From Tissierellales bacterium (GTDB taxonomy: Bacteria > Bacillota > Clostridia > Tissierellales > Sedimentibacteraceae): DNA of 64,000 bases. The notes beneath the pieces are model-generated. The model searched no databases. It was not told the origin of the DNA and saw only the letters and a list, made by a program, of their open reading frames with translations. Positions 1 through 64,000 of the stretch are shown piece by piece. The DNA is taken from NCBI GenBank assembly GCA_018433765.1, contig JAHDQO010000007.1, forward strand, positions 1 to 64,000. Reading direction: 5' to 3'. How positions within the stretch are numbered: position 1 is the first letter of the stretch; every line of letters starts with the position of its first letter. A program made the translations under genes and the position numbers.

Positions 1-77
1 ACAATGAACGGAGAATAAAAGAGAAACTATGCTGGATGAGTCCTGTGGAATACAGGCTTAACTGCTTAGTAGCATAA
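1..77 (+). CDS. IS3-family transposase, C-terminal end only (cut by window start)
   Basis: An open frame enters from the left edge and ends at the TAA at 75-77. Its last residues read NERRIKEKLCWMSPVEYRL and then NCLVA. The (N)ER.K.KL..MSPVEYR tail is the typical end of the rve/DDE integrase domain of IS3-family OrfB transposases, which integrate and excise the element. Only about 25 residues are visible, so completeness of the element cannot be judged. It lies just downstream of the convergent deoC gene. Confidence 0.7.
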   Translation, partial: NERRIKEKLCWMSPVEYRLNCLVA

Positions 78-140
78 AAAGAAAACGCGTAGTAGAAAAA
101 TCTACTACGCTACAAAGTCTAACTTTATGGGGTCACATCA
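78..140. mobile_element. Right end of an IS3-family insertion sequence
   Basis: The non-coding stretch after the transposase stop holds a perfect 10-bp hairpin (87-96 with 101-110, stem GCGTAGTAGA). It ends with TGGGGTCACATCA at 128-140. IS3-family elements end in TCA (and begin TGA), so 140 is the likely outer base of the right inverted repeat. The left end is outside the window, so the match between the repeats and any target duplication cannot be checked. Confidence 0.5.
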
Positions 141-163
141 ACTCAACCTAAAGCTTTTTACTT

Positions 164-820
164 CTAATTATTTTGACTTTCTACTATTGCAACTGACAAA
201 CTAGCTCCAATTCTATCGGCTCCAGCATCTATAAATTCATATGCTTTATTTATATCTCTTATGCCACCTGAAGCTTTTATTTTTGCTCTGTTACCAACAG
301 TTTTTTTCATAAGTTTAACATCTGAAACAACTGCTCCACCTGTACTAAATCCTGTTGAAGTCTTTACAAAATCTGCTCCTGCATCAACAGATAAAAGACA
401 CGCTTTAACTTTTTCTTTTTCTGTTAATAAGCATGTTTCTATAATCACTTTCACTATAGCATTATCTCTCGCTTTTTCAACTACCGCTTCTATATCTTCC
501 TTGACTGTATTATAATCTTTGTTCTTTAATGCTGAAATATTTATAACCATATCAATTTCATCTGCACCATGCTGTATAGCTAATTCGGTCTCACAGGCTT
601 TTACTTCCTTCATTGTACATCCTAATGGAAATCCCACTACTGAACATATTTTTACTTCAGAATCTTTTAATTGTCTTTTAGCCAATTTTACATAATAAGG
701 ATTAACACATACTGAAGCAAAATTATGTTTAATAGCATCTTTGCAAATTTTTACAATTTCTTCACTAGATGCATCAGGTTTAAGGAGTGTATGGTCTATA
801 TAAGCTGCAATATTCTCCAT
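164..820 (-). CDS. deoC: Deoxyribose-phosphate aldolase DeoC
   Basis: This 218-residue cytoplasmic TIM-barrel aldolase cleaves 2-deoxyribose 5-phosphate to glyceraldehyde 3-phosphate and acetaldehyde in deoxynucleoside catabolism. The sequence shows the N-terminal [11 protein letters not shown] motif, the Schiff-base lysine region (FVKTSTGF) and the second catalytic lysine in KASGGIRD. Length is normal for the family. A GGAGG site lies just before the ATG. The gene is 12 bp downstream of pduL and probably shares its promoter at 1438-1466. The acetaldehyde made here can become acetyl-CoA, the type of substrate PduL handles, which may explain the pairing (inference). Confidence 0.96.
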
Positions 821-832
821 TTACTTCCTCCA

Positions 833-1402
833 CTATTTTATTAGTTCAACAAGGTCTCCGTTTTTTAATCCAGCAGCATTGCCTTCTTCAACATCTACAT
901 GCATTTCTAAGGCAAAATCATCTCTTACTCTTATTAAAACATTCTCAAATATTAGTCCTCTTTGACCTTCTACTTTTATTTTAACTAATTCTTTATCTTT
1001 TACACCAAATTCATCTGCATCTTTAGGAGTCATATGTACATGTCTTGCTGCAGCAATAACTCCTTTTTCTAGTACTACTTCACCTTTAGGTCCTACAAGT
1101 TTAACTCCAGGTGTTCCATCTAAACTTCCTGAACCCTTAACAGGAACTTTAATTCCTAAAGTAAATCCATCACTAAGTGAAACTTCTACTTGAGATTCTT
1201 TTCTTGCTGGTCCTAATACTCTAACTCCTTTAATTGTTCTTTTTGGACCAACTAAGTCTACTTTTTCATCACATGCGTATTGTCCTGGTTGTCCCAAATC
1301 TTTGATGCTAGTAAGTTCATGTCCTTTTCCAAACAAAGTTTCTATATCTTCTTTGCTTAAATGTACATGTCTGTTTGATAGTCCCATTGGTATTTTTTTC
1401 AT
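833..1402 (-). CDS. pduL: Phosphate propanoyltransferase / phosphotransacylase PduL
   Basis: PduL-type phosphotransacylases interconvert acyl-CoA and acyl phosphate, feeding acetate or propionate kinase. The protein of 189 residues begins MKKIPMGLSNRHVHLS, the signature PduL N-terminus, and carries the second conserved motif AARHVHMTP; the histidines of both are Zn ligands in the family. I chose the ATG at 1402 over the in-frame ATG at 1432 because AGGAGGAG sits 8 bp upstream of 1402, and the longer start would lie at the predicted transcription start of the promoter at 1438-1466. No N-terminal encapsulation peptide or shell gene is seen, so it is probably a free cytosolic enzyme. Confidence 0.93.
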   Translation of the reverse strand: MKKIPMGLSNRHVHLSKEDIETLFGKGHELTSIKDLGQPGQYACDEKVDLVGPKRTIKGVRVLGPARKESQVEVSLSDGFTLGIKVPVKGSGSLDGTPGVKLVGPKGEVVLEKGVIAAARHVHMTPKDADEFGVKDKELVKIKVEGQRGLIFENVLIRVRDDFALEMHVDVEEGNAAGLKNGDLVELIK

Positions 1403-1437
1403 TGCTAATCTCCTCCTGTATACAATATTCATAAATG

Positions 1438-1466
1438 ATTATATTAAATTTTCAGTTATTTTTCAA
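1438..1466 (-). promoter_or_regulatory. Promoter for pduL-deoC
   Basis: Reading the minus strand, TTGAAA (1466-1461), a 17-bp spacer and TATAAT (1443-1438) form a near-consensus housekeeping promoter. It lies in the 74-bp gap between the aroA stop and the pduL start. It separates pduL-deoC from the aro block and supports the pduL start at 1402. Confidence 0.7.
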
Positions 1467-1476
1467 TACTAATTAA

Positions 1477-2757
1477 TTAATAACATAAACTTTTTATTGT
1501 ATCATAGAAATCTGGATTTGAAATGTTTACACAGTGACTGTTTAAAATTTCCGATTCACCTTCTGCCTTCATAGCTAATATACTCATAGTCATAGCAATT
1601 CTATGATCATCATATGAATCTATTGTAGCAGATTTTAGCTTTTCACATCCATTTATCACCATACCATCATCAAGTTCTTGTATGTCAATACCCATCTTCT
1701 TCATTTCAGTTACAACTGCACTTATTCGATTTGTTTCTTTAACTTTTAATTCAGCTGCATTTTTAATTACAGTTGTACCTTCTGCAAAAGCTGCTGCAGC
1801 AGCAATAATTGGAATTTCATCAATTAATTTTGGAATTATTTCTCCTTTTATTTCTATACCTTTCAATTTTGAATGCCGTACGATTATATCTGCTGACGGT
1901 TCATTGTTTCTTATTTGATAATTTTCAAGAGTAATATCTGCTCCCATCTTTTTGTAGATATCAACAATACCCGTTCTTGTTGGATTTATGCCAACATTTT
2001 TAAGTACTACTTCTGAACCTTCAAACAATAAAGCTGCTGTCATATAAAATGCGGCAGTTGAAATATCTCCGGGCACAAATATTTCTTTGCCAACTATATA
2101 TTTACTTGTCTCCATTAATATCTCATTTCCTTGAACTATAAGCGGAATTCCAAAATACTGCATCATTCTTTCAGTATGGTCTCTAGAAATTTTAGGTTGT
2201 ACTATTTTAACTGGTTTTTGTGAGTACATTCCCGCTAGTAATATACAAGATTTCACTTGAGCACTTGATGTTTTTTGATGATATTTAATGTTTCTTAAAT
2301 TATTGACAGGTTTAATTCTTAAAGGAGGATATATACCGTTCAAACTTTCTATATCTGCACCCATCATTTTTAAGGGTGTCATAATTCTATCCATAGGTCT
2401 TTTTTGAATTGAGCTATCACCGGAGATTAAAGTTTCAAATTGCTGTCCAGCTAATATGCCACTCATTAATCTTATAGTAGTACCAGAATTTCCAACATAG
2501 AGCATTTCGTCAGGTTTACTTAAGCCATATAGTCCTACTCCCTCTACTGTTACGTTATCTTCATTTAATTTTATATTAACGCCTAGTTTTTTAAAACATG
2601 AGATAGTAGACTTGCAATCTTCTCCTAATAAATAATTATATATTTTAGTTTCTCCTTTTGCAAGTGAACCAAACATTATACTTCTATGAGAAATAGATTT
2701 ATCTCCCGGTATATTTATAACTCCCTTTAATTTTCCTTCATATTTTTTTATTTTCAA
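1477..2757 (-). CDS. aroA: 3-phosphoshikimate 1-carboxyvinyltransferase (EPSP synthase)
   Basis: EPSP synthase joins phosphoenolpyruvate to shikimate 3-phosphate, the sixth step of the shikimate pathway. The protein shows GDKSISHRS near the N-terminus, GNSGTTIRL, the RPMDRI loop and KETNRI near the C-terminus. The length of 426 residues is normal. I place the start at a TTG (2757-2755): a GGAGG lies about 8 bp upstream, the product begins directly with the usual KIKKYEGKLKG.INIPGDKS segment, and the TTG overlaps the aroB TGA as TTGA. An in-frame ATG at 2778 would add seven residues lying inside aroB. It is the last gene of the aroC-aroB-aroA block. Confidence 0.96.
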   Translation of the reverse strand: MKIKKYEGKLKGVINIPGDKSISHRSIMFGSLAKGETKIYNYLLGEDCKSTISCFKKLGVNIKLNEDNVTVEGVGLYGLSKPDEMLYVGNSGTTIRLMSGILAGQQFETLISGDSSIQKRPMDRIMTPLKMMGADIESLNGIYPPLRIKPVNNLRNIKYHQKTSSAQVKSCILLAGMYSQKPVKIVQPKISRDHTERMMQYFGIPLIVQGNEILMETSKYIVGKEIFVPGDISTAAFYMTAALLFEGSEVVLKNVGINPTRTGIVDIYKKMGADITLENYQIRNNEPSADIIVRHSKLKGIEIKGEIIPKLIDEIPIIAAAAAFAEGTTVIKNAAELKVKETNRISAVVTEMKKMGIDIQELDDGMVINGCEKLKSATIDSYDDHRIAMTMSILAMKAEGESEILNSHCVNISNPDFYDTIKSLCY

Positions 2758-3827
2758 TTTAAACCTCCAGTTAAGCACGTCTTTATCATCTTTTCATCTG
2801 TATAAGTAAAAACTTTTACTTCTCCCTTATTGATAGGTAATACTATATTGATATGACCATTTTCATTTTTCTTATCATTTAGCATTTTAGAATATATTAT
2901 ATTTGCATCTTCATTACTTATTTTTGGAATTGATATAAACTCTTGTACTAGTTCTTTAATCTCGTAATAATAATCTTTACAAATCAATTTATTATTGTAA
3001 GCAATTAATGATTCAATAACCATTCCTATAAGTACTGCTTCACCATGATAAAGATTATATGTTCCTAATAATTCTATTCCATGTCCTACTGTATGGCCAA
3101 AATTTAATATCATTCTTATATTTGATTCTTTTTCATCTTTTTGTACTATTTCTTTTTTTATATTTATAGACTTATATATAGTATATTCTATAACTTCTTC
3201 ATCAAATTTTTCTATTAAATCCGAATTAGCTTTTATATATCTAAAAAAATCATAATCTTGTATTATTCCATATTTTATAATTTCCCCAATACCAGAATGT
3301 ACATTTTTATTATCAATTGTTTTCAGCAAATTTGTATCTATAAGTACAAATTTTGGTTGATAAAAAGTTCCTACTATGTTTTTAACACCGTTAAAATTAA
3401 CTGCTGTTTTTCCTCCTACGCTGCTATCTACTTGAGAAAGAAGAGTAGTGGGAATTTGAATAAAATCTATTCCTCTCATATAAATAGAAGCAGTAAAACC
3501 TGAAACATCACCTACAACTCCTCCACCTAAGGCTATTATTAAAGAACTTCTATCAAAATTTTGATTTAACATATCCTTAATTATTGATTGTAACGTTTCT
3601 AATGATTTATTTTGCTCCCCTTCTTTTATAACTGTAACTGAAATATCTTTGTTTAAAGCATTAACTAAATTCTTTAAGTATAATTTTTCAACAGTTTCAT
3701 CAGTAATAACATGTATTTTTTCATATTTTTTTATTTCAGGATATAACTGTAATATTTTAGAAAGCAAATTGCTTCCTATAAAGATATTGTACGAGTTTAT
3801 GCCAAGATTTACTTTTATTTTCTTCAT
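2754..3827 (-). CDS. aroB: 3-dehydroquinate synthase
   Basis: AroB is the NAD- and divalent-metal-dependent enzyme turning DAHP into 3-dehydroquinate. It has 357 residues, the normal length. It shows the NAD-binding IALGGGVVGDVSGF motif, the QIPTTLLSQVDSSVGGKTAVN segment of the active site and the metal ligand stretch LNFGHTVGHGIE. A GGTGATGA site precedes the ATG, four bases after the aroC stop. Its TGA overlaps the TTG start of aroA by two bases, which implies translational coupling. Confidence 0.97.
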   Translation of the reverse strand: MKKIKVNLGINSYNIFIGSNLLSKILQLYPEIKKYEKIHVITDETVEKLYLKNLVNALNKDISVTVIKEGEQNKSLETLQSIIKDMLNQNFDRSSLIIALGGGVVGDVSGFTASIYMRGIDFIQIPTTLLSQVDSSVGGKTAVNFNGVKNIVGTFYQPKFVLIDTNLLKTIDNKNVHSGIGEIIKYGIIQDYDFFRYIKANSDLIEKFDEEVIEYTIYKSINIKKEIVQKDEKESNIRMILNFGHTVGHGIELLGTYNLYHGEAVLIGMVIESLIAYNNKLICKDYYYEIKELVQEFISIPKISNEDANIIYSKMLNDKKNENGHINIVLPINKGEVKVFTYTDEKMIKTCLTGGLN

Positions 3828-3831
3828 TTCA

Positions 3832-4980
3832 TCACCTAGTTTTTACGTACTTAGTATAAGATATATAATTTTCGTGCATTTCTTCAATAGAATCACTACC
3901 GAATTTTTCTGTCATCTCACATGCGATAGTCCACGCTACTGCATTCTCCATAACTACTCCTGCAGCAGGAACTGCACACACATCCGAACGCTCTTTTACT
4001 GCATCAAATGATTCTTTTGATTTCATATCTACACTTTTAAGTGGTGACATAAGTGTTGGTATTGGTTTTAATGCCGCTCTGACTATTAATTGTTCACCAT
4101 TTGTCATTCCGCCTTCTATTCCACCTGCATTATTAGTTTTTCTGTAATACTTATTATCGTAATATATTTCATCATGCACTTGACCTCCTAATTTTGCAGC
4201 ATTTTCAAATGCATTACCAATTTCTACTCCTTTTACTGACTGAATACTCATTACAGCTTGAGCTATTCTACCATCTATTTTTCTATCATAATTTACATGA
4301 CTTCCAAGTCCAACAGGTAAATTAGTTACTATAACTTCAATAATCCCACCTAATGTTTCACCAATTTCTATTGCCTTATCAATTTCTATTTTCATTTGTT
4401 CTTCTGCTGTCTTATCTAACACACTCAAATCTGACTCTCTTATTCTAGCCCAATCTTCTTCACAAGTTGGAGTTTTATTATCATTAACTGTTCCTATGCA
4501 TTTTACTCTACTATGTATTTTTATATCAAAACACTCTAATAATTGCTTTGAAAAAGCACCTACAACTGTTCTTGATGCTGTTTCTCTAGCACTAGCTCGT
4601 TCTAATATATTTCTTACATCTTCTTGTCTATATTTTATAGCACCTGATAAGTCAGCGTGTCCCGGTCTAGGTTTTGTTATTACAATACCTTTATCATAGA
4701 CTATTTTGTCATGCGCCATTTTAAGCTTCCAATTTTCCCAATCTTTATTTTTTATAAGAAAGCTAAGAGGACTTCCTAATGTTTTTCCAAATCTTATTCC
4801 CGAAAATATTTCTACTTTATCTCTTTCTATTTTCATCCTGTTTCCTCTGCCATAACCTTCTTGTCTTCTCTCTAATTCTCTATTTATACGCTGTACGCTT
4901 ATATCTACATTGGCAGGAAACCCTTCTATTATACCTACTAAACCTTTTCCATGGGATTCACCAGAATTTAAAAATCTCAT
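3832..4980 (-). CDS. aroC: Chorismate synthase
   Basis: Chorismate synthase uses reduced FMN to make chorismate from EPSP. The 382-residue protein shows the family signatures GESHGKGLVGIIEG at the N-terminus, RPGHADLSG, RASARETASR and the C-terminal RSDVCAVPAAGVV block. CAGGAGGAG precedes the ATG. It is the first gene of the aroC-aroB-aroA operon and has a clear promoter at 5023-5051. Confidence 0.97.
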   Translation of the reverse strand: MRFLNSGESHGKGLVGIIEGFPANVDISVQRINRELERRQEGYGRGNRMKIERDKVEIFSGIRFGKTLGSPLSFLIKNKDWENWKLKMAHDKIVYDKGIVITKPRPGHADLSGAIKYRQEDVRNILERASARETASRTVVGAFSKQLLECFDIKIHSRVKCIGTVNDNKTPTCEEDWARIRESDLSVLDKTAEEQMKIEIDKAIEIGETLGGIIEVIVTNLPVGLGSHVNYDRKIDGRIAQAVMSIQSVKGVEIGNAFENAAKLGGQVHDEIYYDNKYYRKTNNAGGIEGGMTNGEQLIVRAALKPIPTLMSPLKSVDMKSKESFDAVKERSDVCAVPAAGVVMENAVAWTIACEMTEKFGSDSIEEMHENYISYTKYVKTR

Positions 4981-5022
4981 TATTTACTCCTCCTGTTCTT
5001 TCTTTAGACACAACATTAAAAA

Positions 5023-5051
5023 ATTATACAATATTAAAGACTAATTGTAAA
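5023..5051 (-). promoter_or_regulatory. Promoter of the aroCBA operon
   Basis: On the minus strand TTTACA (5051-5046), a 17-bp spacer and TATAAT (5028-5023) lie about 45 bp before the aroC ATG. No attenuator or riboswitch is evident between it and the gene. Confidence 0.7.
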
Positions 5052-5137
5052 TAATATAGATAAATATCTTTGATAAAATTGTATAACATTAATATTATAT
5101 ATAAACAGTTGGAAATTTCAATATTTAAATTAAAAAA

Positions 5138-5162
5138 AGAATAACCTAATTTAGGTTATTCT
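5138..5162 (-). terminator. Terminator overlapping the stop codon of the upstream gene
   Basis: A perfect 12-bp stem (AGAATAACCTAA, one-base loop) is followed on the minus strand by a run of seven T. It overlaps the TAG of the membrane protein gene that ends at 5146 and isolates that gene from aroC. Confidence 0.75.
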
Positions 5163-6072
5163 CAGATTCTCCTCCACTTTTCTTAAAACTTCCTTTTTTT
5201 ATGTTATATATTATTGTAATAACAACTAGAATAATAAAATAATAAGATATATATGTATTATATGTATTAAAATAAGTAATTTTACCTGTTAGATAAAAAA
5301 ACAATGCTGATAATGAATATATTATTATCTTATTTAATCCAAAAATATTAGTTTTTATTATTTTAGTCTTCTTTCTTACAGGCTTTAAATCTGCCAACTT
5401 ATAATACAAATCATCATTATCAGGTAAAAGTCCAAAATCATTTGTGATGCTGTATAATTTTTCTTGATTGTATATTTCTATATTTATTTTATTTTGTAAA
5501 ATTTCTATATTTTCTAAAGCTTTTTCATTTATAATATGGGGAGATACTATTAAAGCATATTTATAATTTAAGTCAAGTGCTTCAATAATAAAATCTCTTA
5601 TATCACTTAACTCTACTTTTGCTCCTTCATACATATAGAAAATTTTAATTGCTATTTTATTATTATTTATGTATCCACTAAATAATTCTTTTTCTTCTTT
5701 TTCAATCTTTAAATATCCTGATTTTTTTAAAATGAGCTTAACATATTTATCAAATTCTGTTTTAGTCATATTGTATATTTTTTCTATAAATATATTTTTT
5801 CTGATTCTATCAAAAACTAATTTTTTGCCTCTTCTTTGCCTATTTGATAATATTTTCTTATTAATCAGTGTTATCATTAAAAATATCTGAGCAGAAATTA
5901 AAATTGAAAAAATCAAACTTAATGTTCTTGAATATATAAGTAGAAAAAATATTATTGTTATAATTGTTTTAATAAGGATTAAATCTAATCGGTAACTAAA
6001 ATATTTACGACTTTTTAATGTTTCTTCAATATAGTGTTTAATATATTTCTTTTGATTCATTTCTTTATTCAT
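5146..6072 (-). CDS. Membrane protein with a possible restriction-endonuclease-like domain
   Basis: A 308-residue protein of unknown function. Two hydrophobic segments (about residues 25-70) are followed by a soluble domain of about 150 residues and two more segments near the C-terminus (about 245-290). The soluble part has a pattern of the type F..YV..ILKKSGY, then IKIFYMYEGAKVELSDIRDFI and YALIVSP, which loosely recalls Mrr/restriction-endonuclease-like membrane proteins. That assignment is a guess from pattern alone. The ATG is preceded by an AAAGGGG site. It is the last gene of a possible operon with the two genes upstream (58-bp gap) and ends in its own terminator. Confidence 0.6.
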   Translation of the reverse strand: MNKEMNQKKYIKHYIEETLKSRKYFSYRLDLILIKTIITIIFFLLIYSRTLSLIFSILISAQIFLMITLINKKILSNRQRRGKKLVFDRIRKNIFIEKIYNMTKTEFDKYVKLILKKSGYLKIEKEEKELFSGYINNNKIAIKIFYMYEGAKVELSDIRDFIIEALDLNYKYALIVSPHIINEKALENIEILQNKINIEIYNQEKLYSITNDFGLLPDNDDLYYKLADLKPVRKKTKIIKTNIFGLNKIIIYSLSALFFYLTGKITYFNTYNTYISYYFIILVVITIIYNIKKGSFKKSGGESENNLN

Positions 6073-6130
6073 AGCAATAAATACCCCTTTTAATATTTCT
6101 TACTAGTAATTATTGCCATATTTTCTTTTT

Positions 6131-6805
6131 CTATTCATATTTGACCTTATATTGTCTTAATAGTAAATAGCTTATTAATATCAGTATTAATGAAATTGTT
6201 ATAAAAATCATTATTATTTTAAAGCCTAAGTCTATAAAAAAATTTAATGGAAGCATTTGAATCATGATATCAGTTTTTGGATTTAATAGCCATAAATCAT
6301 TTGTAAATAAAATTTTGTGAAATATTGTAAAGGCTTTGTCAAAACCGAATGTCATAATAACCCCTAGAATACCAATCAAAACAAGTCCCGTAATACTGCT
6401 TGCTTTAACAGTCCTTAGCAGTGCTAATTTATCTTTTAATATTAAATAAATTATTATAACAATGACCACTACAAAACCTAAATTTCTTATTTTGAAACCA
6501 TAATCAAATAATTTTTTTACATCATTCATGTGCTGTAATTCTCTATCTTCAAAAACTTGTTCCTTTTGGCCATTAACTTCTTCATATATTATTAAATCTT
6601 TTCTTTGATCTTTCAAATATTTTAAAATTTCTTCAGATATTCTTAACAAATTCTTATGCTCTATTCCTGTAACCTGTTCTGTGTTATTTTCTTTGAATTT
6701 ATTATCAAAATAATTAGTATCAAATACAGAATACGAAAAAGAAAAGAGGAGAATAATTATAGGTAAGGTGATAAATAATATTGTTTGGCTTATTTTTTTG
6801 CACAC
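6131..6805 (-). CDS. TIGR01906/DUF1461-family integral membrane protein
   Basis: A 224-residue membrane protein with an N-terminal anchor, an extracytoplasmic region of about 90 residues and three further hydrophobic segments. The extracytoplasmic part contains RELQHMNDVKKLFDYG, which matches the R(E)..HM.DV motif of the TIGR01906/DUF1461 (Lit-like) family. Some Lit proteins are lipoprotein-modifying acyltransferases, but this clostridial branch is uncharacterised. The start is a GTG preceded by GGGGGG. It lies 28 bp downstream of a small conserved gene. Confidence 0.8.
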   Translation of the reverse strand: MCKKISQTILFITLPIIILLFSFSYSVFDTNYFDNKFKENNTEQVTGIEHKNLLRISEEILKYLKDQRKDLIIYEEVNGQKEQVFEDRELQHMNDVKKLFDYGFKIRNLGFVVVIVIIIYLILKDKLALLRTVKASSITGLVLIGILGVIMTFGFDKAFTIFHKILFTNDLWLLNPKTDIMIQMLPLNFFIDLGFKIIMIFITISLILILISYLLLRQYKVKYE

Positions 6806-6833
6806 AAGAAAGCCCCCCTTTTTTTAATTATTG

Positions 6834-6998
6834 TTATAAGTTAACTGCTCTTTCAAGCTTATCTAAATGTTTTATAGGATAATATCTAAGCAATTCCTTA
6901 AATTGATCAACTGTTAATCCTGAAGTAGTTGTATATATTTTTATTTTTTTATCAAGGTCTGCATTAATAAAATCTTGTTTAATTTTTTCAAAATCCAC
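6834..6998 (-). CDS. Small conserved protein, 54 residues, GTG start
   Basis: A short gene starting at GTG with AAAAGGAG 11 bp upstream. The product begins VDFEKIKQDFINADLDKKI and contains TSGLTVDQFKELLRYYPIKH. It is soluble and probably helical, with no cysteines. The regular amphipathic composition, RBS and position 28 bp before the DUF1461 gene argue that it is real. I recall similar short proteins in other Clostridia but cannot give a function. It may belong to the operon with the two membrane proteins downstream. Confidence 0.65.
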   Translation of the reverse strand: MDFEKIKQDFINADLDKKIKIYTTTSGLTVDQFKELLRYYPIKHLDKLERAVNL

Positions 6999-7122
6999 TA
7001 ATATTTTAACTCCTTTTCTAATTTTTAATTTTCATTATATTTTTATTATTTTAAAAAGGAGTTTTATTATTCATGCTATTATATATTTTATTATTTTTGT
7101 TTAAAATTTTAAATAGCATATA

Positions 7123-7674
7123 CTAAAATATCGGTGGTGATGTGATGCTCATTATTTCTAAATCTTCATCTGTAGGATTATAGAATTTATGAGGTAAATC
7201 TGATGCAATATATAAACTATCTCCTTCTTCTAAAAGTTCTGTCTTATCATTAAACACAGCAAGTAAGACACCTTTTTTTACTATAATACATTCTTCTGGA
7301 ACATGTATAGCAAATTCTTCACTATTCCATCTTTTAGATTTTATTTTTGTTTCATATATACCAAAATTAGGTTTTAGTTTATTACTGTTTCCAATTGGTA
7401 GTATAAAATCTAATATAGCACCATTAGATTTTATTGTAAGCTGCTTTCTCTCCTGTTTTCTAGTAATTAATATTCTGTCTTCTGAATTTTCTAGAAGATA
7501 ATGAATGGAAACATTTAAAACATTACATATCTTTTCTAATGCAGATAAAGATGGATCTATAAGATTTCTTTCAATTTGGGAAATATAACTAGGAGTAAAG
7601 CCTGTTTCTTTTGCAAATTGTGCTAAAGTTAATCCTTTCTCTTTCCTAAGTTTCCTTATTTTATTACCATCCAT
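7123..7674 (-). CDS. XRE-family transcriptional regulator with C-terminal cupin domain
   Basis: A 183-residue regulator of the common HTH-cupin design. The N-terminus carries a Cro/C1-type helix-turn-helix (residues 4-60: KIRKLRKEKGLTLAQFAKE, then SYISQIERNLIDPSLSALEKI). The C-terminus (about 105-183) has the cupin features EEGDSLYIASDLPH and a preceding HVPEECIIVKKG. Members usually sense a small ligand through the cupin and regulate nearby or unlinked metabolic genes. A GGAGG site precedes the ATG. Its target cannot be inferred from the neighbours. Confidence 0.9.
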   Translation of the reverse strand: MDGNKIRKLRKEKGLTLAQFAKETGFTPSYISQIERNLIDPSLSALEKICNVLNVSIHYLLENSEDRILITRKQERKQLTIKSNGAILDFILPIGNSNKLKPNFGIYETKIKSKRWNSEEFAIHVPEECIIVKKGVLLAVFNDKTELLEEGDSLYIASDLPHKFYNPTDEDLEIMSITSPPIF

Positions 7675-7970
7675 AAATATCCTCCATAACTTTTTTATTT
7701 GTTCAATATTTATTATTTTTACAAAAATGAACTAAGTAGAATCTAATAGTTATTTTCATTTATAGATTATATACCCTTTTTTTACATTTTTAAACATTTC
7801 AATAAAAATATAAAGGACTTAAGCCCCACTAATCTTAAGTCCCCTATAAATGCATAATATAAATTGAAATGCATAATAATTTTTTGTTATACTTAATAGC
7901 TTTCTGAATTATTTTAAAACTTTGTAAATCTAATTATTAAGAATTAAATGCTAATGCCAAAAAATATTCA
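7675..7970. other. Intergenic stretch between mtnP and the XRE regulator
   Basis: About 300 bp of AT-rich DNA. It holds the regulator's leader region at its left side of transcription and the hairpin described at 7815-7842. I see no reading frame with a ribosome site and no RNA gene. Confidence 0.5.
7815..7842 (-). terminator. Probable terminator downstream of mtnP
   Basis: A 9-bp perfect stem (GGACTTAAG/CTTAAGTCC) with a 10-base loop is followed on the minus strand by TTTATATTTTTATT. It is 130 bp past the mtnP stop, somewhat far, so the assignment is moderate. Confidence 0.5.
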
Positions 7971-8720
7971 TTACATTTTCTTTATCATATTAAATATTAA
8001 TCCTTTGACTTCTTCTATATTTTGATTAAATACTTTATAAACATCTTCCATAGTAACAGGTTTTATTTCATCTCTTCCCTCTAATCCTGCATCATAGTCA
8101 GTAACTAACCCTATGTTTACTATTGGAATTCCTAATTCAAGTGCTAAATATCCTTCTGGATATTGTGTCATATTAACTGTATCCCAACCCATACTGCTAA
8201 ACCATCTGCTTTCAGCTTTAGTTGAGAATCTTGGTCCATTAATTACTACTATTGTACCTGTTTCATGTACGGGAATTTTCATATCTTTTGCAGTTTCTAT
8301 TGCTAGCATTCTAAGCTCATTGTCATATGGTTCAGCTGCACTTATGTGCTCAACATTTGGTCCTTCAAAGTAAGTATCTTTTCTTCCTTTTGTTCTGTCA
8401 ACAAATTGATCAGATATAACAAAGTCACCGGGCTTCAAGTTAGCTTTTAGGCTGCCGCAAGAACAAGGAGATATTATTTTTTCTACGCCTAACATTTTCA
8501 TAGCATAAATATTTGCTCGATAATTAATAAGATGTGGTGGTATATGATGCTTTTTCCCATGTCTAGGTAAAAATGCAACTTTCTTACCTGAAATCTCAGC
8601 TATAGAAATTTTATCACTTGGCTTTCCATATGGAGTTTCTATTTCAATTTCTTCAACATCATCAAGAAAAGAATAAAATCCTGAACCTCCAAATACACCT
8701 ATGTCTGCTTTCTTTTCCAT
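7971..8720 (-). CDS. mtnP: S-methyl-5'-thioadenosine phosphorylase (MTAP/PNP family)
   Basis: A cytoplasmic nucleoside phosphorylase of 249 residues, the family length. It shows GVFGGSGFYSFL (phosphate-binding loop), PYGKPSD, FLPRHGKKHHIPPHLINYRANIYA and the substrate-binding VNMTQYPEGYLALELGI. MTAP releases adenine and methylthioribose 1-phosphate from the polyamine or AHL by-product methylthioadenosine. Close relatives act on methylthioinosine or other purine nucleosides, so the exact substrate is uncertain. AAGGAGG precedes the ATG and a strong promoter lies at 8779-8807. Confidence 0.92.
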   Translation of the reverse strand: MEKKADIGVFGGSGFYSFLDDVEEIEIETPYGKPSDKISIAEISGKKVAFLPRHGKKHHIPPHLINYRANIYAMKMLGVEKIISPCSCGSLKANLKPGDFVISDQFVDRTKGRKDTYFEGPNVEHISAAEPYDNELRMLAIETAKDMKIPVHETGTIVVINGPRFSTKAESRWFSSMGWDTVNMTQYPEGYLALELGIPIVNIGLVTDYDAGLEGRDEIKPVTMEDVYKVFNQNIEEVKGLIFNMIKKM

Positions 8721-8778
8721 ACTAAACCTCCTTATAAATATATAAGCATTCTTAAATTTAATATAAAACCATATGTAA

Positions 8779-8807
8779 ATTTTACATTATTTACTTATTT
8801 ACGTCAA
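8779..8807 (-). promoter_or_regulatory. Promoter of mtnP
   Basis: TTGACG (8807-8802), 17-bp spacer and TAAAAT (8784-8779) on the minus strand, about 60 bp before the start codon. Confidence 0.65.
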
Positions 8808-8824
8808 TTGTCTTTTTATTATTT

Positions 8825-10498
8825 TTAAACTTCTTTAATATAAGGTAAAAGTATAGTAAATGATGAACCTTGATTTATTTTGCTTCTTACTTTTATTTTA
8901 CCTTTATGTGCAAGAATAATAATTTTTGCTATAGATAATCCTAAGCCATGTCCTCCAATATCTTTGCTCCTAGATTCTTCAGCCCTATATAATCTATCAA
9001 ATATTTTTTTCATGTCTTTCATGTTAATTCCTATACCCGTATCAGCTATTTCTATAGCATAATAATTTTCGTAAATAAAACTTTTTATGCTTATTTCACC
9101 ATTTTTAGGAGTGAATTTTATAGCATTATCAATAAATATTCTCATTGACTGTTTTATCCTGTTTTTATCTGCATACATGATAACATCGTTTCTAAAATCA
9201 AATGTAAATTTATGATTTTTATCAATCATTTGTGTTTCTTTTTCAATCTCATTTAATACTTCCAATATATTGATATCTTCTCTTGTAAGTCTTAATGTAT
9301 TTTTGTCACTTCTTGCAATAAATAATAATTTTTCTATTAGATCCTGCATGTTATCTGTTTCATTTTTAATTGCATTTATTGATTCTTCAAGTATAGCTTT
9401 ATCATTTTTACCCCATCTGTCCAGCATATTAACATACCCTTTAATTACTGCTATAGGAGTTCTTAGCTCATGAGATGCATCAGACACGAATCTCTGCTGA
9501 CTTTTATATCCATTTTCTATTCTATCCATCATTTCATTAAATGTTTTTGACAAGTCTCTAAGTTCGTCTTGAGACCCCTGTATACTCAATCTAGTATTTA
9601 TATTATTTACAGTTACAGTACGAGCTACTTCTGTCATACTTTTTATTGGTTCAACTACTTTGTTACTTGTATTAGGTCCAATAGATATTAGAATCAATAA
9701 CCCAATAATCCCTGAGAATAGTGTAAACATAATAATTACAAATGTTTCATAATATATTTCACCTATTGAATAATTAATATTTATATAATAAATTACTCCA
9801 TCTTTTGATACGTAAGTATTTGAATATGTATACTCGTAGTTATAAAATATCCTTTCTGTTTTTGATATTATATCGTTAAGATATCTTCTTTCAACATTGT
9901 CCGTTGATAATATTGTATCAAATTTTTCATCATATATATTTATACTCTTTATATTCTTATCCATTATTAATTCATCATAATCTCTTTTTTCTTCAAACAT
10001 TTTTATTGCTGCATTAAAGTATGTACCGCTTTCATTATCAAGCACATATATTCTATACACAAAATATCCTACAGCTGTCAAACCTATTACAACACACATT
10101 ATTATAATGTAAAGTCCTACATAAGCAGCAGTAATTTTAAAGGTTATAGAAAATCTAAATCCTTTTTTTATTTGATCTATGATTTTTTTTACCAATGTAT
10201 ATGGACTTAATATAATATTAACTATTATATTCAATAAATATGATATAAAATTTGTAAGAACAGATACTCTTTCTTTTCTTTTAATTTTTATATTTAATTT
10301 TTTTTCTTTTTTCTTATCTTTCTTTAACTGTTTATTTTGTTTCCTTATTTCTTTTTTCTTTATTTTATTATTCTTTTTTTGAATTTTCCTATCTTCTTTT
10401 TTTTGTTTTTTAATTAATTCTTTAGTCTTTCTTTTTTCTCTTTTACTAATTTTCTTATTCATTAAGATCATCCTTGCTAAAGAGTAATATTTACTCAT
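8825..10498 (-). CDS. Sensor histidine kinase with a long polycationic cytoplasmic N-terminus
   Basis: A 557-residue membrane sensor. Domains in order: a Lys/Arg-rich segment (about 14-77), a short hydrophobic stretch (80-103), TM1 (about 119-150), an extracytoplasmic sensor of about 100 residues, TM2 (251-273), HAMP (about 275-327), HisKA with H343 in SDASHELRTP, and HATPase_c with N-box NAIKFTP, DTGIGI and GHGLGLSIAK. It would autophosphorylate on H343 and pass phosphate to the regulator encoded just upstream. The listed ATG overlaps the regulator stop by 8 bp. The in-frame ATG at 10462 has a better Shine-Dalgarno (AAGGATGAT) and may be the true start. The signal is unknown. Confidence 0.95.
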   Translation of the reverse strand: MSKYYSLARMILMNKKISKREKRKTKELIKKQKKEDRKIQKKNNKIKKKEIRKQNKQLKKDKKKEKKLNIKIKRKERVSVLTNFISYLLNIIVNIILSPYTLVKKIIDQIKKGFRFSITFKITAAYVGLYIIIMCVVIGLTAVGYFVYRIYVLDNESGTYFNAAIKMFEEKRDYDELIMDKNIKSINIYDEKFDTILSTDNVERRYLNDIISKTERIFYNYEYTYSNTYVSKDGVIYYININYSIGEIYYETFVIIMFTLFSGIIGLLILISIGPNTSNKVVEPIKSMTEVARTVTVNNINTRLSIQGSQDELRDLSKTFNEMMDRIENGYKSQQRFVSDASHELRTPIAVIKGYVNMLDRWGKNDKAILEESINAIKNETDNMQDLIEKLLFIARSDKNTLRLTREDINILEVLNEIEKETQMIDKNHKFTFDFRNDVIMYADKNRIKQSMRIFIDNAIKFTPKNGEISIKSFIYENYYAIEIADTGIGINMKDMKKIFDRLYRAEESRSKDIGGHGLGLSIAKIIILAHKGKIKVRSKINQGSSFTILLPYIKEV

Positions 10499-11177
10499 CC
10501 CTGATTGTATATCCTACTCCTCTTATTGTTTCAATTAAACTAATATTATATTTTTGATCTATTTTACTTCTTAAATATCTTACATATACATCAATAAGAT
10601 TTGTTTCACCAAAATAATCATATCCCCATACATTTTCTAATATTTTCTCTCTAGACATCACTATATTTTTATTTATCATCATAAACTCTAATAGCTCAAA
10701 TTCTTTTTTCGTTAACTCCACTTTTTCGCCATTGTATTCTACTCTATAACTATCTTTATAAAGTTTCAAATTTTTAATTTCTAACACATTACTATTATCT
10801 TCTTCTTTACTTCTATATTTTCTTTTAAGCAAAACTCTAATTCTCGCTAATAATTCTTCTATAGCAAATGGCTTTGTCATATAATCATCTGCACCAATAT
10901 CGAGTCCCATAACTTTATCAGATGTATCATCTTTAGCCGTAAGCATTATAACTGGAACATCAGATGATTGTCTAAGTCTTCTACATAATTCAATACCACT
11001 TAAGCCTGGCAGCATAAGGTCTAAAATAACTAAATCCACTGATGAATCTTTTGCCTTTTCTAATCCTTTTCTCCCATTGTTAGCTATATCTACATCATAT
11101 CCTTCATACTGTAATTCAAGTTCAAGAAACCTAGCTATTTTTTGCTCATCTTCAACTATTAATATTTTTTTACCCAT
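10491..11177 (-). CDS. OmpR/PhoB-family response regulator
   Basis: A 228-residue two-domain regulator. The receiver domain (1-120) has acidic pocket residues in VEDE, phospho-acceptor D53 in ILDLMLPG and the switch lysine in MTKPF. The winged-helix DNA-binding domain (about 130-228) shows LTKKEFELLEFMM and RGVGYTIRDE. GAGGGTG precedes the ATG. It forms a translationally overlapping pair with the sensor kinase downstream. It resembles PhoP/PhoB-type regulators, but nothing here links it directly to the pst operon. Confidence 0.95.
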   Translation of the reverse strand: MGKKILIVEDEQKIARFLELELQYEGYDVDIANNGRKGLEKAKDSSVDLVILDLMLPGLSGIELCRRLRQSSDVPVIMLTAKDDTSDKVMGLDIGADDYMTKPFAIEELLARIRVLLKRKYRSKEEDNSNVLEIKNLKLYKDSYRVEYNGEKVELTKKEFELLEFMMINKNIVMSREKILENVWGYDYFGETNLIDVYVRYLRSKIDQKYNISLIETIRGVGYTIRDE

Positions 11178-11227
11178 ATTTTCACCCTCATTAATAAAAT
11201 TGTTATTATTATATCATATAAAATAAA

Positions 11228-11251
11228 GATTTTGAGTAATTACTCAAAATC
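11228..11251 (-). terminator. Terminator of the DUF4342 gene
   Basis: A 24-bp perfect palindrome (GATTTTGAGTAA and its complement) overlaps the stop codon of the upstream gene. On the minus strand it is followed by TTTATTTTATA. Confidence 0.65.
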
Positions 11252-11753
11252 ATTCAATAATTATTTCTTCTTCATATTCATCATCATTCTTTTCTTTTAC
11301 ATTAACTTCATCAGTTTCTATAATCTTTTCCGCAGTCTCTTTTATTTTTTCAGTAACATTATTTAATACTTTTTTCACTTCTTTTTTGTATTTCTTAACT
11401 ATAGTAATTCTAATTTTACATTTTGCTATTAAAGCAATTATAAGTCCAACAATAACTACATGTGGTGCAAATAATAATGCTAACAACGCTAGAATTAGAG
11501 GAATATTTATAAAATTTTCATCATTTTTCTTTACAATAAATCTTAAGCTAAATGCTTGATCAGCAACCTTAGCGTATTTTTGATTAGCTTTATATGCTTT
11601 ATATTTTATATTCTCTTTGTTTTTCGTTTTCTCTAAGTCAATTATTGATTTAACTAAATCACCATCATTTTGTTCTAAAGCCTTTTTAGCTTCTTCGTAA
11701 GTAACATTAACTCTGCTTCTTAACTCATCAATCATTTCTAAAGTTACTTTCAT
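11250..11753 (-). CDS. DUF4342-type membrane-associated protein
   Basis: A 167-residue protein. The first 45 residues (MKVTLEMIDELRSRVNVTYEEAKKA) form a UBA-like three-helix fold of the kind seen in elongation factor Ts and DUF4342 proteins. A hydrophobic segment at about 90-118 (FINIPLILALLALLF onward) is a membrane hairpin or single TM. The tail is highly charged (Lys then Glu rich). Function unknown; DUF4342 proteins are common in Clostridia. A GGAGG-type site precedes the ATG. It ends in its own terminator. Confidence 0.75.
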   Translation of the reverse strand: MKVTLEMIDELRSRVNVTYEEAKKALEQNDGDLVKSIIDLEKTKNKENIKYKAYKANQKYAKVADQAFSLRFIVKKNDENFINIPLILALLALLFAPHVVIVGLIIALIAKCKIRITIVKKYKKEVKKVLNNVTEKIKETAEKIIETDEVNVKEKNDDEYEEEIIIE

Positions 11754-11821
11754 TATTTATACCTCCTATATAGTTTTGTATTTATTATATAAGTATATTA
11801 TTAGATACAACTTAATCAATT

Positions 11822-11859
11822 ATTAGAAAATTATTAGAGAACATGTAGGATTTTCTAAT
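11822..11859 (-). terminator. Possible weak terminator after thrS copy 1
   Basis: A 10-bp inverted repeat (ATTAGAAAAT/ATTTTCTAAT, 18-base loop) lies about 70 bp beyond the stop of the thrS copy. It is AT-only in the stem apart from one pair and lacks a clear T run, so it is a weak call. Confidence 0.3.
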
Positions 11860-11930
11860 AACTATGTTGTTAAATAATAAAAATATCGCATTATTTATAA
11901 CTTTAATAGAATACTCATTTCCTATAAATA

Positions 11931-13886
11931 CTAATTATGAAAAAAAACGTTTTCTCTGCTATTTGCTTTTTTTGTTACTATTTTAATAAACTCATCGATA
12001 TTCTTGGTGCCAGCATCTCCTTTACCTCTTTCTCTCACTGATACAGTATTTTCTTTTTCTTCTTTTTCACCAACTACCAACATATATGGAATTTTTTGTA
12101 ACTGTGCTTCTCTAATTTTATATCCAATTTTCTCAGCTCTATAGTCAGATTCTACTCTTATATGATTTCTTTCCAAAGTTTTCTTTATATTTTGAGCATA
12201 ATCATTATATTTATCTGATATAGGTAGAATTTTTACTTGTACAGGTGCTAACCAAATTGGAAATGCTCCAGCATACTTTTCAATTAAAAATGCTAATGTT
12301 CTTTCATAACATCCTAAAGATGTTCTATGAATTATATATGGTCTTTTCCTCTCATTGCTTTTATCTATATAAAACATATCAAACTTTTCAGAAAGAGCAA
12401 AATCTATTTGTATAGTTATCATAGTATCTTCTTTACCCCACACATTTCTTACTTGAACATCAAGTTTTGGACCATAAAATGCTGCTTCACCTTCTGCTTC
12501 TACATAATCAAGACCTATATCATCTAATATTTGCTTCATTTTCTTCTGTGATTCTTCCCATATTTCAAAATCACCTATATATTTATCCTTATTGTTAGGA
12601 TCCCATTTTGAAAACCTGAACCAAATATCATCTGATAGACCTAATATATTCATCATGTAACTTACTAAATTAACTACTTCTTTGAACTCATCAACTAACT
12701 GTCTCGGTGTACAAATAATATGACCTTCTGAAATTGTAAATTGTCTTAATCTTATAAGTCCGTGCATTTCTCCTGATGACTCATTTCTAAAAAGTGTTGA
12801 TGTTTCGTTATATCTAATTGGCAAATCTTTGTAACTTCTTAATTTCGATTTATATATCATAAAATGGAATGGACATGTCATAGGTCTTAGCCCTAACACA
12901 CTATCTTGGTCTTTTTCTTCATCTCCTAAAACAAACATACTTTCTTTATAATGCTGCCAGTGCCCTGATATTTTATATAAATCACTTTTTGCCATAAAAG
13001 GAGTCTTTGTAAGTTGATATCCTCTTTTTTCTTCCTCATCTTCAACAAACCTTTGAAGTATCTGAATTATTTTAGCTCCTTTAGGCATTAATAGAGGTAA
13101 TCCTTGACCTACTGATTCTACCGTTGTAAATATCTCTAATTCTCTCCCAAGTTTATTATGATCCCTTTTTTTTGCTTCTTCAAGTCTATCTAGGTAATTT
13201 TGTAAATCTTTATTTTTTTCAAATGATGTACCGTATATTCTTTGAAGCATTTTATTATTTTCGTCACCTTTCCAATAAGCTCCTGCAATTTTTAATAATT
13301 TAATTGCTTTAATTTTCTTTGTAGTTTGAAGATGAGGCCCTGCACAAAGATCGACGAAATCGCCTTGTTTATAAAAAGAAATTACAGCATCTTCGGGTAA
13401 ATTTTTAATTAAATCGACTTTATAATCTTCACTTTTTTCTTTCATTAATTCTATTGCTTCATTTCTAGGAAGTTCAAATCTTTCTAGTTCAAGATTTTCT
13501 TTAACAATCTTTTTCATTTCAGATTCTATTTTTTCAAAATCTTCTGTTGTAAATCTATGTTCAGTATCAAAATCATAATAGAATCCATCTTTAATAGCAG
13601 GACCTATAGCAAGTTTTGTATCATGCCACAATCTTTTTACTGCTTGAGCTAATATATGAGAACTAGTATGTCTAAAGATTTCCGCTCCATTTTCATCATT
13701 AAATTTTAACAAGCTTACTCTACAGTCTTCTTGAAGTTTAAAATTTAATTCTTTTACTTCACCATTTACCTCAGCTCCAACATTTACTCTTGCAAGTCCT
13801 TCACTTATGTCTTTTGCTACATCAATAATTTTTATACCTGTTTCATATTCTCTTGTACTTCCATCAGGCAATGTAATTCTTATCAT
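11931..13886 (-). CDS. Threonyl-tRNA synthetase, second type (divergent catalytic core)
   Basis: A 651-residue ThrRS that charges tRNA-Thr with threonine. Order: TGS domain (1-62), editing domain with H73/H77 and C181/H185 (HTSSHILAQ, CAGPHL), class II catalytic core (about 247-540) and anticodon-binding domain (542-651). The Zn ligands are kept: Cys in RPMTCPFHF, His in EMHGLIRLRQ and His in IIHRTSLG. The N-terminal 240 and C-terminal 110 residues are nearly identical to the neighbouring copy, but the core is very different. AAGGAGG precedes the ATG. A T-box leader sits immediately upstream. It is probably expressed as a stress or alternative isoform (inference). Confidence 0.93.
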   Translation of the reverse strand: MIRITLPDGSTREYETGIKIIDVAKDISEGLARVNVGAEVNGEVKELNFKLQEDCRVSLLKFNDENGAEIFRHTSSHILAQAVKRLWHDTKLAIGPAIKDGFYYDFDTEHRFTTEDFEKIESEMKKIVKENLELERFELPRNEAIELMKEKSEDYKVDLIKNLPEDAVISFYKQGDFVDLCAGPHLQTTKKIKAIKLLKIAGAYWKGDENNKMLQRIYGTSFEKNKDLQNYLDRLEEAKKRDHNKLGRELEIFTTVESVGQGLPLLMPKGAKIIQILQRFVEDEEEKRGYQLTKTPFMAKSDLYKISGHWQHYKESMFVLGDEEKDQDSVLGLRPMTCPFHFMIYKSKLRSYKDLPIRYNETSTLFRNESSGEMHGLIRLRQFTISEGHIICTPRQLVDEFKEVVNLVSYMMNILGLSDDIWFRFSKWDPNNKDKYIGDFEIWEESQKKMKQILDDIGLDYVEAEGEAAFYGPKLDVQVRNVWGKEDTMITIQIDFALSEKFDMFYIDKSNERKRPYIIHRTSLGCYERTLAFLIEKYAGAFPIWLAPVQVKILPISDKYNDYAQNIKKTLERNHIRVESDYRAEKIGYKIREAQLQKIPYMLVVGEKEEKENTVSVRERGKGDAGTKNIDEFIKIVTKKANSRENVFFHN

Positions 13887-13909
13887 TATTATACCTCCTT
13901 ATTGCTTGA

Positions 13910-14140
13910 AATAAAAATAAAAAAACTCTCGTCGTTAAAGGGACGAGAGTTACCTACCGTGGTTCCACCCTATTTGGTTCTCTAAAGACTTATCGCGTCT
14001 AGACGAAATCTTTACCTCTTTTATAAGAGTTTCAGATTTGACTCCAGGTTAGTTTTCAGATAGTCATATTTAAGAATGCTTCCAGCCAAGGCATTTCTTT
14101 CTCTGTAAATTGTTTCTATCTTACTCGACCTTTCATAGTA
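13910..14140 (-). ncRNA. T-box leader (tRNA-Thr sensing) of thrS copy 1
   Basis: On the minus strand this leader carries the T-box core GGGTGGAACCACGG (13970-13957), which pairs with the uncharged tRNA acceptor end. It is followed by a strong terminator (stem AACTCTCGTC, 13924-13951) and a T run. Thr codons ACT and ACC stand together in the 3' side of stem I near 14045-14052, consistent with a threonine specifier. Uncharged tRNA-Thr should favour antitermination and raise thrS expression. Only about 34 bp separate it from the upstream thrS stop and I see no good promoter there, so it may act on read-through transcripts. Confidence 0.92.
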
Positions 14141-14173
14141 ACAATAAATAATTTTAATCTTAAGACCTTAATA

Positions 14174-16096
14174 TTAAGCTTTTGGTGAATCATTTTCTCT
14201 ATTCTCTATTTTTCCTTTTACAACCTTTATAAATTCATCGATATTTTTACTACCAATATCTCCTTTACCTCTTTCTCTTACTGATACAGTATTTCCTGTT
14301 TCTTCTTTTTCACCTACTACCAGCATGTAAGGAATTTTTTGCAGTTGTGCCTCTCTAATTTTATATCCAATTTTCTCAGCTCTATAGTCGGATTCTACTC
14401 TTATTTCATTTTGTTCTAAAGTTTTCTTTACCTTTTCCGCATAATCATTATATTTATCTGTTATAGGAAGTACCTTTACTTGTACAGGTGCAATCCAAGT
14501 TGGAAACGCTCCAGCAAAATGTTCAATAACTATACCTATAAATCTCTCAAGACTACCTAAAGCTACTGTGTGAATTACAATTGGTCTATGTTTCTCTCCA
14601 TCATCTCCAATGTAATTTATGTCAAATCTTTGAGGTAATTGAAAGTCTAACTGTATAGTTGCACACTGCCAAGTTCTTCCTAAACAGTCTTCAATATGAA
14701 AATCTATTTTTGGACCGTAAAAAGCTCCGTCTCCTTCATTTAACTTATATTCTCTGCCCATATCCTCAAGAGCTTCTCGTAAAGCAGTCTCTGCAACTTC
14801 CCATTCTTCATCTGAGCCCATAGCTTTTTCTGGCTTAGTTGACAGTTCAATTTTATAATTAAAACCTAAAGTAGTGTATATTTCATCAACTATAGATGTA
14901 ACATGCTTTACTTCATCTATTATCTGCTCAGGCAGCATAAATATATGAGCATCATCTTGTGTAAATGCACGTACCCTCATAAGTCCATGTAAAGCACCTG
15001 AAAGTTCATGTCTGTGTACTCTTCCTAATTCTGACATTCTTAAAGGCAGTTCTTTGTATGAATGTATATCATTTTGATATACTAGCATAGCTCCTGGACA
15101 GTTCATAGGTTTGATTGCAAATTTTTGATCATCTATCTCAGAAATATACATGTTTTCTCTATAATGATACCAATGTCCAGAAGTTTCCCAAAGTTTTTGA
15201 TTAAGCATTATAGGAGTTTCAATTTCAACATATCCACCTTTTGTTCTAACTTCTCTCCAAAAATCTATTAATTTGTTTTTTAATACTACTCCTTTTGGTA
15301 AGAAAAATGGAAATCCAGGTCCTTCTTCAAATAATGCAAATAAACCTAGTTCTTTTCCTAATTTTCTATGATCTCTTTTTTTTGCTTCTTCAAGTCTATT
15401 TAGGTACTCTTGTAAATCTTTGTTTTTTTCAAATGATGTACCATATATTCTTTGAAGCATTTTATTATTTTCATCGCCTCTCCAATAAGCTCCTGCAATA
15501 CTTAATAATTTAATTGCCTTTACTTTTTTTGTTGTTTGAAGATGAGGTCCTGCACAAAGGTCAACGAAATCGCCTTGTCTATAAAAAGATATTACAGCAT
15601 CTTCGGGTAAATTTTCAATTAAATCAACCTTATAATCTTCACCTTTTTCTTTCATTAATGATATTGCTTCATTTCTAGGAAGTTCAAATCTTTCTAGTTC
15701 AAGATTTTCTTTAACAATCTTTTTCATTTCAGATTCTATTTTTTCAAAATCTTCTGTTGTAAATCTATGTTCAGTATCAAAATCATAATAGTATCCATCT
15801 TTAATAGCCGGGCCTATAGCAAGTTTTGTATCAGGCCATAATCTTTTTACTGCTTGAGCTAATATATGAGAACTAGTATGTCTAAAAATTTCCGCTCCAT
15901 TTTCATCATTAAATTTTAATAAGCTCACTTTACAGTTTTCTTGAAGCTCAAAATTTAATTCTTTTACATTATCATTTACCTCAGCTCCAACAATTACTCT
16001 TGCAAGTCCTTCACTTATGTCTTTTGCTACATCAATAATTTTTATACCTTTTTTATATTCTCTAATACTTCCATCAGGCAGTGTAATTTTTATCAT
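14174..16096 (-). CDS. thrS: Threonyl-tRNA synthetase, canonical copy
   Basis: The typical bacterial ThrRS, 640 residues from the chosen start. It has TGS (1-62), editing domain (H73, H77, C181, H185), class II core with Zn ligands (KPMNCPGAM, ALHGLMRVRAF, VIHTVALGSLERF) and anticodon-binding domain. I prefer the ATG at 16096 to that at 16102: AAGGAGG lies 8 bp from the former and only 2 bp from the latter, and the resulting N-terminus aligns with the second copy. It follows its own T-box leader and consensus promoter (16363-16391). It is upstream of the second copy in transcription, and the pair probably forms an operon with an internal T-box switch. Confidence 0.96.
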   Translation of the reverse strand: MIKITLPDGSIREYKKGIKIIDVAKDISEGLARVIVGAEVNDNVKELNFELQENCKVSLLKFNDENGAEIFRHTSSHILAQAVKRLWPDTKLAIGPAIKDGYYYDFDTEHRFTTEDFEKIESEMKKIVKENLELERFELPRNEAISLMKEKGEDYKVDLIENLPEDAVISFYRQGDFVDLCAGPHLQTTKKVKAIKLLSIAGAYWRGDENNKMLQRIYGTSFEKNKDLQEYLNRLEEAKKRDHRKLGKELGLFALFEEGPGFPFFLPKGVVLKNKLIDFWREVRTKGGYVEIETPIMLNQKLWETSGHWYHYRENMYISEIDDQKFAIKPMNCPGAMLVYQNDIHSYKELPLRMSELGRVHRHELSGALHGLMRVRAFTQDDAHIFMLPEQIIDEVKHVTSIVDEIYTTLGFNYKIELSTKPEKAMGSDEEWEVAETALREALEDMGREYKLNEGDGAFYGPKIDFHIEDCLGRTWQCATIQLDFQLPQRFDINYIGDDGEKHRPIVIHTVALGSLERFIGIVIEHFAGAFPTWIAPVQVKVLPITDKYNDYAEKVKKTLEQNEIRVESDYRAEKIGYKIREAQLQKIPYMLVVGEKEETGNTVSVRERGKGDIGSKNIDEFIKVVKGKIENRENDSPKA

Positions 16097-16117
16097 TTCC
16101 ATTCCTCCTTATTGTTT

Positions 16118-16345
16118 ACAATAAAAAAACTCTCGTCTTTAAAGGGACGAGAGTTACCTACCGTGGTTCCACCCTATTTGGTTCTCTAGTGACTTATCGC
16201 GTCTAGACGAAATCTTTACCTCTTTTATAAAAGTTTCAGATTTAACTCCAGGTTAGTTTTCAGATAGTCATATTTAAGAATGCTTCCAGCCAAGGCATTT
16301 CTTTCTCTGTAAATTGTTTCTATCTTACTCGACCTTTCATAGTAA
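16118..16345 (-). ncRNA. T-box leader of canonical thrS
   Basis: Nearly the same sequence as the leader at 13910-14140, with only a handful of substitutions. It has the T-box core GGGTGGAACCACGG (16174-16161) and terminator stem AACTCTCGTC (16128-16155) with a poly-T tail before the thrS ribosome site. It senses uncharged tRNA-Thr. A consensus promoter lies just upstream. Confidence 0.93.
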
Positions 16346-16362
16346 AAACAATATTTTTTATT

Positions 16363-16391
16363 ATTATATTCTTGAGTTCATGTTTTGTCAA
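16363..16391 (-). promoter_or_regulatory. Consensus promoter of the thrS T-box transcript
   Basis: TTGACA (16391-16386), 17-bp spacer, TATAAT (16368-16363) on the minus strand: a perfect housekeeping consensus about 20 bp before the start of the T-box stem I. Confidence 0.85.
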
Positions 16392-16447
16392 TATAAAATA
16401 CTTGATATAATATAACATATATATTATGCTCATTTTTTATTTTTATA

Positions 16448-17395
16448 TTAACCTATAAATTGCACAATAACTAATACTATTGGAAAAACAGCTATTAGAT
16501 ATATCGCTGTAGTAGCAATAAATATCATCATAGAAAGATGAACATTTAAATCATGTACTTTTATTGTCATAACAGAATTTATTGCTGCAGGCGTTGAAAA
16601 TTGAATTAGAACAGTTTTTACTGCAAGTTCATTGTTAATAAAAATCTTTGCACCAATAACAGCTAACAAGGGCATTAGTATAAATTTTAAAATTGAAACA
16701 CCAAATACATGTTTTTTATATTTCTTCATTTCAGAAAAGTCTATACTCATACCTAAAGGCAGTAATGCAAACCATGCTATCATATGTATCATTACGCTAA
16801 ATATATCTTCGAATACAGCAGGTCTTTCAATTCCAGATAAATTTAAAACTATACCTATTAGTATACCTATAATTGGAATTTGATTTTTACTTAATATAAC
16901 CTTTTTTAATGAAAATTCTTGTGTACATAAATCGTGCTTTTTCTGTCTAAAATATCCTGCAATAGGAAAACATACCATAAACAATAGAACATTATTAAAA
17001 AGAAGTGTTAACTGACTATAAGCGTATGCAATTTCTCCTAAAAGAATAAACGCTACTACTGAACCAATAGTTCCTCTATTTGAAAGCATCGTAGATATTG
17101 TATAACTTCCAATATCTATAGGATTATTAAATTTTTGTTTACCTCTATAATAACCTAAAGCTCCTGATAATATTGGAATTATTAGACCTAAAATAGGTAG
17201 CCAGATAAGAGAAAGTTCAAATTTCATAATCCAGAAACTCAGAATTCCTAATATAGGATATAGTATAAAAATATTTACAGTTAAGAGTTTGTCCATCTTT
17301 TCTTTTTCAATATTTGTTTTGGATAAACAATATCCTATAATCAATGGAAGTAATAAATCTGCAAAAAATTTAATTATTTTAATTTTAATATCCAT
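16448..17395 (-). CDS. AEC-family (auxin efflux carrier type) transporter
   Basis: A 315-residue inner-membrane protein with about ten hydrophobic segments split in two five-helix halves around a short hydrophilic linker (about residues 150-165). Pattern features such as NIFILYPILGILSFW, the inverted-repeat layout and a C-terminal half with LPLGMSIDFSEM fit the AEC family (Mem_trans), which includes malate and other organic acid carriers. The substrate is unknown. It is a single gene with a terminator of the next gene behind it. Confidence 0.85.
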   Translation of the reverse strand: MDIKIKIIKFFADLLLPLIIGYCLSKTNIEKEKMDKLLTVNIFILYPILGILSFWIMKFELSLIWLPILGLIIPILSGALGYYRGKQKFNNPIDIGSYTISTMLSNRGTIGSVVAFILLGEIAYAYSQLTLLFNNVLLFMVCFPIAGYFRQKKHDLCTQEFSLKKVILSKNQIPIIGILIGIVLNLSGIERPAVFEDIFSVMIHMIAWFALLPLGMSIDFSEMKKYKKHVFGVSILKFILMPLLAVIGAKIFINNELAVKTVLIQFSTPAAINSVMTIKVHDLNVHLSMMIFIATTAIYLIAVFPIVLVIVQFIG

Positions 17396-17430
17396 AAATC
17401 ACCTTTTTATATTTTTTGCTCTCATTATAT

Positions 17431-17465
17431 AAAAAATTCTGTTGTTTTAACGAGCAGAATTTTTT
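17431..17465 (-). terminator. Terminator of the DEAD-box helicase gene
   Basis: A stem of 11 bp (AAAAAATTCTG/CAGAATTTTTT) around a partly paired loop, with A and T runs on both sides. It lies between the helicase stop and the start of the AEC gene. It could act in both directions. Confidence 0.65.
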
Positions 17466-17472
17466 AAAATTT

Positions 17473-19086
17473 TTATTTTCTTTTCTTAGTTACTTCAATT
17501 TTGACTTTCTTACCTTTAATTTGATTATTTTTCATTTTCTTTAATATTTTATCCTTATGTATTGAATTTGCATTAAAAAACGAAAACTTATCTAATATCT
17601 CAATTTCTCCAATATCACTTCCTGGTATATTACATTCTCCTGCTATTGCACCAAGAATATCTCCAGGTCTAATCCCATGTTTTCTACCTAAGTTAAGATG
17701 AAATCTTGTAGTATTTCTCATAGCATTTTTATTGTTTTTACCTTTAACAGTTTTTCTTCTTTCATATACCTTTTCATTTATATCTATATCATCATCATTA
17801 TTTTTAAGTTTTAAATCCATTTTTATCATCGCTGCAATTACTGCTTCAGGTTCATGTCCTTTTAGTAAAATAGATTCTGCTAATTTCTTATATTCATCAA
17901 TATTATCTTTTTCAATTACATCTTCAATATTTCTAATAAATTTATCTTGTCTTACTTGATTTACCCTCTCTATTGTAGGAATACTTCTCTTCCTAATAGT
18001 CTTTTTAGTGTATCTTTCAATATCTTTAATCTTTCTTATATCTTTATTTGATGCTAAAGTAAAGGATAGTCCTTCTTTTCCTGCTCTTCCTGTCCTACCA
18101 ATACGATGAACGTAGTAATCTTCTTTGCCTGGAACATCGTAGTTAATTACTGCTTCAACTTCTTTAATATCTAATCCTCTAGCAGCAACATCAGTAGCTA
18201 CAAGTACATCTATTACTCCATTGTTAAATTTATTTAAAACATCTAACCTTGTAGTTTGTTTTATATCTCCATGTATTTTATCACAATTGTATCCTCGTTC
18301 AACTAACTGTTCATATAACTGGTCTACTTTTTTCTTTGTATTACAAAATACTAATGCTAGCTTAGGTGTATATGTATCTAATATTCTAGATATTGCCTCT
18401 ATCTTGTTAGATTCTTTTACAAGGAAATAATTTTGTTTAACTGATTGTGTAGTTATTTCTTTTGAAATAGTTTTAACATGTATAGGATTGTTTTGATATT
18501 TATGAGTTATCTCAATTATGCTTTTAGGCATAGTAGCTGAAAATAATAATGTCTGTACTCCTTCTTTTTTTATGTTCTCCAATATTACTTCAATATCTTC
18601 TCTAAATCCCATTTTTAACATTTCATCAGCTTCATCAATTACAACTGTTTTAACTTCACCTAATTTTAGAACTCTTCTCTCAATTAAGTCAATTGTTCTA
18701 CCAGGTGTACCAACTATTATTTGAACACCTTTTTTTATTTTAGTAATTTGATCTCTTATTGATGCTCCACCGTACACACTTACAATCTTTATTCCTTTAA
18801 GATACTTTCCTATTCTGCCAAATTCATTAGAAACTTGAACAGCTAATTCTCTTGTTGGACATAAAACTACAGCTTGTGGACTTCTGTTTTTTCTGTCTAT
18901 CTTTTCAAGTATAGGGATAGCAAAAGCTGCTGTTTTACCCGTTCCTGTATGTGCTTGCCCTATTACATCTTCACCGTTCATAGCTAAAGGAATCGTTTCT
19001 TTTTGTATAGGTGTAGGATTTTCAAATCCCATTTCTTCAGTAGCCTTTATGATTTCTTTACTAAGGTTTAAATTTTCTATTTCCAT
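17473..19086 (-). CDS. DEAD-box RNA helicase with DbpA-type RNA-binding domain
   Basis: A 537-residue ATP-dependent RNA helicase. It shows the Q motif (GFENPTPIQ), Walker A (AHTGTGKTAAF), PTRELAVQ, GTPGR, DEAD, SAT and the C-terminal HRIGRTGRAG. The final 80 residues (about 455-537: RFHLNLGRKHGIRPGDILG, then GEIEILDKFSFF) form a DbpA-like RNA-binding domain, followed by a Lys-rich tail. Such proteins (CshA, DeaD, DbpA groups) act in ribosome assembly, RNA decay or cold adaptation. The subgroup cannot be fixed here. It has its own promoter and terminator. Confidence 0.95.
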   Translation of the reverse strand: MEIENLNLSKEIIKATEEMGFENPTPIQKETIPLAMNGEDVIGQAHTGTGKTAAFAIPILEKIDRKNRSPQAVVLCPTRELAVQVSNEFGRIGKYLKGIKIVSVYGGASIRDQITKIKKGVQIIVGTPGRTIDLIERRVLKLGEVKTVVIDEADEMLKMGFREDIEVILENIKKEGVQTLLFSATMPKSIIEITHKYQNNPIHVKTISKEITTQSVKQNYFLVKESNKIEAISRILDTYTPKLALVFCNTKKKVDQLYEQLVERGYNCDKIHGDIKQTTRLDVLNKFNNGVIDVLVATDVAARGLDIKEVEAVINYDVPGKEDYYVHRIGRTGRAGKEGLSFTLASNKDIRKIKDIERYTKKTIRKRSIPTIERVNQVRQDKFIRNIEDVIEKDNIDEYKKLAESILLKGHEPEAVIAAMIKMDLKLKNNDDDIDINEKVYERRKTVKGKNNKNAMRNTTRFHLNLGRKHGIRPGDILGAIAGECNIPGSDIGEIEILDKFSFFNANSIHKDKILKKMKNNQIKGKKVKIEVTKKRK

Positions 19087-19133
19087 TATTATATCATCCT
19101 CTTAATTATTATGTTCTTAAAACACATCTGCTC

Positions 19134-19162
19134 ATTATACTACTATTATATAATAAGTGCAA
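19134..19162 (-). promoter_or_regulatory. Promoter of the DEAD-box helicase gene
   Basis: TTGCAC (19162-19157), 17-bp spacer, TATAAT (19139-19134) on the minus strand, about 45 bp before the start codon. Confidence 0.65.
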
Positions 19163-19313
19163 ATATTAATTTGAATTTTTATGAATTTATCTGAAAATTA
19201 AAATAAATATATAAAAATCCATACTAAATTTATATTGTTGTTTTTTTAATTATTTTATTCATATTAGTATATTTAAAAATAAAATGAAATAATAATATTA
19301 TGTTTTAAAATTC

Positions 19314-19342
19314 TTGACAAATATAAAATCATGAAATAAATT
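19314..19342 (+). promoter_or_regulatory. Promoter of the PAP2 phosphatase gene
   Basis: TTGACA (19314-19319), 17-bp spacer, TAAATT (19337-19342), about 30 bp before the ATG. Confidence 0.6.
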
Positions 19343-19373
19343 GTCTATATAAACAAATAAAGTGAGGTAATAT

Positions 19374-20219
19374 ATGCAAATTGAAATAATTAAATTCATT
19401 CAATATTATAGAACTCCTTTGTTAGATAAGTTCTTCGAACTTGTAACAATAATGGGAGAAGAAACAATAATAATCCTTATAGCAGCATATATATTTTTTA
19501 ATGTTAGTAAGGAAAAAGGATATGCTTTAATTTTTACAATTGTATCAAGTGCTTCTTTAAATTCTTTAATCAAAAACATTTTTAAAGTTTCTCGTCCAAT
19601 AGGCATCAAAGGAATTAAATCTATAAGAGTTAAAACTGCTACTAGCTACTCATTTCCCAGCGGTCATACACAAGCTGTATCGTCACTTTGGACATCTATT
19701 ATAATTATTTTTAAAAAAAGAATATTATATGTCATTGGTTGTATAATCATATGTCTTGTATCTCTTTCTAGGGTTTATTTAGGAGTTCATTGGCCTCTAG
19801 ATGTAATATTTGGAATAATAATAGGCATATTGTGGTCTTGTACTTCAATAAAGATATTTAAATCAATATACCAAAATAAGAGGTACAAACTGCTTATTTT
19901 AATAGTAACTATTTTTTCAATATTATCATTTTTATTTGGTGATAAAGATTTTTACAAAACTTCTGGACTTTTTTTAGGAGTTTCTATTGCATACATTATT
20001 GAAGATAAATATATTGATTTTTCATTAAATATTCCCAACAAACTCAAAATAACTATATATTTTATTATTTTACTTGGAATTTTTATAATAAAGGAAGGAC
20101 TAAAATATATTTTACCAGATTTATTTATTTTCGATTATACTAGATATGCATTAATAGGTTTTTGGGCTTTATGTGGTGGTCTATACATAGGAAAGAAAAT
20201 TGGAAATGATGATAAATAA
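19374..20219 (+). CDS. PAP2-family membrane phosphatase
   Basis: A 281-residue polytopic membrane protein of the type 2 phosphatidic acid phosphatase superfamily. All three catalytic motifs are present in one lumen-facing domain: KNIFKVSRP (KX6RP), FPSGHTQ (PSGH) and SRVYLGVHWPLDV (SRX5HX3D). These enzymes dephosphorylate lipid phosphates such as undecaprenyl pyrophosphate or phosphatidylglycerol phosphate; the exact lipid is not evident. The C-terminal third adds further hydrophobic segments. A GTGAGGT site precedes the ATG. Confidence 0.93.
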   Translation: MQIEIIKFIQYYRTPLLDKFFELVTIMGEETIIILIAAYIFFNVSKEKGYALIFTIVSSASLNSLIKNIFKVSRPIGIKGIKSIRVKTATSYSFPSGHTQAVSSLWTSIIIIFKKRILYVIGCIIICLVSLSRVYLGVHWPLDVIFGIIIGILWSCTSIKIFKSIYQNKRYKLLILIVTIFSILSFLFGDKDFYKTSGLFLGVSIAYIIEDKYIDFSLNIPNKLKITIYFIILLGIFIIKEGLKYILPDLFIFDYTRYALIGFWALCGGLYIGKKIGNDDK

Positions 20220-20253
20220 CAAATCCCTCAATAATATTGAGGTGATTTGTTAT
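20216..20253. terminator. Bidirectional terminator between PAP2 and SOD-like genes
   Basis: A long near-perfect hairpin (outer arms ATAACAAATC/GATTTGTTAT and inner arms CTCAATA/TATTGAG) covers both stop codons of the converging genes. Confidence 0.7.
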
Positions 20254-20845
20254 TCCTATTAAGATAGTCTTTTAATCTTTTATTTACTACACTAAAATCA
20301 AGGTTATTAAAAAAAACATCAATATATTTTTTTCTATCTATTCCGTAATCAATCATATAAGCGTGTTCATATACGTCTAAAACAATAAGAGGAAAAGCAT
20401 TTAAAACAACACCATTATCATGAGCATCTTGACCATATATATATAATTCATTATCTATAGGATCAATAGATAATGTAACCCATCCTCTAACCGATAACCC
20501 TGTATTCATAAATCTTCGTTTAAATTCTTCATAAGAACCATATCTATTTACAATTAATTTTTCAATATGTCCATATGGTATAGTATTATTTCCTGTCAAA
20601 TTTTCAAAATACAACTGATGCAATTTAACTCCGTCTATTGCAAAGGTTTGTGCTTTAACAGCACTCCTTAAGTTGCTGTATGTTGCACTTGGATTTACAT
20701 AAATTGAATTATCTTCAAGATTTTCTCTAATTTTATTTGTTGAGTTAACATAACCTTTATACAATTGGTAATGCTGATATAATTGATTATATGTCAAACC
20801 TTTAACATTAGAAAAATCAAATTGTTTAGGCTTAATATAGTTCAT
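20228..20845 (-). CDS. Fe/Mn superoxide dismutase-family protein (atypical)
   Basis: A 205-residue protein related to Fe/Mn superoxide dismutases. Candidate metal ligands are H25 (QHYQLYKGYVN), the His of VKLHQLYFENL, and the Asp and His of LDVYEHAYMIDYG. The GWVTLSID and YIDVFFNNLDF stretches also fit the fold. It differs from textbook enzymes: the HH.KHH..YVN helix is shortened to HYQLYKGYVN, and the classic N-terminal LPYA.LEP motif is absent. This branch is common in anaerobes. Whether it dismutates superoxide is unproven. The ATG is preceded by AAGGAG. Confidence 0.8.
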   Translation of the reverse strand: MNYIKPKQFDFSNVKGLTYNQLYQHYQLYKGYVNSTNKIRENLEDNSIYVNPSATYSNLRSAVKAQTFAIDGVKLHQLYFENLTGNNTIPYGHIEKLIVNRYGSYEEFKRRFMNTGLSVRGWVTLSIDPIDNELYIYGQDAHDNGVVLNAFPLIVLDVYEHAYMIDYGIDRKKYIDVFFNNLDFSVVNKRLKDYLNRNNKSPQYY

Positions 20846-20871
20846 ATTATCAACTCCTTAAGATATAAAAC

Positions 20872-20900
20872 TTTATATTATTAAGTTATGTTAAGCACAA
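20872..20900 (-). promoter_or_regulatory. Probable promoter of the SOD-like gene
   Basis: TTGTGC (20900-20895), 17-bp spacer and TATAAA (20877-20872) on the minus strand, about 27 bp before the ATG. Confidence 0.5.
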
Positions 20901-20938
20901 AAATAGTGTACTAAATAATCTATTTAAACTCATACAAA

Positions 20939-20963
20939 AACTCTATGGCTAATCCATAGAGTT
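20939..20963 (-). terminator. Terminator of the cvfB-GGDEF operon
   Basis: A 10-bp perfect stem (AACTCTATGG/CCATAGAGTT, 5-base loop) followed on the minus strand by TTTTTG. A second small hairpin (CTAAATC/GATTTAG near 21059-21075) lies between it and the GGDEF stop. Confidence 0.65.
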
Positions 20964-21082
20964 CAGATTTTTGATAAAGTCAACAAGATGACAGGCTTTT
21001 TAGAAACTTTTTTATTTATAACTCTACTCCTTACATTCGCTGAGTAAATTCGAATAGCTAAATCAAAGATTTAGATTCCCAC

Positions 21083-22117
21083 TTATTTTATATATTCAAT
21101 TCTGTTTCTACCTTTTTCTTTTGCTTTATATAAAAGTTTATCAGCAGCATTTAAAACTTCTAATTTTTCAGTTTCTGTAGATGAGGCCACTCCAACACTA
21201 ATAGTTGCATTTCTTTCCAAAACAGCAAATCTTGTTTTTTCTACAATTGTTCTAATTAGTTCAGCTAATTCAACAGCTTCCTGCTTGTCCTCATCTAACA
21301 GCACAATAATAAATTCATCTCCTCCATATCTTCCAAAAACACTGTTTTTAGGTATTATTTTATAAATATTACTGCACAAAGACCTTATAACATTGTTACC
21401 TTCCTGATGGCCATATTTATCATTAATTTTCTTAAAATGGTCTAAATCGAAAATAATGATAGAAAAATCAACATTTTTATTAACCAAATTTTTAACTGTT
21501 CTTTCTATAAACCTATAATTATAAACTCCAGTCAAATCATCTGTAATTGATACTTTATAAAGTTCTTCATTAACTAATAAATACTTTTGCTTAAATAGCA
21601 ATAAAGTATAAATTAAAACTGAAAGCATAACCAGAAAGCTCAATATATATATTATAAAATCACTTGTTAACATTTTATTAAATAAATAATATCTTATATC
21701 ATAAAATATTAATATTAAAGACAACGCTATATAACTGAAAAGGAAAAGTTTTTTTATTGTATTTTCTAAAAGAATGATAATTAGCACAGAAATTATATAA
21801 ATGCAAAATGGAACAGCTCCGGCCATCCCTCCTACCAAAAACCACATTTCCGGAGTATAAATAAAGCAAAAATAAAATAATAATATTGCTGATAAATTAT
21901 CATAACTATTTTTTTTGTTGAATATTAGTGAAATGGTTAAGATTAAAACACCAATACCATGTGTTAATACAGATTTAAGTGGATAATTAAAACTATAATT
22001 TACTATGCTACCTATCAGGCATGCAAGAATACCTACGATTATTATTTTTTTTATTAAACTTTCTTTTAGTTCAAATAATTGACTATTACCAGATATTTTT
22101 ATCAATTTTTCATCCAT
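21083..22117 (-). CDS. Membrane-bound diguanylate cyclase (GGDEF)
   Basis: A 344-residue protein with six or so hydrophobic segments (about 25-170) and a C-terminal GGDEF domain (about 185-344). DDLTGVYNYRF opens the domain, and the intact active-site motif GRYGGDEF is present, so it should make cyclic di-GMP from GTP at the membrane. The inhibitory I-site RxxD is missing: the equivalent four residues read PKNS, so product feedback at that site is unlikely. The start lies 17 bp after the cvfB stop, so the two are probably cotranscribed. Confidence 0.93.
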   Translation of the reverse strand: MDEKLIKISGNSQLFELKESLIKKIIIVGILACLIGSIVNYSFNYPLKSVLTHGIGVLILTISLIFNKKNSYDNLSAILLFYFCFIYTPEMWFLVGGMAGAVPFCIYIISVLIIILLENTIKKLFLFSYIALSLILIFYDIRYYLFNKMLTSDFIIYILSFLVMLSVLIYTLLLFKQKYLLVNEELYKVSITDDLTGVYNYRFIERTVKNLVNKNVDFSIIIFDLDHFKKINDKYGHQEGNNVIRSLCSNIYKIIPKNSVFGRYGGDEFIIVLLDEDKQEAVELAELIRTIVEKTRFAVLERNATISVGVASSTETEKLEVLNAADKLLYKAKEKGRNRIEYIK

Positions 22118-22134
22118 ATATTGTCACCTTAATT

Positions 22135-22980
22135 TTATTTATCTTTAAGAATTTCAATTCCTACCTGTGTAATTTTTATCTGCTTTTCTTTTAATAATCT
22201 ACCTACTGCTCTTTTGAACGCACTTTTACTCATTCCTAATTGATTCTTAATCTTTTTAGGTGAACTGCTGTCATTTAATTGCAGCTTTCCTCCATTAGAT
22301 TTTAACTTATTTAAAAGGTATACAGCATCTTCATTCATTTGTATATATGCTTTTTCTCTTAAACTTAAATATAATCTGCCATCTTCTCGAATTTTTGTTA
22401 CTCTGCATTCTATAATATCTCCAACATTGTATACTCCAAATAATTCATTTTTAGGTATTAACCCATGATATTTATTGTCTACTGCTACAAAAGCTCCGAT
22501 ATCTTTTTTAAAAGCATATATCATACCTGAAACTTTATCATTTATTTTATAAGGCGATTCATTTTTAAGAAATTTATAAATATCCATTGTAGCACATAAT
22601 CTATCTGATTTATCAATATAGATACCTACTAAGCATTCTTCATTATTTTTAACCTTTCTAGTTTGCTCTTTAAATGGTAAAAATAAATCTTTTTCTAGAC
22701 CCCAATTTAAAAAGGCACCTATCTTTGTTCTTTCAATTACTTTAAGATATCCTATTTCTCCAAGTAATAATTTTGGTTTTTTAGTAGTAGCTATAAATCT
22801 ATCTTTAGAATCTCTATAAATAAATACTTCTACACTGTCACCTTCATTTATATTTTTAGGTACTTGTTTCTTTGGTAATAATACACTATCTCCATTTTCA
22901 TCTTTTTTGTCAGCTAAATATACACCCATTTCTGCTTTTTTTATAACTTCTAGTTTTTGCACTTCACCTAATCTAATCAT
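22135..22980 (-). CDS. cvfB: CvfB-family S1-domain RNA-binding protein
   Basis: A 281-residue protein with three S1-like OB folds (about 1-65, 70-135, 145-210) and a C-terminal winged helix (about 220-281, with NQLGMSKSAFKRAVGRLLKE). The sequence GEVQKLEVIKKAEMGVYL near the start and GLIPKNELFG in the third S1 domain match CvfB/YitL. In Staphylococcus CvfB binds RNA and affects virulence gene expression; its role in Clostridia is not established. It heads a two-gene operon with the diguanylate cyclase. Confidence 0.88.
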   Translation of the reverse strand: MIRLGEVQKLEVIKKAEMGVYLADKKDENGDSVLLPKKQVPKNINEGDSVEVFIYRDSKDRFIATTKKPKLLLGEIGYLKVIERTKIGAFLNWGLEKDLFLPFKEQTRKVKNNEECLVGIYIDKSDRLCATMDIYKFLKNESPYKINDKVSGMIYAFKKDIGAFVAVDNKYHGLIPKNELFGVYNVGDIIECRVTKIREDGRLYLSLREKAYIQMNEDAVYLLNKLKSNGGKLQLNDSSSPKKIKNQLGMSKSAFKRAVGRLLKEKQIKITQVGIEILKDK

Positions 22981-23051
22981 TTTTCTCCTTCTTTTCTAAT
23001 TCTAATTTTTTATTATATTATTTTATCATTATATGTTTGAATTTAATAATA

Positions 23052-23264
23052 CTATTTTATTTGTTTTCTTTCAATTATAAAGATAACTATTAAAGAAATT
23101 ACAAGTAAAATTATTGATAAATATATTAAATCACTATATGTATTAACTGGGCAAGCTCCTCTAGGTAATTGTGATCTTTGTAAATATATTTTATATAAAG
23201 TATATAATGCAATAAAAATAGACATTCCAAATAGAATATTTGAAATTAATTTAAATATCCTCAT
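23052..23264 (-). CDS. Small two-TM membrane protein, 70 residues
   Basis: A short unrecognised protein with two hydrophobic helices (about 8-27 and 45-65) separated by a loop holding RSQLPRGACPVNTYSD. The C-terminus is basic (ERKQIK), so both ends are probably cytoplasmic. AAGGAATG precedes the ATG. It stands alone between cvfB and the MFS gene. The intact ribosome site and typical membrane pattern make it likely real. Confidence 0.6.
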   Translation of the reverse strand: MRIFKLISNILFGMSIFIALYTLYKIYLQRSQLPRGACPVNTYSDLIYLSIILLVISLIVIFIIERKQIK

Positions 23265-23453
23265 ATTTTATTCATTCCTTAATTTTAAAATTATAATATT
23301 AAAACTGCATATATCCTTATATTACCCATATATTTCTTGTATAAACAAAATAATAGTTTTATAATTAATTTATAGATGATTTATTAGTAATCACACTCAT
23401 TTTATATGGACTAAAATTTTTATAATATTAATAATAGGAGAGAAAATACTATT

Positions 23454-24728
23454 ATGGATATTACTATTAAAGAAATAAAGAAAGATAAACAAATAACCAA
23501 ATTTTGTTTTTATGGTTTTCTTAAGAATTTGAAGTTTTTCGAACCTTTTTTAATAATATTTCTTATGAGTATAGATTTAAACTTATTTAAAATAGGCATA
23601 CTATACTCAATTAGAGAGATTTTTATTTATGTTTTTGAGATACCCTCAGGAATCTTTGCAGATAATTATGGAAAAAAAACAGAACTTAAAATTTGTTTTA
23701 TACTATATATAGTTTCTTTTATTTTATTTTTTGTAGGTCAATCATTTCTTGTCCTTGCAGTAGCTATGGCATTTTTCGGCTTAGGCGAAGCTTTCCGCTC
23801 AGGTACTCATAAAGCTATGATTTATACTTATTTAGAACAAAAAGACTGGTTTAATTATAAAAGTTTTGTGTACGGTAGAACTAGATCTTTTTCTCTTATT
23901 GGTTCCTCTATTTCTGCATTTTTATCTATACTATTTGTTTTACAGCTTAATAATTTACGTGGGTTATTTATCTTATGTGTAATACCATACATTTTAGATT
24001 TTATACTAATATCAACATATCCTGATAATCTAAATGAAAGATTTGAAACTAAATTTAGTTTTAATAAATTTTTTTATAATAGTTTTAAACAACTTAAAAA
24101 AGTATCTTATGATAAAAACATAATTAAAATTATAACCTCATCTTCATTATTTGAAGCGATTTTTAGAAGCATAAAAGATTATATCCAGCCTATACTTCAA
24201 ACAATAATATTAACTTCATCAATCACTTTATTTAGTACTGTTAATACTGATGACACTCTTAAAATATCTCTTGCTGTTATATACGGAATGATATATATTC
24301 TAAGTTCTACAGCTTCAAGAAATGTTTATAAACTTAATAAATATAAAGCATCAAGTTCCATTATGAATATTTACTTTGATATATTAGCTTTAGTATTTAT
24401 TTTGATTTCATTTTCAATGAAAGTTAATGCTGTATACATAGTTATTGTGTTATATCTTATATTGTTTTTACTCAAAGATTCTAGAAGACCACTTTTTGTA
24501 GATGTAATAGGTGATTTTATGGATAAGAAAGAACGCGCAACTGTACTATCAATAGAAAACCAATTTAGATCATTGTTCTTAGCTGTTTTTGCACCTATTT
24601 TTGGGTTTATTGCAGACACATTTTCAATATCAACTTTGTTTCTAATATTAGGTGTTTTAAGTCTTATATTTAATCGTTTTGTACGTGTTCCACAATTTGC
24701 AAAAACTAATAAAGAGGAGACATTATAA
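23454..24728 (+). CDS. MFS transporter
   Basis: A 424-residue transporter with about twelve hydrophobic segments. FEIPSGIFADNYGKK in the first loop is the major facilitator motif A (here E.PSG..AD..G.K). GRTRSFSLIGSSISA follows at TM5. It belongs to the group of single-gene MFS exporters of unknown substrate, often labelled multidrug. AGGAG precedes the ATG. No regulator is adjacent. The gene next on the right is on the other strand. Confidence 0.88.
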   Translation: MDITIKEIKKDKQITKFCFYGFLKNLKFFEPFLIIFLMSIDLNLFKIGILYSIREIFIYVFEIPSGIFADNYGKKTELKICFILYIVSFILFFVGQSFLVLAVAMAFFGLGEAFRSGTHKAMIYTYLEQKDWFNYKSFVYGRTRSFSLIGSSISAFLSILFVLQLNNLRGLFILCVIPYILDFILISTYPDNLNERFETKFSFNKFFYNSFKQLKKVSYDKNIIKIITSSSLFEAIFRSIKDYIQPILQTIILTSSITLFSTVNTDDTLKISLAVIYGMIYILSSTASRNVYKLNKYKASSSIMNIYFDILALVFILISFSMKVNAVYIVIVLYLILFLLKDSRRPLFVDVIGDFMDKKERATVLSIENQFRSLFLAVFAPIFGFIADTFSISTLFLILGVLSLIFNRFVRVPQFAKTNKEETL

Positions 24729-24759
24729 TATAATCCCCTCTCTACTCTTTACTTATTTA

Positions 24760-24861
24760 TTAAACTTTTTTTATCTTACCGTATTTTCATAGTGCTGCAA
24801 TAGCATTTACAGCTTGTTCCGGTGTAGGATGAGCTGGTATACCATGCTCCCTTAACTTCAT
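24760..24861 (-). pseudogene. Remnant of an ADP-forming acyl-CoA synthetase, C-terminal end
   Basis: On the minus strand the frame reads MKLREHGIPAHPTPEQAVN then AIAAL, an in-frame TGA (24789-24787), and KYGKIKKV before TAA. The first part matches the GIP.YP(S/T)PE.AV.A..AL pattern that ends the CoA-binding half of ADP-forming acetyl/acyl-CoA synthetases. The frame continues sensibly past the TGA. Only about 33 codons survive and no upstream portion is present. This is a gene fossil between the MFS gene and the M42 peptidase. Confidence 0.6.
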
Positions 24862-24879
24862 AATATTATTTATTAAATT

Positions 24880-25917
24880 TTATTCTGTAACATAAGCAGT
24901 TAATAGTTTTATTGTATTTTCTAAGCCTTCATAATGAGTTCTTTCCATTCCATGTGAAGCATGAACTCCCGGACCAATAAGTCCTCCTTTAATATTGTTA
25001 CCTGCTCTTAATGCTGCTGATACATCTGAGCCGTATTGAGGATATATGTCTACAGCATAATTTAAGTTATATTTTTTTGCTAATTGTATAAGTTTAGTTG
25101 TTATGTCATAGTCATATGGACCTGATGAATCTTTAGGACATATAGAAACATCATATTCTGTGCAGGATAAATCATCTCCAATACATCCCATGTCTACAGC
25201 TATAAGCTCGTCTATATCTTGAGGAATATTAGATGAACCGTGACCAACTTCTTCATAAGTAGATATTATTATTTTTAATTTATAATTAGGTTTTATAATT
25301 TCTCTTTTTAAAAGTTCTAATAAACTTAATACACAGGTAGTTCCACCTTTATCATCAATATATCTCGATTTTATAAAATCATTTTTTGTTATTTGAGTTT
25401 TTGGATCTACTGCAATAAAGTCGCCAGCCATTATTCCAAGCTTTTCTGTATCCTCTTTTTTTCTAACCTTTTCATCAAGTCTAACACACATATTTTCTTC
25501 GGATCTTTCTTTGTCTCGTGCGTCTTTAAAAACATGAATAGCAGGTGAAGTTGATAATATAGTTCCTGTAAAAACTTTACCACTCCTAGAATAAATCTTG
25601 CAGTATTCTCCATCAAGTGTATTTAGTATGTTTCCTCCTATTGATGTAAATCTTAAAGTACCATCAGAATTTATAGATCTTACCATAGCTCCTAATGTAT
25701 CAACATGTGCACATAAACCAACACAATAACTGTTATCTTTTCCGTCTACTTCAATAATACAATTTCCTTTTCTGTTCAATTCTGTTTTATAGCCTATTTC
25801 TGAGACTAATTCTTCTATTTTTTTAATCACATCTTTACAGTATCCACTTGGGCTGTCTATTGAAAATATTTCTCCAATAGTTTTAATAATAAAATCTCTG
25901 CTAACATCATATAGCAT
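24880..25917 (-). CDS. M42-family metallo-aminopeptidase/endoglucanase-like peptidase
   Basis: A 345-residue cytoplasmic co-catalytic metallopeptidase. Ligand and catalytic residues are visible in LCAHVDTLGAMV (His, Asp), YIDDKGGTTCVL (bridging Asp), STYEEVGHGSS (catalytic Glu pair), AVDMGC and VHASHGMERTH (last His). M42 enzymes trim N-terminal residues from peptides and form large tetrahedral assemblies. I chose the ATG at 25917, 8 bp after AAGGAG, over the GTG at 25926, which is 1 bp from it. It lies 15 bp downstream of the YbaK gene and is probably cotranscribed with it. Confidence 0.93.
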   Translation of the reverse strand: MLYDVSRDFIIKTIGEIFSIDSPSGYCKDVIKKIEELVSEIGYKTELNRKGNCIIEVDGKDNSYCVGLCAHVDTLGAMVRSINSDGTLRFTSIGGNILNTLDGEYCKIYSRSGKVFTGTILSTSPAIHVFKDARDKERSEENMCVRLDEKVRKKEDTEKLGIMAGDFIAVDPKTQITKNDFIKSRYIDDKGGTTCVLSLLELLKREIIKPNYKLKIIISTYEEVGHGSSNIPQDIDELIAVDMGCIGDDLSCTEYDVSICPKDSSGPYDYDITTKLIQLAKKYNLNYAVDIYPQYGSDVSAALRAGNNIKGGLIGPGVHASHGMERTHYEGLENTIKLLTAYVTE

Positions 25918-25932
25918 CTTAATCACTCCTTT

Positions 25933-26394
25933 TTAATTTTTACATACATCTATCCATATGCCTCTGGTTACTTGCGCCAAATAATCTACTGTAATTTTAA
26001 CTGCTGTATTAGCCCCTCCAGCTGCAGGATATACATAATCAAATACTTTTAATGTATTATCTAAATATACTTCCATATCCTTTTTTAGTCCAAAAGGACA
26101 TACACCACCTACAGGATGCCCTGTAACTTCTTCTACTTCATCTACACTAATAAATTTAGCTTTTGTTTTAAAATAATCTTTGTACTTTCTATTATCAATT
26201 CTTGCATCACCTTTTGCTAAGATTAAAATATCTCTATCATTCAATCTTAAAGCCATAGTTTTAGCAATTCTTGCTGGTTCTACATTTAATGCTTTTGCTG
26301 CTAATTCGACAGTAGCTGTGCTTGTACCCATTTGCATTACATTAAGATCTAATTTTTCTTCGTTGATTTGTTTTTTTACACTTTCAATACTCAA
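25933..26394 (-). CDS. YbaK/EbsC-family aminoacyl-tRNA deacylase
   Basis: A 153-residue trans-editing domain protein related to the ProRS INS domain. It removes mischarged amino acids from tRNA (typically Cys-tRNA-Pro or Ala-tRNA-Pro). Family features seen are the conserved lysine in RIAKTMALR, the GDARID segment, and GHPVGGVCPFGL followed by VYPAAGG. The start is a TTG with AGAGGT 7 bp upstream. The promoter region holds a perfect inverted repeat (26422-26460). Confidence 0.93.
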   Translation of the reverse strand: MSIESVKKQINEEKLDLNVMQMGTSTATVELAAKALNVEPARIAKTMALRLNDRDILILAKGDARIDNRKYKDYFKTKAKFISVDEVEEVTGHPVGGVCPFGLKKDMEVYLDNTLKVFDYVYPAAGGANTAVKITVDYLAQVTRGIWIDVCKN

Positions 26395-26421
26395 TTTGCC
26401 GACCTCTTTTCAGTTATAATA

Positions 26422-26460
26422 ATAGTATAATAGGTATAAATTTTATATTTATTATACTAT
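26422..26460. repeat. Perfect 11-bp inverted repeat upstream of the ybaK-M42 operon
   Basis: ATAGTATAATA (26422-26432) and its exact complement (26450-26460) flank a 17-bp centre. Each arm contains a TATAAT on one strand. It lies about 28-66 bp before the TTG start and could be an operator or overlapping divergent promoter elements. No regulator is adjacent. Confidence 0.5.
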
Positions 26461-26487
26461 CTTTTGGGGTTTTTTACCACCACAAAA

Positions 26488-26514
26488 AGCTCAGCCAAGT
26501 TAAATGGCTAAGCT
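26488..26514 (-). terminator. Terminator of the pst-phoU operon
   Basis: A 9-bp stem with one mismatch (AGCTTAGCC/GGCTGAGCT) followed on the minus strand by TTTTTG. It lies 16 bp past the phoU stop. Confidence 0.75.
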
Positions 26515-26529
26515 TTAATATGAACAGAT

Positions 26530-27183
26530 TTATTTAGTTTTAAATTTTGTATTTCCTGTTACCATATAATTTACATACTCACATATGTTTGTAGCATGAT
26601 CTGCAATTCTTTCTAGATATCTTCCTATAAAAAGAAGTTCTATTGCTTGATTAATAATCTCACTATCTTTACTTATCATGTACAGTAATTCCAAGTATAT
26701 ATCTCTATACAAATCATCTACTATATCATCCATTGTTATCACTTTATAAGCTAAGTTAATATCTTCTTTTACAAAACAATCTAAAGATGACTTTATCATA
26801 TCTTTAGTTATTTCTGCCATTTTCGGTATATCTATAAGCGGTTTAATAAATTTTTCGTTTCCAATTCGTATAACAATTTCTGCTATATTTTCGCTAAGAT
26901 CTCCTATTCTCTCTAGATCACTTATCATTTTAATTATAGCAGCAACCCTTCTTAAATCACCTGCTAGAGGCTGTTGTAAAGCTATAATTTCGAGGCATTT
27001 TTCATCAATTTCTGCTTCTTTTTTATCTATCTCTTTTTCAAATTCAATTATTTCATGCGCTAAGTTCAAATCATGATTTATCAGTGCATTTATTGACATA
27101 TCAAGTATTTTTTCTGCCATTGAACCCATGTTTAATATTTCTTCATTTAAATCTTCTAATTGTTCAATATATTTCTCTCTCAT
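26530..27183 (-). CDS. phoU: Phosphate transport system regulatory protein PhoU
   Basis: A 217-residue all-helical protein made of two PhoU repeats. The metal-binding E/D-rich motifs lie in EKEIDKKEAEIDEKCLEI and ISDLERIGDLSENIAE, repeated as MDDIVDDLYRD and YLERIADHATNI. PhoU represses Pho signalling under phosphate excess by contacting PstB and the sensor kinase. It is the last gene of pstSCAB-phoU. No dedicated phoR is adjacent. Confidence 0.96.
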   Translation of the reverse strand: MREKYIEQLEDLNEEILNMGSMAEKILDMSINALINHDLNLAHEIIEFEKEIDKKEAEIDEKCLEIIALQQPLAGDLRRVAAIIKMISDLERIGDLSENIAEIVIRIGNEKFIKPLIDIPKMAEITKDMIKSSLDCFVKEDINLAYKVITMDDIVDDLYRDIYLELLYMISKDSEIINQAIELLFIGRYLERIADHATNICEYVNYMVTGNTKFKTK

Positions 27184-27201
27184 TAATTACCCTCCTTTTT
27201 A

Positions 27202-27960
27202 TTAACCAAACCTACCTGTAACGTACTCTTCTGTTTTTTTATTTTTGGGATTTGAGAATATTATTGGCGTATTATCGTATTCTAAAAGCTCTCCCATTAG
27301 GAAAAAAGCTGTTCTATCTGATATTCTTGCTGCCTGATGCATTGAATGTGTAACTATTACAATAGTGTATTGTTTTTTTAGTTCCATAATTAAATCTTCT
27401 ATTCGTCCTGTAGCTATAGGGTCAAGAGCTGATGTAGGTTCATCCATTAAAAGAACTTCAGGATTTACTGCTAAAGCTCTTGCTATACATAGTCTCTGCT
27501 GTTGACCTCCAGAAAGTCCCAACGCATTTTTTTTGAGTCTATCTTTTACTTCGTCCCATAAGGCAGCACCCTTTAAACTTTTTTCCACTATCTCATCCAG
27601 TTTTAATTTATTTTTTATTCCATGTATTTTAGGTCCATAAGTGATATTGTCATAAATAGTCATTGGGAATGGATTAGGTTTTTGAAATACCATTCCAACT
27701 CTTTTTCTTAATTTTATTACATCAATATTTTTATAAATGTCAACTCCATCAAGTTGTACAGCACCTTCAACTTTTGCCCCTTCTATTAAATCATTCATTC
27801 TATTTAATGTTTTAATAAATGTAGATTTTCCACATCCACTTGGGCCAATAAGAGCTGTTACATTCTTTTCATATATATCCATGTTGATTTCATGTAATGC
27901 TTTAAAATCGCTATAAAAGAAATCCAAATTATTAATTGAAAATTTTAGATTTTTATTCAT
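27202..27960 (-). CDS. pstB: Phosphate ABC transporter ATP-binding protein PstB
   Basis: A 252-residue ABC ATPase. It shows Walker [11 protein letters not shown], the Q-loop in [11 protein letters not shown] (characteristic of PstB), signature [15 protein letters not shown], Walker [13 protein letters not shown] and the switch His in IVTHSMHQA. It powers phosphate import with PstA and PstC. Spacing of 10 bp from pstA. Confidence 0.97.
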
Positions 27961-27970
27961 TTCATCACCC

Positions 27971-29122
27971 CTAATTGTTATTTTTACTAAGTTTTCTTGA
28001 TATTATCCTCATTGAAACATTAAGTACTAACACTATAATTATCAATACTATTCCTATTGCTGATGCCATTTCTACGTTTGCATATTCTTTAACTTCCATA
28101 TATGCTCTTACAGTCAATGTAGCTCCAGAATCTTTGACTCCTAAAGGAATTTTAGCAAATGTTCCAGCCGTAAATAGTAATGCAGCTGATTCTCCCACTA
28201 TTCTTCCTATAGATAAAATTACTGCTACTAATATTCCGGGTACGGCATTTGGAAGTATGATTCTCCATAATGTTTGCAGCCTATTTGCTCCAAGTCCAAA
28301 TGAACCTTCTTTGTAACTTATAGGTACAGTTTTTAAAGTTTCTTCTGTTGTTCTTATAATTGTAGGAAGTAAAAGTATACTAAGTGTTAATCCTCCTGAT
28401 AAAAGAGATTCACCTACTGATAACTGCTTAACAAAGAATATCATTCCAAACAATCCATACACTATGGATGGAATACCGGCCAAACTTTCTGTTGCAAATC
28501 TAATTATGTTTATTAATTTACCGGGCTTAGCGTATTCAACTAAATAAATTGATGCGAGTACTCCTATAGGTATAGCAATAACAAGTGAAAGTGCTATAAG
28601 TTCTAATGTGGTTATTATCATTGGTAAAATTCCTCCACCGGGTCTTGTAACCTTTAACTTAATCTCATTACTATTTTTAATAATTTGAACTGCTTCTTCA
28701 AAATTTATATCATTATAATCTTGTGAATTTATTTTTTTTATCTGATCAAGTTTTTTTATTGAAAAAATATTATTTGCTGCATTAAATGATTTGCTAACAG
28801 GTGAATCTTTTACAATATAATCAATTACTATAACTTCTTCAAGTTCTTCATTTATACCTTCTCTTACGGCTATACCATACTGAGGTATGAATACTGAGTT
28901 TTCAGACAAATTAGATGGTTCTTTAAAATTATCATTTGATTTATTGGCAGTAACGTATTGAGTAGTAGAATTATAATCTCGCTTTAAAAAATCTAAACTG
29001 ATTAATGATAATCCTTCTTTAAATATGAAACCAATTATAAAAATTAGCATACCTACTGTTATAAAGGTTGATAAATATATTACTGCCTTAGCAAATAAAT
29101 CTTTTCTAGCTCTATTATTCAT
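27971..29122 (-). CDS. pstA: Phosphate ABC transporter permease PstA with a PDZ-like insert
   Basis: A permease of 383 residues, about 100 longer than usual PstA. TM1 (about 14-33) is followed by an unusual extracytoplasmic insert (about 45-165). The usual permease core then follows, with the EAA-type loop in [23 protein letters not shown]. The insert has a PDZ-like layout: [44 protein letters not shown] and KLKVTRPGG. That domain call is from pattern only. The ATG overlaps the pstC stop as TAATG. Confidence 0.95.
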
Positions 29123-30087
29123 TATTTTTCAACCACCTTACTTCGAATTTTGTTAAGTATTATATTAATTATCATAATGAATAGAAATAATACTACTCCT
29201 GTTGAAAATAACATTTCTTCATGTAGTCCCTCAGCATATCCTTGTTCAAGTACTATATTGTTAGTTATTAGTCTTACTTGATCATATATAGTTCTGGGAA
29301 TTCCGCTTTCAGGATTTCCGGCAACTAGTATTACTGCCATTGTCTCTCCTATAGCTCTTCCTATTCCTAGCACAACTCCTGCTAATATGCCACTTTTTGC
29401 TGCTGGTAAAATTGTTCTAAATATTACTTCCATTTTTGTAGCACCTAGTCCATAGGCTCCTTCTTTATATGACTTAGGCACAGCTCGTATGGCAGTTTCA
29501 CTTACACTAATAATAGTAGGTAATATCATTATTGAAAGTATAAGAATAACAGACAGTAAAGAATCTCCTAATTGAAATGGAGATATATAATTTCGAACAA
29601 AAGGTACTATTACTGCAAATCCAAATACACCGTACAAAACTGAAGGTATACCTGCTAAAAGTTCAATCATAGGTCTTACAATATCTGCAATTCTTGGTGA
29701 TGCTATTTCTGCAATAAATACTGCTGTTAAAATACCTATAGGTACACCTATAACAATGGCTCCAACCGTTGCGTATATGGAAGCTATTATCATGTATCCT
29801 ATTCCATATATATTCTGTGACGGTTTCCATTCAAGCCCTGTTATAAATTTAATAAATGAATATGTCCCTTCCTCATTGCCTGGAATAAAAGGTTGAAGTC
29901 CTTTTGAAAATATAAATATAGTAATAGCAAAAACTGCAACTACAGCCATACATGCACAAAGTAAAAAAACAATATGAAATAATTTATCTAAAATTGTCTG
30001 CTTCCTATTTTCTTTTAAGATAGCATTATCAACGTCTTTATTCTCTTTTTTTATAATTTCTTGGCTTACCATTTCTTCGCTCCTCAT
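29122..30087 (-). CDS. pstC: Phosphate ABC transporter permease PstC
   Basis: A 321-residue permease with six hydrophobic segments. It has the PstC-type long first loop (GNEEGTYSFIKFITGLEW) and the permease core with ELLAGIPSVLYGVFGF and the EAA loop KSYKEGAYGLGATKMEV. It forms the membrane channel with PstA. The gene lies 73 bp downstream of pstS with a partial terminator between them, and overlaps pstA by one base. Confidence 0.96.
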   Translation of the reverse strand: MRSEEMVSQEIIKKENKDVDNAILKENRKQTILDKLFHIVFLLCACMAVVAVFAITIFIFSKGLQPFIPGNEEGTYSFIKFITGLEWKPSQNIYGIGYMIIASIYATVGAIVIGVPIGILTAVFIAEIASPRIADIVRPMIELLAGIPSVLYGVFGFAVIVPFVRNYISPFQLGDSLLSVILILSIMILPTIISVSETAIRAVPKSYKEGAYGLGATKMEVIFRTILPAAKSGILAGVVLGIGRAIGETMAVILVAGNPESGIPRTIYDQVRLITNNIVLEQGYAEGLHEEMLFSTGVVLFLFIMIINIILNKIRSKVVEK

Positions 30088-30090
30088 AAA

Positions 30091-30131
30091 ACTCTAAAAA
30101 CTCTAACCTTGCTGGAAAGAGTCTTTAGAGT
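30091..30131 (-). terminator. Intercistronic hairpin between pstS and pstC
   Basis: Arms of 14 bases (ACTCTAAAGACTCT against AGAGTTTTTAGAGT, one mismatch) with a 13-base loop, followed by TTTTATG on the minus strand. Its position suggests partial termination, so that the binding protein is made in excess over the permeases. Confidence 0.65.
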
Positions 30132-30160
30132 GTTTTCTATCTATTTTATATGAAGTTGAT

Positions 30161-31045
30161 CTATTTTACTTTTATAGCTCCAGCATCCTCTAGTGAATTT
30201 TGTCCTTCATCTGTAAAGAGGAATTCTGCAAATGCTTTTTCTGCTTCATTTAAGTTTTCTTCATTATATGCCATGTTAAATGGTCTTGAAATTTTATAAC
30301 TTCCTTTTTGTACATTTTCTACTGTAGGTTCTGCACCACTTACGTCTAATCCTTTAACTTTATCTGAATTAGAATTTAAAGTTGTAAAAGAAATATATCC
30401 TATTGCATTTTTTTCTTCTGCTACATAAGTAGCTATATTACCATTTCCATCTTTTATAATAGCACCGTCAACTAACTCATCTTCAAATCCAACTATTTCT
30501 TCAAATGCCCCTCTCGTTCCTGAACCATTTTCTCTTGAAACTACAACTATTCCTGAGTCTTCCCCACCAACTTCTGACCAATTAGTAATTTCTCCTTTAT
30601 ATATTGCTTGTATTTGTTCAATAGTTAATTCATTAACTCCATTTTCAGGATTTACTGCAACTGCAACACCATCTAGTGCTATTGGCTTATAAGTCATGCC
30701 TGTCTCTTTTTCACTATCTTTAAGTTCTCTAGATGCAAATCCTATATGGTATGTTCCATCTGCTGCATTCTTCATCCCTGTAGAAGAACCTGTTGCATCA
30801 TATTCATAAGTTACTCCAGGATTTAATGCTGTAAATTCTTCTAATGCTTTTTTAGCTGCTTTTTCTACTGAAGTAGAACCACCAGAATTAATTAACCCTG
30901 TTATAGCTTTCTCAGCAGGCTCTGAATTACCTGAAGATGTATTATCTGAAGGCTGTTGCTTGCCTCCACAAGCTGTAAATAGCCCTATTATAAGTGCCAC
31001 ACTAAGAACTAAAACTAACTTTTTTGAAAACTTATTTTTAAACAT
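30161..31045 (-). CDS. pstS: Phosphate-binding lipoprotein PstS
   Basis: A 294-residue substrate-binding protein. A basic N-terminus and hydrophobic stretch end in the lipobox LFTAC with lipidated Cys26, followed by a Ser/Asn-rich linker. The mature part has phosphate-binding features: GSTSVEKAAK, YDATGSSTG and SRENGSGTRGAFEE. It captures phosphate at the outer membrane face and delivers it to PstC/PstA. AAAGGAG precedes the ATG. The upstream region carries a Pho-box array. Confidence 0.96.
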   Translation of the reverse strand: MFKNKFSKKLVLVLSVALIIGLFTACGGKQQPSDNTSSGNSEPAEKAITGLINSGGSTSVEKAAKKALEEFTALNPGVTYEYDATGSSTGMKNAADGTYHIGFASRELKDSEKETGMTYKPIALDGVAVAVNPENGVNELTIEQIQAIYKGEITNWSEVGGEDSGIVVVSRENGSGTRGAFEEIVGFEDELVDGAIIKDGNGNIATYVAEEKNAIGYISFTTLNSNSDKVKGLDVSGAEPTVENVQKGSYKISRPFNMAYNEENLNEAEKAFAEFLFTDEGQNSLEDAGAIKVK

Positions 31046-31114
31046 TATTTATGAAACTCCTTTCAAATTTTTAATTCATTTTGATAATAACACTATTTGA
31101 AAAAAGTTATGTTT

Positions 31115-31153
31115 TGTTAAAGTTAAGAAAATGTTAATTGTATGTTAAGTTAA
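31115..31153 (-). promoter_or_regulatory. Pho-box array (PhoP/PhoB binding site) upstream of pstS
   Basis: On the minus strand the hexamers TTAACA, TTAACA and TTAACT end at 31143, 31132 and 31121, exactly 11 bp apart, with further TTAAC units at both flanks (31148-31153, 31115-31120). The Bacillus PhoP consensus is repeated TT(A/C/T)A(C/T)A at about 11-bp spacing, so this is a good phosphate-starvation operator. It lies 70-108 bp before the pstS start. Confidence 0.75.
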
Positions 31154-31196
31154 TTACTTCTAAACTAAAGTTTTATCATAATTGTTTCAATTTGTA

Positions 31197-31225
31197 TTGA
31201 AGTTTATAGATGTATGGTATATAAT
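31197..31225 (+). promoter_or_regulatory. Promoter of ychF
   Basis: TTGAAG (31197-31202), 17-bp spacer, TATAAT (31220-31225), about 32 bp before the ATG. Confidence 0.7.
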
Positions 31226-31257
31226 ATGTTGGTAATTTCTACGAAAGGAAGATATTA

Positions 31258-32349
31258 ATGAAATTAGGTATTGTAGGACTTCCCAATGTTGGTAAAAGTA
31301 CTTTATTTAATGCTATAACTTCAGCTGGTGCTGAATCGGCTAACTATCCTTTTTGCACTATTGAGCCAAATGTAGGGGTTGTATCTGTGCCAGATACTAG
31401 ACTTGACTATCTTACAAATATGAGCAGCTCAGCTAAAACTGTACCAACTGCTATAGAGTTTTTTGATATAGCTGGACTTGTAAAAGGTGCAAGTAAAGGA
31501 GAAGGACTTGGAAATAAGTTTTTATCACATATTAGAGAAGTAGAAGCTGTGGTACATGTTGTTAGATGCTTTGAAGATGAAAATATTACTCATGTTGAAG
31601 GAAATATAGACCCTATCAGAGATATTGAAATAATTGAGCTTGAACTTATATTATCAGATTTAGAAATGATGACTAAAAGATTAGAAAGATTGGGCAAATT
31701 AATTAAGAATGATAAAAGTCTTCAAAAAGAACTCGATTTGGTTAAAAAAGTAACTTCTATTTTAGAAGAAGAAAGACCTGCTAGAGCTCTTGATTATGAT
31801 GAAAATGAACTGAAGATTTTAAAAACATTCAATCTACTTACCGCTAAACCTATATTATATGCAGCTAACGTATCAGAAGATTATTTGCTTGACTCTTCTT
31901 CTAATGAATACGTAAATACAATTAAAGAATATGCTGCAAATGATAACGCTGAAGTAATTGTTGTTTGTGGAAAAATAGAAGCTGAAATATCAGAACTTGA
32001 CAGCAATGAGAAAAAGGATTTTCTTGAAGAATTAGGTCTAGATCAGTCAGGTCTAGATAAACTTATTCGTGCAAGCTACAGTTTATTAGGTTTAATAAGT
32101 TATTTTACTACTGGTCCTAAGGAATCTAAAGCTTGGACTATTAAAAAAGATACTAAAGCTCCTCAAGCAGCTGGAAAAATTCATAGTGATTTTGAAAGAG
32201 GCTTCATTAGAGCTGAAATAGTATCTTACAACGATTTAAAAGAGCAAGGCAGTATGTCTGCTGCTAAAGAAAAAGGTCTTGTACGACTTGAAGGTAAAGA
32301 TTATATAGTACAAGATGGTGATGTTATACTCTTTAGATTTAATGTGTAA
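31258..32349 (+). CDS. ychF: Redox-regulated ATPase/GTPase YchF (Ola1-like)
   Basis: A 363-residue Obg-family P-loop protein. G1 is GLPNVGKSTLFNAIT. The usual G2/G3 follow (YPFCTIEPNVG, DIAGLVKGASKGEGLGN). The nucleotide-specificity motif is altered, reading NVSE, as in the ATP-preferring YchF branch. The C-terminal TGS domain begins at about residue 275 (LISYFTTGPKESKAWTI). YchF associates with ribosomes and is linked to translation and stress control. Length is normal. GAAAGGAAG precedes the ATG. Confidence 0.96.
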   Translation: MKLGIVGLPNVGKSTLFNAITSAGAESANYPFCTIEPNVGVVSVPDTRLDYLTNMSSSAKTVPTAIEFFDIAGLVKGASKGEGLGNKFLSHIREVEAVVHVVRCFEDENITHVEGNIDPIRDIEIIELELILSDLEMMTKRLERLGKLIKNDKSLQKELDLVKKVTSILEEERPARALDYDENELKILKTFNLLTAKPILYAANVSEDYLLDSSSNEYVNTIKEYAANDNAEVIVVCGKIEAEISELDSNEKKDFLEELGLDQSGLDKLIRASYSLLGLISYFTTGPKESKAWTIKKDTKAPQAAGKIHSDFERGFIRAEIVSYNDLKEQGSMSAAKEKGLVRLEGKDYIVQDGDVILFRFNV

Positions 32350-32359
32350 ATAAAAATAA

Positions 32360-32388
32360 ACAACTGGTTGTATAACTCAGCCAGTTGT
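32360..32388 (+). terminator. Terminator of ychF
   Basis: An 8-bp stem (ACAACTGG/CCAGTTGT) with a 13-base loop followed by ATTTATAT. Weak T tract. Confidence 0.55.
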
Positions 32389-32436
32389 ATTTATATGCTT
32401 GTCCATAATAAATTCATTTTTTATTTATTTTATTAT

Positions 32437-32769
32437 TTAATACCTGCCTAAAATATTTTTCATTACTTGATCAAATGGAAGACTGCCTACCTGATCCATA
32501 ATTTGTTCAAATTGTGTTTTTGCCTTAGGTCTTTTTAATGACCCGCTTAAAATTATATCAACAACTTGATTTTTATCTATTGTGATAGATTCTACTTCTA
32601 ATACTCCTGCAAGTAACGCTACAATTACTAATAATTGACTAGTAGATAAATTTGTATTACATCCATTTTTTTTTTTGCTTGATTCGTTTAGACTATCATA
32701 CTTTTCCTTTACACCAAGTTGTTCCATTACTTGATTCAGTAGTATTTCCATTGGGTCATTAGAATTCAC
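32437..32769 (-). CDS. Small hypothetical protein, 110 residues
   Basis: A GTG-start gene with a strong GGAGGAGG site. The product has a hydrophilic N-terminus with coiled potential, a mid hydrophobic stretch (STSQLLVIVALLAGVLEVES, about 43-62) and a polar C-terminus containing two related PFDQVM/FEQIMDQVG segments. I do not recognise a family. It is adjacent to two other small proteins (32809-32934 and 33114-33368), a common clostridial arrangement of uncharacterised sporulation- or envelope-type genes. That context is only suggestive. Confidence 0.6.
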   Translation of the reverse strand: MNSNDPMEILLNQVMEQLGVKEKYDSLNESSKKKNGCNTNLSTSQLLVIVALLAGVLEVESITIDKNQVVDIILSGSLKRPKAKTQFEQIMDQVGSLPFDQVMKNILGRY

Positions 32770-32808
32770 TCAAGCCCTCCTCCTTTCATAAATTTTTGAA
32801 ATTATCAC

Positions 32809-32934
32809 TTAAGGAATAATTATAGGTGCAGTAAATTCACCATCAGAGCTTTCACATCCCGCCACAAAAATTATAAATAATATAGAAACTATTATTAGCA
32901 ACAAATCATGGTTTATATTTTCTTGTACAAGCAA
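32809..32934 (-). CDS. Very small lipoprotein-like peptide, 41 residues, TTG start
   Basis: A TTG with GGAGGA 6 bp upstream opens a frame of 41 residues. It has a short polar start (LLVQENINHD), one hydrophobic helix (about 11-25), a lipobox-like VAGC at residues 24-27 and a polar tail ending in TAPIIIP. It could be a tiny lipoprotein or a simple membrane peptide. No family recognised. The good ribosome site and position 39 bp upstream of the 110-residue gene argue for expression. Confidence 0.5.
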   Translation of the reverse strand: MLVQENINHDLLLIIVSILFIIFVAGCESSDGEFTAPIIIP

Positions 32935-33113
32935 TTGAACTCCTCCCTGCAAAGATAGAATAGCATTTTTAATATATGATTTTAAATATAAATTATTTTC
33001 TCTTTATAATACTCAAATATTTAAACGTTGTGTCAATAGAAATAGAAAGTATCTACTTACTAATAAAAGTTTATATATTAAGTATAAAGGCATGGAAAAA
33101 AGGCATTGTTTAC

Positions 33114-33368
33114 TTATTTTTTTAGCTGTCGTTCAAGAAGCTCTATTTGTTTTTTAATTAGCTCAACCTGCTCACATATTTGTTCGTTATTGTCTTCTGA
33201 CTGCTGTAATTGTTCTTGTGCTGCAATGGTTAAGATTGCCTGCCCAACAGCTTCAACGAAGTTGCCTAATGAATTTTGTTCACTTGCATTTAGGTTTTGT
33301 GATAATAAAGCTCCAACTATACATGCTAATAGTGAAAATTTTTCAGGGGGTATATTAAAGAATGACAT
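33114..33368 (-). CDS. Small conserved clostridial protein, 84 residues
   Basis: The product begins MSFFNIPPEKFSLLACIVGA and continues NASEQNSLGNFVEAVGQAI, ending in a Gln/Glu/Lys-rich coiled coil (about 50-84). I recall short proteins with the same NIPP..F..LA and EQN.LGNF layout in many Clostridia, where they are annotated only as hypothetical. GGGAGGAG precedes the ATG. Function unknown. Confidence 0.65.
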   Translation of the reverse strand: MSFFNIPPEKFSLLACIVGALLSQNLNASEQNSLGNFVEAVGQAILTIAAQEQLQQSEDNNEQICEQVELIKKQIELLERQLKK

Positions 33369-33450
33369 ATTTCTCCTCCCGTTTTAATCCTTTATTCCTA
33401 TTTTATTATACTCAAGTATTTATGCTGTTGTGCTAATAGATTACTTATTA

Positions 33451-33484
33451 AAAAACTGATTGAAATCTATTCAATCAGTTTTTT
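33451..33484 (-). terminator. Terminator of the truncated histidine phosphatase gene
   Basis: A 13-bp perfect stem (AAAAACTGATTGA and complement) with a 7-base loop and T run. It starts right at the stop codon at 33483. Confidence 0.75.
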
Positions 33485-33722
33485 ATATTAAATGTTTTTT
33501 TAATTCTTCTCGTATTTTAATGTCTACCTTCAAATGTTCATTAATTTTTTCTGCTGTTTGTATATATCTTCTTAAGGAACTTGAATAAATAATATCTATA
33601 TCATATTCCTTTAATCTCTTTCCAGTAATATCTGCTTGCTTATATCCAAGTTCTGAAAGATTTACATCTTCATTAAACAACCCTAATTTTTTATTTCCAT
33701 GTCTAATAAGATAAATATTCAT
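33483..33722 (-). CDS. Truncated histidine phosphatase (phosphoglycerate mutase-like) protein
   Basis: Seventy-nine residues covering only the N-terminal third of a histidine phosphatase. The catalytic motif LIRHGNKKLG is present, with LSELGYKQADITGKRL and IIYSSSLRRYIQTAEKI following. The family is normally about 200 residues with a second catalytic His, which is missing here. The frame stops after REELKKHLI directly at a terminator, and no further homologous sequence is seen downstream. It is probably a decayed gene, though it keeps a start and a terminator. Confidence 0.6.
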   Translation of the reverse strand: MNIYLIRHGNKKLGLFNEDVNLSELGYKQADITGKRLKEYDIDIIYSSSLRRYIQTAEKINEHLKVDIKIREELKKHLI

Positions 33723-33838
33723 TTTATGCTCCTCATAAACAATCTTGTTTTTATTTATTTATTTATTTTACAATATACAAACGATTATAATAATCTTATA
33801 AAATAGGAGTTGTTTTAATTTATTTATCTAATTTCCTA

Positions 33839-34423
33839 TTATTCTATAATTTTAATTTCAAATTCTTCATTTTCATCACCAAAATTAGATAATGTTATAC
33901 TTTCAAAATTATTTTCATCATCTAATTTAGAAATAACAGTGTATATATTACCTTTTGAATTAACAATAATATTATGAGATTCAGCCACTCCAAAAGTTCC
34001 CATTATGCTGTACTCTTCACCTAATAATTGTTTAGCTTCCTCATTTTCTAATACTATTTCTATTACTTTGTTTATATATTCTTGCTTGTTTTTGGCAGCA
34101 TTATATTTATTAATTGTACTGCAAACTATTATTATAATAAATATTACCTCTACAATCCAACCGAATATAGCCCAACCTTTTTGACTTTCATGCAGTTCTT
34201 CTACATCATCCCATTTTTTATTTTTCCAAGCTAATTCATTTCCTTTGAATCCTAAATAAAATGACATTATGATATTTAATATTGGTATGATTGCTAATAA
34301 AGCTATGTATGTTCTATTTCCTATACCCCATATCCAAGTCAACCAAAATGCTCCCCAATTCCACTTCTTCACATCTTTAGGTACTATCGAACATTCACCA
34401 TGTCCAGAAGTATTATCAATCAT
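33839..34423 (-). CDS. Uncharacterised membrane protein with NWGAFWLTWIWG motif
   Basis: A 194-residue protein. The N-terminal half has PKDVKKWNWGAFWLTWIWGI, two hydrophobic helices and a third at about 85-105 (WAIFGWIVEVIFIIIIVC). The C-terminal half (about 115-194) is a soluble alpha/beta domain with GTFGVAESHNIIVNSKGNIY, perhaps similar to the Coa1 fold. The N-terminal motif occurs in unnamed membrane proteins of Bacillota. No function can be assigned. Confidence 0.65.
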   Translation of the reverse strand: MIDNTSGHGECSIVPKDVKKWNWGAFWLTWIWGIGNRTYIALLAIIPILNIIMSFYLGFKGNELAWKNKKWDDVEELHESQKGWAIFGWIVEVIFIIIIVCSTINKYNAAKNKQEYINKVIEIVLENEEAKQLLGEEYSIMGTFGVAESHNIIVNSKGNIYTVISKLDDENNFESITLSNFGDENEEFEIKIIE

Positions 34424-34500
34424 TGTTACCTCCTTATTTATATTTTAAACATTTTACCATTATTAATATATCTTTTCAACTTTACCCATTTTATTAAAAT

Positions 34501-35832
34501 TTATATTAATTTTGTTATTTCTTCTAATATCATTCTTATACCAACTCTGATTTTTTCTTTTTCTAGCTTTGATATACATATACTTAAACTATTTTGATAT
34601 AGATTATTTTCAATATAAAATTCTTTTGGATGTAAAATATAGATTTTTCTTTTTAATAGTTTTTCTATAAGAACATTTATATTTACTTTTTTAGGTAAAT
34701 TTATCCACACAAAAAATCCCGTTTCAGGAATTAAATAATCTATACCATATGTATTTAACTCTTTAAAGCATTGTCTTACACAGTCCATTTTCTTTTTATA
34801 TTCTAGTCTAGCCTTTTTAATGTGATTGCTGTACATACCACTATTAATAAATATTTCTAAAGCTCCTTGAGCCAATACAGATGTATTTAAATCAGAATAT
34901 CTCTTATGCTTTAGAAACTCTTTCCTTAACTCATCATGAAGTATTACTGCACCTATCCTTATTCCCGGCATAAATGCCTTAGAAAAACTTTTTAGATAAA
35001 TAACTTTGTTTGATAAATCATAATAAAATAAAGGTAGTTCTTTTTTATTAATTTGTATATCACCTAGATAATCGTCTTCAATAATATATACATTATATTT
35101 CTCAGCTAATTGTACAATTTTAATCTTTTCCTTTTCGGAATAACTTGTACCTAAAGGATTATGATATCTTGGAATTGAATAAAAAAATTTAATATCACCT
35201 TTACTAAATAATGTCTCAAGCTCATCAAAATCTATTCCATTATAATTTCTATTAATTCCAATTAATCTATGTCCATTAATTTTCGCTAGTCCATTCATTA
35301 ATTTATATGTAGGCTGTTCAACTAAAATATTATTTTTTTCATTTGGAAATGGCATTTTAACTAATATACTTAATGCCTGCTGAGAACCAGAAGTTATAAA
35401 AATTCTATCTTCCGTAGTAAAGATTTGCTGGTTACTAAAATGACTCACTAATACATTTCTTAAAGAGTCTAGACCTTGTGTATTAATATATGTAAATAAA
35501 TTACTTTTATATAATTCAATAGCCCTGTTTACACAATGATTGAATTCTCTATATGGTAATAATTTAGGATCAGGCATAACTTCAGAAAAATTAATACAAT
35601 TGTATTCTTCTGTCTCTAAATTGTTTTTTTCTACTAAATAATAGCCACTCTTAGGTATAGAATAGATTTTATGATTTGTTTCAAGCTCTTTATACGCTCT
35701 TATGACAGTAGATTTATTACAATTAAATTTGATAGACATAGTTCTTATTGGAGGTAATTTATCTCCTTGGCTTAACTCATTTGATTTAACCAATCTCTCA
35801 ATATATTTTATTATAATCTCATATTTTTTCAC
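34501..35832 (-). CDS. MocR/PdxR-type transcriptional regulator (GntR HTH fused to aminotransferase-like domain)
   Basis: A 443-residue regulator. The N-terminal GntR winged helix (about 1-70: KLPPIRTMSIKFNCNKSTVIRAYKELE) is fused to a fold-type I aminotransferase-like domain (about 95-443) with the PLP lysine in LKSFSKAFMPGIRIG. MocR proteins sense PLP or an amino-compound adduct and usually control the divergently transcribed neighbour, here the class III aminotransferase. I placed the start at the GTG at 35832, 7 bp after GGAG, rather than at the in-frame TTG at 35847. Possible operators lie at 35896-35930. Confidence 0.92.
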   Translation of the reverse strand: MKKYEIIIKYIERLVKSNELSQGDKLPPIRTMSIKFNCNKSTVIRAYKELETNHKIYSIPKSGYYLVEKNNLETEEYNCINFSEVMPDPKLLPYREFNHCVNRAIELYKSNLFTYINTQGLDSLRNVLVSHFSNQQIFTTEDRIFITSGSQQALSILVKMPFPNEKNNILVEQPTYKLMNGLAKINGHRLIGINRNYNGIDFDELETLFSKGDIKFFYSIPRYHNPLGTSYSEKEKIKIVQLAEKYNVYIIEDDYLGDIQINKKELPLFYYDLSNKVIYLKSFSKAFMPGIRIGAVILHDELRKEFLKHKRYSDLNTSVLAQGALEIFINSGMYSNHIKKARLEYKKKMDCVRQCFKELNTYGIDYLIPETGFFVWINLPKKVNINVLIEKLLKRKIYILHPKEFYIENNLYQNSLSICISKLEKEKIRVGIRMILEEITKLI

Positions 35833-35895
35833 ACTACCACTCCGCAATTATCTATTAATATTTAATACTTGGATAATTATAAATTCAAATTAATC

Positions 35896-35930
35896 TGTAC
35901 TGGTACAAATTGATTTTTTATGTATTGTAC
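35896..35930. promoter_or_regulatory. Probable MocR operator pair
   Basis: A palindromic TGTACTGGTACA (35896-35907) and a related TGTATTGTAC (35921-35930) lie 25 bp apart in the divergent region. The second overlaps the -35 box of the aminotransferase promoter. Direct or inverted repeats in the shared promoter region are the usual MocR arrangement; the exact site is inferred. Confidence 0.5.
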
Positions 35931-35953
35931 CGTAAAGTTTTAATAAATATAAT
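35925..35953 (+). promoter_or_regulatory. Promoter of the class III aminotransferase gene
   Basis: TTGTAC (35925-35930), 17-bp spacer, TATAAT (35948-35953), 44 bp before the ATG. Confidence 0.7.
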
Positions 35954-35997
35954 TATAATACAAAAAGAAATTTTTAGCAAAGAAAGGAGAATTTAAC

Positions 35998-37188
35998 ATG
36001 AAGAACTCGAAACTAGAACATATACTTAATTGTTATCCAATTATTAAAACAGACATAATTAGTGGTAAAGGTACAAATGTGTTTAGCAAAGATGGTAAGA
36101 AAATTATTGATTTTGAAGCTGGTACTTGGTGTACAGCTTTAGGTCACAGCCATCCAAGGATAAATTTTATTATTAAAGAACAAATAGATAAAATTATGCA
36201 TGTTAGTAATAAGCTGACATGTGATGTTGCAGATGTTTTAGCAGTAAATCTACTTGAATTATTACATTTCTCTGATGGAAAAGCAATTTTTCTAAGTTCT
36301 GGTAGTGAAGCTGTAGAACTTAGCATAAGACTTTCAAAAATGATTACTAGCAGAAAAAAGCTGTTAACTTTTTCTGAATCTTACTTATCTGCTTACTCTA
36401 GTACTAGTTTTCCTCGCAATAAAGATTCATGGACTCAAGTAACCTTCTCAAAATGTAAAAATTGTACTAGCAAATTTTGCTCAAATCATTGTGATGTACT
36501 ATCAAGTATTAATTTTGATGAAATTTCAGCCTTTGTTTTAGAATCAGGAAATTCTGGGGGAAAAGTTTTGCTGCCTCCTTATAAGTTAGTAAAACACCTG
36601 GAAACTGAAATTAAAAAACATGGAGGTTTAATTGTGACTAATGAAGTCACCACTGGATTTGGAAGAACAGGTGAATGGTTCGGGTTTAATCATTATGACA
36701 TACAGCCAGATATAGTTGCACTCGGTAAATCTATTGGTAACGGATACCCAATAAGTGCAGTAGTAATGAGAAAAAGAATAGCTAATGAAATTGAAAGCAA
36801 AAATTTTGTATATGCTCAATCACATACAAATGATCCATTAGGATGTGTAATATCTAATGAAGTAATAAAAATTATTAATGAAGAAAACCTTATTAATCGC
36901 TCTAAAGAAATAGGAAATTTCTTTTATCATCAACTTAAAGAACTTGAAAACTCTTGTGATATTATAAAAGAAGTAAGAGCTAGAGGTCTTATGATTGCCG
37001 TTGAATTAAATGTTAATAATTGTACTGAAACTATATGTGAAAGCTTGCTCGAAGAAGGTTTTTTAATTGGATCAAAACCAGATTTTAATACTCTAAGGTT
37101 TTATCCAGCATTAATAATAGGAAAAGATAATATTATAAATATGTGTAACATTCTAAAAAAAATTATCAATCAACTAAACACAAAATAA
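35998..37188 (+). CDS. Class III PLP aminotransferase-family protein with altered cofactor site
   Basis: A 396-residue fold-type I PLP protein of the acetylornithine/GABA aminotransferase group. The Schiff-base lysine is K244 in LGKSIGNGYPIS. FLSSGSEAVELS and AGTWCTALGHSHPRI are also typical. Two oddities: the Asp that contacts the PLP ring nitrogen (usual DEV.TGFGRTG) is Asn215 here, and a cluster C153-x2-C156-x4-C161-x3-C165 could bind metal or form disulfides. It is transcribed away from the MocR gene and is its likely target. The reaction (transaminase, racemase or other) cannot be told. AAGGAG precedes the ATG. Confidence 0.9.
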   Translation: MKNSKLEHILNCYPIIKTDIISGKGTNVFSKDGKKIIDFEAGTWCTALGHSHPRINFIIKEQIDKIMHVSNKLTCDVADVLAVNLLELLHFSDGKAIFLSSGSEAVELSIRLSKMITSRKKLLTFSESYLSAYSSTSFPRNKDSWTQVTFSKCKNCTSKFCSNHCDVLSSINFDEISAFVLESGNSGGKVLLPPYKLVKHLETEIKKHGGLIVTNEVTTGFGRTGEWFGFNHYDIQPDIVALGKSIGNGYPISAVVMRKRIANEIESKNFVYAQSHTNDPLGCVISNEVIKIINEENLINRSKEIGNFFYHQLKELENSCDIIKEVRARGLMIAVELNVNNCTETICESLLEEGFLIGSKPDFNTLRFYPALIIGKDNIINMCNILKKIINQLNTK

Positions 37189-37241
37189 TATAATTATAAA
37201 TACATTATTTTTAATGGTATATCTTATTATTTTTAATATAT

Positions 37242-37265
37242 AAAGCTGCTATTGCAGCTTTTTTT
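37242..37265 (+). terminator. Terminator of the class III aminotransferase gene
   Basis: Stem AAAGCTGC/GCAGCTTT with a 4-base loop followed by a T run. Nearly identical to the terminator at 38759-38784. Confidence 0.8.
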
Positions 37266-37349
37266 ATTTCAATATTTCCTATTAAAATTTTATCACGTAT
37301 TACATTTTTCGACATAATATGAATAAAAAAGACAAGGAGTATGATAATA

Positions 37350-38738
37350 ATGCCAGAAGCATGTCAACCATGTGAATGTATACCTTATAGAAATCTTTGC
37401 TGCTGTCCATCACAGAATGGAATAACAGTTCTGCAAGGAAAATGTCAAGTATTGCCAAGCGGAAGTATTGTAACTAATCCATGTTTTTCAGTTTCAGAAA
37501 ATACTTCTTATTGGACTTATAAATTTTTAACAAACTGTGATCAAGGAACTAGAGGAATTAGTAATTTTGGTATTCCTATTTGCGAAAATATACCTGAAAA
37601 CAATATTAAAGTAGAAGAAAAAATAGACTGCTGTGGTTCTTTTCAAGAAGTAGAATTTGAACTTATTGAAGATGATCCAAACTTCGGTCCCGCACCTGAG
37701 GGATTTGTATTCTTGAAAGTTGAAACAGATGATAGATATGATGTAGGCGTATGTGTAACTTATAGAGTATCTATTTTAGGAAATTTTCCTGAAGCTGTTC
37801 AATGCATATATGTTAAAGCTGGTTTACCAGTATTAGATTTCGGATGTGATGATTGTTATAAAGTACCTGGATGTAATCAAATGCCTAGAATTTTAGTACA
37901 AAAAGAATGTGTAAAAACTATAGAAAGTAATATGTTAACTTTGTCTTATTTTGTTAATGTAAGCAATATAGGTGATACAGAACTTATTGATGTACAATTC
38001 TTAGATACTATAGTTTATGACGGTAATAATGTTACAATAGGTACAGTTAATGTAAATCTACCATTAACTGTAGATCAGACAATGCCAGGAGTTATAACTA
38101 TATCTGGAAGTTTGGGAAATTTACAGCCCAGTGAAAATATAGAAGTTCAAATAGAATTAACTGATATTACTTTTGCAAATCCAGGTGTATATCAATTTAT
38201 GCAAAATGCAAAAGCTTCATGCTGCAATACAGAAGCATCAGATAGCTGCATACTATCCGTAGACGTAGTTAAATTAAGAGGAGATAAATGCTGTACAACA
38301 GGAAGTACAGAAGATTCTCAAATTTTTAGACTAATAGTTACAAGCCTAGGGAATTCGCCTTCAACAACCGTAGTTCTTGATGATACATTGGAGGTACCAG
38401 AAGAAGTAACTGTCCAATTTACTGATTTTGGGGGCTGTATAGCTATTTTTGCTGATACACTATTACCAGTACCATTAAACACAGATGTTACAAATAGAAC
38501 TATTTTAATTACCTGCACTAACGTTTCTGTACCTGCAGGTGGGTCTGGTCTTAGAAATATTGAGTTCATTGTTGTAAATACCTCAGCTTTTATTGATCCA
38601 GTTACTATTATAAACACATTAAGTGCCATTAGACCATCAATTGGAAATACTCAAATATTCTTAGAAACAGAAAATCTTCCTGCAACTGCTGAAGTAGAAG
38701 TTATTGGTAGTATAGAGTGTCTCAATCCTTGCATGTAA
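37350..38738 (+). CDS. Cys-rich repeat protein, probable spore- or cell-surface protein
   Basis: A 462-residue protein without signal peptide or membrane segment. The N-terminus is very Cys-rich (CQPCECIPYRNLCCC). Further Cys pairs recur through the chain (DCCG, DCYKVPGC, SCCNTE, KCCTT, ECLNPCM). Two segments (about 195-300 and 315-440) resemble DUF11/CARDB-like surface repeats (VNVSNIGDTELIDVQFLDT; IVTSLGNSPSTTVVLDDTL). This pattern fits spore outer-layer or self-assembling surface proteins of Clostridia, but the role is inferred. I use the ATG at 37350, 10 bp after AAGGAG, because the ATG at 37341 is only 1 bp away. Confidence 0.7.
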   Translation: MPEACQPCECIPYRNLCCCPSQNGITVLQGKCQVLPSGSIVTNPCFSVSENTSYWTYKFLTNCDQGTRGISNFGIPICENIPENNIKVEEKIDCCGSFQEVEFELIEDDPNFGPAPEGFVFLKVETDDRYDVGVCVTYRVSILGNFPEAVQCIYVKAGLPVLDFGCDDCYKVPGCNQMPRILVQKECVKTIESNMLTLSYFVNVSNIGDTELIDVQFLDTIVYDGNNVTIGTVNVNLPLTVDQTMPGVITISGSLGNLQPSENIEVQIELTDITFANPGVYQFMQNAKASCCNTEASDSCILSVDVVKLRGDKCCTTGSTEDSQIFRLIVTSLGNSPSTTVVLDDTLEVPEEVTVQFTDFGGCIAIFADTLLPVPLNTDVTNRTILITCTNVSVPAGGSGLRNIEFIVVNTSAFIDPVTIINTLSAIRPSIGNTQIFLETENLPATAEVEVIGSIECLNPCM

Positions 38739-38758
38739 TATAAATTATTTTTATTATA

Positions 38759-38784
38759 AAAAGCTGCTGTTGCAGCTTTTTATT
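38759..38784 (+). terminator. Terminator of the Cys-rich protein gene
   Basis: Stem AAAAGCTGC/GCAGCTTTT, 4-base loop, then T tract. It duplicates the terminator upstream of the same gene. Confidence 0.8.
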
Positions 38785-38892
38785 TGCAGAATTTTATTTT
38801 AAATATATGTAGTTGTAAAACAAAATAAAAGTATAATAAAAAGATTAGCACATGATTAATAACTTTTTTGTGCGGTTTTTGTTTTTAAGAAT

Positions 38893-38979
38893 TGGTGCGG
38901 ATAAGAGGATTTGAACCTCCACGTTGTTACCAACACTAGAACCTGAATCTAGCGCGTCTGCCAATTCCGCCATATCCGT
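38893..38979 (-). tRNA. tRNA-Leu (anticodon CAG)
   Basis: The minus strand folds as a class II tRNA: D arm GCGG.ATTGGCAGACGCGC, anticodon stem-loop CTAGA-TTCAGGT-TCTAG with anticodon CAG, a long variable arm (TGTTGGTAACAACG), T arm AGGTTCAAATCCT and encoded CCA. The acceptor stem pairs CGGATA with TATCCG, but the first pair would be A1-C72. Leu CAG decodes CUG. Confidence 0.93.
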
Positions 38980-39083
38980 ACATTTATTGTTTAGCATATA
39001 TATTATAATGTATTATTTAACTTTTATCAATACTTGCTACATATATTTTTAAATAAATATTTGATATTAATTTTTATTATCAA

Positions 39084-39124
39084 ATAACCGCTACATATTA
39101 AATTTTATAATATGTAGCGGTTAT
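39084..39124 (-). terminator. Long hairpin after the P-loop protein gene
   Basis: A perfect 17-bp stem (ATAACCGCTACATATTA and complement, 7-base loop) starts nine bases beyond the stop at 39133. The following minus-strand bases are moderately T-rich (TTGATAATAAAAATT), so it probably terminates or protects the 3' end. Confidence 0.6.
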
Positions 39125-39132
39125 AATGTATT

Positions 39133-40230
39133 CTATTTCATTTCAGCATACCATTTTAATATTTTACCAAGTATTTTTTCTCCTAATTGATTTATTGAGT
39201 CAAAATCCATATTTGGTATATAGTAGCCTTCCATTTGATCATGCAGTTCTTTAGCTTTACTAATATTTTTAACTGCTAATTGTATTAATTGATCAAACAC
39301 ATCTTTATCTAATTCTATCTCTTCTTCTCTTTCTTTCAGTAATTCATCTTTTAAGCATTTGTCTACGTTAATTATTATGTTTTTTTCATTTTCAAACTTA
39401 TCAGAAGTTGTTAAAGCTACAGAAATATCTTTTATAATTATATTATCAACTTTCTCAGGATCAAAATGATTATGGAAAAACTCTACATCATGCCCTGTTT
39501 CTATAGCCCTTCTTCCTATTTTCTCTAATATTATTGATTGACATGAATCATACTTTCCTTTTAACACAACTACTTTTTTGTTCGCTTCTACTATTGTTTC
39601 TAAGTGATCTTTTATACCATCAGGTGTAACTGCACTGCCAAATAGATGTCTTTCTTTTCCTAGTTCTTCACTGCAACTTGATTTTTCTAATATTTTATGA
39701 ATTAATTCTTCGGCTATTTTATTAGCTTTTGCATAATCAGTTATTTCATCTAAATTACTTCTTATGTTATCATAAGTTCCCTTTGCTGCTGCCAAATACC
39801 CATATGCTCTTTTAAACATTCTACCTACTTCTTTATTATCTCTTATAATCATTTCTTTATTAGCCATCATTTTTTCGTCGTCCCAATAATCACCAAGATG
39901 TATTATCTCATCTACTGCTCCCGGATTCTTTGGATCTACTATATGTGGAGCAGTTCCGTCAATTAAAGCAACTCCAACCTGTGGAAATACTACTCCATCA
40001 ACTGAATTATTATCAGATGAACAGTGATGATATTCTATATCGAAACCTCTATCAATCATAGATTCTCCAAGTTTTTTCATGAATGATGATTTTCCTACAC
40101 CAGGTCCACCTTTTATTATCATGATTCTTTTTGCATCTTGTTGATTTAAAACATAGTCATAAAACGAGTAAAAACCTTTGTATGTGTTTCCTCCTGGAAA
40201 CACTCTTCTAATGCTACCTTTTATAATCAT
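39133..40230 (-). CDS. PRK06851-type P-loop ATPase of unknown function
   Basis: A 365-residue soluble protein. The N-terminal half has Walker A IKGGPGVGKSSFMKK (about residues 38-52) and DIEYHHCSSDNNSVDGV. The C-terminal half repeats the layout with LKGKYDSCQSIILEKIGRR and HDVEFFHNHFDPEKVDNIII, suggesting two P-loop-like halves of which the second is degenerate. This matches a clostridial/bacillar family known only as PRK06851 or ATP-binding protein. Function unknown. GAGGAG precedes the ATG. It is monocistronic. Confidence 0.8.
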   Translation of the reverse strand: MIIKGSIRRVFPGGNTYKGFYSFYDYVLNQQDAKRIMIIKGGPGVGKSSFMKKLGESMIDRGFDIEYHHCSSDNNSVDGVVFPQVGVALIDGTAPHIVDPKNPGAVDEIIHLGDYWDDEKMMANKEMIIRDNKEVGRMFKRAYGYLAAAKGTYDNIRSNLDEITDYAKANKIAEELIHKILEKSSCSEELGKERHLFGSAVTPDGIKDHLETIVEANKKVVVLKGKYDSCQSIILEKIGRRAIETGHDVEFFHNHFDPEKVDNIIIKDISVALTTSDKFENEKNIIINVDKCLKDELLKEREEEIELDKDVFDQLIQLAVKNISKAKELHDQMEGYYIPNMDFDSINQLGEKILGKILKWYAEMK

Positions 40231-40612
40231 TTCCTCAACTCCTCTTATTATTTAAACAAATGATATATTCTATAATATTCAGTAAGTCAATAAAATATAT
40301 AGTTTTTTTATAGAAAATTAAAAAACGATAAAACATTTTGCTTTATCGGCTTTTAACTATATTATTTTATAAATATATTACTTAATTTTCTTTAATAATT
40401 TTGCTCAATCATTATATCCTGTTAAATAAATCACATAACTACTACATGCATCATATTCATGTTTATCTACATATTCTATTTTAATTATATTTATATAATA
40501 ATTTACATCTATTCATCTAAGCTCCCAACAAATAACGCAATACTATCACCAAATATAAAAATAATTTATAATATAACTTTCTTCGTATACTTCATCTTTA
40601 ATATCGTTATAA

Positions 40613-40785
40613 ATTATTGCTAATGAAAATAAATATGCACATCGTGGTAAAAAAGCTGTGCTGGTGAAAATTTAAGTGAAGAAGATAGAGATAAGGTTTT
40701 TAAAGCCATAACTGAAATATATTGGAGGTCAAAAGAAAGAACAAAAAATATCGTGAATAGAATATATATTATAAACGTATTATAA
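40613..40785 (+). pseudogene. Frameshifted remnant of an unidentified gene
   Basis: One frame reads IIANENKYAHRGKKA from 40613. Then a shift of frame near 40657 gives AGENLSEEDRDKVFKAITE and IYWRSKERTKNIVNRIY up to TAA at 40785. The composition is that of a real helical protein, and the parts join naturally if one indel is assumed. No start codon with a ribosome site is present. I do not recognise the family. Confidence 0.4.
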
Positions 40786-40810
40786 GGGGTGGGTAAAAAA
40801 ATAAAGGCAA

Positions 40811-40833
40811 CTTCCCACAATCAATGTGGGAAG
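40811..40833. terminator. Strong hairpin terminator
   Basis: A 9-bp perfect stem (CTTCCCACA/TGTGGGAAG, 5-base loop). It is followed by GCTTTTAAATT on the plus strand and by GTTGCCTTTATTTTTTT on the minus strand. It may serve either direction; no intact gene abuts it. Confidence 0.6.
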
Positions 40834-41004
40834 GCTTTTAAATTAATTTAAATAATAATAAATTTGGTATTTAATTTATATATATTATATACTATCATCT
40901 TATAAACTAAATCACTGCTTCTTGTTACAACTTACAATTATTCTAAAATATTAATTCAATAGCATTTATTATTCATCTTTACCTTTCAAATTTTATTTCC
41001 TTTT

Positions 41005-41158
41005 TTAAATATTTTTATAATCTTTGTATACTTGAGAAGACATTATTTCATTTTTTGTTTCAACATTTACCTTAATTGCTGCTGTTGGAACTACTTGCAA
41101 GATATCATTTAGCAACTTCAATAGGAATTGCTGCATCAAAAAAAATGATCGAGAGTTT
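41005..41158 (-). pseudogene. Frameshifted C-terminal remnant of an unidentified gene
   Basis: On the minus strand one frame gives IIFFDAAIPIEVAK and a second continues DILQVVPTAAIKVNVETKN then EIMSSQVYKDYKNI before TAA at 41005. Joined through one indel near 41108 they read as a coherent protein end. No start is present. Family not recognised. It lies directly downstream of the carbamoyltransferase gene. Confidence 0.4.
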
Positions 41159-41177
41159 ACATTTTTAACTTTATATT

Positions 41178-43070
41178 TTATATTGTTAATAACTTTTTAC
41201 CCAACAAAGTTAACATTCTAGCATCATCTTTCTTCTTTAAATCAAATGTATATTTACTTTTATAAACCATATAAAATATTAATCCATTTATAGGAATATT
41301 ATGTGGATTAGTTTCTTTAATATAGTTAATCTTCTCTTTTTTACTAATTTGAATTTTTATAGGTCTTTCTAATGGTTTTTCCATTAAATATAAATTATGA
41401 TTAAAAAACTCTACTCTAAATCCATTAAAATATCCTACTTTAATACCTTTTCTAAGAGCAAAATTGATTGCTTCTTCTTCGGTGTTAATTATTGGTTCAC
41501 CTTTATCATTAAGTGAGGTGTTGCATATAATTGGAACTCCTGTATCATCTTTAAATGCTTTGATAATTTTATATATGGTTAAATTTCCTTCTTCTCTATT
41601 AATTGTTTGTATTCTAGCACTATTATCTAAATGAAGAATTGCAGGTACTTTATTAAGCTGGTCTTCCTTTACTTTAAATGTATTTAACATAAATGGCGAA
41701 GCATATGCATCAATAAACCATTCATTAACATCTTCTTCTAAAACTATTGGAGCTACTGGTCTCCACCATTGCCTTTTTTTAATTTCGTTTATTTTATCCT
41801 TACTTTTTATATATCTAGGATCTGCAAGTATACTTCTATTACCTAATGCCCTTGGACCTATTTCTGATCTCCCATTAATCCAGATAATTGGTGAATATTT
41901 GATATCCTCAACAATATCTTTTAAATTAAATTCAGAAACACTTTTTATAAATTTATTATATTTTCCTTTTTTAAGTATTTCATAAATCATCTTTTTACAG
42001 TTCCCATAATATGGATTTTCAAGTTTAAAATTAAATTTATTTAATTTTTTATAAAAAGTATATAGTGCAATTCCTAATGATTGTCCACAATCACTAACAC
42101 ATGGTGGTGCTATGAAATCTTTAAATTTAAACTTATTCATTAAATAACTATTTGTAGGACAATTTAAAGCAAATCCACCTGCTACCGCAAAATATGTTTC
42201 AGATAAATTCAAATCATAATTTTGTAGAACTTTAGTGATATTTTGATCCATTATTTTCATAGACATTTTTTGTATTTCTTTCATTACCATACTTGCTTTA
42301 TTATCTTCTAAAGAAAATCTTGAATCAAATCCATTAAATAATATTCCTGCATCATCTTCTGTTAATTTTTCGACTTTTTTACATATATTATTAAAATATT
42401 CTATAGCCTCCGTAGAATTACTATCTTTAATTTCAATTACTATATCGTCATCTACATAAAGATTACTTGTACTTGCTGATGCAAGTGCCATTAATGATCC
42501 TTCTTGCATATTAAAGTAGGATTTAGCTAAAATCCAAAGCAAAGCTGGCGAAGAAATAGAAAAATACTTAATTTGCCCTTGACGCACTACACAACCTGAG
42601 TATTCATATTTACTCTTAGCATCAGCTTCTATAATATTATCTGAACCAAGATCTACCGACATTCCAATAATGTTTGAATTAAAAAATTTTTGAGTATCTA
42701 TCATTATTGCAGAAAACAAATGACATATACTGTGGTATGCATGTTTAGAAACTTCACCCTTTCGTAAGTAATATTCATTGTTTTTTTGTAATTCTGGAGT
42801 TCCCCATATATCATTCATATTTTCTATAGTTAAATCATATATACTAAGTAACTGATTTATTAAACTTATAGCCTGCTCAACATCATAAAAAGCCAAACTA
42901 TGTTTTTTAATTCCTGTTAATCGTTCAAGTTCCCAATAATGTATTAATTGAATATTCTCTCCATCTTTCTTCCAAAGTGAAATATTCTGATCATGTCTCT
43001 GTGAAACTTCATATACATTGCATAATTTATTTATTTCAATATATGCTGCAAGATAATATCCATCTTTCAT
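41178..43070 (-). CDS. O-carbamoyltransferase (NodU/CmcH/TobZ family), copy 1
   Basis: A 630-residue enzyme of the family that transfers a carbamoyl group from carbamoyl phosphate, via carbamoyl-AMP, to a hydroxyl of an antibiotic or sugar. The N-terminal Kae1-like domain has the metal motif H113-x3-H117 (YHSICHLFSA) and GMSVDLGSDNII. The C-terminal YrdC-like domain has NGRSEIGPRALGNRSIL, KKRQWWRPVAPIVL and CNTSLNDKGEPI. It starts MKDGYYLAAYIEIN. No ribosome site stands before this ATG; a short leader ORF (43076-43108) ends 5 bp upstream and may drive translation. It differs strongly from the second copy at 57066-58820. Confidence 0.92.
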   Translation of the reverse strand: MKDGYYLAAYIEINKLCNVYEVSQRHDQNISLWKKDGENIQLIHYWELERLTGIKKHSLAFYDVEQAISLINQLLSIYDLTIENMNDIWGTPELQKNNEYYLRKGEVSKHAYHSICHLFSAIMIDTQKFFNSNIIGMSVDLGSDNIIEADAKSKYEYSGCVVRQGQIKYFSISSPALLWILAKSYFNMQEGSLMALASASTSNLYVDDDIVIEIKDSNSTEAIEYFNNICKKVEKLTEDDAGILFNGFDSRFSLEDNKASMVMKEIQKMSMKIMDQNITKVLQNYDLNLSETYFAVAGGFALNCPTNSYLMNKFKFKDFIAPPCVSDCGQSLGIALYTFYKKLNKFNFKLENPYYGNCKKMIYEILKKGKYNKFIKSVSEFNLKDIVEDIKYSPIIWINGRSEIGPRALGNRSILADPRYIKSKDKINEIKKRQWWRPVAPIVLEEDVNEWFIDAYASPFMLNTFKVKEDQLNKVPAILHLDNSARIQTINREEGNLTIYKIIKAFKDDTGVPIICNTSLNDKGEPIINTEEEAINFALRKGIKVGYFNGFRVEFFNHNLYLMEKPLERPIKIQISKKEKINYIKETNPHNIPINGLIFYMVYKSKYTFDLKKKDDARMLTLLGKKLLTI

Positions 43071-43075
43071 AGTTT

Positions 43076-43108
43076 TTATTTTAATAATGAATCCAAATAA
43101 TGGTTCAT
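43076..43108 (-). CDS. Ten-residue leader peptide before carbamoyltransferase 1
   Basis: AAAGGAG lies 6 bp before an ATG that encodes MNHYLDSLLK and stops at TAA (43078-43076), five bases before the carbamoyltransferase ATG. The enzyme gene itself has no Shine-Dalgarno. The arrangement suggests translational coupling, or the fossil start of a frameshifted upstream gene. Confidence 0.4.
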   Translation of the reverse strand: MNHYLDSLLK

Positions 43109-43200
43109 TACACTCTCCTTTTCTATTTATATTTAGATTGTAGTTTTTATTTGGTTAATTTCAATTTTATTTAAAATTGAAAAGTTATTTTAAATATATT

Positions 43201-43329
43201 TTAATATTTAGGATAACGAATCATCATCCTATTACATTTTTTACAAATATCAGGACATATGTCTATATTCAATAATCTATGTCTTAAGGATTTAATAACA
43301 TTTCGATACTTCTCAGACTCAACAATCAC
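43201..43329 (-). CDS. Short ORF with Cys cluster, possibly a gene remnant
   Basis: A 42-codon frame beginning at GTG (AAAGG nearby). It reads VIVESEKYRNVIKSLRHRLL, then NIDICPDICKKCNRMMIRYPKY. The C-x3-C-x2-C cluster could bind Zn or Fe-S. The frame stays open a further ten codons upstream without a start, so it may be the end of a decayed gene. Unidentified. Confidence 0.35.
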   Translation of the reverse strand: MIVESEKYRNVIKSLRHRLLNIDICPDICKKCNRMMIRYPKY

Positions 43330-43411
43330 CTTTAAACCTTTTTCTTCCCCTTTCTTGTTTATTTATTTTACTAATTATGGTTATATTTAAAATTATTACT
43401 TTACTATTAAG

Positions 43412-43489
43412 CTACAACTTTTCACTAAAATCCAATATAAACTTAACTGCTTTATTTAATCCTCTAGATTCATAAAATGATTTAACTAT
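43412..43489 (-). pseudogene. C-terminal remnant of 25 codons next to aspartokinase
   Basis: The frame IVKSFYESRGLNKAVKFIL ending DFSEKL and TAG at 43412 is protein-like but has no start. It lies just downstream of the aspartokinase stop. Origin unknown; it adds to the gene debris around the carbamoyltransferase. Confidence 0.35.
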
Positions 43490-43500
43490 TTATGACTAAT

Positions 43501-44493
43501 TTAAGCTTTATTCAAAATAATAAACTCATGTAAATTATTTATTACTTCATCTACTATACTGCTGTCAACAATAAAACTAAAATATTGTTCATGAATTTCA
43601 TAATTTATGTAGCATATATTATTTTCTTCTAAATACTTTACTATTTTATTGTTGACTTTATAAGATATCTTTTTACCTATTAAACTAACTATAGATTTAC
43701 CTTTAATGTTTGAATCTTTTTTTGTTATTGATTGGACTCCTTCTTCATTACAATTTGAAATACAAGTACCCAAACAATTGTTAAAGGTAGATCGAATGTA
43801 AAGATTAGTACCTGCTTTTTGTGCTATTGTAACAGCTCTTGGATGTACTACTTTAGCTCCTTTCTCCGCTAATTTACAGCAGCTTTCATAGCTTATTTGT
43901 TCTATTAATTCTGCATCTTTAATCACATATGGGTCTGCAGTCATTACTCCTTCAACATCTGTATATATAATAATTTTTTCTGACTCTACTGCTGTTCCAA
44001 TAGCTACTGCTGATATATCACTACCTCCTCTTCCAAGCGTTGTAATATCACCAGTTTCTGATACACCTTGTGAACCTGCTATAATGGGAATATATCCTTC
44101 ATTTAAATATTTTTTTATTTTATTAGTGTCAACATATTTTACTTTAGCATCAAAATAATTGCTATTAGTAACTATTCCAGCTTGCTGTCCTGATAAACTC
44201 ACCGCTTTATATCCTCTACTAGTTAGTGTTGATGCTAATATTGATGCAGATATTATTTCTCCACAAGAATAAATCATATCCATTTCTCTTTTATTATTAG
44301 TTCCACTAATCCCTCTAACAAGATCCAATAATGTATCTGTAGCATATGCATCACCACTTCTTCCTATAGCTGATACTACAACTATTAATTTATATCCCAT
44401 ATTTATAGCTTTTATTATTTTTTTATAGACAAATTCTCTAGCTGTTTCTGTTGCTACTGATGTCCCACCAAATTTTTGAACAATAATTTTCAT
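43501..44493 (-). CDS. Aspartokinase, shortened regulatory region
   Basis: A 330-residue enzyme that phosphorylates aspartate to 4-phospho-aspartate, the entry to Asp-derived amino acids. The kinase domain (about 1-240) shows VQKFGGTSVA, GGSDISAVAIG, YTDVEGVMTADPYVI and the KGAKVVHPRAV element. Ordinary aspartokinases have about 400-450 residues with two ACT domains; here only about one ACT-like unit (about 260-330) remains. Lysine or threonine feedback may therefore be altered (inference). I use the ATG at 44493, giving the standard MKIIVQKFGGTSV start; the ATG at 44505 is directly against AAGGA. No lysine riboswitch is seen upstream. It may supply a building block to the peptide cluster. 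Confidence 0.88.
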   Translation of the reverse strand: MKIIVQKFGGTSVATETAREFVYKKIIKAINMGYKLIVVVSAIGRSGDAYATDTLLDLVRGISGTNNKREMDMIYSCGEIISASILASTLTSRGYKAVSLSGQQAGIVTNSNYFDAKVKYVDTNKIKKYLNEGYIPIIAGSQGVSETGDITTLGRGGSDISAVAIGTAVESEKIIIYTDVEGVMTADPYVIKDAELIEQISYESCCKLAEKGAKVVHPRAVTIAQKAGTNLYIRSTFNNCLGTCISNCNEEGVQSITKKDSNIKGKSIVSLIGKKISYKVNNKIVKYLEENNICYINYEIHEQYFSFIVDSSIVDEVINNLHEFIILNKA

Positions 44494-44763
44494 TTTTATT
44501 TTCATTCCTTGTATGACATATTTAGGTTAATAAAGGTAACCTGTAATCCTATTTGGGCTGCAATATTATGCATAACGGTAAATTCTATATCTTGACAGAA
44601 TTTTATTTTTATTATAGTATGAAATAAAAGGTTTATTTGTATATAATTAACAATATTCATCTATAAAAATGACATCTATTTAGCTATACCGTCTTTTTTG
44701 GTTTAGTAAATAACGGGAATAATTAATATATTTTGCTTATAATCTAATTGGAAGGAGTTAATG

Positions 44764-45603
44764 ATGGATTGGATTAATAGACTTAATGAGGCTATCAGCT
44801 ATATAGAAGGGAATCTTTACAATGAAATAAGCACTGATGAAATTAGCAAAATTGTAGTATGTCCTATAGGAGCCTTTCAAAGAACCTTTTCTTTGATGAC
44901 AGGAATTACTCTTAACGAATACATTCGCAGAAGAAAACTAACAAAAGCAGCTTTTGAATTACAATCTACAGATTGCAAAGTAATTGATGTAGCTTACAAA
45001 TATGGTTATACATCATCTGATGCATTCTGTGTTGCTTTTAAAAAAATGCATGGTGTTGCACCTATAACTGCTAAACATCAGAATACAACATTAAAGTCCT
45101 ATCCTAAATTATCCTTTACATTAAAAATAAAAGGAGATATAGAAATGAATTATCGAATTGTTGAAAGAGATGACTTTAAAGTTGTCGGAAAAACAGTAAC
45201 TTCTACATTAGAAGAAAACAAAGTACCTCAGTTCTGGGATAAGTGTAAGAAAGATGGTACTGTTGAAAAACTTATTGAAATTGGAAAAGACTCCACTACT
45301 CTTGGTCTATGCTATGGATATAACGATGAAAATATGAATGATTATATGGTTGGCGTTGAAACACAACATAATCCTATAGAAGACACTAAAGAGGTTAAAA
45401 TTTCAAAATCTAAATGGCTCGTTTTTGAATCTGTAGGTCCTATAAATCCTACACTTGGAAATACTTGGGGTAGAATATATGGTGAATTTCTACCACAGAG
45501 TGTTTATAAACAATCTAATAAGTTACCTACAATCGAAAAATACTTTGGCGGCGAAGTAAACTCTGATAATTATCGTGTAGAAATTTGGATCCCAATAGAT
45601 TAA
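44764..45603 (+). CDS. AraC-family regulator with GyrI-like effector-binding domain
   Basis: A 279-residue activator. The two helix-turn-helix motifs of AraC type are at the N-terminus (about 5-105: ISTDEISKIVVCPIGAFQRTF; VIDVAYKYGYTSSDAFCVAFKK). A GyrI-like/Bac_rhamnosid-type ligand domain follows (about 128-279: NYRIVERDDFKVVGKTV; WGRIYGEFLP). Such Rob/BltR-like regulators bind amphipathic drugs or metabolites. It faces the 3' end of the peptide synthetase operon and may regulate the cluster or respond to its product (inference). I prefer the second of two adjacent ATG codons (6 bp from AAGGAG). Confidence 0.88.
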   Translation: MDWINRLNEAISYIEGNLYNEISTDEISKIVVCPIGAFQRTFSLMTGITLNEYIRRRKLTKAAFELQSTDCKVIDVAYKYGYTSSDAFCVAFKKMHGVAPITAKHQNTTLKSYPKLSFTLKIKGDIEMNYRIVERDDFKVVGKTVTSTLEENKVPQFWDKCKKDGTVEKLIEIGKDSTTLGLCYGYNDENMNDYMVGVETQHNPIEDTKEVKISKSKWLVFESVGPINPTLGNTWGRIYGEFLPQSVYKQSNKLPTIEKYFGGEVNSDNYRVEIWIPID

Positions 45604-45655
45604 ATAATAGCATACGTTTTATAAGAAAGTAAAATAATTATAATAAAAATTTATA

Positions 45656-45686
45656 AGCGAGTGCAAAAATACAGCACTCGCTTTTA
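45656..45686 (+). terminator. Terminator of the AraC-type regulator gene
   Basis: A 9-bp perfect GC-containing stem (AGCGAGTGC/GCACTCGCT, 9-base loop) followed by TTTT. About 50 bp past the stop. Confidence 0.8.
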
Positions 45687-45822
45687 CTACTAAATAATCA
45701 CCACTATCTAATGAAATTATTTGAGTTTTTATTAGCAGAGCGCTCTTTCTTAATCAAAAAGCTTAATAAATTCTTCTATCATATCTTTAATTTCTGATTC
45801 ACTACCAATTTAATTAGATACA

Positions 45823-48800
45823 CTAGTGTCCACCCTTTTCCTTATAAATATACTCTGACATTTTAGTTATTGTCTTTGCTTCAAATAAATTTTCTATGTT
45901 AATGCTCGTATTATATAATTTTTGTATTCTAGAAAGCAACTGCATCATTTTCAGAGAATTGCCTCCCAGTTCAAAGAAATTATCATCTACACCCACTTTC
46001 TCAACTAAAAGTATATCCTGCCATATCTTAACCAGATTTTCTTCTATCTCATTACTTGGAGCCTTGTTTTCTCCCTGTTCTTCAAAAAGTTTATTTAATC
46101 CTTTATTCTCATCATGTGCAAAAATAGTATTATTAAAATTATATAAAAAAACTTGTTTTTTTTCATCTGTAAACATATCAATTTCAGATAATTTAATATT
46201 AGGGTTAGCCGTTATTATATTTAATATGTTTACAAAATGTTTTATAAAACCTTTTATAGTTTCTTCCTTAAAAAGCTTTGTACAATATTCAACTCTAAAG
46301 CATAGATTTTCATTATCATAAGCTTCAAGCATAATATCAAATTTAGAAATTCTGTTATCAAATCTATAAGGCGATAAGTAAAAATCTTTACAAGCTGTAA
46401 TTTCGGTTTTTACATTTTGTAATACAAGCATAGTATCAAATAGAGGGTTACGGCTTAAGTCTCTGTTAAGTTTTAACTTATCAACGAGTTTATCAAAAGG
46501 ATAATTTTGATTTTCGTAAGCTTTTATTGCATTTTCGCGTACACTTTTTAATAATTCACGAAAAGTAATATTACCTTTTGGATAATTCCTCATAGGAATA
46601 GTATTAACAAACATACCTATTACTTTTTCAATATCTGTATGAGGTCTTCCTATAATAGGCGAACCTACTATTATGTCTTCCTGTCCAGTATATTTATATA
46701 GTAATACATTATATGCAGCAAGTAATATCATATATAAGGTTGCATCGTTAATAGAAGCAAGTTTCCTCAATCTATCATCAAGATTATTTCCAGTTTCAAA
46801 ATAAATACTTCTTCCTTCATAATTCTTTACAACAGGTCTCTTATAATCTGTCGGCATATTAAGAACAGGTATTTTTTTACCCGAAATTTCTTCTAAATAT
46901 AGGTTTAGCCAGTAATCTTGCTGTTTTTTAAACAAATCACTATTACACATTTCATGCTGCCAAACTGTAAAATCTTTGTATTGAATTGGTAAAGGTTCTA
47001 ATGTTTCATTTTTATATAATTTCATAAGCTCATTAAAAAAGATATTAAGGGAAGTACCGTCTATTATAATATGATGTATATCAATAATCAGTAAATATCT
47101 ACCGTCTTCAAGTCCTATAAGTCCAGCTCTCATAAGAGGAACTTTACTTAGATCAAAAGGTCTAATGAATTTTCTAATTACACTGCTGGCTTCTTCTATG
47201 CTGTAGTTTCCAATATACTTAAGTTTTATATTAACATCCTTATAAATCTTCTGTACCAATTTATCATCAATAATAAGAAAAGATGTTCTAAGAGATTCAT
47301 GTCTTATAACAACCTTATTAAGAGCATCTTCTAATTTATTTTTATTAAATTTACCGTTGATATACATAATTATTGGCACATTATACGTTTTGTTTATACC
47401 CTCAAACTGACTTAATACGTATAGAGAGTTTTGCATTGGAGAAGTTATATAATAATCTTTTTCCTTAGCAGGTTTTATAGAAGAAAATTTTCTTGCTTTT
47501 GCTTTTGTTATATATTCAGATATTTGCTGTATAGTTGAAGTTTCAAATATCTGAGTAACTTTATAATCTACCTTGAATTCCTTTCTTACTCTCGAAGCAA
47601 ATACAATTGCTTTTATAGAGTTCCCCCCCAATTTAAAGAAATTATCTTTAATACCTATTTTATCTATTTTAAGTAACTCTCTCCATATTTTTATAAGACA
47701 TTTTTCAATATTATTAGTTGCCTTTACATAATTATATTTTTCATGTATGCTCTTTCTTGGGTCAGGAAGAACCTTTCTATCTATTTTACCATTAATTGTA
47801 AGAGGCAAGCTGTCCATATGTACGAAGAATGCTGGTATCATATAATCTGTAAGTTTATCTACTAAATATTCTCTAAGTTGTTTCGAGGTTAAATCTATGT
47901 CAGAAGTATAATAAGCACACAAGAATTTACTTTTATCATTATCTTCAAATGCAACTACACAAGCTTCTTTTACAGCTTTGTGTGAAGTTATATGATATTC
48001 TATTTCTCCAATCTCTATTCTATATCCTCTTATCTTTACTTGAAAATCCATCCTGCCCAAAAAATCAATGTTGCCATCCTCAAGAAGCCTAACTTTATCA
48101 CCGGTTTTATATAATTTTTTATTATTTTGCTTATCAATATCAAAACAATCATTAATAAATCTTTCTTCTGTAAGTTTTGGATTATTTAGATATCCTCTTG
48201 CAACACCATCTCCACCTACCCAGAGTTCTCCTGGTACTCCAATAGGCTGAAGTCTCCCATATTCATCTACTACATATGCAGTAGAATTAGCTATGGGTTT
48301 TCCTATAGGTATACTTTCGTTATACTGTCTGTCTATATTGAAAAAGGTGGAATAAGTAGTATTTTCTGTTGGTCCATAAGCGTTAATAATATTTACATCC
48401 TTACACTTATCTCTCACAATATTCATAATATCAGGTGTTAACGTATCGCCACCAACAAAGAGAGTTTTTAGTGAACTAAACATCTCCGGTTTTTGACTGG
48501 ATAATTGATTAAATAATGGTGTTGTAAGAAATAATATATCAATTTTGTTCCTAATTAATTCTATATTAAGCTTTTCAGGATCTATAATAGTAAATTCATC
48601 TGATAGATAGAGAGTAAGTCCATTTAATAAAATACCCCATATTTCAAATATAGATACATCAAAAACTGATGCGCAAGTCTTAAAACATCTGTCTCCTTCT
48701 TGAAACTTCATATAGTTCTGATTTTTAGTAAGCCTTACTACATTTTGATGTTCTATCATAACACCTTTAGGCATTCCTGTAGAACCAGATGTATATATAA

Positions 48801-50013
48801 TATTAGCAAGATTTTTTTTAGTCACTAATGGTTCTGCATAATAGGAATCTCTAAGATAAACAGCATCATCTTTAAGATCTATTATTGAAATATTATCTAT
48901 CAGCTTATTTGCTACTTCTTTATTATCAATTAATACAGCTTTTGCTAAACTGTCTTCTAACATGAATTTTACCCTGCTTTTAGGATATTTACAACTAATG
49001 GGAAGATACGCACCTCCAGCTTTAATTATAGCTAATGTACCCACAATCATTTCTATAGAAGTCTCTGCCATTATGCCAACTATATCATTAGGTTCTATCC
49101 CTTTTCTTATAAGATAAGCAGCAAGTTTGTCAGACTTTATATTTAACTCATTATATGAAAGCTTTTTATCCTTATATACAACAGCAGTAATTTCAGGAGT
49201 TTTTTTAACCTGTTCATCAAAAAGCTGACTAATAGATTTGTCTTCCGGATATTTTTTCTTGGTATTATTAAAGTTATAGAGTATCTGCTTTTTTTCCTCT
49301 ATCGTTAATATATCTATATCTGATAATTTTATATTAGGATTATTTATAACACTATTTAATATATTAATAAAATGCCCAATCATTCTCTCTATAGTTCGTT
49401 TTTTATATAATTTTATATTATAAGATAAACAACCTTTAATATGATTTTCTTCTATATTAAAATCAAAATTAATATCATATTTTGATAGATAAAGCTTTTT
49501 GCTTATATGAACATCTCTCATACTAACTACAACGTTAAATTTATTATAACCAATAATATCCATCATAGTATCATAAGATATATGAGAGTGATCACGTGCT
49601 TCTTTTACAGTACAGTTAGTATTTAATAAAAATTTATTAAAAGTCTGGTCTTTATCTGTTAAGCTTCTTATAGGGAGTATATTGAAAATTTTATCCTTAT
49701 TAATAAAAGGAGGAATACCTATTAATATATCTTTGTTGCCAGTATATCTATGTAAAAGCAGATTAACACATGCAAGTAGTATTACAAATACTTCCTTTGA
49801 TGATTCATCAGCTATAGTTCTTATCTTATTATTCAAAGTATTATTTAGTGTAAATTCAATTTTGCATAATCCATTCTCTGATGCTTTATTATTAGAATGA
49901 TACTTAGAATAATCTTTATAAACTGCACCCATTGCAATATCGCCAGACAACTTATTCTGCCAGTATTTTATCAAAGAATCTTTGGAATAAATATTATCAA
50001 AGTTATTACTCAC
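45823..50013 (-). CDS. Nonribosomal peptide synthetase: half-C, A, PCP, C, PCP (A domain deleted in last module)
   Basis: A 1396-residue synthetase. Order: a C-terminal-half condensation-like region (1-245, no HHxxxDG), adenylation domain (262-760; YTSGSTGMPKG, NAYGPTE, YKTGD, GYRIEIGEIE, NGKIDR), carrier protein with Ser799 (LGGNS), full condensation domain (853-1295; H980-H981...D985-G986), an A-domain stub (about 1300-1316, GLNKLFEEQ), then a carrier protein with Ser1353. By alignment to GrsA, A-domain pocket residues read D-V-F-L-F-G-A-T-Y; I assign no substrate. The last module must be loaded in trans. The start is GTG with AAAGGAG. It is the last gene of the operon as seen. Confidence 0.95.
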   Translation of the reverse strand: MSNNFDNIYSKDSLIKYWQNKLSGDIAMGAVYKDYSKYHSNNKASENGLCKIEFTLNNTLNNKIRTIADESSKEVFVILLACVNLLLHRYTGNKDILIGIPPFINKDKIFNILPIRSLTDKDQTFNKFLLNTNCTVKEARDHSHISYDTMMDIIGYNKFNVVVSMRDVHISKKLYLSKYDINFDFNIEENHIKGCLSYNIKLYKKRTIERMIGHFINILNSVINNPNIKLSDIDILTIEEKKQILYNFNNTKKKYPEDKSISQLFDEQVKKTPEITAVVYKDKKLSYNELNIKSDKLAAYLIRKGIEPNDIVGIMAETSIEMIVGTLAIIKAGGAYLPISCKYPKSRVKFMLEDSLAKAVLIDNKEVANKLIDNISIIDLKDDAVYLRDSYYAEPLVTKKNLANIIYTSGSTGMPKGVMIEHQNVVRLTKNQNYMKFQEGDRCFKTCASVFDVSIFEIWGILLNGLTLYLSDEFTIIDPEKLNIELIRNKIDILFLTTPLFNQLSSQKPEMFSSLKTLFVGGDTLTPDIMNIVRDKCKDVNIINAYGPTENTTYSTFFNIDRQYNESIPIGKPIANSTAYVVDEYGRLQPIGVPGELWVGGDGVARGYLNNPKLTEERFINDCFDIDKQNNKKLYKTGDKVRLLEDGNIDFLGRMDFQVKIRGYRIEIGEIEYHITSHKAVKEACVVAFEDNDKSKFLCAYYTSDIDLTSKQLREYLVDKLTDYMIPAFFVHMDSLPLTINGKIDRKVLPDPRKSIHEKYNYVKATNNIEKCLIKIWRELLKIDKIGIKDNFFKLGGNSIKAIVFASRVRKEFKVDYKVTQIFETSTIQQISEYITKAKARKFSSIKPAKEKDYYITSPMQNSLYVLSQFEGINKTYNVPIIMYINGKFNKNKLEDALNKVVIRHESLRTSFLIIDDKLVQKIYKDVNIKLKYIGNYSIEEASSVIRKFIRPFDLSKVPLMRAGLIGLEDGRYLLIIDIHHIIIDGTSLNIFFNELMKLYKNETLEPLPIQYKDFTVWQHEMCNSDLFKKQQDYWLNLYLEEISGKKIPVLNMPTDYKRPVVKNYEGRSIYFETGNNLDDRLRKLASINDATLYMILLAAYNVLLYKYTGQEDIIVGSPIIGRPHTDIEKVIGMFVNTIPMRNYPKGNITFRELLKSVRENAIKAYENQNYPFDKLVDKLKLNRDLSRNPLFDTMLVLQNVKTEITACKDFYLSPYRFDNRISKFDIMLEAYDNENLCFRVEYCTKLFKEETIKGFIKHFVNILNIITANPNIKLSEIDMFTDEKKQVFLYNFNNTIFAHDENKGLNKLFEEQGENKAPSNEIEENLVKIWQDILLVEKVGVDDNFFELGGNSLKMMQLLSRIQKLYNTSINIENLFEAKTITKMSEYIYKEKGGH

Positions 50014-50044
50014 TCTTAATTGCTCCTTTCTATATAATTAAAAT

Positions 50045-53000
50045 CTAAAATTTAAACTTAACTTTATCAAAATCAATTATCTTAGTACCTAACTTATTTC
50101 CCTTTTTCTTTTCTTTTATAATATAGTCTGAGATAGCCCTAACTGTAGGTATTTTAAAGATTTCAACCATTGGAACCTGTATCCCTATTTCTTTATGTAT
50201 TTTTGATGCACCTACTATGATTTTTAAAGAATTTGCTCCTAAATTAAATAGATTTTCAGTTACACTATAATCCTCAATATTAAGAATTAATTTCCATATT
50301 TTGTAGATTTTCTCTTCCATTTCACTTTCAGGTTTTGTATAAACTTTTGCAATATATTCACTTTTGTCAAATTCAGGCAAAGCACTTCTATCAATCTTAC
50401 CATTTGGATTTAAAGGCAGTTTGTCTATCTTTATAAAGTATGAAGGTATCATATATGAAGGAAGCTCTCTTGAAATAATCGCTTTTAACTCATCTATGTT
50501 TAATACGTTATCATAGACTATATATGCACATAAATATTTGCTGCCTGCTGAATCTTCTCTATCTATGACAGCTACATCCTTAATTCCCTGTTTTCGTATA
50601 ATAACATTCTCGATTTCTTCAAGCTCTATTCTATAACCTCTCATTTTTACCTGCTGATCTATTCTGCCCCTAAATTCTATATTTCCATCATACAGCCATC
50701 TCGCCAGATCACCAGTTTTGTATATTTTATCAGGAACATACGAACACTTTATAAACCTTTCTTTAGTCATCTCTTTATCCTTATAATAACCTCTTCCTAC
50801 TCCTTCTCCTCCAATATATAACTCACCATCTATACCTGGAGGTAATAACTTCATATTTTTATCTAGTATATATAGGTTAACATTATATATAGGCTTTCCA
50901 ATAGGTACAGGCATAGAAAAATCAATATTTTTTGTTTCTAGTCTATAATAAGAAGCTATATCTGTACATTCTGTCGGACCATAAGTATTTACTATTTGGG
51001 TCAGAAAATTATCAGAACAAATCCAAGATTTAAGTTTTAACAGGTTTATAGATTCTCCGCCTAGAAAAACATATTTAAGTGAACTTAATTTTCTATATTT
51101 AGTATCCTCATTAAAATTAATTAAAGGGTAAAAAACGCCTGGCGCACAATTTATTAATGTTATTTTTTCCCTTTCAATAATATCTGACATTGTATTATAA
51201 TCATAAGACCTAGAAGGATATAGATATAATTTTCCGCCAGTAATTAGGTTAGCAAATAGGTTTTTCTGTGCTAAGTCAAAACTTACAGGAGCTATTAATA
51301 AATTGCAATCATTACTGTTTATGGTAAATTCTTTCACATACCAATTTATCATATTAACAAAGGAATGAGCTTTTATCATGACTCCTTTAGGTTTTCCAGT
51401 AGATCCAGATGTGTATAAAACATACATTAGTCTATTTGGATTATATGTTAGATTAAGATTATCTATTGGTAAAGAACTATTTTTAACAATATCATTTATA
51501 AATACAACCTCACTACTACAATTAACGACTTCTCTATACTCTTTGTGACTAAGAATCATAGAAACATTTGAATTATTAATAATATAATTAACTCTATCTT
51601 GCGGACAGCTTATATCTACAGGTAGATATGCCGCTCCAGCCTTAAGTATGCCGAGTATTCCAATAATCATTTCAAGACTTCTTTCAATGATAATTCCTAC
51701 TATAGTCCCAGCTCCTACTCCTTTTTGTTTCAAATACCATGCAACTTTATTAGCTCTTTTATTAAGTTCGTTAAAACTCAATCGTCCATGTTCTGATACA
51801 AGAGCTATACTATTAGGTGTTTTTTTTACCTGCTCCTCAATAAGTCTATTTAGCGAAATGTTTTTAGGATAATTCATTCTAGTATTATTTAAATCATTTA
51901 ATAACTTATCTTCCTCTTGTGTAGATAGGATATTAATATCAGATAGTCTTTTTTCAGGTTCTTTTATTACTTGAGAAATTATATTTATATAATGCTTTGC
52001 CATCTGTTCTATTCTTTCTTTTTTGAACAAAGAAGCATTATAATCTATGATTATTTCAATTTCACCTGCACTTGTAGTATATATATCAGTTTTTATTCCA
52101 AAAGAAGTAATGTATGCATTAATATTATTATAATTAGTTAATTTCACCCCACCAAAATTAGCCTGATTTTCTTCTAATTCTTTTGAACCTAGAAATGTAA
52201 CCATTGTATCAAATATTGGATTGAACGAATTTTTTCTGATCAATGACATATGCTCAATCATTTTATCAAAAGGTAAATCTTGATTATTATATGCCCCCAT
52301 TATACGTTCATTAACATGGTCTATATATTCAATAAATGTTTTTTGGAAATTAAGCTTTACTCTTATGGGCAATATATTAATAAAAACCCCTATAATATTC
52401 TGAAGTCCTTTATAGTTTCTACCTGGAGAAACAGAACCTACTATAATATCATTCTGACCACTGTACTTTGCAAGTAACAATACATAGATAGAAAATAATA
52501 AACTGTATAGTGTCATATTATGCTTTCTTATATATTTTCTAACAATGCTATTTAACCCATTAGTTAGTTCCTTATTAATTATAAAAATAATCTCTTCTCC
52601 TTTTGGGTCATTGAGAATATTTTCAGGAAAATCAGGAGACAGATTTAATATAGGTATTTCATCTTTTAATATGCTCTGCCAGTATTTTTTCTGTGAGTCA
52701 AAATATCCTGTTTCTAGTAGTTTATCGTACCATACTGAATAATCTCTGTAACGTATATCTTCTTTTGGTAGAGGCTTTCCCTCATATGTATTAACTATTT
52801 CCTTAAAAAGTATACCAGTAGAGATACCATCACAGATAATATGATGAATAACAAATATAAAAAGATATCTATCCCCCTCTGTCTTAATTAGACAAGAGTT
52901 AGCTAAAGGTGGCTTGCTTAGGTCAAAAGGTTTTATTAAATTATGTATTAGATCTTTCTCTTTATCAAATTTTGTTTCAATATATTCTAATTGAAAATCC

Positions 53001-53287
53001 ACTTTCTTATGTATTATCGAAACCGGTTGTTTATCTATTATTCTAAAAGATGTTCTAAATGCTTCATGTTTTTTTACAACAGTTTCTACAGCCACCTTGA
53101 ATCTTTCTATATCAAGGTTTCCTTCTATAACCTTTATTATTGGAATATTATATCCTATATCCCCCTCTATATTATTTATAAATATACCTTTCTGTGATGG
53201 AGATAAAGGATAATATTCTCTATCTTCTACAGGTTTTATATTGGTAATTAAAGATAATTTACCAGTACTATCTTTATCAATACTCAT
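50045..53287 (-). CDS. Nonribosomal peptide synthetase module: C-A-PCP
   Basis: A 1080-residue single module. Condensation domain (24-465; YPLSPSQKGIF, H148-H149...D153-G154, FVINILPIR region) is followed by an adenylation domain (475-975; LYTSGSTGKPKG, NTYGPTE, YKTGDLARW, GYRIELEEIE, NGKIDRSALP) and a carrier protein with Ser1020 in LGANS. Pocket residues aligned to GrsA read D-L-K-N-F-G-T-D-I; the Asp that binds the alpha-amino group is present, and I make no substrate call. The condensation domain resembles LCL-type starters. GAGGAG precedes the ATG. It sits 31 bp before the next synthetase gene and 5 bp after the thioesterase gene. Confidence 0.95.
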   Translation of the reverse strand: MSIDKDSTGKLSLITNIKPVEDREYYPLSPSQKGIFINNIEGDIGYNIPIIKVIEGNLDIERFKVAVETVVKKHEAFRTSFRIIDKQPVSIIHKKVDFQLEYIETKFDKEKDLIHNLIKPFDLSKPPLANSCLIKTEGDRYLFIFVIHHIICDGISTGILFKEIVNTYEGKPLPKEDIRYRDYSVWYDKLLETGYFDSQKKYWQSILKDEIPILNLSPDFPENILNDPKGEEIIFIINKELTNGLNSIVRKYIRKHNMTLYSLLFSIYVLLLAKYSGQNDIIVGSVSPGRNYKGLQNIIGVFINILPIRVKLNFQKTFIEYIDHVNERIMGAYNNQDLPFDKMIEHMSLIRKNSFNPIFDTMVTFLGSKELEENQANFGGVKLTNYNNINAYITSFGIKTDIYTTSAGEIEIIIDYNASLFKKERIEQMAKHYINIISQVIKEPEKRLSDINILSTQEEDKLLNDLNNTRMNYPKNISLNRLIEEQVKKTPNSIALVSEHGRLSFNELNKRANKVAWYLKQKGVGAGTIVGIIIERSLEMIIGILGILKAGAAYLPVDISCPQDRVNYIINNSNVSMILSHKEYREVVNCSSEVVFINDIVKNSSLPIDNLNLTYNPNRLMYVLYTSGSTGKPKGVMIKAHSFVNMINWYVKEFTINSNDCNLLIAPVSFDLAQKNLFANLITGGKLYLYPSRSYDYNTMSDIIEREKITLINCAPGVFYPLINFNEDTKYRKLSSLKYVFLGGESINLLKLKSWICSDNFLTQIVNTYGPTECTDIASYYRLETKNIDFSMPVPIGKPIYNVNLYILDKNMKLLPPGIDGELYIGGEGVGRGYYKDKEMTKERFIKCSYVPDKIYKTGDLARWLYDGNIEFRGRIDQQVKMRGYRIELEEIENVIIRKQGIKDVAVIDREDSAGSKYLCAYIVYDNVLNIDELKAIISRELPSYMIPSYFIKIDKLPLNPNGKIDRSALPEFDKSEYIAKVYTKPESEMEEKIYKIWKLILNIEDYSVTENLFNLGANSLKIIVGASKIHKEIGIQVPMVEIFKIPTVRAISDYIIKEKKKGNKLGTKIIDFDKVKFKF

Positions 53288-53292
53288 TATAC

Positions 53293-54813
53293 TTAACTCC
53301 TCTCGTAAATTGCTTTACTAAAATAATCAGCAAATTTTTTCACCTGAGGCTGCTGAAATATTGAATAATGATCACCATCTATAACATAACTGTGCGTTTT
53401 TCTATTACAGTAATGCTGCCATAGATTTTCATCTAAATCAGACTGTACACTTACCTTAAATAAATGAACAGGACATTGTAATTTTGATTTAGGTCTGTAA
53501 TATTCTCTTGCTCTTCCGTATGTTCTTCCAGTATTAATATAATAGAGAATAGATTTTATATTATTTTGTGCATATTGGGGTACCATTTTTAGAAGATCTT
53601 CATGAATTAGCTTTTTAACTATTTCTAGTTTGTCATTATTATTATTTATATAATCAATAAAAGTTTTGTAAATCACTTTTACATCATGCATTGAATTTAT
53701 TTTATCCTTTATCTCCCCATTATCTAATAAAGACATAAGCATTTGTTTCTCAAACTTGACATTGAATTCTCTATTTAAATTTAAAAGAAAATTAAATTCT
53801 TGAGGTGCTGATGAATCAATTAAACCTAGGAAATTAACGCTATCACCGTTTTTTTCAAGAAGAAGAGCAATTTCAAATGCTATAGTACCTCCTATACTCC
53901 AACCAGCAAGATAATATGGAGCATCTTGATCAATATTTTTAATTAATTTAAAGTATTTAGCAGCAACATCTTCTATTGTTATATTTTCTGGACAATAATT
54001 TTCAATCTTATCTGCTCTTATTCCCCAATAGTTTATATCCTTTCTAAGGTAACTAGCAAACTCTACATATGCTCCAATATCTCCACTGCCATCATGTATT
54101 AAAAATAGATTTTCATTAGTAGTTCCTTTTTTAAGCAGTATAGGTTCATTGTTTTCTTTTTTTTGTTTTATTGCATTAATACAATCCGACTTTTTTATAG
54201 TAACATCTATATCTTGTAATAAATGCTTATCTTGCTTAATAAATTTTTCAATATGAGAGAGCTTAGCATCAGGGAACATTAAAGCTGTACTTAAAAAAGA
54301 TATTAATAATTTAATTAATTTTATTATTATATTGCTATCTACTAAAAAGTCATTGAATTTAAAAGTACAATTTATTCTTTTGTTATCTATATTAAAATTA
54401 ATAATTTTATCAGTTTCGCATATATAATATGTACTTTGATTATGAATACTATCAAAAATTACTATACAATCTGATTTTATATTATCTTTGTTTCTACTTT
54501 CTGATATAATATTGTCCTGATTATAAGTATTACTCACAATATATTTAATGTTATTAAGATATTCTTTATATGTAAGATCTTTTTTTATATCTATGTTGAA
54601 TATATGTACATTATTTTTCCCCCCATTATCTTGATATGCAGTAGGACTTTTTATATCTATTTTTGTTTTTCCATTAAACATAGATATAACAAAAGCTGTA
54701 CCAGATAGAAGAACTAAATATACAGCTAATTGTGAATTTCCGCATATATTAAGAATATTTTTCGCAACAACATTTGGTAACATAGAGATAATTGATGTAT
54801 TTAATTCATCCAC
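53293..54813 (-). CDS. Half-condensation domain fused to a type I thioesterase
   Basis: A 506-residue protein. Residues about 1-205 resemble the C-terminal half of a condensation domain (like residues 1-245 of the 1396-residue synthetase) and lack HHxxxDG. Residues about 225-506 form an alpha/beta-hydrolase thioesterase with GWSIGG (nucleophile Ser306), Asp333 (LIDSSAP) and His482 (GDHYSIF). The thioesterase probably releases or cyclises the peptide, acting in trans because it is not attached to a carrier protein. The half-C may dock it to the last module (inference). The start is GTG, with AAAGGAG 11 bp upstream. Confidence 0.85.
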   Translation of the reverse strand: MDELNTSIISMLPNVVAKNILNICGNSQLAVYLVLLSGTAFVISMFNGKTKIDIKSPTAYQDNGGKNNVHIFNIDIKKDLTYKEYLNNIKYIVSNTYNQDNIISESRNKDNIKSDCIVIFDSIHNQSTYYICETDKIINFNIDNKRINCTFKFNDFLVDSNIIIKLIKLLISFLSTALMFPDAKLSHIEKFIKQDKHLLQDIDVTIKKSDCINAIKQKKENNEPILLKKGTTNENLFLIHDGSGDIGAYVEFASYLRKDINYWGIRADKIENYCPENITIEDVAAKYFKLIKNIDQDAPYYLAGWSIGGTIAFEIALLLEKNGDSVNFLGLIDSSAPQEFNFLLNLNREFNVKFEKQMLMSLLDNGEIKDKINSMHDVKVIYKTFIDYINNNNDKLEIVKKLIHEDLLKMVPQYAQNNIKSILYYINTGRTYGRAREYYRPKSKLQCPVHLFKVSVQSDLDENLWQHYCNRKTHSYVIDGDHYSIFQQPQVKKFADYFSKAIYERS

Positions 54814-54844
54814 AAGTATTCATTCTCCTTTCAAATATTTCTAC

Positions 54845-54911
54845 CTAACCAACAAAAATAAATCTCTAGGCGTAGAAAATAGCAAATATTAATAAGATGT
54901 ACATTGGTTAG
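54845..54911. repeat. Long-spaced inverted repeat between SGNH and thioesterase genes
   Basis: CTAACCAA (54845-54852) and TTGGTTAG (54904-54911) could pair across 51 bases in the 115-bp gap, the second largest gap inside the operon. No T run follows. It may mark an internal promoter or processing site; weak evidence. Confidence 0.25.
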
Positions 54912-54928
54912 TGTAGTTATAATTAATA

Positions 54929-57028
54929 TCAGCATAACTGAGCATTAAATCTGAATATATCTCCATATATAAGTCTGCTATTTCTATAAACAAGTTCATC
55001 CCCTCTGTATTTTTCAGCATTTTTCTTATATAAATCTTTTTCAATACAATCTATTAATGGCCAATCAACATCTATAACATTAACACCTTTTTTTAGCAAT
55101 TGTTTAGGTATCAAAACTATTAAATCCTGCCACTTGTTATAAGCAGGTTTACTTCCAACTGTTATACCGTTCACTTTTAGCTTAACATTATCTTTTTTAG
55201 ATTCAGGCAGAGGTGATCTATAAGTAAATTCAACTTCAACATCTTTTTTATTATCTGCTATAAGATAAAAAGATGTTCTATTACTTATAAAGCTGTAATA
55301 CGCCTTCTCACCATAAGAAAAATATTCAACATCTGTTAAAGAGTATATGTATGATTTTTCCCTATAATAAGACTCTAGTAGGTCTACTTTTTTTTCATAT
55401 GGTTTAAAGTATTTTATCCTTAGAGTATCTACCTGTTCTTTTATATCGTATCCTACAGTTTTTAACGCATCTACCATTGCATCAGTTAAAGTTATATCCA
55501 TTAATCTACAATCTTTTGGCTGAAACAACATTGGATATTGTGCTATTAGTCCAAACTTACTAAAATAAAGACAGCTCTTATTATATATAAAAGGTACTTT
55601 ACTGCAAATCATATTTATATAGTTTACCATATGGTCTATAACATGTTTTGACGCTTTAATTGCTTGTACACAATGGTAATATAAAATATCATAAGGCTGT
55701 TCTCCATTATGAGCGCAATGAATTGCAGAAAGGAAATGAGCATCTGCAATAACTTTTTTGTCTACTTTATAGTCGGGTTCTTTTATCTTTTCTAAGGAAC
55801 TTATTCTGTTTTTATCTAAGGAAAGAATACATTTTCCAAGACTATTCATTGCTATTTGAATTCCTTTTTCATTCATATGACAATAGTCAATAAATAAATC
55901 ATTTCCAACAACTGCTCCCCCAAAATATTCTTGAAATACTTCCTTAAGATTAACTATTTTAATATTATATTCTGATGCAATTTTAATAACTGTTTCTTCT
56001 ATAAATGATATACATGCAGGTGGAAAAATCCTTCTATAAATACTAGTATCTAATGATTCTTGATAATACTTTCTTGCTTCTTTTGTATTACCCTGTTTTA
56101 GTCTAATTTCAGCTAATACTTTATATACAAATGGATTAGCAGGGTTTATACCTATTAATGCTTTACATATTCTTTCTGCATTCTCATAATCATTATATTG
56201 TAAATAACTATTAAGCTGATCTTTTAATACTAACCATTTCTTTGTTTTTCCACCAGGCCACTGTAGAATCATATCATTGTCTATAATATTCCAATCTTTC
56301 AGATTGAATTCAGGTATAACAAAAACAGCCGGAATTTGATGTTTCATAGCTGTCATCCCAATTGTTCTCATTAAATTATTAATCATTATTTTATATTTAT
56401 CTTGTAATATTTTTTTTATTATTTGAAATCTGTTTTCTGATACTGATGCATCAATTATTTTAGAAGCTTCTTGATCAGTTAGAGGATATAGAGCATTCTT
56501 CCAATTATTACCTGCAAAGATAACTAACATATCTGGCTCTAGTAATGATGATTGTCTGCATAATCTAGTTATATCTTCCATATTAATTGAAATACATGAT
56601 AAATCGACAATTTCATATCCTTCATCATTAGTATTTTCATCCATGAAAGTTTGTAAGTATTTTGCAGGAGTAAAATATGGACTAAATAAATATCCTCTAG
56701 CCACAGATTCACCAATAAATAAAACTCTTTTTTTATTACTTTTTGGTGAGATTACTGGAATGTCTGAATAAAACCAAAATTTACTTGCATATTTTTTATC
56801 TCTAACAAATTGTTTCTTCCCATCTATTATTTTAGGTTTCCATATACCAATATGTTCCATATCTTCCACTTCTATTTTAGAAGAATTATTATTGGACAAC
56901 GGTTTATTATCAAAACCAAGCTCTTTTCTGATTTTCTTTACTTTTTCACTTTTTGTTTCTCCTAGATCTATTAGGTAAGCATATTCTTCTGCTGTCTTCT
57001 TTAGAGATTCTTTTGGTCTTGAACTCAT
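54929..57028 (-). CDS. SGNH/GDSL hydrolase-like protein with TPR insert
   Basis: A 699-residue cytoplasmic protein. The SGNH catalytic blocks are spread out: GES (Ser108, LFIGESVARG), GNN (Asn174/175, FAGNNW) and D381-x2-H384 (IDYCHMNEKG). A TPR-like pair (about 265-330: NDYENAERICKALIGINPAN; KQGNTKEARKYYQES) is inserted before the last block. The remaining 300 residues (about 400-699) are unrecognised and end in a beta-rich part with VNGITVGSKPAYNKWQDLIV. It may be an esterase, acyltransferase or deacylase acting on a carrier-bound or free intermediate. GAGGTG precedes the ATG. It sits 37 bp after the carbamoyltransferase gene. Confidence 0.8.
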   Translation of the reverse strand: MSSRPKESLKKTAEEYAYLIDLGETKSEKVKKIRKELGFDNKPLSNNNSSKIEVEDMEHIGIWKPKIIDGKKQFVRDKKYASKFWFYSDIPVISPKSNKKRVLFIGESVARGYLFSPYFTPAKYLQTFMDENTNDEGYEIVDLSCISINMEDITRLCRQSSLLEPDMLVIFAGNNWKNALYPLTDQEASKIIDASVSENRFQIIKKILQDKYKIMINNLMRTIGMTAMKHQIPAVFVIPEFNLKDWNIIDNDMILQWPGGKTKKWLVLKDQLNSYLQYNDYENAERICKALIGINPANPFVYKVLAEIRLKQGNTKEARKYYQESLDTSIYRRIFPPACISFIEETVIKIASEYNIKIVNLKEVFQEYFGGAVVGNDLFIDYCHMNEKGIQIAMNSLGKCILSLDKNRISSLEKIKEPDYKVDKKVIADAHFLSAIHCAHNGEQPYDILYYHCVQAIKASKHVIDHMVNYINMICSKVPFIYNKSCLYFSKFGLIAQYPMLFQPKDCRLMDITLTDAMVDALKTVGYDIKEQVDTLRIKYFKPYEKKVDLLESYYREKSYIYSLTDVEYFSYGEKAYYSFISNRTSFYLIADNKKDVEVEFTYRSPLPESKKDNVKLKVNGITVGSKPAYNKWQDLIVLIPKQLLKKGVNVIDVDWPLIDCIEKDLYKKNAEKYRGDELVYRNSRLIYGDIFRFNAQLC

Positions 57029-57065
57029 ATAAGCACCTCACAATTTAATATATTATTAGCCTTTG

Positions 57066-58820
57066 CTATATAAAAGAATACAGCCTTCCATCTAATTTAG
57101 TCTCAACAGCTGTATTTGATTTAGCTATAATTGCTTTTATAAGAGTAAACGAATTGTTTGATCTTTCAATTAAAAAATTTCCCAGTACTAAGCAATCAAT
57201 TTTTGTATTAATAAAACAGGTCAATGCATTAAGAGGACTCATTACTATTGGTTCTCCTCTTACATTGAAGGATGTATTAAGAATTATAGGACATCCTGTA
57301 ATTCTATCAAATTCCCGTATTAATCTTGTATACATAGGATTAGTATATTCATTCACAGTCTGAATTCTTGAAGAACTATCAACATGAGTTATAGCTGGCA
57401 GATTGAGATTAGATATTACATTACATGTTAAGAGCATATAAGGTGATGAAATATCTATATCAAAATGTTCCCTCACTTTATCCTCAAGAACTGAAGGTGC
57501 AAATGGTCTAAATGCCTCCCTCTTTTTAACCATAGAGTTAATTTTATCCTTCATCGAACTGACTCTTGGATCTGCAAGTATTGATCTATTACCAAGAGCT
57601 CTTGGACCAAATTCCATTTTTCCTTGAAACCAAGCAATCACTTTACCCTCTGCTAATTTTTTTGCAACAACTTTTATCAGTTCATTACTTGTATATTCAT
57701 AATCACTATATATAATTGAGGTAGCATCTAGTAAATTTTTGATTTCTCTAGAGGAATACTCTGGTCCAAGATATACATGTTCTAATTTTTTGACTTTTAA
57801 CTCATTTTGTGCAATCTTAGAATAAGCGATAGCTGCAGCACCTAAAGCTGCTCCTGAATCATTTGGAGCTGGTTGTATGAATACTCTTTTAAAAGGACCA
57901 TCTCTTAATATTCGGCTGTTAGCTACACAATTAAGTACAACGCCACCTGCCATACAAAGATTTTCCAACTTAGTTTTTTCGTATAAATAAACAGCTTTTT
58001 CTAACATAACCTCTTCAAGTACATATTGCAGACTTCTAGCGATATCTTTGTGAAATTGGGATATCTTAGATTCTGGAATACGCTCAGACTCATCAAAAAG
58101 CTTTATAAGTTCATCTGAATACATTTTCTTGCCAGTTATATAATCAAAGTATTTCATATTAAGTGTATATTGACCATTATCCCCCATATGTATTAGTTTT
58201 CTTATTTTATCAACGTATATAGGATTTCCATATGGAGCAAGTCCCATTACCTTGTATTCTCCATTATTTACCCGAAAACCTAAGTAACTAGTTATAGTAC
58301 TATAAAGAAGCCCTATAGAATCAGGGAAATCAACTGATTTGAATAATTTTATACCCTCTTTATTACCATATCCATAAGTGGTTGTAGCCCATTCTCCTAC
58401 ACTATCAACAGTTAAAATAGCTGCTTTATCAAATCCTGAATAACAGAAACTGCTTGCTGCATGTGATAGATGATGATTAATAAATACAATTGGTCCATCA
58501 TATCCTAAAATTTCTCTTATTTCTCTATTAGGTCTATATGGATCCATGATATTTTTTAATTCCCCTTTTTCTATATCATAACCTGACCATAACTGACGTG
58601 ACAGCTTATTAATAGGTTTTTCATAATAAGCAATTAAATCAACATTAGTTATGGATAGTCCTGCACTTTTTAAACAATATTTAAAAGCATGATAAGGCAT
58701 TGACCTATCATGCTTAATTCTGGTAAATCTTTCTTCTTGTGCAGCAGCTGTTATTCTACCATCCTGCATTATACAGCAAGCTGAATCATGATATAAAGCT
58801 GAAATTCCAATAATATTCAT
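57066..58820 (-). CDS. O-carbamoyltransferase (NodU/CmcH/TobZ family), copy 2
   Basis: A 584-residue carbamoyltransferase. The Kae1-like half begins MNIIGISALYHDSACCIMQDG and has NHHLSHAASSF (H116-x3-H120) and LTVDSVGEWATTTYG. The YrdC-like half has FQGKMEFGPRALGNRSIL, KKREAFRPFAPSVL and NTSFNVRGEPIV. It matches the standard antibiotic-modifying type (CmcH, TobZ, NovN), which carbamoylates a hydroxyl group using carbamoyl phosphate and ATP. Placed inside the synthetase operon, it most likely decorates the peptide or a precursor. TTGAGGT precedes the ATG. Confidence 0.95.
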   Translation of the reverse strand: MNIIGISALYHDSACCIMQDGRITAAAQEERFTRIKHDRSMPYHAFKYCLKSAGLSITNVDLIAYYEKPINKLSRQLWSGYDIEKGELKNIMDPYRPNREIREILGYDGPIVFINHHLSHAASSFCYSGFDKAAILTVDSVGEWATTTYGYGNKEGIKLFKSVDFPDSIGLLYSTITSYLGFRVNNGEYKVMGLAPYGNPIYVDKIRKLIHMGDNGQYTLNMKYFDYITGKKMYSDELIKLFDESERIPESKISQFHKDIARSLQYVLEEVMLEKAVYLYEKTKLENLCMAGGVVLNCVANSRILRDGPFKRVFIQPAPNDSGAALGAAAIAYSKIAQNELKVKKLEHVYLGPEYSSREIKNLLDATSIIYSDYEYTSNELIKVVAKKLAEGKVIAWFQGKMEFGPRALGNRSILADPRVSSMKDKINSMVKKREAFRPFAPSVLEDKVREHFDIDISSPYMLLTCNVISNLNLPAITHVDSSSRIQTVNEYTNPMYTRLIREFDRITGCPIILNTSFNVRGEPIVMSPLNALTCFINTKIDCLVLGNFLIERSNNSFTLIKAIIAKSNTAVETKLDGRLYSFI

Positions 58821-58857
58821 CTACTTATACCTCAATTCTATACATTTTTTTAATTAA

Positions 58858-59883
58858 CTATTTATTAAATATTAAATTCTCATATACTTTATATTGCAAA
58901 TCAACAATCTTTTTTTCCTGTGTATAGATTTGTTTTAGAATACTTACAGCACTTTGCAATTTTCTATCTATGTTCTGACCAAAATATTTGAAGTTAAAAA
59001 TGGATAAACGGACAAAGGTCCAGTCATTAATTATACCTTTAATTATTGTCAATAATTCTTCATTGCCCACATAATGATAAAATCTATATTGCTTTATTTT
59101 CTTGGCTGTTATTATTTCAGTTATAATCTCAAGTATTTCGTCCACATATTTTTTAAGTAAATTTTGATCTTTTATGATTTTAATCAATCGATCTACCAAA
59201 ATAAAGTAATTGTTCATACTCTCTAATATCAGAGTTCTATTTTCCAGATACATGTTAATGTATCTTAATAAATAATAATTTTTATTATAGTTCTTTTTAA
59301 CTGGAGTATTATCATATTTATAGAACTTAATATATACAGGCGCTTTTAAATAACCATAATGTTGTTTATACCCATCACTTGCTTTTTTTATATCAGTATA
59401 CGAGATTATTTCATGTTTATATCTAAGACTGTTCTTATTTTTATGTTCTAATATATTAAAAGTGCTTGTTAAATTGTCATATCCATATACAAGAAGACCG
59501 TGATCCAAATGTACTAAATTGTATAAATCTTTTCTTATAGATTCATAATAACAGTCTACTTTTACTATAATAGGCATATTGTCATTAAGTGATACTAGAA
59601 TATCGTCTATAATATTGTTGCATTTCATACACTCACAACAATTAATGCCTAATTCATTAAGTAATTGCTTAACTGATTGTCCACTAATATACTCTATTTC
59701 TGTTTGCAACCAAGTATCAGATGAAGTTTTGTAAAGTATTAAATCGTTTAATATAAAGCTATCAATTTTATGGTTAAAGAATTTTAGTACTGAAAATAAT
59801 GAACCATAAAAGCAATCTTTATAAAAAACATCATTAAAAGGTTCAATTCTATTTAGTTTTTTTGAATTTACAGATTTATTCAT
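58858..59883 (-). CDS. BtrH-like acyltransferase/cysteine-protease-fold protein
   Basis: A 341-residue protein whose first 200 residues match the BtrH N-terminal pattern: Cys24 in FYKDCFYGSLFSVL, IIVKVDCYYESI and H125/H128 in NLVHLDHGLLVYGYD. In butirosin biosynthesis BtrH moves an aminoacyl chain from a carrier protein to an amine acceptor. Here it sits next to the A-PCP gene, so it may offload that carrier. The C-terminal third is helical and unrecognised. A Cys-rich CCECMKC lies at 82-88. The ATG overlaps the A-PCP stop by 8 bp (ATGAATAA), implying translational coupling. Confidence 0.75.
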   Translation of the reverse strand: MNKSVNSKKLNRIEPFNDVFYKDCFYGSLFSVLKFFNHKIDSFILNDLILYKTSSDTWLQTEIEYISGQSVKQLLNELGINCCECMKCNNIIDDILVSLNDNMPIIVKVDCYYESIRKDLYNLVHLDHGLLVYGYDNLTSTFNILEHKNKNSLRYKHEIISYTDIKKASDGYKQHYGYLKAPVYIKFYKYDNTPVKKNYNKNYYLLRYINMYLENRTLILESMNNYFILVDRLIKIIKDQNLLKKYVDEILEIITEIITAKKIKQYRFYHYVGNEELLTIIKGIINDWTFVRLSIFNFKYFGQNIDRKLQSAVSILKQIYTQEKKIVDLQYKVYENLIFNK

Positions 59884-61726
59884 AGAGGTTGTTCTTTCTT
59901 ACATATTGTAATAATTTGTTAACGGTATTATAAGTATATATGTCATCTAACTTCAAATTTACACCAATTTTATTTAGGAATATTAATAATCTTGCAGCTG
60001 TTATAGAATTACCGCCAATATCAAAAAAATCATCATTAATGTCAAAATAATCTAAGTTAAGAATCTCCTTCCATATTTCTATTATTTTATCTTCTAATTT
60101 ATTTTTTTTTATAATATTTTTATAGTTTATTTTTAAAGTCTGTAATTTCTTCTTGTCTACTTTGTTGTTAATAGTAAGAGGTAGTTTCTTAACCAAAATA
60201 AAATGTTGTGGAATCATATAATCTGGAAGTCTATTTAATAAAAAAGTTCTAAGTTTGCTAATATTAATATTATTCGTTAAAAAGCAAATAAGTACATTTT
60301 CATCAAATTTATCTTTCTTATTAATTACTACTGCTTCTTCAATTCCATTAAACATTAAAATATTCTTCTCAACTTCACATATTTCTACTCTACTTCCCCT
60401 AATTTTAATTTGATTATCTAGCCTACCAAAATAAGCTATATTTCCATCACTGCATAATGCACCAATGTCTCCTGTCCTATAGATAGTATCATTTTCAATA
60501 ATATTACTTATAAATTTATCTCTTGTAAGCTTAGGCTTATTAAAATAGCCCTTAGCTAAACTTATTCCGCTTATACATATTTCACCTTTTTGTCCTATAC
60601 CGCATAACTCATTATTTTCATTTAGTATATAAACTTTGGTATTCCAGATAGGCTTTCCAATAGAAATTGACTCCAAGTTATCGCCTAGATTCTTATCAAT
60701 TATAAAACATGTTGCATATACTGCTGATTCTGTCATCCCGTATATATTCGCTATTTTAGTTATATGCAACAAACTGTTAAATTTCTTTGCAATAGAAACT
60801 GTAATATGTTCTCCTCCATTAAATATCCATTTAAGATTGGGTAATGGATTAGTAATGTTATTGATTTCAATAAAATCTAAAAATACTTTCAACATAGATG
60901 GTACAAACTGGGTAATGGCTATATTATTGTCTTTTAGAAATAGATATAATTTTTTTGGATCTTTAACTTCATAATCATTTATAATACATATTTTTGCACC
61001 ATTCAATAAGGGAAAAAAAATTTCCCATATTGAATCCGTAAAACTTATTGAAGTCTTAAATGCAATATTATCTTCTCTATCTATATGAAATTTTTCACTC
61101 ATCCAAAACAAAGTATTAAGGATAGCCTTATGGGTTACCATAACACCCTTTGGCTTGCCAGTTGTACCAGACGTATATAAAATATAAGCGAGATCATCAT
61201 CACACACAATATCTTTATTTCTATAAATGAAATTTCTACCATATTGATTATAAGAAGATTCATATTGAACAAAAGAATCCATTACCTGTTTCATATTTAA
61301 TATTGTTTTATCATCCATAACAATATCTTTTTGTAATTCATATTGAAATGAAGGAACTATAATAGTTTTGCATAAAGTATCGTCTATAATATATTTTATT
61401 CTCAGTTTTGGATATGACATATCTATAGGAACATATATACCACCACACTTTAGTATTGCAACAATACATATTATAAGTTCTATACTTCTATCAAGTATAA
61501 CTGCAACAGGATACCCTGGTTCTATTCCACTTTCTAGTAATATATTAGCAATATAATCAGATTTTTTATCTAAGTCACCGTAAGTTAACTTCCTAGTATA
61601 ATCAATTACTGCAATATCTGAAGGATTGATCTTAGATTGATTTCTAATTAGTTCATGGATTGTTACATTTTCAAGATATTTTTTTTCTGTATTATTTAGC
61701 TGTTTATATGCCTCTAGTATTCTCAT
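59876..61726 (-). CDS. Stand-alone A-PCP synthetase with unusual substrate pocket
   Basis: A 616-residue two-domain protein: adenylation (about 15-530; ILYTSGTTGKPKGV, NIYGMTES, YRTGD, NNKVDKKKL) and carrier protein with Ser574 in IGGNS. At the A4 motif it reads FTDSIWE, so the position equal to GrsA Asp235 is Thr230 and the next is Asp231. Pocket residues aligned to GrsA read T-D-W-Q-F-G-I-V-Y. Loss of Asp235 with Asp at 236 recalls beta-alanine-type codes (V-D-...), so the substrate may be a beta-amino acid or other non-alpha acid (inference). The ATG at 61726 is 4 bp after the aminotransferase stop. It may load the A-less module or start the chain. Confidence 0.92.
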   Translation of the reverse strand: MRILEAYKQLNNTEKKYLENVTIHELIRNQSKINPSDIAVIDYTRKLTYGDLDKKSDYIANILLESGIEPGYPVAVILDRSIELIICIVAILKCGGIYVPIDMSYPKLRIKYIIDDTLCKTIIVPSFQYELQKDIVMDDKTILNMKQVMDSFVQYESSYNQYGRNFIYRNKDIVCDDDLAYILYTSGTTGKPKGVMVTHKAILNTLFWMSEKFHIDREDNIAFKTSISFTDSIWEIFFPLLNGAKICIINDYEVKDPKKLYLFLKDNNIAITQFVPSMLKVFLDFIEINNITNPLPNLKWIFNGGEHITVSIAKKFNSLLHITKIANIYGMTESAVYATCFIIDKNLGDNLESISIGKPIWNTKVYILNENNELCGIGQKGEICISGISLAKGYFNKPKLTRDKFISNIIENDTIYRTGDIGALCSDGNIAYFGRLDNQIKIRGSRVEICEVEKNILMFNGIEEAVVINKKDKFDENVLICFLTNNINISKLRTFLLNRLPDYMIPQHFILVKKLPLTINNKVDKKKLQTLKINYKNIIKKNKLEDKIIEIWKEILNLDYFDINDDFFDIGGNSITAARLLIFLNKIGVNLKLDDIYTYNTVNKLLQYVRKNNLYE

Positions 61727-61730
61727 ACTT

Positions 61731-62906
61731 TCAAGCAACTCCCTTGTTAAAGAAGTCTACCAATAAATCAATTCCTTCTTTATATCTGCTGGATGAGAAT
61801 GAAAGTCTTAAAGTAGTAGGTAAACCAAAATCAGATCCAGGAACTGTTGCTACACGTTTTGTTTTTATTAAATCTTTTGCAAGCTCTAAACTGCTTTTAT
61901 AATTATACTTGTCCATATAATCTTTACACTCAAGAGTTATATAGAATCCACCTTTTGAATATATTGCATTTACTAAGTTTACTTCTCTAAACTTCTTAAT
62001 CGTATAATCACGTCTATCTTTATATAGATTAACTAAATAATCAATTTCACTTGGATAATCAATTGCAGTTAATGCACCAAATTGTACTATCGGATCAACT
62101 GTTAGTAAAGTATGATGCTGTATAACTGTTAATGGTTCAACTAATTCATCAGGAACAATACAGTATCCTACTCTTTTAGTATACATTCTGTATGCTTTTG
62201 AGAAAGAATTAGTTGTTATGAAAACTGATTTAGTGTTTTTAAGCTGCATAACTGATTTGCATTCTTCATCAAAATATGTATTACAATATATTTCATCATT
62301 AATAATAACTGCTTTACCATTTACAATACTGTCCATTTTATATAGTTCTTCATCAGTTAGTATATTACCAAGTGGGTTACCTGGTGTATTAATGACAACA
62401 ATCTTAGTTTTATCAGTAAAATTATCCTTGAATGATTCCATGTCAAGTCTTTGAGTTTCTGGATTAATTTTATAATATTTGACAGTTGCTCCTGACAAAA
62501 GAGCAGAAAATTTATATAATGAATAATATGGAATTGGTAGTAATACCTCATCCCCTTTTTTGGACAATAAATAAAATAAGTTCCTGAATATTGTACTTGT
62601 ACCAATACTTATAATAAAATTATTAGGACTTATTTTTACAGAATACTTCTCAGCATAATATGAAGAAAGTTTTCCTTTTAACTCAGGCAGTCCAGCTGGA
62701 AATACAAGTCTGCTTTTACTAGGATCATCTATTTTTTCCTGCATACTTTTAATTATTGCAGGATGCAATGGTAATTCGGATTTCCCTAAAGTCATTCGTA
62801 TAACTTTATTTTCAGGATTTTTCTTATCTAAATCGTAAGCCATCTGGTCTATAACAAACATAAGAAATTTATTATCAAAAAAATTAATATCAGTTCTTAA
62901 TTTCAT
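61731..62906 (-). CDS. Class I/II PLP aminotransferase
   Basis: A 391-residue fold-type I aminotransferase of the aspartate transaminase group. It shows IRMTLGKSELPLHPAI, the PLP phosphate region ISIGTSTIFRN, INTPGNPLGNI and the Schiff-base lysine in TNSFSKAYRMYTKRVGY. In the cluster it probably makes or adjusts an amino acid building block from a keto acid. AAAGGAGG precedes the ATG. It is followed 4 bp later by the A-PCP gene, whose substrate it may help make. Confidence 0.92.
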   Translation of the reverse strand: MKLRTDINFFDNKFLMFVIDQMAYDLDKKNPENKVIRMTLGKSELPLHPAIIKSMQEKIDDPSKSRLVFPAGLPELKGKLSSYYAEKYSVKISPNNFIISIGTSTIFRNLFYLLSKKGDEVLLPIPYYSLYKFSALLSGATVKYYKINPETQRLDMESFKDNFTDKTKIVVINTPGNPLGNILTDEELYKMDSIVNGKAVIINDEIYCNTYFDEECKSVMQLKNTKSVFITTNSFSKAYRMYTKRVGYCIVPDELVEPLTVIQHHTLLTVDPIVQFGALTAIDYPSEIDYLVNLYKDRRDYTIKKFREVNLVNAIYSKGGFYITLECKDYMDKYNYKSSLELAKDLIKTKRVATVPGSDFGLPTTLRLSFSSSRYKEGIDLLVDFFNKGVA

Positions 62907-62949
62907 GTTGATTCCTCCTTTAAATCTATTAATTATTATTTTTTAATAT

Positions 62950-63378
62950 TTAACTAACTATTTGTAATAACTCAATAATATTTTTATCCGGATCCTCATA
63001 AAAAATTATTTTTGAATTACCAAACTTAGGAGTCTTAACAGTAAAAATTTCACTTATTGGCTCAACTCCTTTTTCTGAAAGCATTTTAATTTTTCTATCC
63101 AGTGAATTTACTAGAATTGTAAATCTAGTTGGACCTTGTATATTAACAGCACTTTTTAAAATATTTTTATCCTTATATTCCATAAGCTCTATCATTGAAC
63201 CTGTATATGCTGTTTTAAGAAGTATTAATCTATAAGATTTATAAACACTATCAGATACAAATTTAACTAAATTACCACTTATAATAGTATCTTCTACTAG
63301 TTCTAAACCTAGCTTATTGACATAGAATTCTATTGATTTTTCCATTGAGTTAACAAACATATCAACATGCAGTAGCAT
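62950..63378 (-). CDS. VOC (glyoxalase/bleomycin resistance) family protein
   Basis: A 142-residue protein with two beta-alpha-beta-beta-beta units. It reads LHVDMFVNSMEKSIEFYVNKLGLELVEDT at the start and IIFYEDPDKNIIELLQ at the end. VOC proteins include glyoxalases, dioxygenases, isomerases and drug-sequestering resistance proteins. The candidate metal residues are H4 and the final Glu in IELLQ. In this cluster it could be a tailoring enzyme or a self-resistance protein. GGAGG precedes the ATG. Confidence 0.88.
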   Translation of the reverse strand: MLLHVDMFVNSMEKSIEFYVNKLGLELVEDTIISGNLVKFVSDSVYKSYRLILLKTAYTGSMIELMEYKDKNILKSAVNIQGPTRFTILVNSLDRKIKMLSEKGVEPISEIFTVKTPKFGNSKIIFYEDPDKNIIELLQIVS

Positions 63379-63400
63379 TATGTTTTTCCTCCGTTTATCA

Positions 63401-64000
63401 TTAGATATTTAGGTATTCCTTAGGATCAATACCCATTTTATTCAATTCAAGATACAGTGATAATCTGTTTTTCTCAATCTCATCACTCATACTCTTAAGA
63501 TATTTAAGATTAAAATATTCATTAGTTATTCTATCTGCTTTATCTTTATTAAATCCATCTTCAGTCATTGATAGAAGCTCTCTAAAACCCTTAGCATTAG
63601 ATCTATTAACCTTACCAAGAGTTTCCCAACCCATATCTTCATGTTTCTTAATCATTGCTACAGTTTCTGGATGTTGACGTTTAATATGTGCAAGGAGCTT
63701 TAATTCTTCACGTATGTAACTTCCTATTTTTTTAGCATAAAAATACTCTTTTGAATTTTCATTTTCATGATATTTATAATATAAGTAATTAGATAATTGT
63801 CCTATAGACTCATTAGCATATCTATAAGAATGACAATTATTAATTTTATCTTCAATAAGTAGTCCATCATCTTTTACTTTATAATAGATATCAGAGAATC
63901 TAGTTATACCGCATCTTTCTACAATATAATATAGAACAGATGCATAACAGGTTTTTTCCAAATAGTCAATGTTTTTACTAAGCCTTTTTATAGTTGAATA
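63401..64000 (-). CDS. Unrecognised protein, 5' end beyond the window
   Basis: The frame is open from the stop at 63401 to the right edge, giving at least 199 residues (YSTIKRLSKNIDYLEKTCYA at the edge). The TTG at 63961 has no ribosome site, so the true start is probably outside the window. The chain is largely alpha-helical and charged, with LLAHIKRQHPETVAMIKKHED and NEYFNLKYLKSMSDEIE, and ends KMGIDPKEYLNI. I recognise no family. It lies 22 bp upstream of the VOC gene in the same operon. Confidence 0.7.
   Translation of the reverse strand, partial: YSTIKRLSKNIDYLEKTCYASVLYYIVERCGITRFSDIYYKVKDDGLLIEDKINNCHSYRYANESIGQLSNYLYYKYHENENSKEYFYAKKIGSYIREELKLLAHIKRQHPETVAMIKKHEDMGWETLGKVNRSNAKGFRELLSMTEDGFNKDKADRITNEYFNLKYLKSMSDEIEKNRLSLYLELNKMGIDPKEYLNI

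Follow-up and report, generated by a model that had tools for sequence, protein, structure and literature searches.

A nonribosomal peptide synthetase module from a Tissierellales bacterium with a readable trace of adenylation-domain loss and candidate parts for loading in trans

Nonribosomal peptide synthetase (NRPS) modules in which a condensation (C) domain is followed directly by a carrier protein (PCP or T), with no adenylation (A) domain of their own, are already established for syringomycin, WS9326A and capreomycin. Syringomycin assembly employs SyrB1 (A–T), the shuttle SyrC and SyrE, whose last module is C–T–TE (PMC8949500). Cystobactamid involves CysH/CysB/CysK (PMC7966384) and legonindolizidine LgnB/LgnA/LgnD (PMC8748450), and in all three systems α/β-hydrolase-type proteins carry the aminoacyl group from A–T proteins to A-less modules (PMC8949500, PMC7966384, PMC8748450). 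For WS9326A, an A-less C–PCP lies in cal19, and Cal22 and Cal23 are A–PCP didomains (PMC7539972).

The locus described here lies in a window of 64,000 nucleotides (bases 1–64000 of a 333-kb contig), and its gene run continues to about 81 kb. As in syringomycin, an A-less C–PCP ends a synthetase, a stand-alone A–PCP is present in the cluster and hydrolases are candidate shuttles; here, however, the thioesterase (TE) is on a separate protein, no halogenase was seen, and the start of an A domain is left at the junction. With WS9326A our locus shares two stand-alone A–PCPs plus an A-less C–PCP, yet the A-less module of that system sits mid-line, and type II thioesterases are the candidate shuttles there (PMC8748450). 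Capreomycin CmnI and viomycin VioI (PMC12400406) likewise exemplify a module without an A domain that is loaded by another A domain, which is what we propose here, but CmnI, a stand-alone protein from a distinct family, is loaded by CmnA-A1, and no hydrolase shuttle is described for it (PMC12400406). New are this particular member, the deletion edge that can still be read in it and the cassette around it: an NRPS module that keeps a legible trace of A-domain loss, with candidate parts for trans loading nearby.

The synthetase starts with GTG and comprises 1396 residues in the order partial C–A–PCP–C–PCP (Table 1). Pfam recognised Condensation twice (the full domain at residues 853–1288), AMP-binding at 265–609, AMP-binding_C at 670–743 and PP-binding twice (best at 1327–1389), and found no A domain between the second C domain and the second PCP. 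The second module is therefore a member of the A-less C–PCP class, with a complete C domain bearing HHxxxDG and then a PCP bearing GGxS. Behind its C domain come NFNNTIFAHDENKGLNKLFEEQ, the four residues GENK, APSNEIEENLVKIW and finally the carrier with Ser1353; the junction itself reads QVFLYNFNNTIFAHDENKGLNKLFEEQ–GENK–APSNEIEENLVKIWQDILLVEKVGVDDNFFELGGNSLK. Both the sequence and Pfam bear out the succession of C domain, A-domain start, linker and carrier that the first-pass annotation had claimed, and had placed correctly. The module was also called the last one there, which holds for the 1396-residue protein and not necessarily for the assembly line; the thioesterase belongs to a separate 506-residue protein.

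In two intact C–A–PCP modules of another synthetase of the same genome (C13), LFEEQ and the EAPRNEIEE-type linker are 485 and 495 residues apart, compared with 4 here, so that about 480–490 residues are absent from the A-less module. These distances imply that the deletion took the A core together with the A C-terminal subdomain and spared the first A-domain residues. Since A-domain boundary motifs are matched at both ends, and in frame, the junction is not a product of chance. Such loss of a whole A domain is unlike the A-domain exchanges reported to be frequent, in which both the C–A linker and the C-terminal subdomain of A stay in place (PMC8097286).

Comparison with 53 C domains collected from sampled loci points in the same direction. 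Each of the 11 nearest in these loci (45–51% identity) has an A domain behind it; the closest belong to G227, G268, G287, G135 and on (47–51%). That the nearest C domains all sit in C–A–PCP modules indicates that the A domain was lost in the 1396-residue protein. Descent of its second module from an ordinary C–A–PCP module by in-frame deletion is thus supported at the sequence level, and the previously claimed in-frame loss of about 480 A-domain residues agrees with the junction, with the intact modules and with a C-domain tree. The homologue comparison proposed alongside that claim could be made in part: no homologue of the whole protein was found, and it is the closest C domains that sit in A-containing modules.

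Table 1. Features of the A-less module, its synthetase and the gene cluster (window positions unless a contig coordinate is given)
Feature	Position	Strand	Basis
1396-aa NRPS, partial C–A–PCP–C–PCP	45823..50013	-	Pfam, own HMM
Carrier protein (PP-binding), Ser1353 in GGNSLK; would need another A domain for loading	45847..46035	-	Pfam, sequence
A–PCP linker motif SNEIEENLVKIW, immediately past the junction	46021..46056	-	sequence
Junction residues GENK, in place of about 485-495 residues of intact modules	46063..46074	-	intact-module comparison
A-domain start left at the deletion, GLNKLFEEQ, residues 1305-1313	46075..46101	-	sequence
Full C domain of the A-less module, residues 853-1288, HHIIIDG intact	46150..47457	-	Pfam
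First-module A domain, signature DVFFFGATYK; possible cis/iterative donor	47785..49221	-	Pfam, GrsA alignment
N-terminal partial C of the 1396-aa protein, C-terminal half only (HMM positions 183-440 of 440)	49270..49971	-	own HMM
C–A–PCP protein (1080 aa), signature DLKNFGTDIK	50045..53287	-	Pfam, GrsA alignment
Degenerate partial C + thioesterase protein (506 aa)	53293..54813	-	Pfam, own HMM
Carbamoyltransferase, same gene run	57066..58820	-	Pfam
BtrH_N-like protein of the conserved cassette; Pfam match below cut-off	58858..59883	-	Pfam
Stand-alone A–PCP (620 aa), signature TDWQFGIVYK, Thr for Asp at position 235	59876..61738	-	Pfam, GrsA alignment
PLP aminotransferase of the conserved cassette	61731..62906	-	Pfam
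Glyoxalase/VOC-like protein of the cassette	62950..63378	-	profile search
789-aa protein: degenerate partial C, A domain, PCP; signature DAQDLGVVDK	C7:69039–71408 (= L011:7040-9409)		beyond window
α/β-hydrolase, 662 aa	C7:65339–67327	-	beyond window
α/β-hydrolase, 655 aa	C7:76242–78209	-	beyond window

The cluster contains four A domains, five PCPs and two full C domains, and the C–PCP of the 1396-residue protein is its only acceptor without an A domain of its own. The 620- and 789-residue A–PCPs both lack a working C domain. A-domain signatures were read on an alignment to GrsA, for which the ten code residues were the expected ones; a survey assigns the code of the 789-residue protein to Glu and Gln (PMC12283262). 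The Thr at GrsA position 235 of the 620-residue protein (TDWQFGI-YK) is kept in four genomes, and it may point to a substrate outside the common alpha-amino acids. Three proteins (45823-50013, 53293-54813 and L011:7040-9409) begin with a C domain reduced to its C-terminal half, strongly degenerate in two of them. Beyond the window, the gene run further encodes three radical SAM proteins, two of them of the B12 type, along with two VOC-like proteins and one S9-type hydrolase-like protein. Besides, the window holds two NodU-type carbamoyltransferases (41178-43070 and 57066-58820), the former adjoined by an aspartokinase-like gene (43501-44505, 334 residues; the family model has 405). The carbamoyltransferase was not found in the other 26 genomes of the family, none of 391 genomes of the class gave a real match to the 699-residue protein of the cluster, and plasmid records returned generic NRPS matches only, at under 60% identity.

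Part of this cluster recurs as a cassette in other Clostridia. A profile of the cluster's hydrolases matched Ruminiclostridium papyrosolvens C7, Anaerosporobacter faecicola and [Clostridium] polysaccharolyticum, and among 398 genomes of the phylum it matched nothing else at E 1e-30; a search for related loci with the BtrH-like protein found nothing. Common to the cassettes, in similar order, are the Glu/Gln A–PCP, a B12 radical SAM protein, the Cys-type hydrolase, a VOC protein, an aminotransferase, the TDWQFG A–PCP and the BtrH-like protein, and the codes of both A–PCPs are kept in all four genomes save for one position of TDWQFGI-YK. No C–PCP was seen in the stretch read beside the cassette in R. 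papyrosolvens C7 and [C.] polysaccharolyticum, that of A. faecicola is adjoined by other NRPS and PKS genes, and no counterparts of the 1080-, 506-, 699- and 1396-residue proteins as a set were seen at the other cassette loci.

SyrC and CmaE use a Cys nucleophile. Both hydrolases of our cluster have an α/β-hydrolase fold (Pfam PF00561, 2e-9 and 2e-8; Foldseek E 2.6e-14), with a Cys at the strand–helix turn of the predicted fold; Cys468, Asp609 and His637 are invariant in six homologues. Foldseek returned generic hydrolases only, the closest solved structures being ordinary esterases, and TE-like Dieckmann cyclases likewise work with a Cys triad (PMC10956176). We liken the pair to the SyrC, CmaE and CysB shuttles by mechanism only and regard aminoacyl transfer as putative. 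We had considered that the second hydrolase might be specific to the A-less module, and dropped this because [C.] polysaccharolyticum also has two, with no C–PCP adjoining. In that species, one Cys-type α/β-hydrolase (L057:9884-11914) ends in a carrier-like domain, as read from its sequence.

How might the A-less carrier be charged? Loading in trans, either by a free A–PCP or by the module's own neighbour as first proposed, is a reasonable expectation given its close precedents (PMC8949500, PMC7539972, PMC12400406); the 789-residue A–PCP and both hydrolases lie beyond the stretch on which that proposal was based. In the route we favour, by analogy with the known systems, one of the cluster's stand-alone A–PCPs would activate an amino acid, one of the Cys-type hydrolases, working in the manner of SyrC, CmaE or CysB, would move the aminoacyl group to Ser1353 of the C–PCP, and the intact C domain would join it to the residue carried by the first module. 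The likelier donor would be the 789-residue A–PCP, since Glu and Gln have the alpha-amine that the acceptor needs. Two A–PCPs without a working C domain alongside a single unfed acceptor speak for this shuttle route, in which we place roughly even confidence. On the other hand, the two cassette genomes with no C–PCP adjoining imply that the hydrolases have another job there, which may be theirs here as well, and for the same reason the donor A domain for the carrier is to be read as a candidate.

Among the alternatives, the serious rival is that the first-module A domain charges both carriers of the A–PCP–C–PCP arrangement, in cis or iteratively, so that the same residue would enter twice and no shuttle be needed. 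An A–T–C–T order is also present in the mannopeptimycin synthetase (C-A-T-E-C-A-T-C-T-E), where a single A domain is said to supply both carriers that follow it; unlike for our locus, no stand-alone A–PCPs are mentioned for it (PMC8949500). Loading of CmnI by CmnA-A1 (PMC12400406) is in line with this as well. Within the set tested, moreover, the best-scoring relative of the A-less PCP is the other carrier of the 1396-residue synthetase (32/72 identical), by a trivial margin; yet the A-less PCP is no less similar to the C13 carriers (37/75 and 35/75), and PCP similarity does not separate the candidate donors. Charging by the first module would also leave both stand-alone A–PCPs without an acceptor; we consider it possible, if on the unlikely side. 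The CmnA-A1/CmnI pair equally documents direct trans loading by the A domain of another module (PMC12400406), so a stand-alone A domain might charge the C–PCP without any shuttle, the hydrolases then serving the cassette only. Their presence where no C–PCP was seen would fit, but the stand-alone A domains here carry PCPs of their own, a layout that uses shuttles in the known cases, and we deem direct loading improbable.

Two further readings concern the deletion itself. The C–PCP could be a relic, left uncharged and bypassed by the chain, or the protein could be decaying: deletion is a common first step of decay, and no relative of the entire synthetase turned up that would show retention. However, the reading frame is uninterrupted, both HHIIIDG and GGNSLK are preserved, and AlphaFold predicts the C domain at good confidence (pLDDT mostly 80–96), with about 55 for the PCP. 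The integrity of both domains argues for use of the module, and we judge a relic quite improbable. Lastly, NRPS genes are repetitive, and an assembly collapse between similar A-domain stretches might have removed the A domain from the contig only. A collapse would need near-identical flanks. When the 1-kb stretch around the junction was searched against the whole genome, the matches elsewhere covered either the C side or the PCP side, at 64–81% identity, besides a 29-base hit at 93%; none spanned the junction and there was no near-identical repeat. The residues flanking the junction on its two sides are not alike either. From these sequence comparisons, a collapse appears very unlikely.

Coming back to loading in trans by the cassette, we may speculate on its product. 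The two A–PCPs, the PhpK-like and the second B12 radical SAM proteins, the aminotransferase, the VOC and BtrH-like proteins and the Cys-type hydrolase might together make an unusual amino acid on a carrier. They would then form a portable building-block unit, connected to an NRPS when a single A-domain deletion turned the neighbouring module into an acceptor for that amino acid. We regard this broader proposal as rather doubtful. If loading from the cassette were demonstrated, it would show how an assembly line can be adapted to a modified amino acid by deleting an A domain and not by exchanging one, which would be useful for NRPS engineering. The PhpK-like radical SAM protein is conserved in the four clostridial cassettes; ours (L011:5347-6987, i.e. 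C7:67346-68986), a B12 radical SAM protein, exceeds the cut-off of the PhpK P-methyltransferase family TIGR04479 (683.5 bits, cut-off 600). On its account we considered a phosphinothricin-type phosphinate cluster, which is unlikely as PEP mutase (TIGR02320, cut-off 319.55) had no match over the cut-off in the four cassette genomes, with one 136-bit match in this genome.

A maximum-likelihood tree of C domains included five A-less C–PCPs, namely the one described here, that of C13 in the same genome, and those of G336, G249 and G274. Well-supported branches force at least five state changes to account for these five clostridial modules, so A-domain loss is recurrent in Clostridia, in a small sample whose labels are motif patterns that may miss some cases or count degenerate A motifs. 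The C domain of the A-less C13 module pairs with the one just upstream in its own protein (support 100/100), suggesting, from sequence, a module duplication followed by A-domain loss, and the linker of the A-less G336 module still contains a motif A8-like stretch (EFLGRIDSEVKKRGSKIE). The C13 synthetase (G000, L013:4149-12812) has 2887 residues in the order C-A-T-C-A-T-C-T-TE. A type II thioesterase-like gene (L012:15780-16541) lies near it, in a layout like that of the LgnA/WS20 cases.

Follow-up and report, generated by a model that had tools for sequence, protein, structure and literature searches.

The window, by which we mean the whole stretch of 64,000 nucleotides analysed here, contains a nonribosomal peptide synthetase (NRPS) cluster in which a thioesterase (TE) is encoded as a separate protein behind what resembles half of a condensation (C) domain. 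This protein, P0001 (hC-TE), raises the question of what the half-C is and what it does for the TE that follows it. P0001 starts with GTG about 11 nt downstream of a GGAG and stands in an operon-like order on the minus strand, namely P0004, a BtrH_N-like protein, a carbamoyltransferase, an ORF with weak TPR matches, P0001, P0002 and P0003 (Table 1), where the P0002 start lies 5 nt beyond the P0001 stop codon. The free A-T protein P0004 could load the last T of P0003, which lacks an A domain. The TPR-weak ORF (54929-57028) encodes 699 residues, for which Pfam and NCBIfam gave nothing stronger. Carbamoyltransferase-family proteins occur on both cluster flanks (41178-43070 and 57066-58820), the match of the former covering only part of the N-terminal domain, and an ORF that adjoins the NRPS genes (43501-44505) appears aspartokinase-like by eye and perhaps serves precursor supply. 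Another NRPS cluster of this genome (G000:C13; L037, L049) ends in C-T-TE with a last module devoid of an A domain, and also has a separate GHSMG-type TE ORF.

Table 1. Positions of the hC-TE gene, its neighbouring NRPS genes and their parts within the window
Feature	Position	Strand	Basis
P0001, hC-TE (half-C + thioesterase)	53293..54813	-	ORF, 506 aa
Half-C (condensation C-lobe) of P0001, residues 1-208	54190..54813	-	profile, hhalign, model, half-C family membership
Thioesterase of P0001, residues about 229-506	53296..54129	-	PF00975; nearest relatives are cis TEs
Triad codons of P0001	Ser306 53896-53898; Asp333 53815-53817; His482 53368-53370	-	
P0002, C-A-T NRPS, 1080 aa	50045..53287	-	ORF and domains
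C-terminal extension of P0002, residues 1061-1080 KKGNKLGTKIIDFDKVKFKF, proposed half-C plug	50048..50107	-	tail pattern
P0003, hC-A-T-C-T NRPS, 1396 aa	45823..50013	-	ORF and domains
N-terminal half-C of P0003	49279..49968	-	PF00668 positions 196-456, 81.5 bits
P0004, free A-T protein	59876..61738	-	domains

Residues 1-208 of P0001 make up the C-terminal lobe of an NRPS condensation domain. The first-pass annotation had noticed such a resemblance over about 205 residues ahead of the TE, and this was borne out by HMM, hhalign and a fold model; the profile searches, which could have shown the region to be unrelated to C domains, found it related to them. Pfam reported PF00668 here (E=0.069, residues 101-190 on 363-446) and no other family. 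An HMM built from 27 C domains of this genome and two genomes of the same order matched residues 10-203 in register on its positions 230-453 (E=7.9e-5; best of 1000 shuffles, 0.053). With hhalign, the single P0001 sequence aligned over residues 1-208 with 41 full C-lobes, a set without either of the window half-Cs, at a probability of 88.9% and a score of 39.0, where 200 shuffles reached at most 11.6 and 83 natural segments at most 13.6. AlphaFold2 predicted a compact lobe (pLDDT 85.3, pTM 0.84) when supplied with the C-lobe alignment, and therefore not independently of the hhalign result; from the single sequence the pLDDT of P0001 was 33. Foldseek and VIA-align matched the half-C model to the C-lobe of solved C domains and never to the N-lobe (2jgp 301-522 with Z 20.0 and rmsd 2.5 over 186; also SrfA-C 225-450), and as this match spans residues 1-198, the region does not have the beta-hairpin docking fold known from SLiM/bHD pairs. 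Compared with a full PF00668 domain, P0001 has the C-lobe in both fold and sequence, and an N-lobe with HHxxxDG is absent from its ORF. The gap to the next upstream ORF, itself intact, is 115 nt, so no N-lobe was overlooked; its loss through a frameshift or its encoding elsewhere was discarded, as there is no upstream room and the genome contains no orphan N-lobe. The N-terminal half-C of P0003 is genuine as well (Table 1).

The TE part matches PF00975 over residues 235-495 (E 1e-27) and has the alpha/beta-hydrolase Ser-Asp-His arrangement of a type I TE, the Ser306-Asp333-His482 triad being intact and numbered as originally annotated. The best named matches in the annotated plasmid collection were mostly NRPS proteins. 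A TE-alignment search gave 80 genome loci, and the 23 closest were compared; these are 28-39% identical to the P0001 TE, and 21/23 close NRPS ORFs that carry C, A or T motifs, while one of the other two (L119) is cut off and the last (L118:1999-2913, Paenibacillus zanthoxyli) is a lone TE ORF of 305 aa near the P0001 TE in sequence. A free-standing type II TE, as the domain had been read at first, is ruled out by these nearest relatives, which are cis TEs ending NRPS chains. Judged by its relatives, the P0001 TE is type-I-like and of the chain-terminating kind, so that a chain-releasing TE has here been parted from its carrier and attached to a half-C. It resembles the type I TE of C-A-T-TE modules in sequence, triad and PF00975, but is not fused behind a carrier: hC-TE is free-standing, and the half-C takes the place of the preceding carrier. 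A related TE in Acetivibrio alkalicellulosi (L112; G564) has GWCIGG, where Cys replaces Ser, and an Asn in place of the Asp; it belongs to a protein of 1886 aa in whose N-terminal 550 aa the motifs applied here recognise no C, A or T.

A C-lobe in this position might be a non-docking remnant of a deletion that fused it to the TE, with the TE acting in trans in an editing-like role, and the long tree branch and weak Pfam score of hC-TE would fit such an origin. In sequence comparisons, however, the half-C of P0001 groups with other half-Cs, apart from full C domains. When three hC-A half-Cs (P0003 of the window, G047 and G462) were made into an HMM, hC-TE scored 51.0 bits, and with an HMM of the two other-genome half-Cs alone it scored 33.9 bits, whereas 30 control HMMs from random triples of full C-lobes gave at most 25.5 bits. 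In the C-lobe tree hC-TE fell in clades with hC-A half-Cs (94/89/66 UFBoot), its exact place being uncertain owing to a branch of 2.4 against 0.75-0.94 for hC-A, which makes it the most diverged half-C. The relationship first proposed between the two half-Cs of the cluster is real, as seen from 24% identity across 201 aa (E 8e-7, two-sequence search), the half-C HMM and the tree grouping. Half-Cs lack 18 columns present in full C-lobes, some lying ahead of the IGMFVNT motif and the rest between LQN and KFDL, and the same 18 are missing in hC-TE. The C-lobe regions lost in half-Cs face the N-lobe. Half-Cs also share residues that full C-lobes seldom have, such as a His replacing E/D/K, and hC-TE keeps 6/9 of the half-C-specific residues within its range (S27, K83, V118, I123, H124 and F140). 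It lacks the YWxxKLxG stretch that stands ahead of the lobe in other half-Cs, and this absence, along with the strong divergence, means that hC-TE may have lost or altered its function. The usual reading of truncated C domains is that they are inactive, as in the sections of PMC7253712 that deal with ThdA; yet the grouping, the retained half-C-specific residues, the compact predicted lobe and the chain-terminating kind of TE all speak against a remnant, and we consider that origin distinctly unlikely.

When 391 genomes of the class were searched with a half-C profile, half-Cs turned up in several genera, scoring above full C domains, and they open many NRPS subunits (hC-A-T) among Clostridia and one further family of the phylum. 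No other hC-TE fusion was found in 27 genomes of the family, 249 of the order and 391 of the class, where the large searches scored 4-7 candidates per genome and were not exhaustive, nor with P0001 in genome_contigs or viral_contigs. A protein of 713 aa (L092:1897-4035; G332:C116) has an internal half-C with a partial A domain and T, and its gene adjoins an acyltransferase-like gene and an FkbH-like gene.

The gene directly upstream of a half-C starter usually encodes an NRPS whose last domain is a complete C with HHxxxD, and with hC-A starting the downstream protein the module is split between C and A. Pairing of the half-C with an N-lobe was rejected, since the C domains that end the partner proteins are complete and have HHxxxD. 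The upstream proteins end in DIDFNF, EGVEFNF, DDDFDF, DAEFDF, EVDFDF, DIQFNF, DEIHFNF, DIDF and EVNFSF, with the consensus [hydrophobic]-x-F-COOH. A first tail pattern, written after inspecting these ends, matched 12/15 upstream proteins against 0/116 other NRPS-like C-termini. Two junctions in a family of the same phylum outside the class (f181) have the tails IQLNF and IELNF, and the broader pattern adopted after them matched 14/18 upstream proteins against 3/119 other NRPS-like C-termini (Fisher 4e-13, which overstates independence because the tail sequences are related); 2/4 of its misses come after a gene that ends in a TE, and these two are unlikely to be junctions. Among loci fetched later, the tail was present in 23/29 junctions, five of them used before, and in 18/24 of the rest, of which 13 are relatives from one family; the misses read DEDFGDI (three rows, two from the same junction), DEDFGVI, ETDFNI and LELDDLKI. 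Pattern-matching tails occur in at least seven genera. G925 and its relatives have subunit frames of about 3990, 5365 and 2605-2632 aa, where half-Cs start the second and third subunits and tails end the first and second; these sizes match those of the iturin/mycosubtilin synthetase subunits, to which they may correspond. Their proteins are hC-A, unlike the hC-TE of P0001.

The tails extend beyond NRPS proteins. At some junctions a gene for a B12-binding radical SAM enzyme lies between both NRPS genes and its product bears a similar tail; the one in G047 is PhpK-type by NCBIfam. One locus (L354; G1004:C7:608000-627000) has two successive junctions, each with a tailed NRPS, a tailed radical SAM protein and hC-A, and the NRPS/radical SAM tails are VDFTF/IDFTF at the first and TDFNF/TEFNF at the next. 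The junction tails are DDDFDF and DDDFGF in G440 and AEFDIN and ADFSI in G047, and tail likeness was greater within than between junctions in 3/4 junctions, a number too small for testing. Another radical SAM protein (L353:4390-6759; G440:C14) has a C-terminal half-C of its own (PF00668 191-444), ends in NQEFNF and is encoded directly ahead of an hC-A protein. The half-C thus moves between enzyme types, and hC-TE is not the sole enzyme fused to one.

The shared ancestry of the half-Cs and the association of tails with their junctions favour the docking device which the first-pass annotation had proposed, and the part that falls away is the partner, which would be a tail and not the other half-C. 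Pairing of the two half-Cs with each other, as had also been suggested, and binding of either one to the carrier at residue 1353 are not supported, and the genomic pattern ties the half-C to a C-terminal tail. This carrier, named earlier for co-folding with the half-Cs, lies on P0003, which ends in YKEKGGH without a tail. A candidate for the tail-bearing partner expected of a half-C is present in the cluster as P0002, where the C-terminal extension lies past the T domain (which ends at 1056) and closes with DFDKVKFKF, the only such tail among the NRPS proteins of the cluster (last 8 residues, 50048-50071).

We propose that the half-C is a docking socket through which hC-TE plugs onto the P0002 tail, giving C-A-T with a TE in trans, and we regard this as an even possibility. 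Membership in a family whose members resemble sockets for short F-x-F-ending protein tails implies that the half-C probably plugs the TE into a neighbouring assembly-line protein, and P0002 is favoured as that partner because a TE of this kind follows C-A-T in cis. The socket would be a lone C-lobe that has lost the N-lobe and two C-lobe segments; it may take up the short [hydrophobic]-x-F-COOH tail of its partner, which perhaps adds a beta-strand at the edge freed by the lost segments. The hC-TE socket would in this manner hold a type-I-like TE on the P0002 tail, the P0002 carrier would hand its acyl or peptidyl chain to the TE in trans, and the result would be a C-A-T-TE module divided between T and TE. 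P0002 ends in T, unlike most tail-bearing proteins, which end in C, and its tail is basic where other tails are acidic. A crude test gave no charge complementarity, as window half-Cs and tail are both basic and the others both acidic. P0002 was not recovered as a recent sister of cis C-A-T-TE modules, its C domain not being a clear sister of theirs.

The P0002 tail may instead serve the half-C of P0003, with hC-TE docking elsewhere or competing for the tail. This would agree with the other clusters, where the tailed protein is encoded directly upstream of the half-C gene as P0002 is to P0003, and with hC-TE being the more diverged of the two window half-Cs. It would, however, place a tailed T before hC-A-T and leave a junction devoid of a C domain, unlike the pairs of tailed C with hC-A, and hC-TE would then have no visible partner, as P0002 is alone among the cluster's NRPS proteins in having a tail; we therefore hold it to be possible but rather unlikely. 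As C domains bind the donor carrier via the C-lobe, a lone C-lobe could also recruit a carrier directly, bringing T2 of P0003 or the T domain of P0002 up to the TE. The TomB donor carrier of tomaymycin touches only the C-lobe (PMC11186497), which would suit such recruitment, but neither the C-terminal tails found with half-Cs nor those on the carrier-less radical SAM enzymes would be explained by it, and we find it highly improbable.

We compared the proposed socket and tail with known systems. SLiM/bHD pairs of NRPS and PKS are alike in joining a short upstream C-terminal motif with a small folded N-terminal domain downstream, in the sections of PMC9113145 and PMC13324335 that describe them. 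Here, in contrast, a C-lobe of about 210-250 aa and not a beta-hairpin domain stands at the N-terminus, the tail is [hydrophobic]-x-F-COOH, and the common half-C junction is C|A inside a module and not carrier|C. The C* of ThdA (thermoactinoamide) is alike by its description as an incomplete C ahead of the first A domain; it is portrayed there as probably inactive or affecting A selectivity, and neither docking nor a tail is proposed in the sections on it (PMC7253712). The PCP-like adaptor of TomB is likewise a core-derived, non-catalytic NRPS domain that recruits a partner protein, but the adaptor is a degenerate carrier whereas the half-C is a C-lobe, and the adaptor binds directly to the donor carrier (PMC11186497). 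The 2021 docking-domain review covers COM, PAX, bHD/SLiM, helical bundles and others, and its sections consulted here do not mention docking by a C-lobe (PMC9113145). No description of half-C docking was found in the literature covered, which included few subscription journals.

Truncated C domains at the starts of NRPS subunits have so far been given the reading of dead remnants. We think it rather probable that half-Cs and [hydrophobic]-x-F tails constitute an undescribed class of NRPS docking pair, which joins modules split at C|A, recruits radical SAM enzymes and, in this cluster, a TE. If half-Cs are sockets for a tail of four to six residues, the subunit order in many Bacillota clusters would become readable from sequence, tailoring enzymes and TEs would be assignable to their sites, and the pair would offer a small portable plug and socket for joining NRPS parts.
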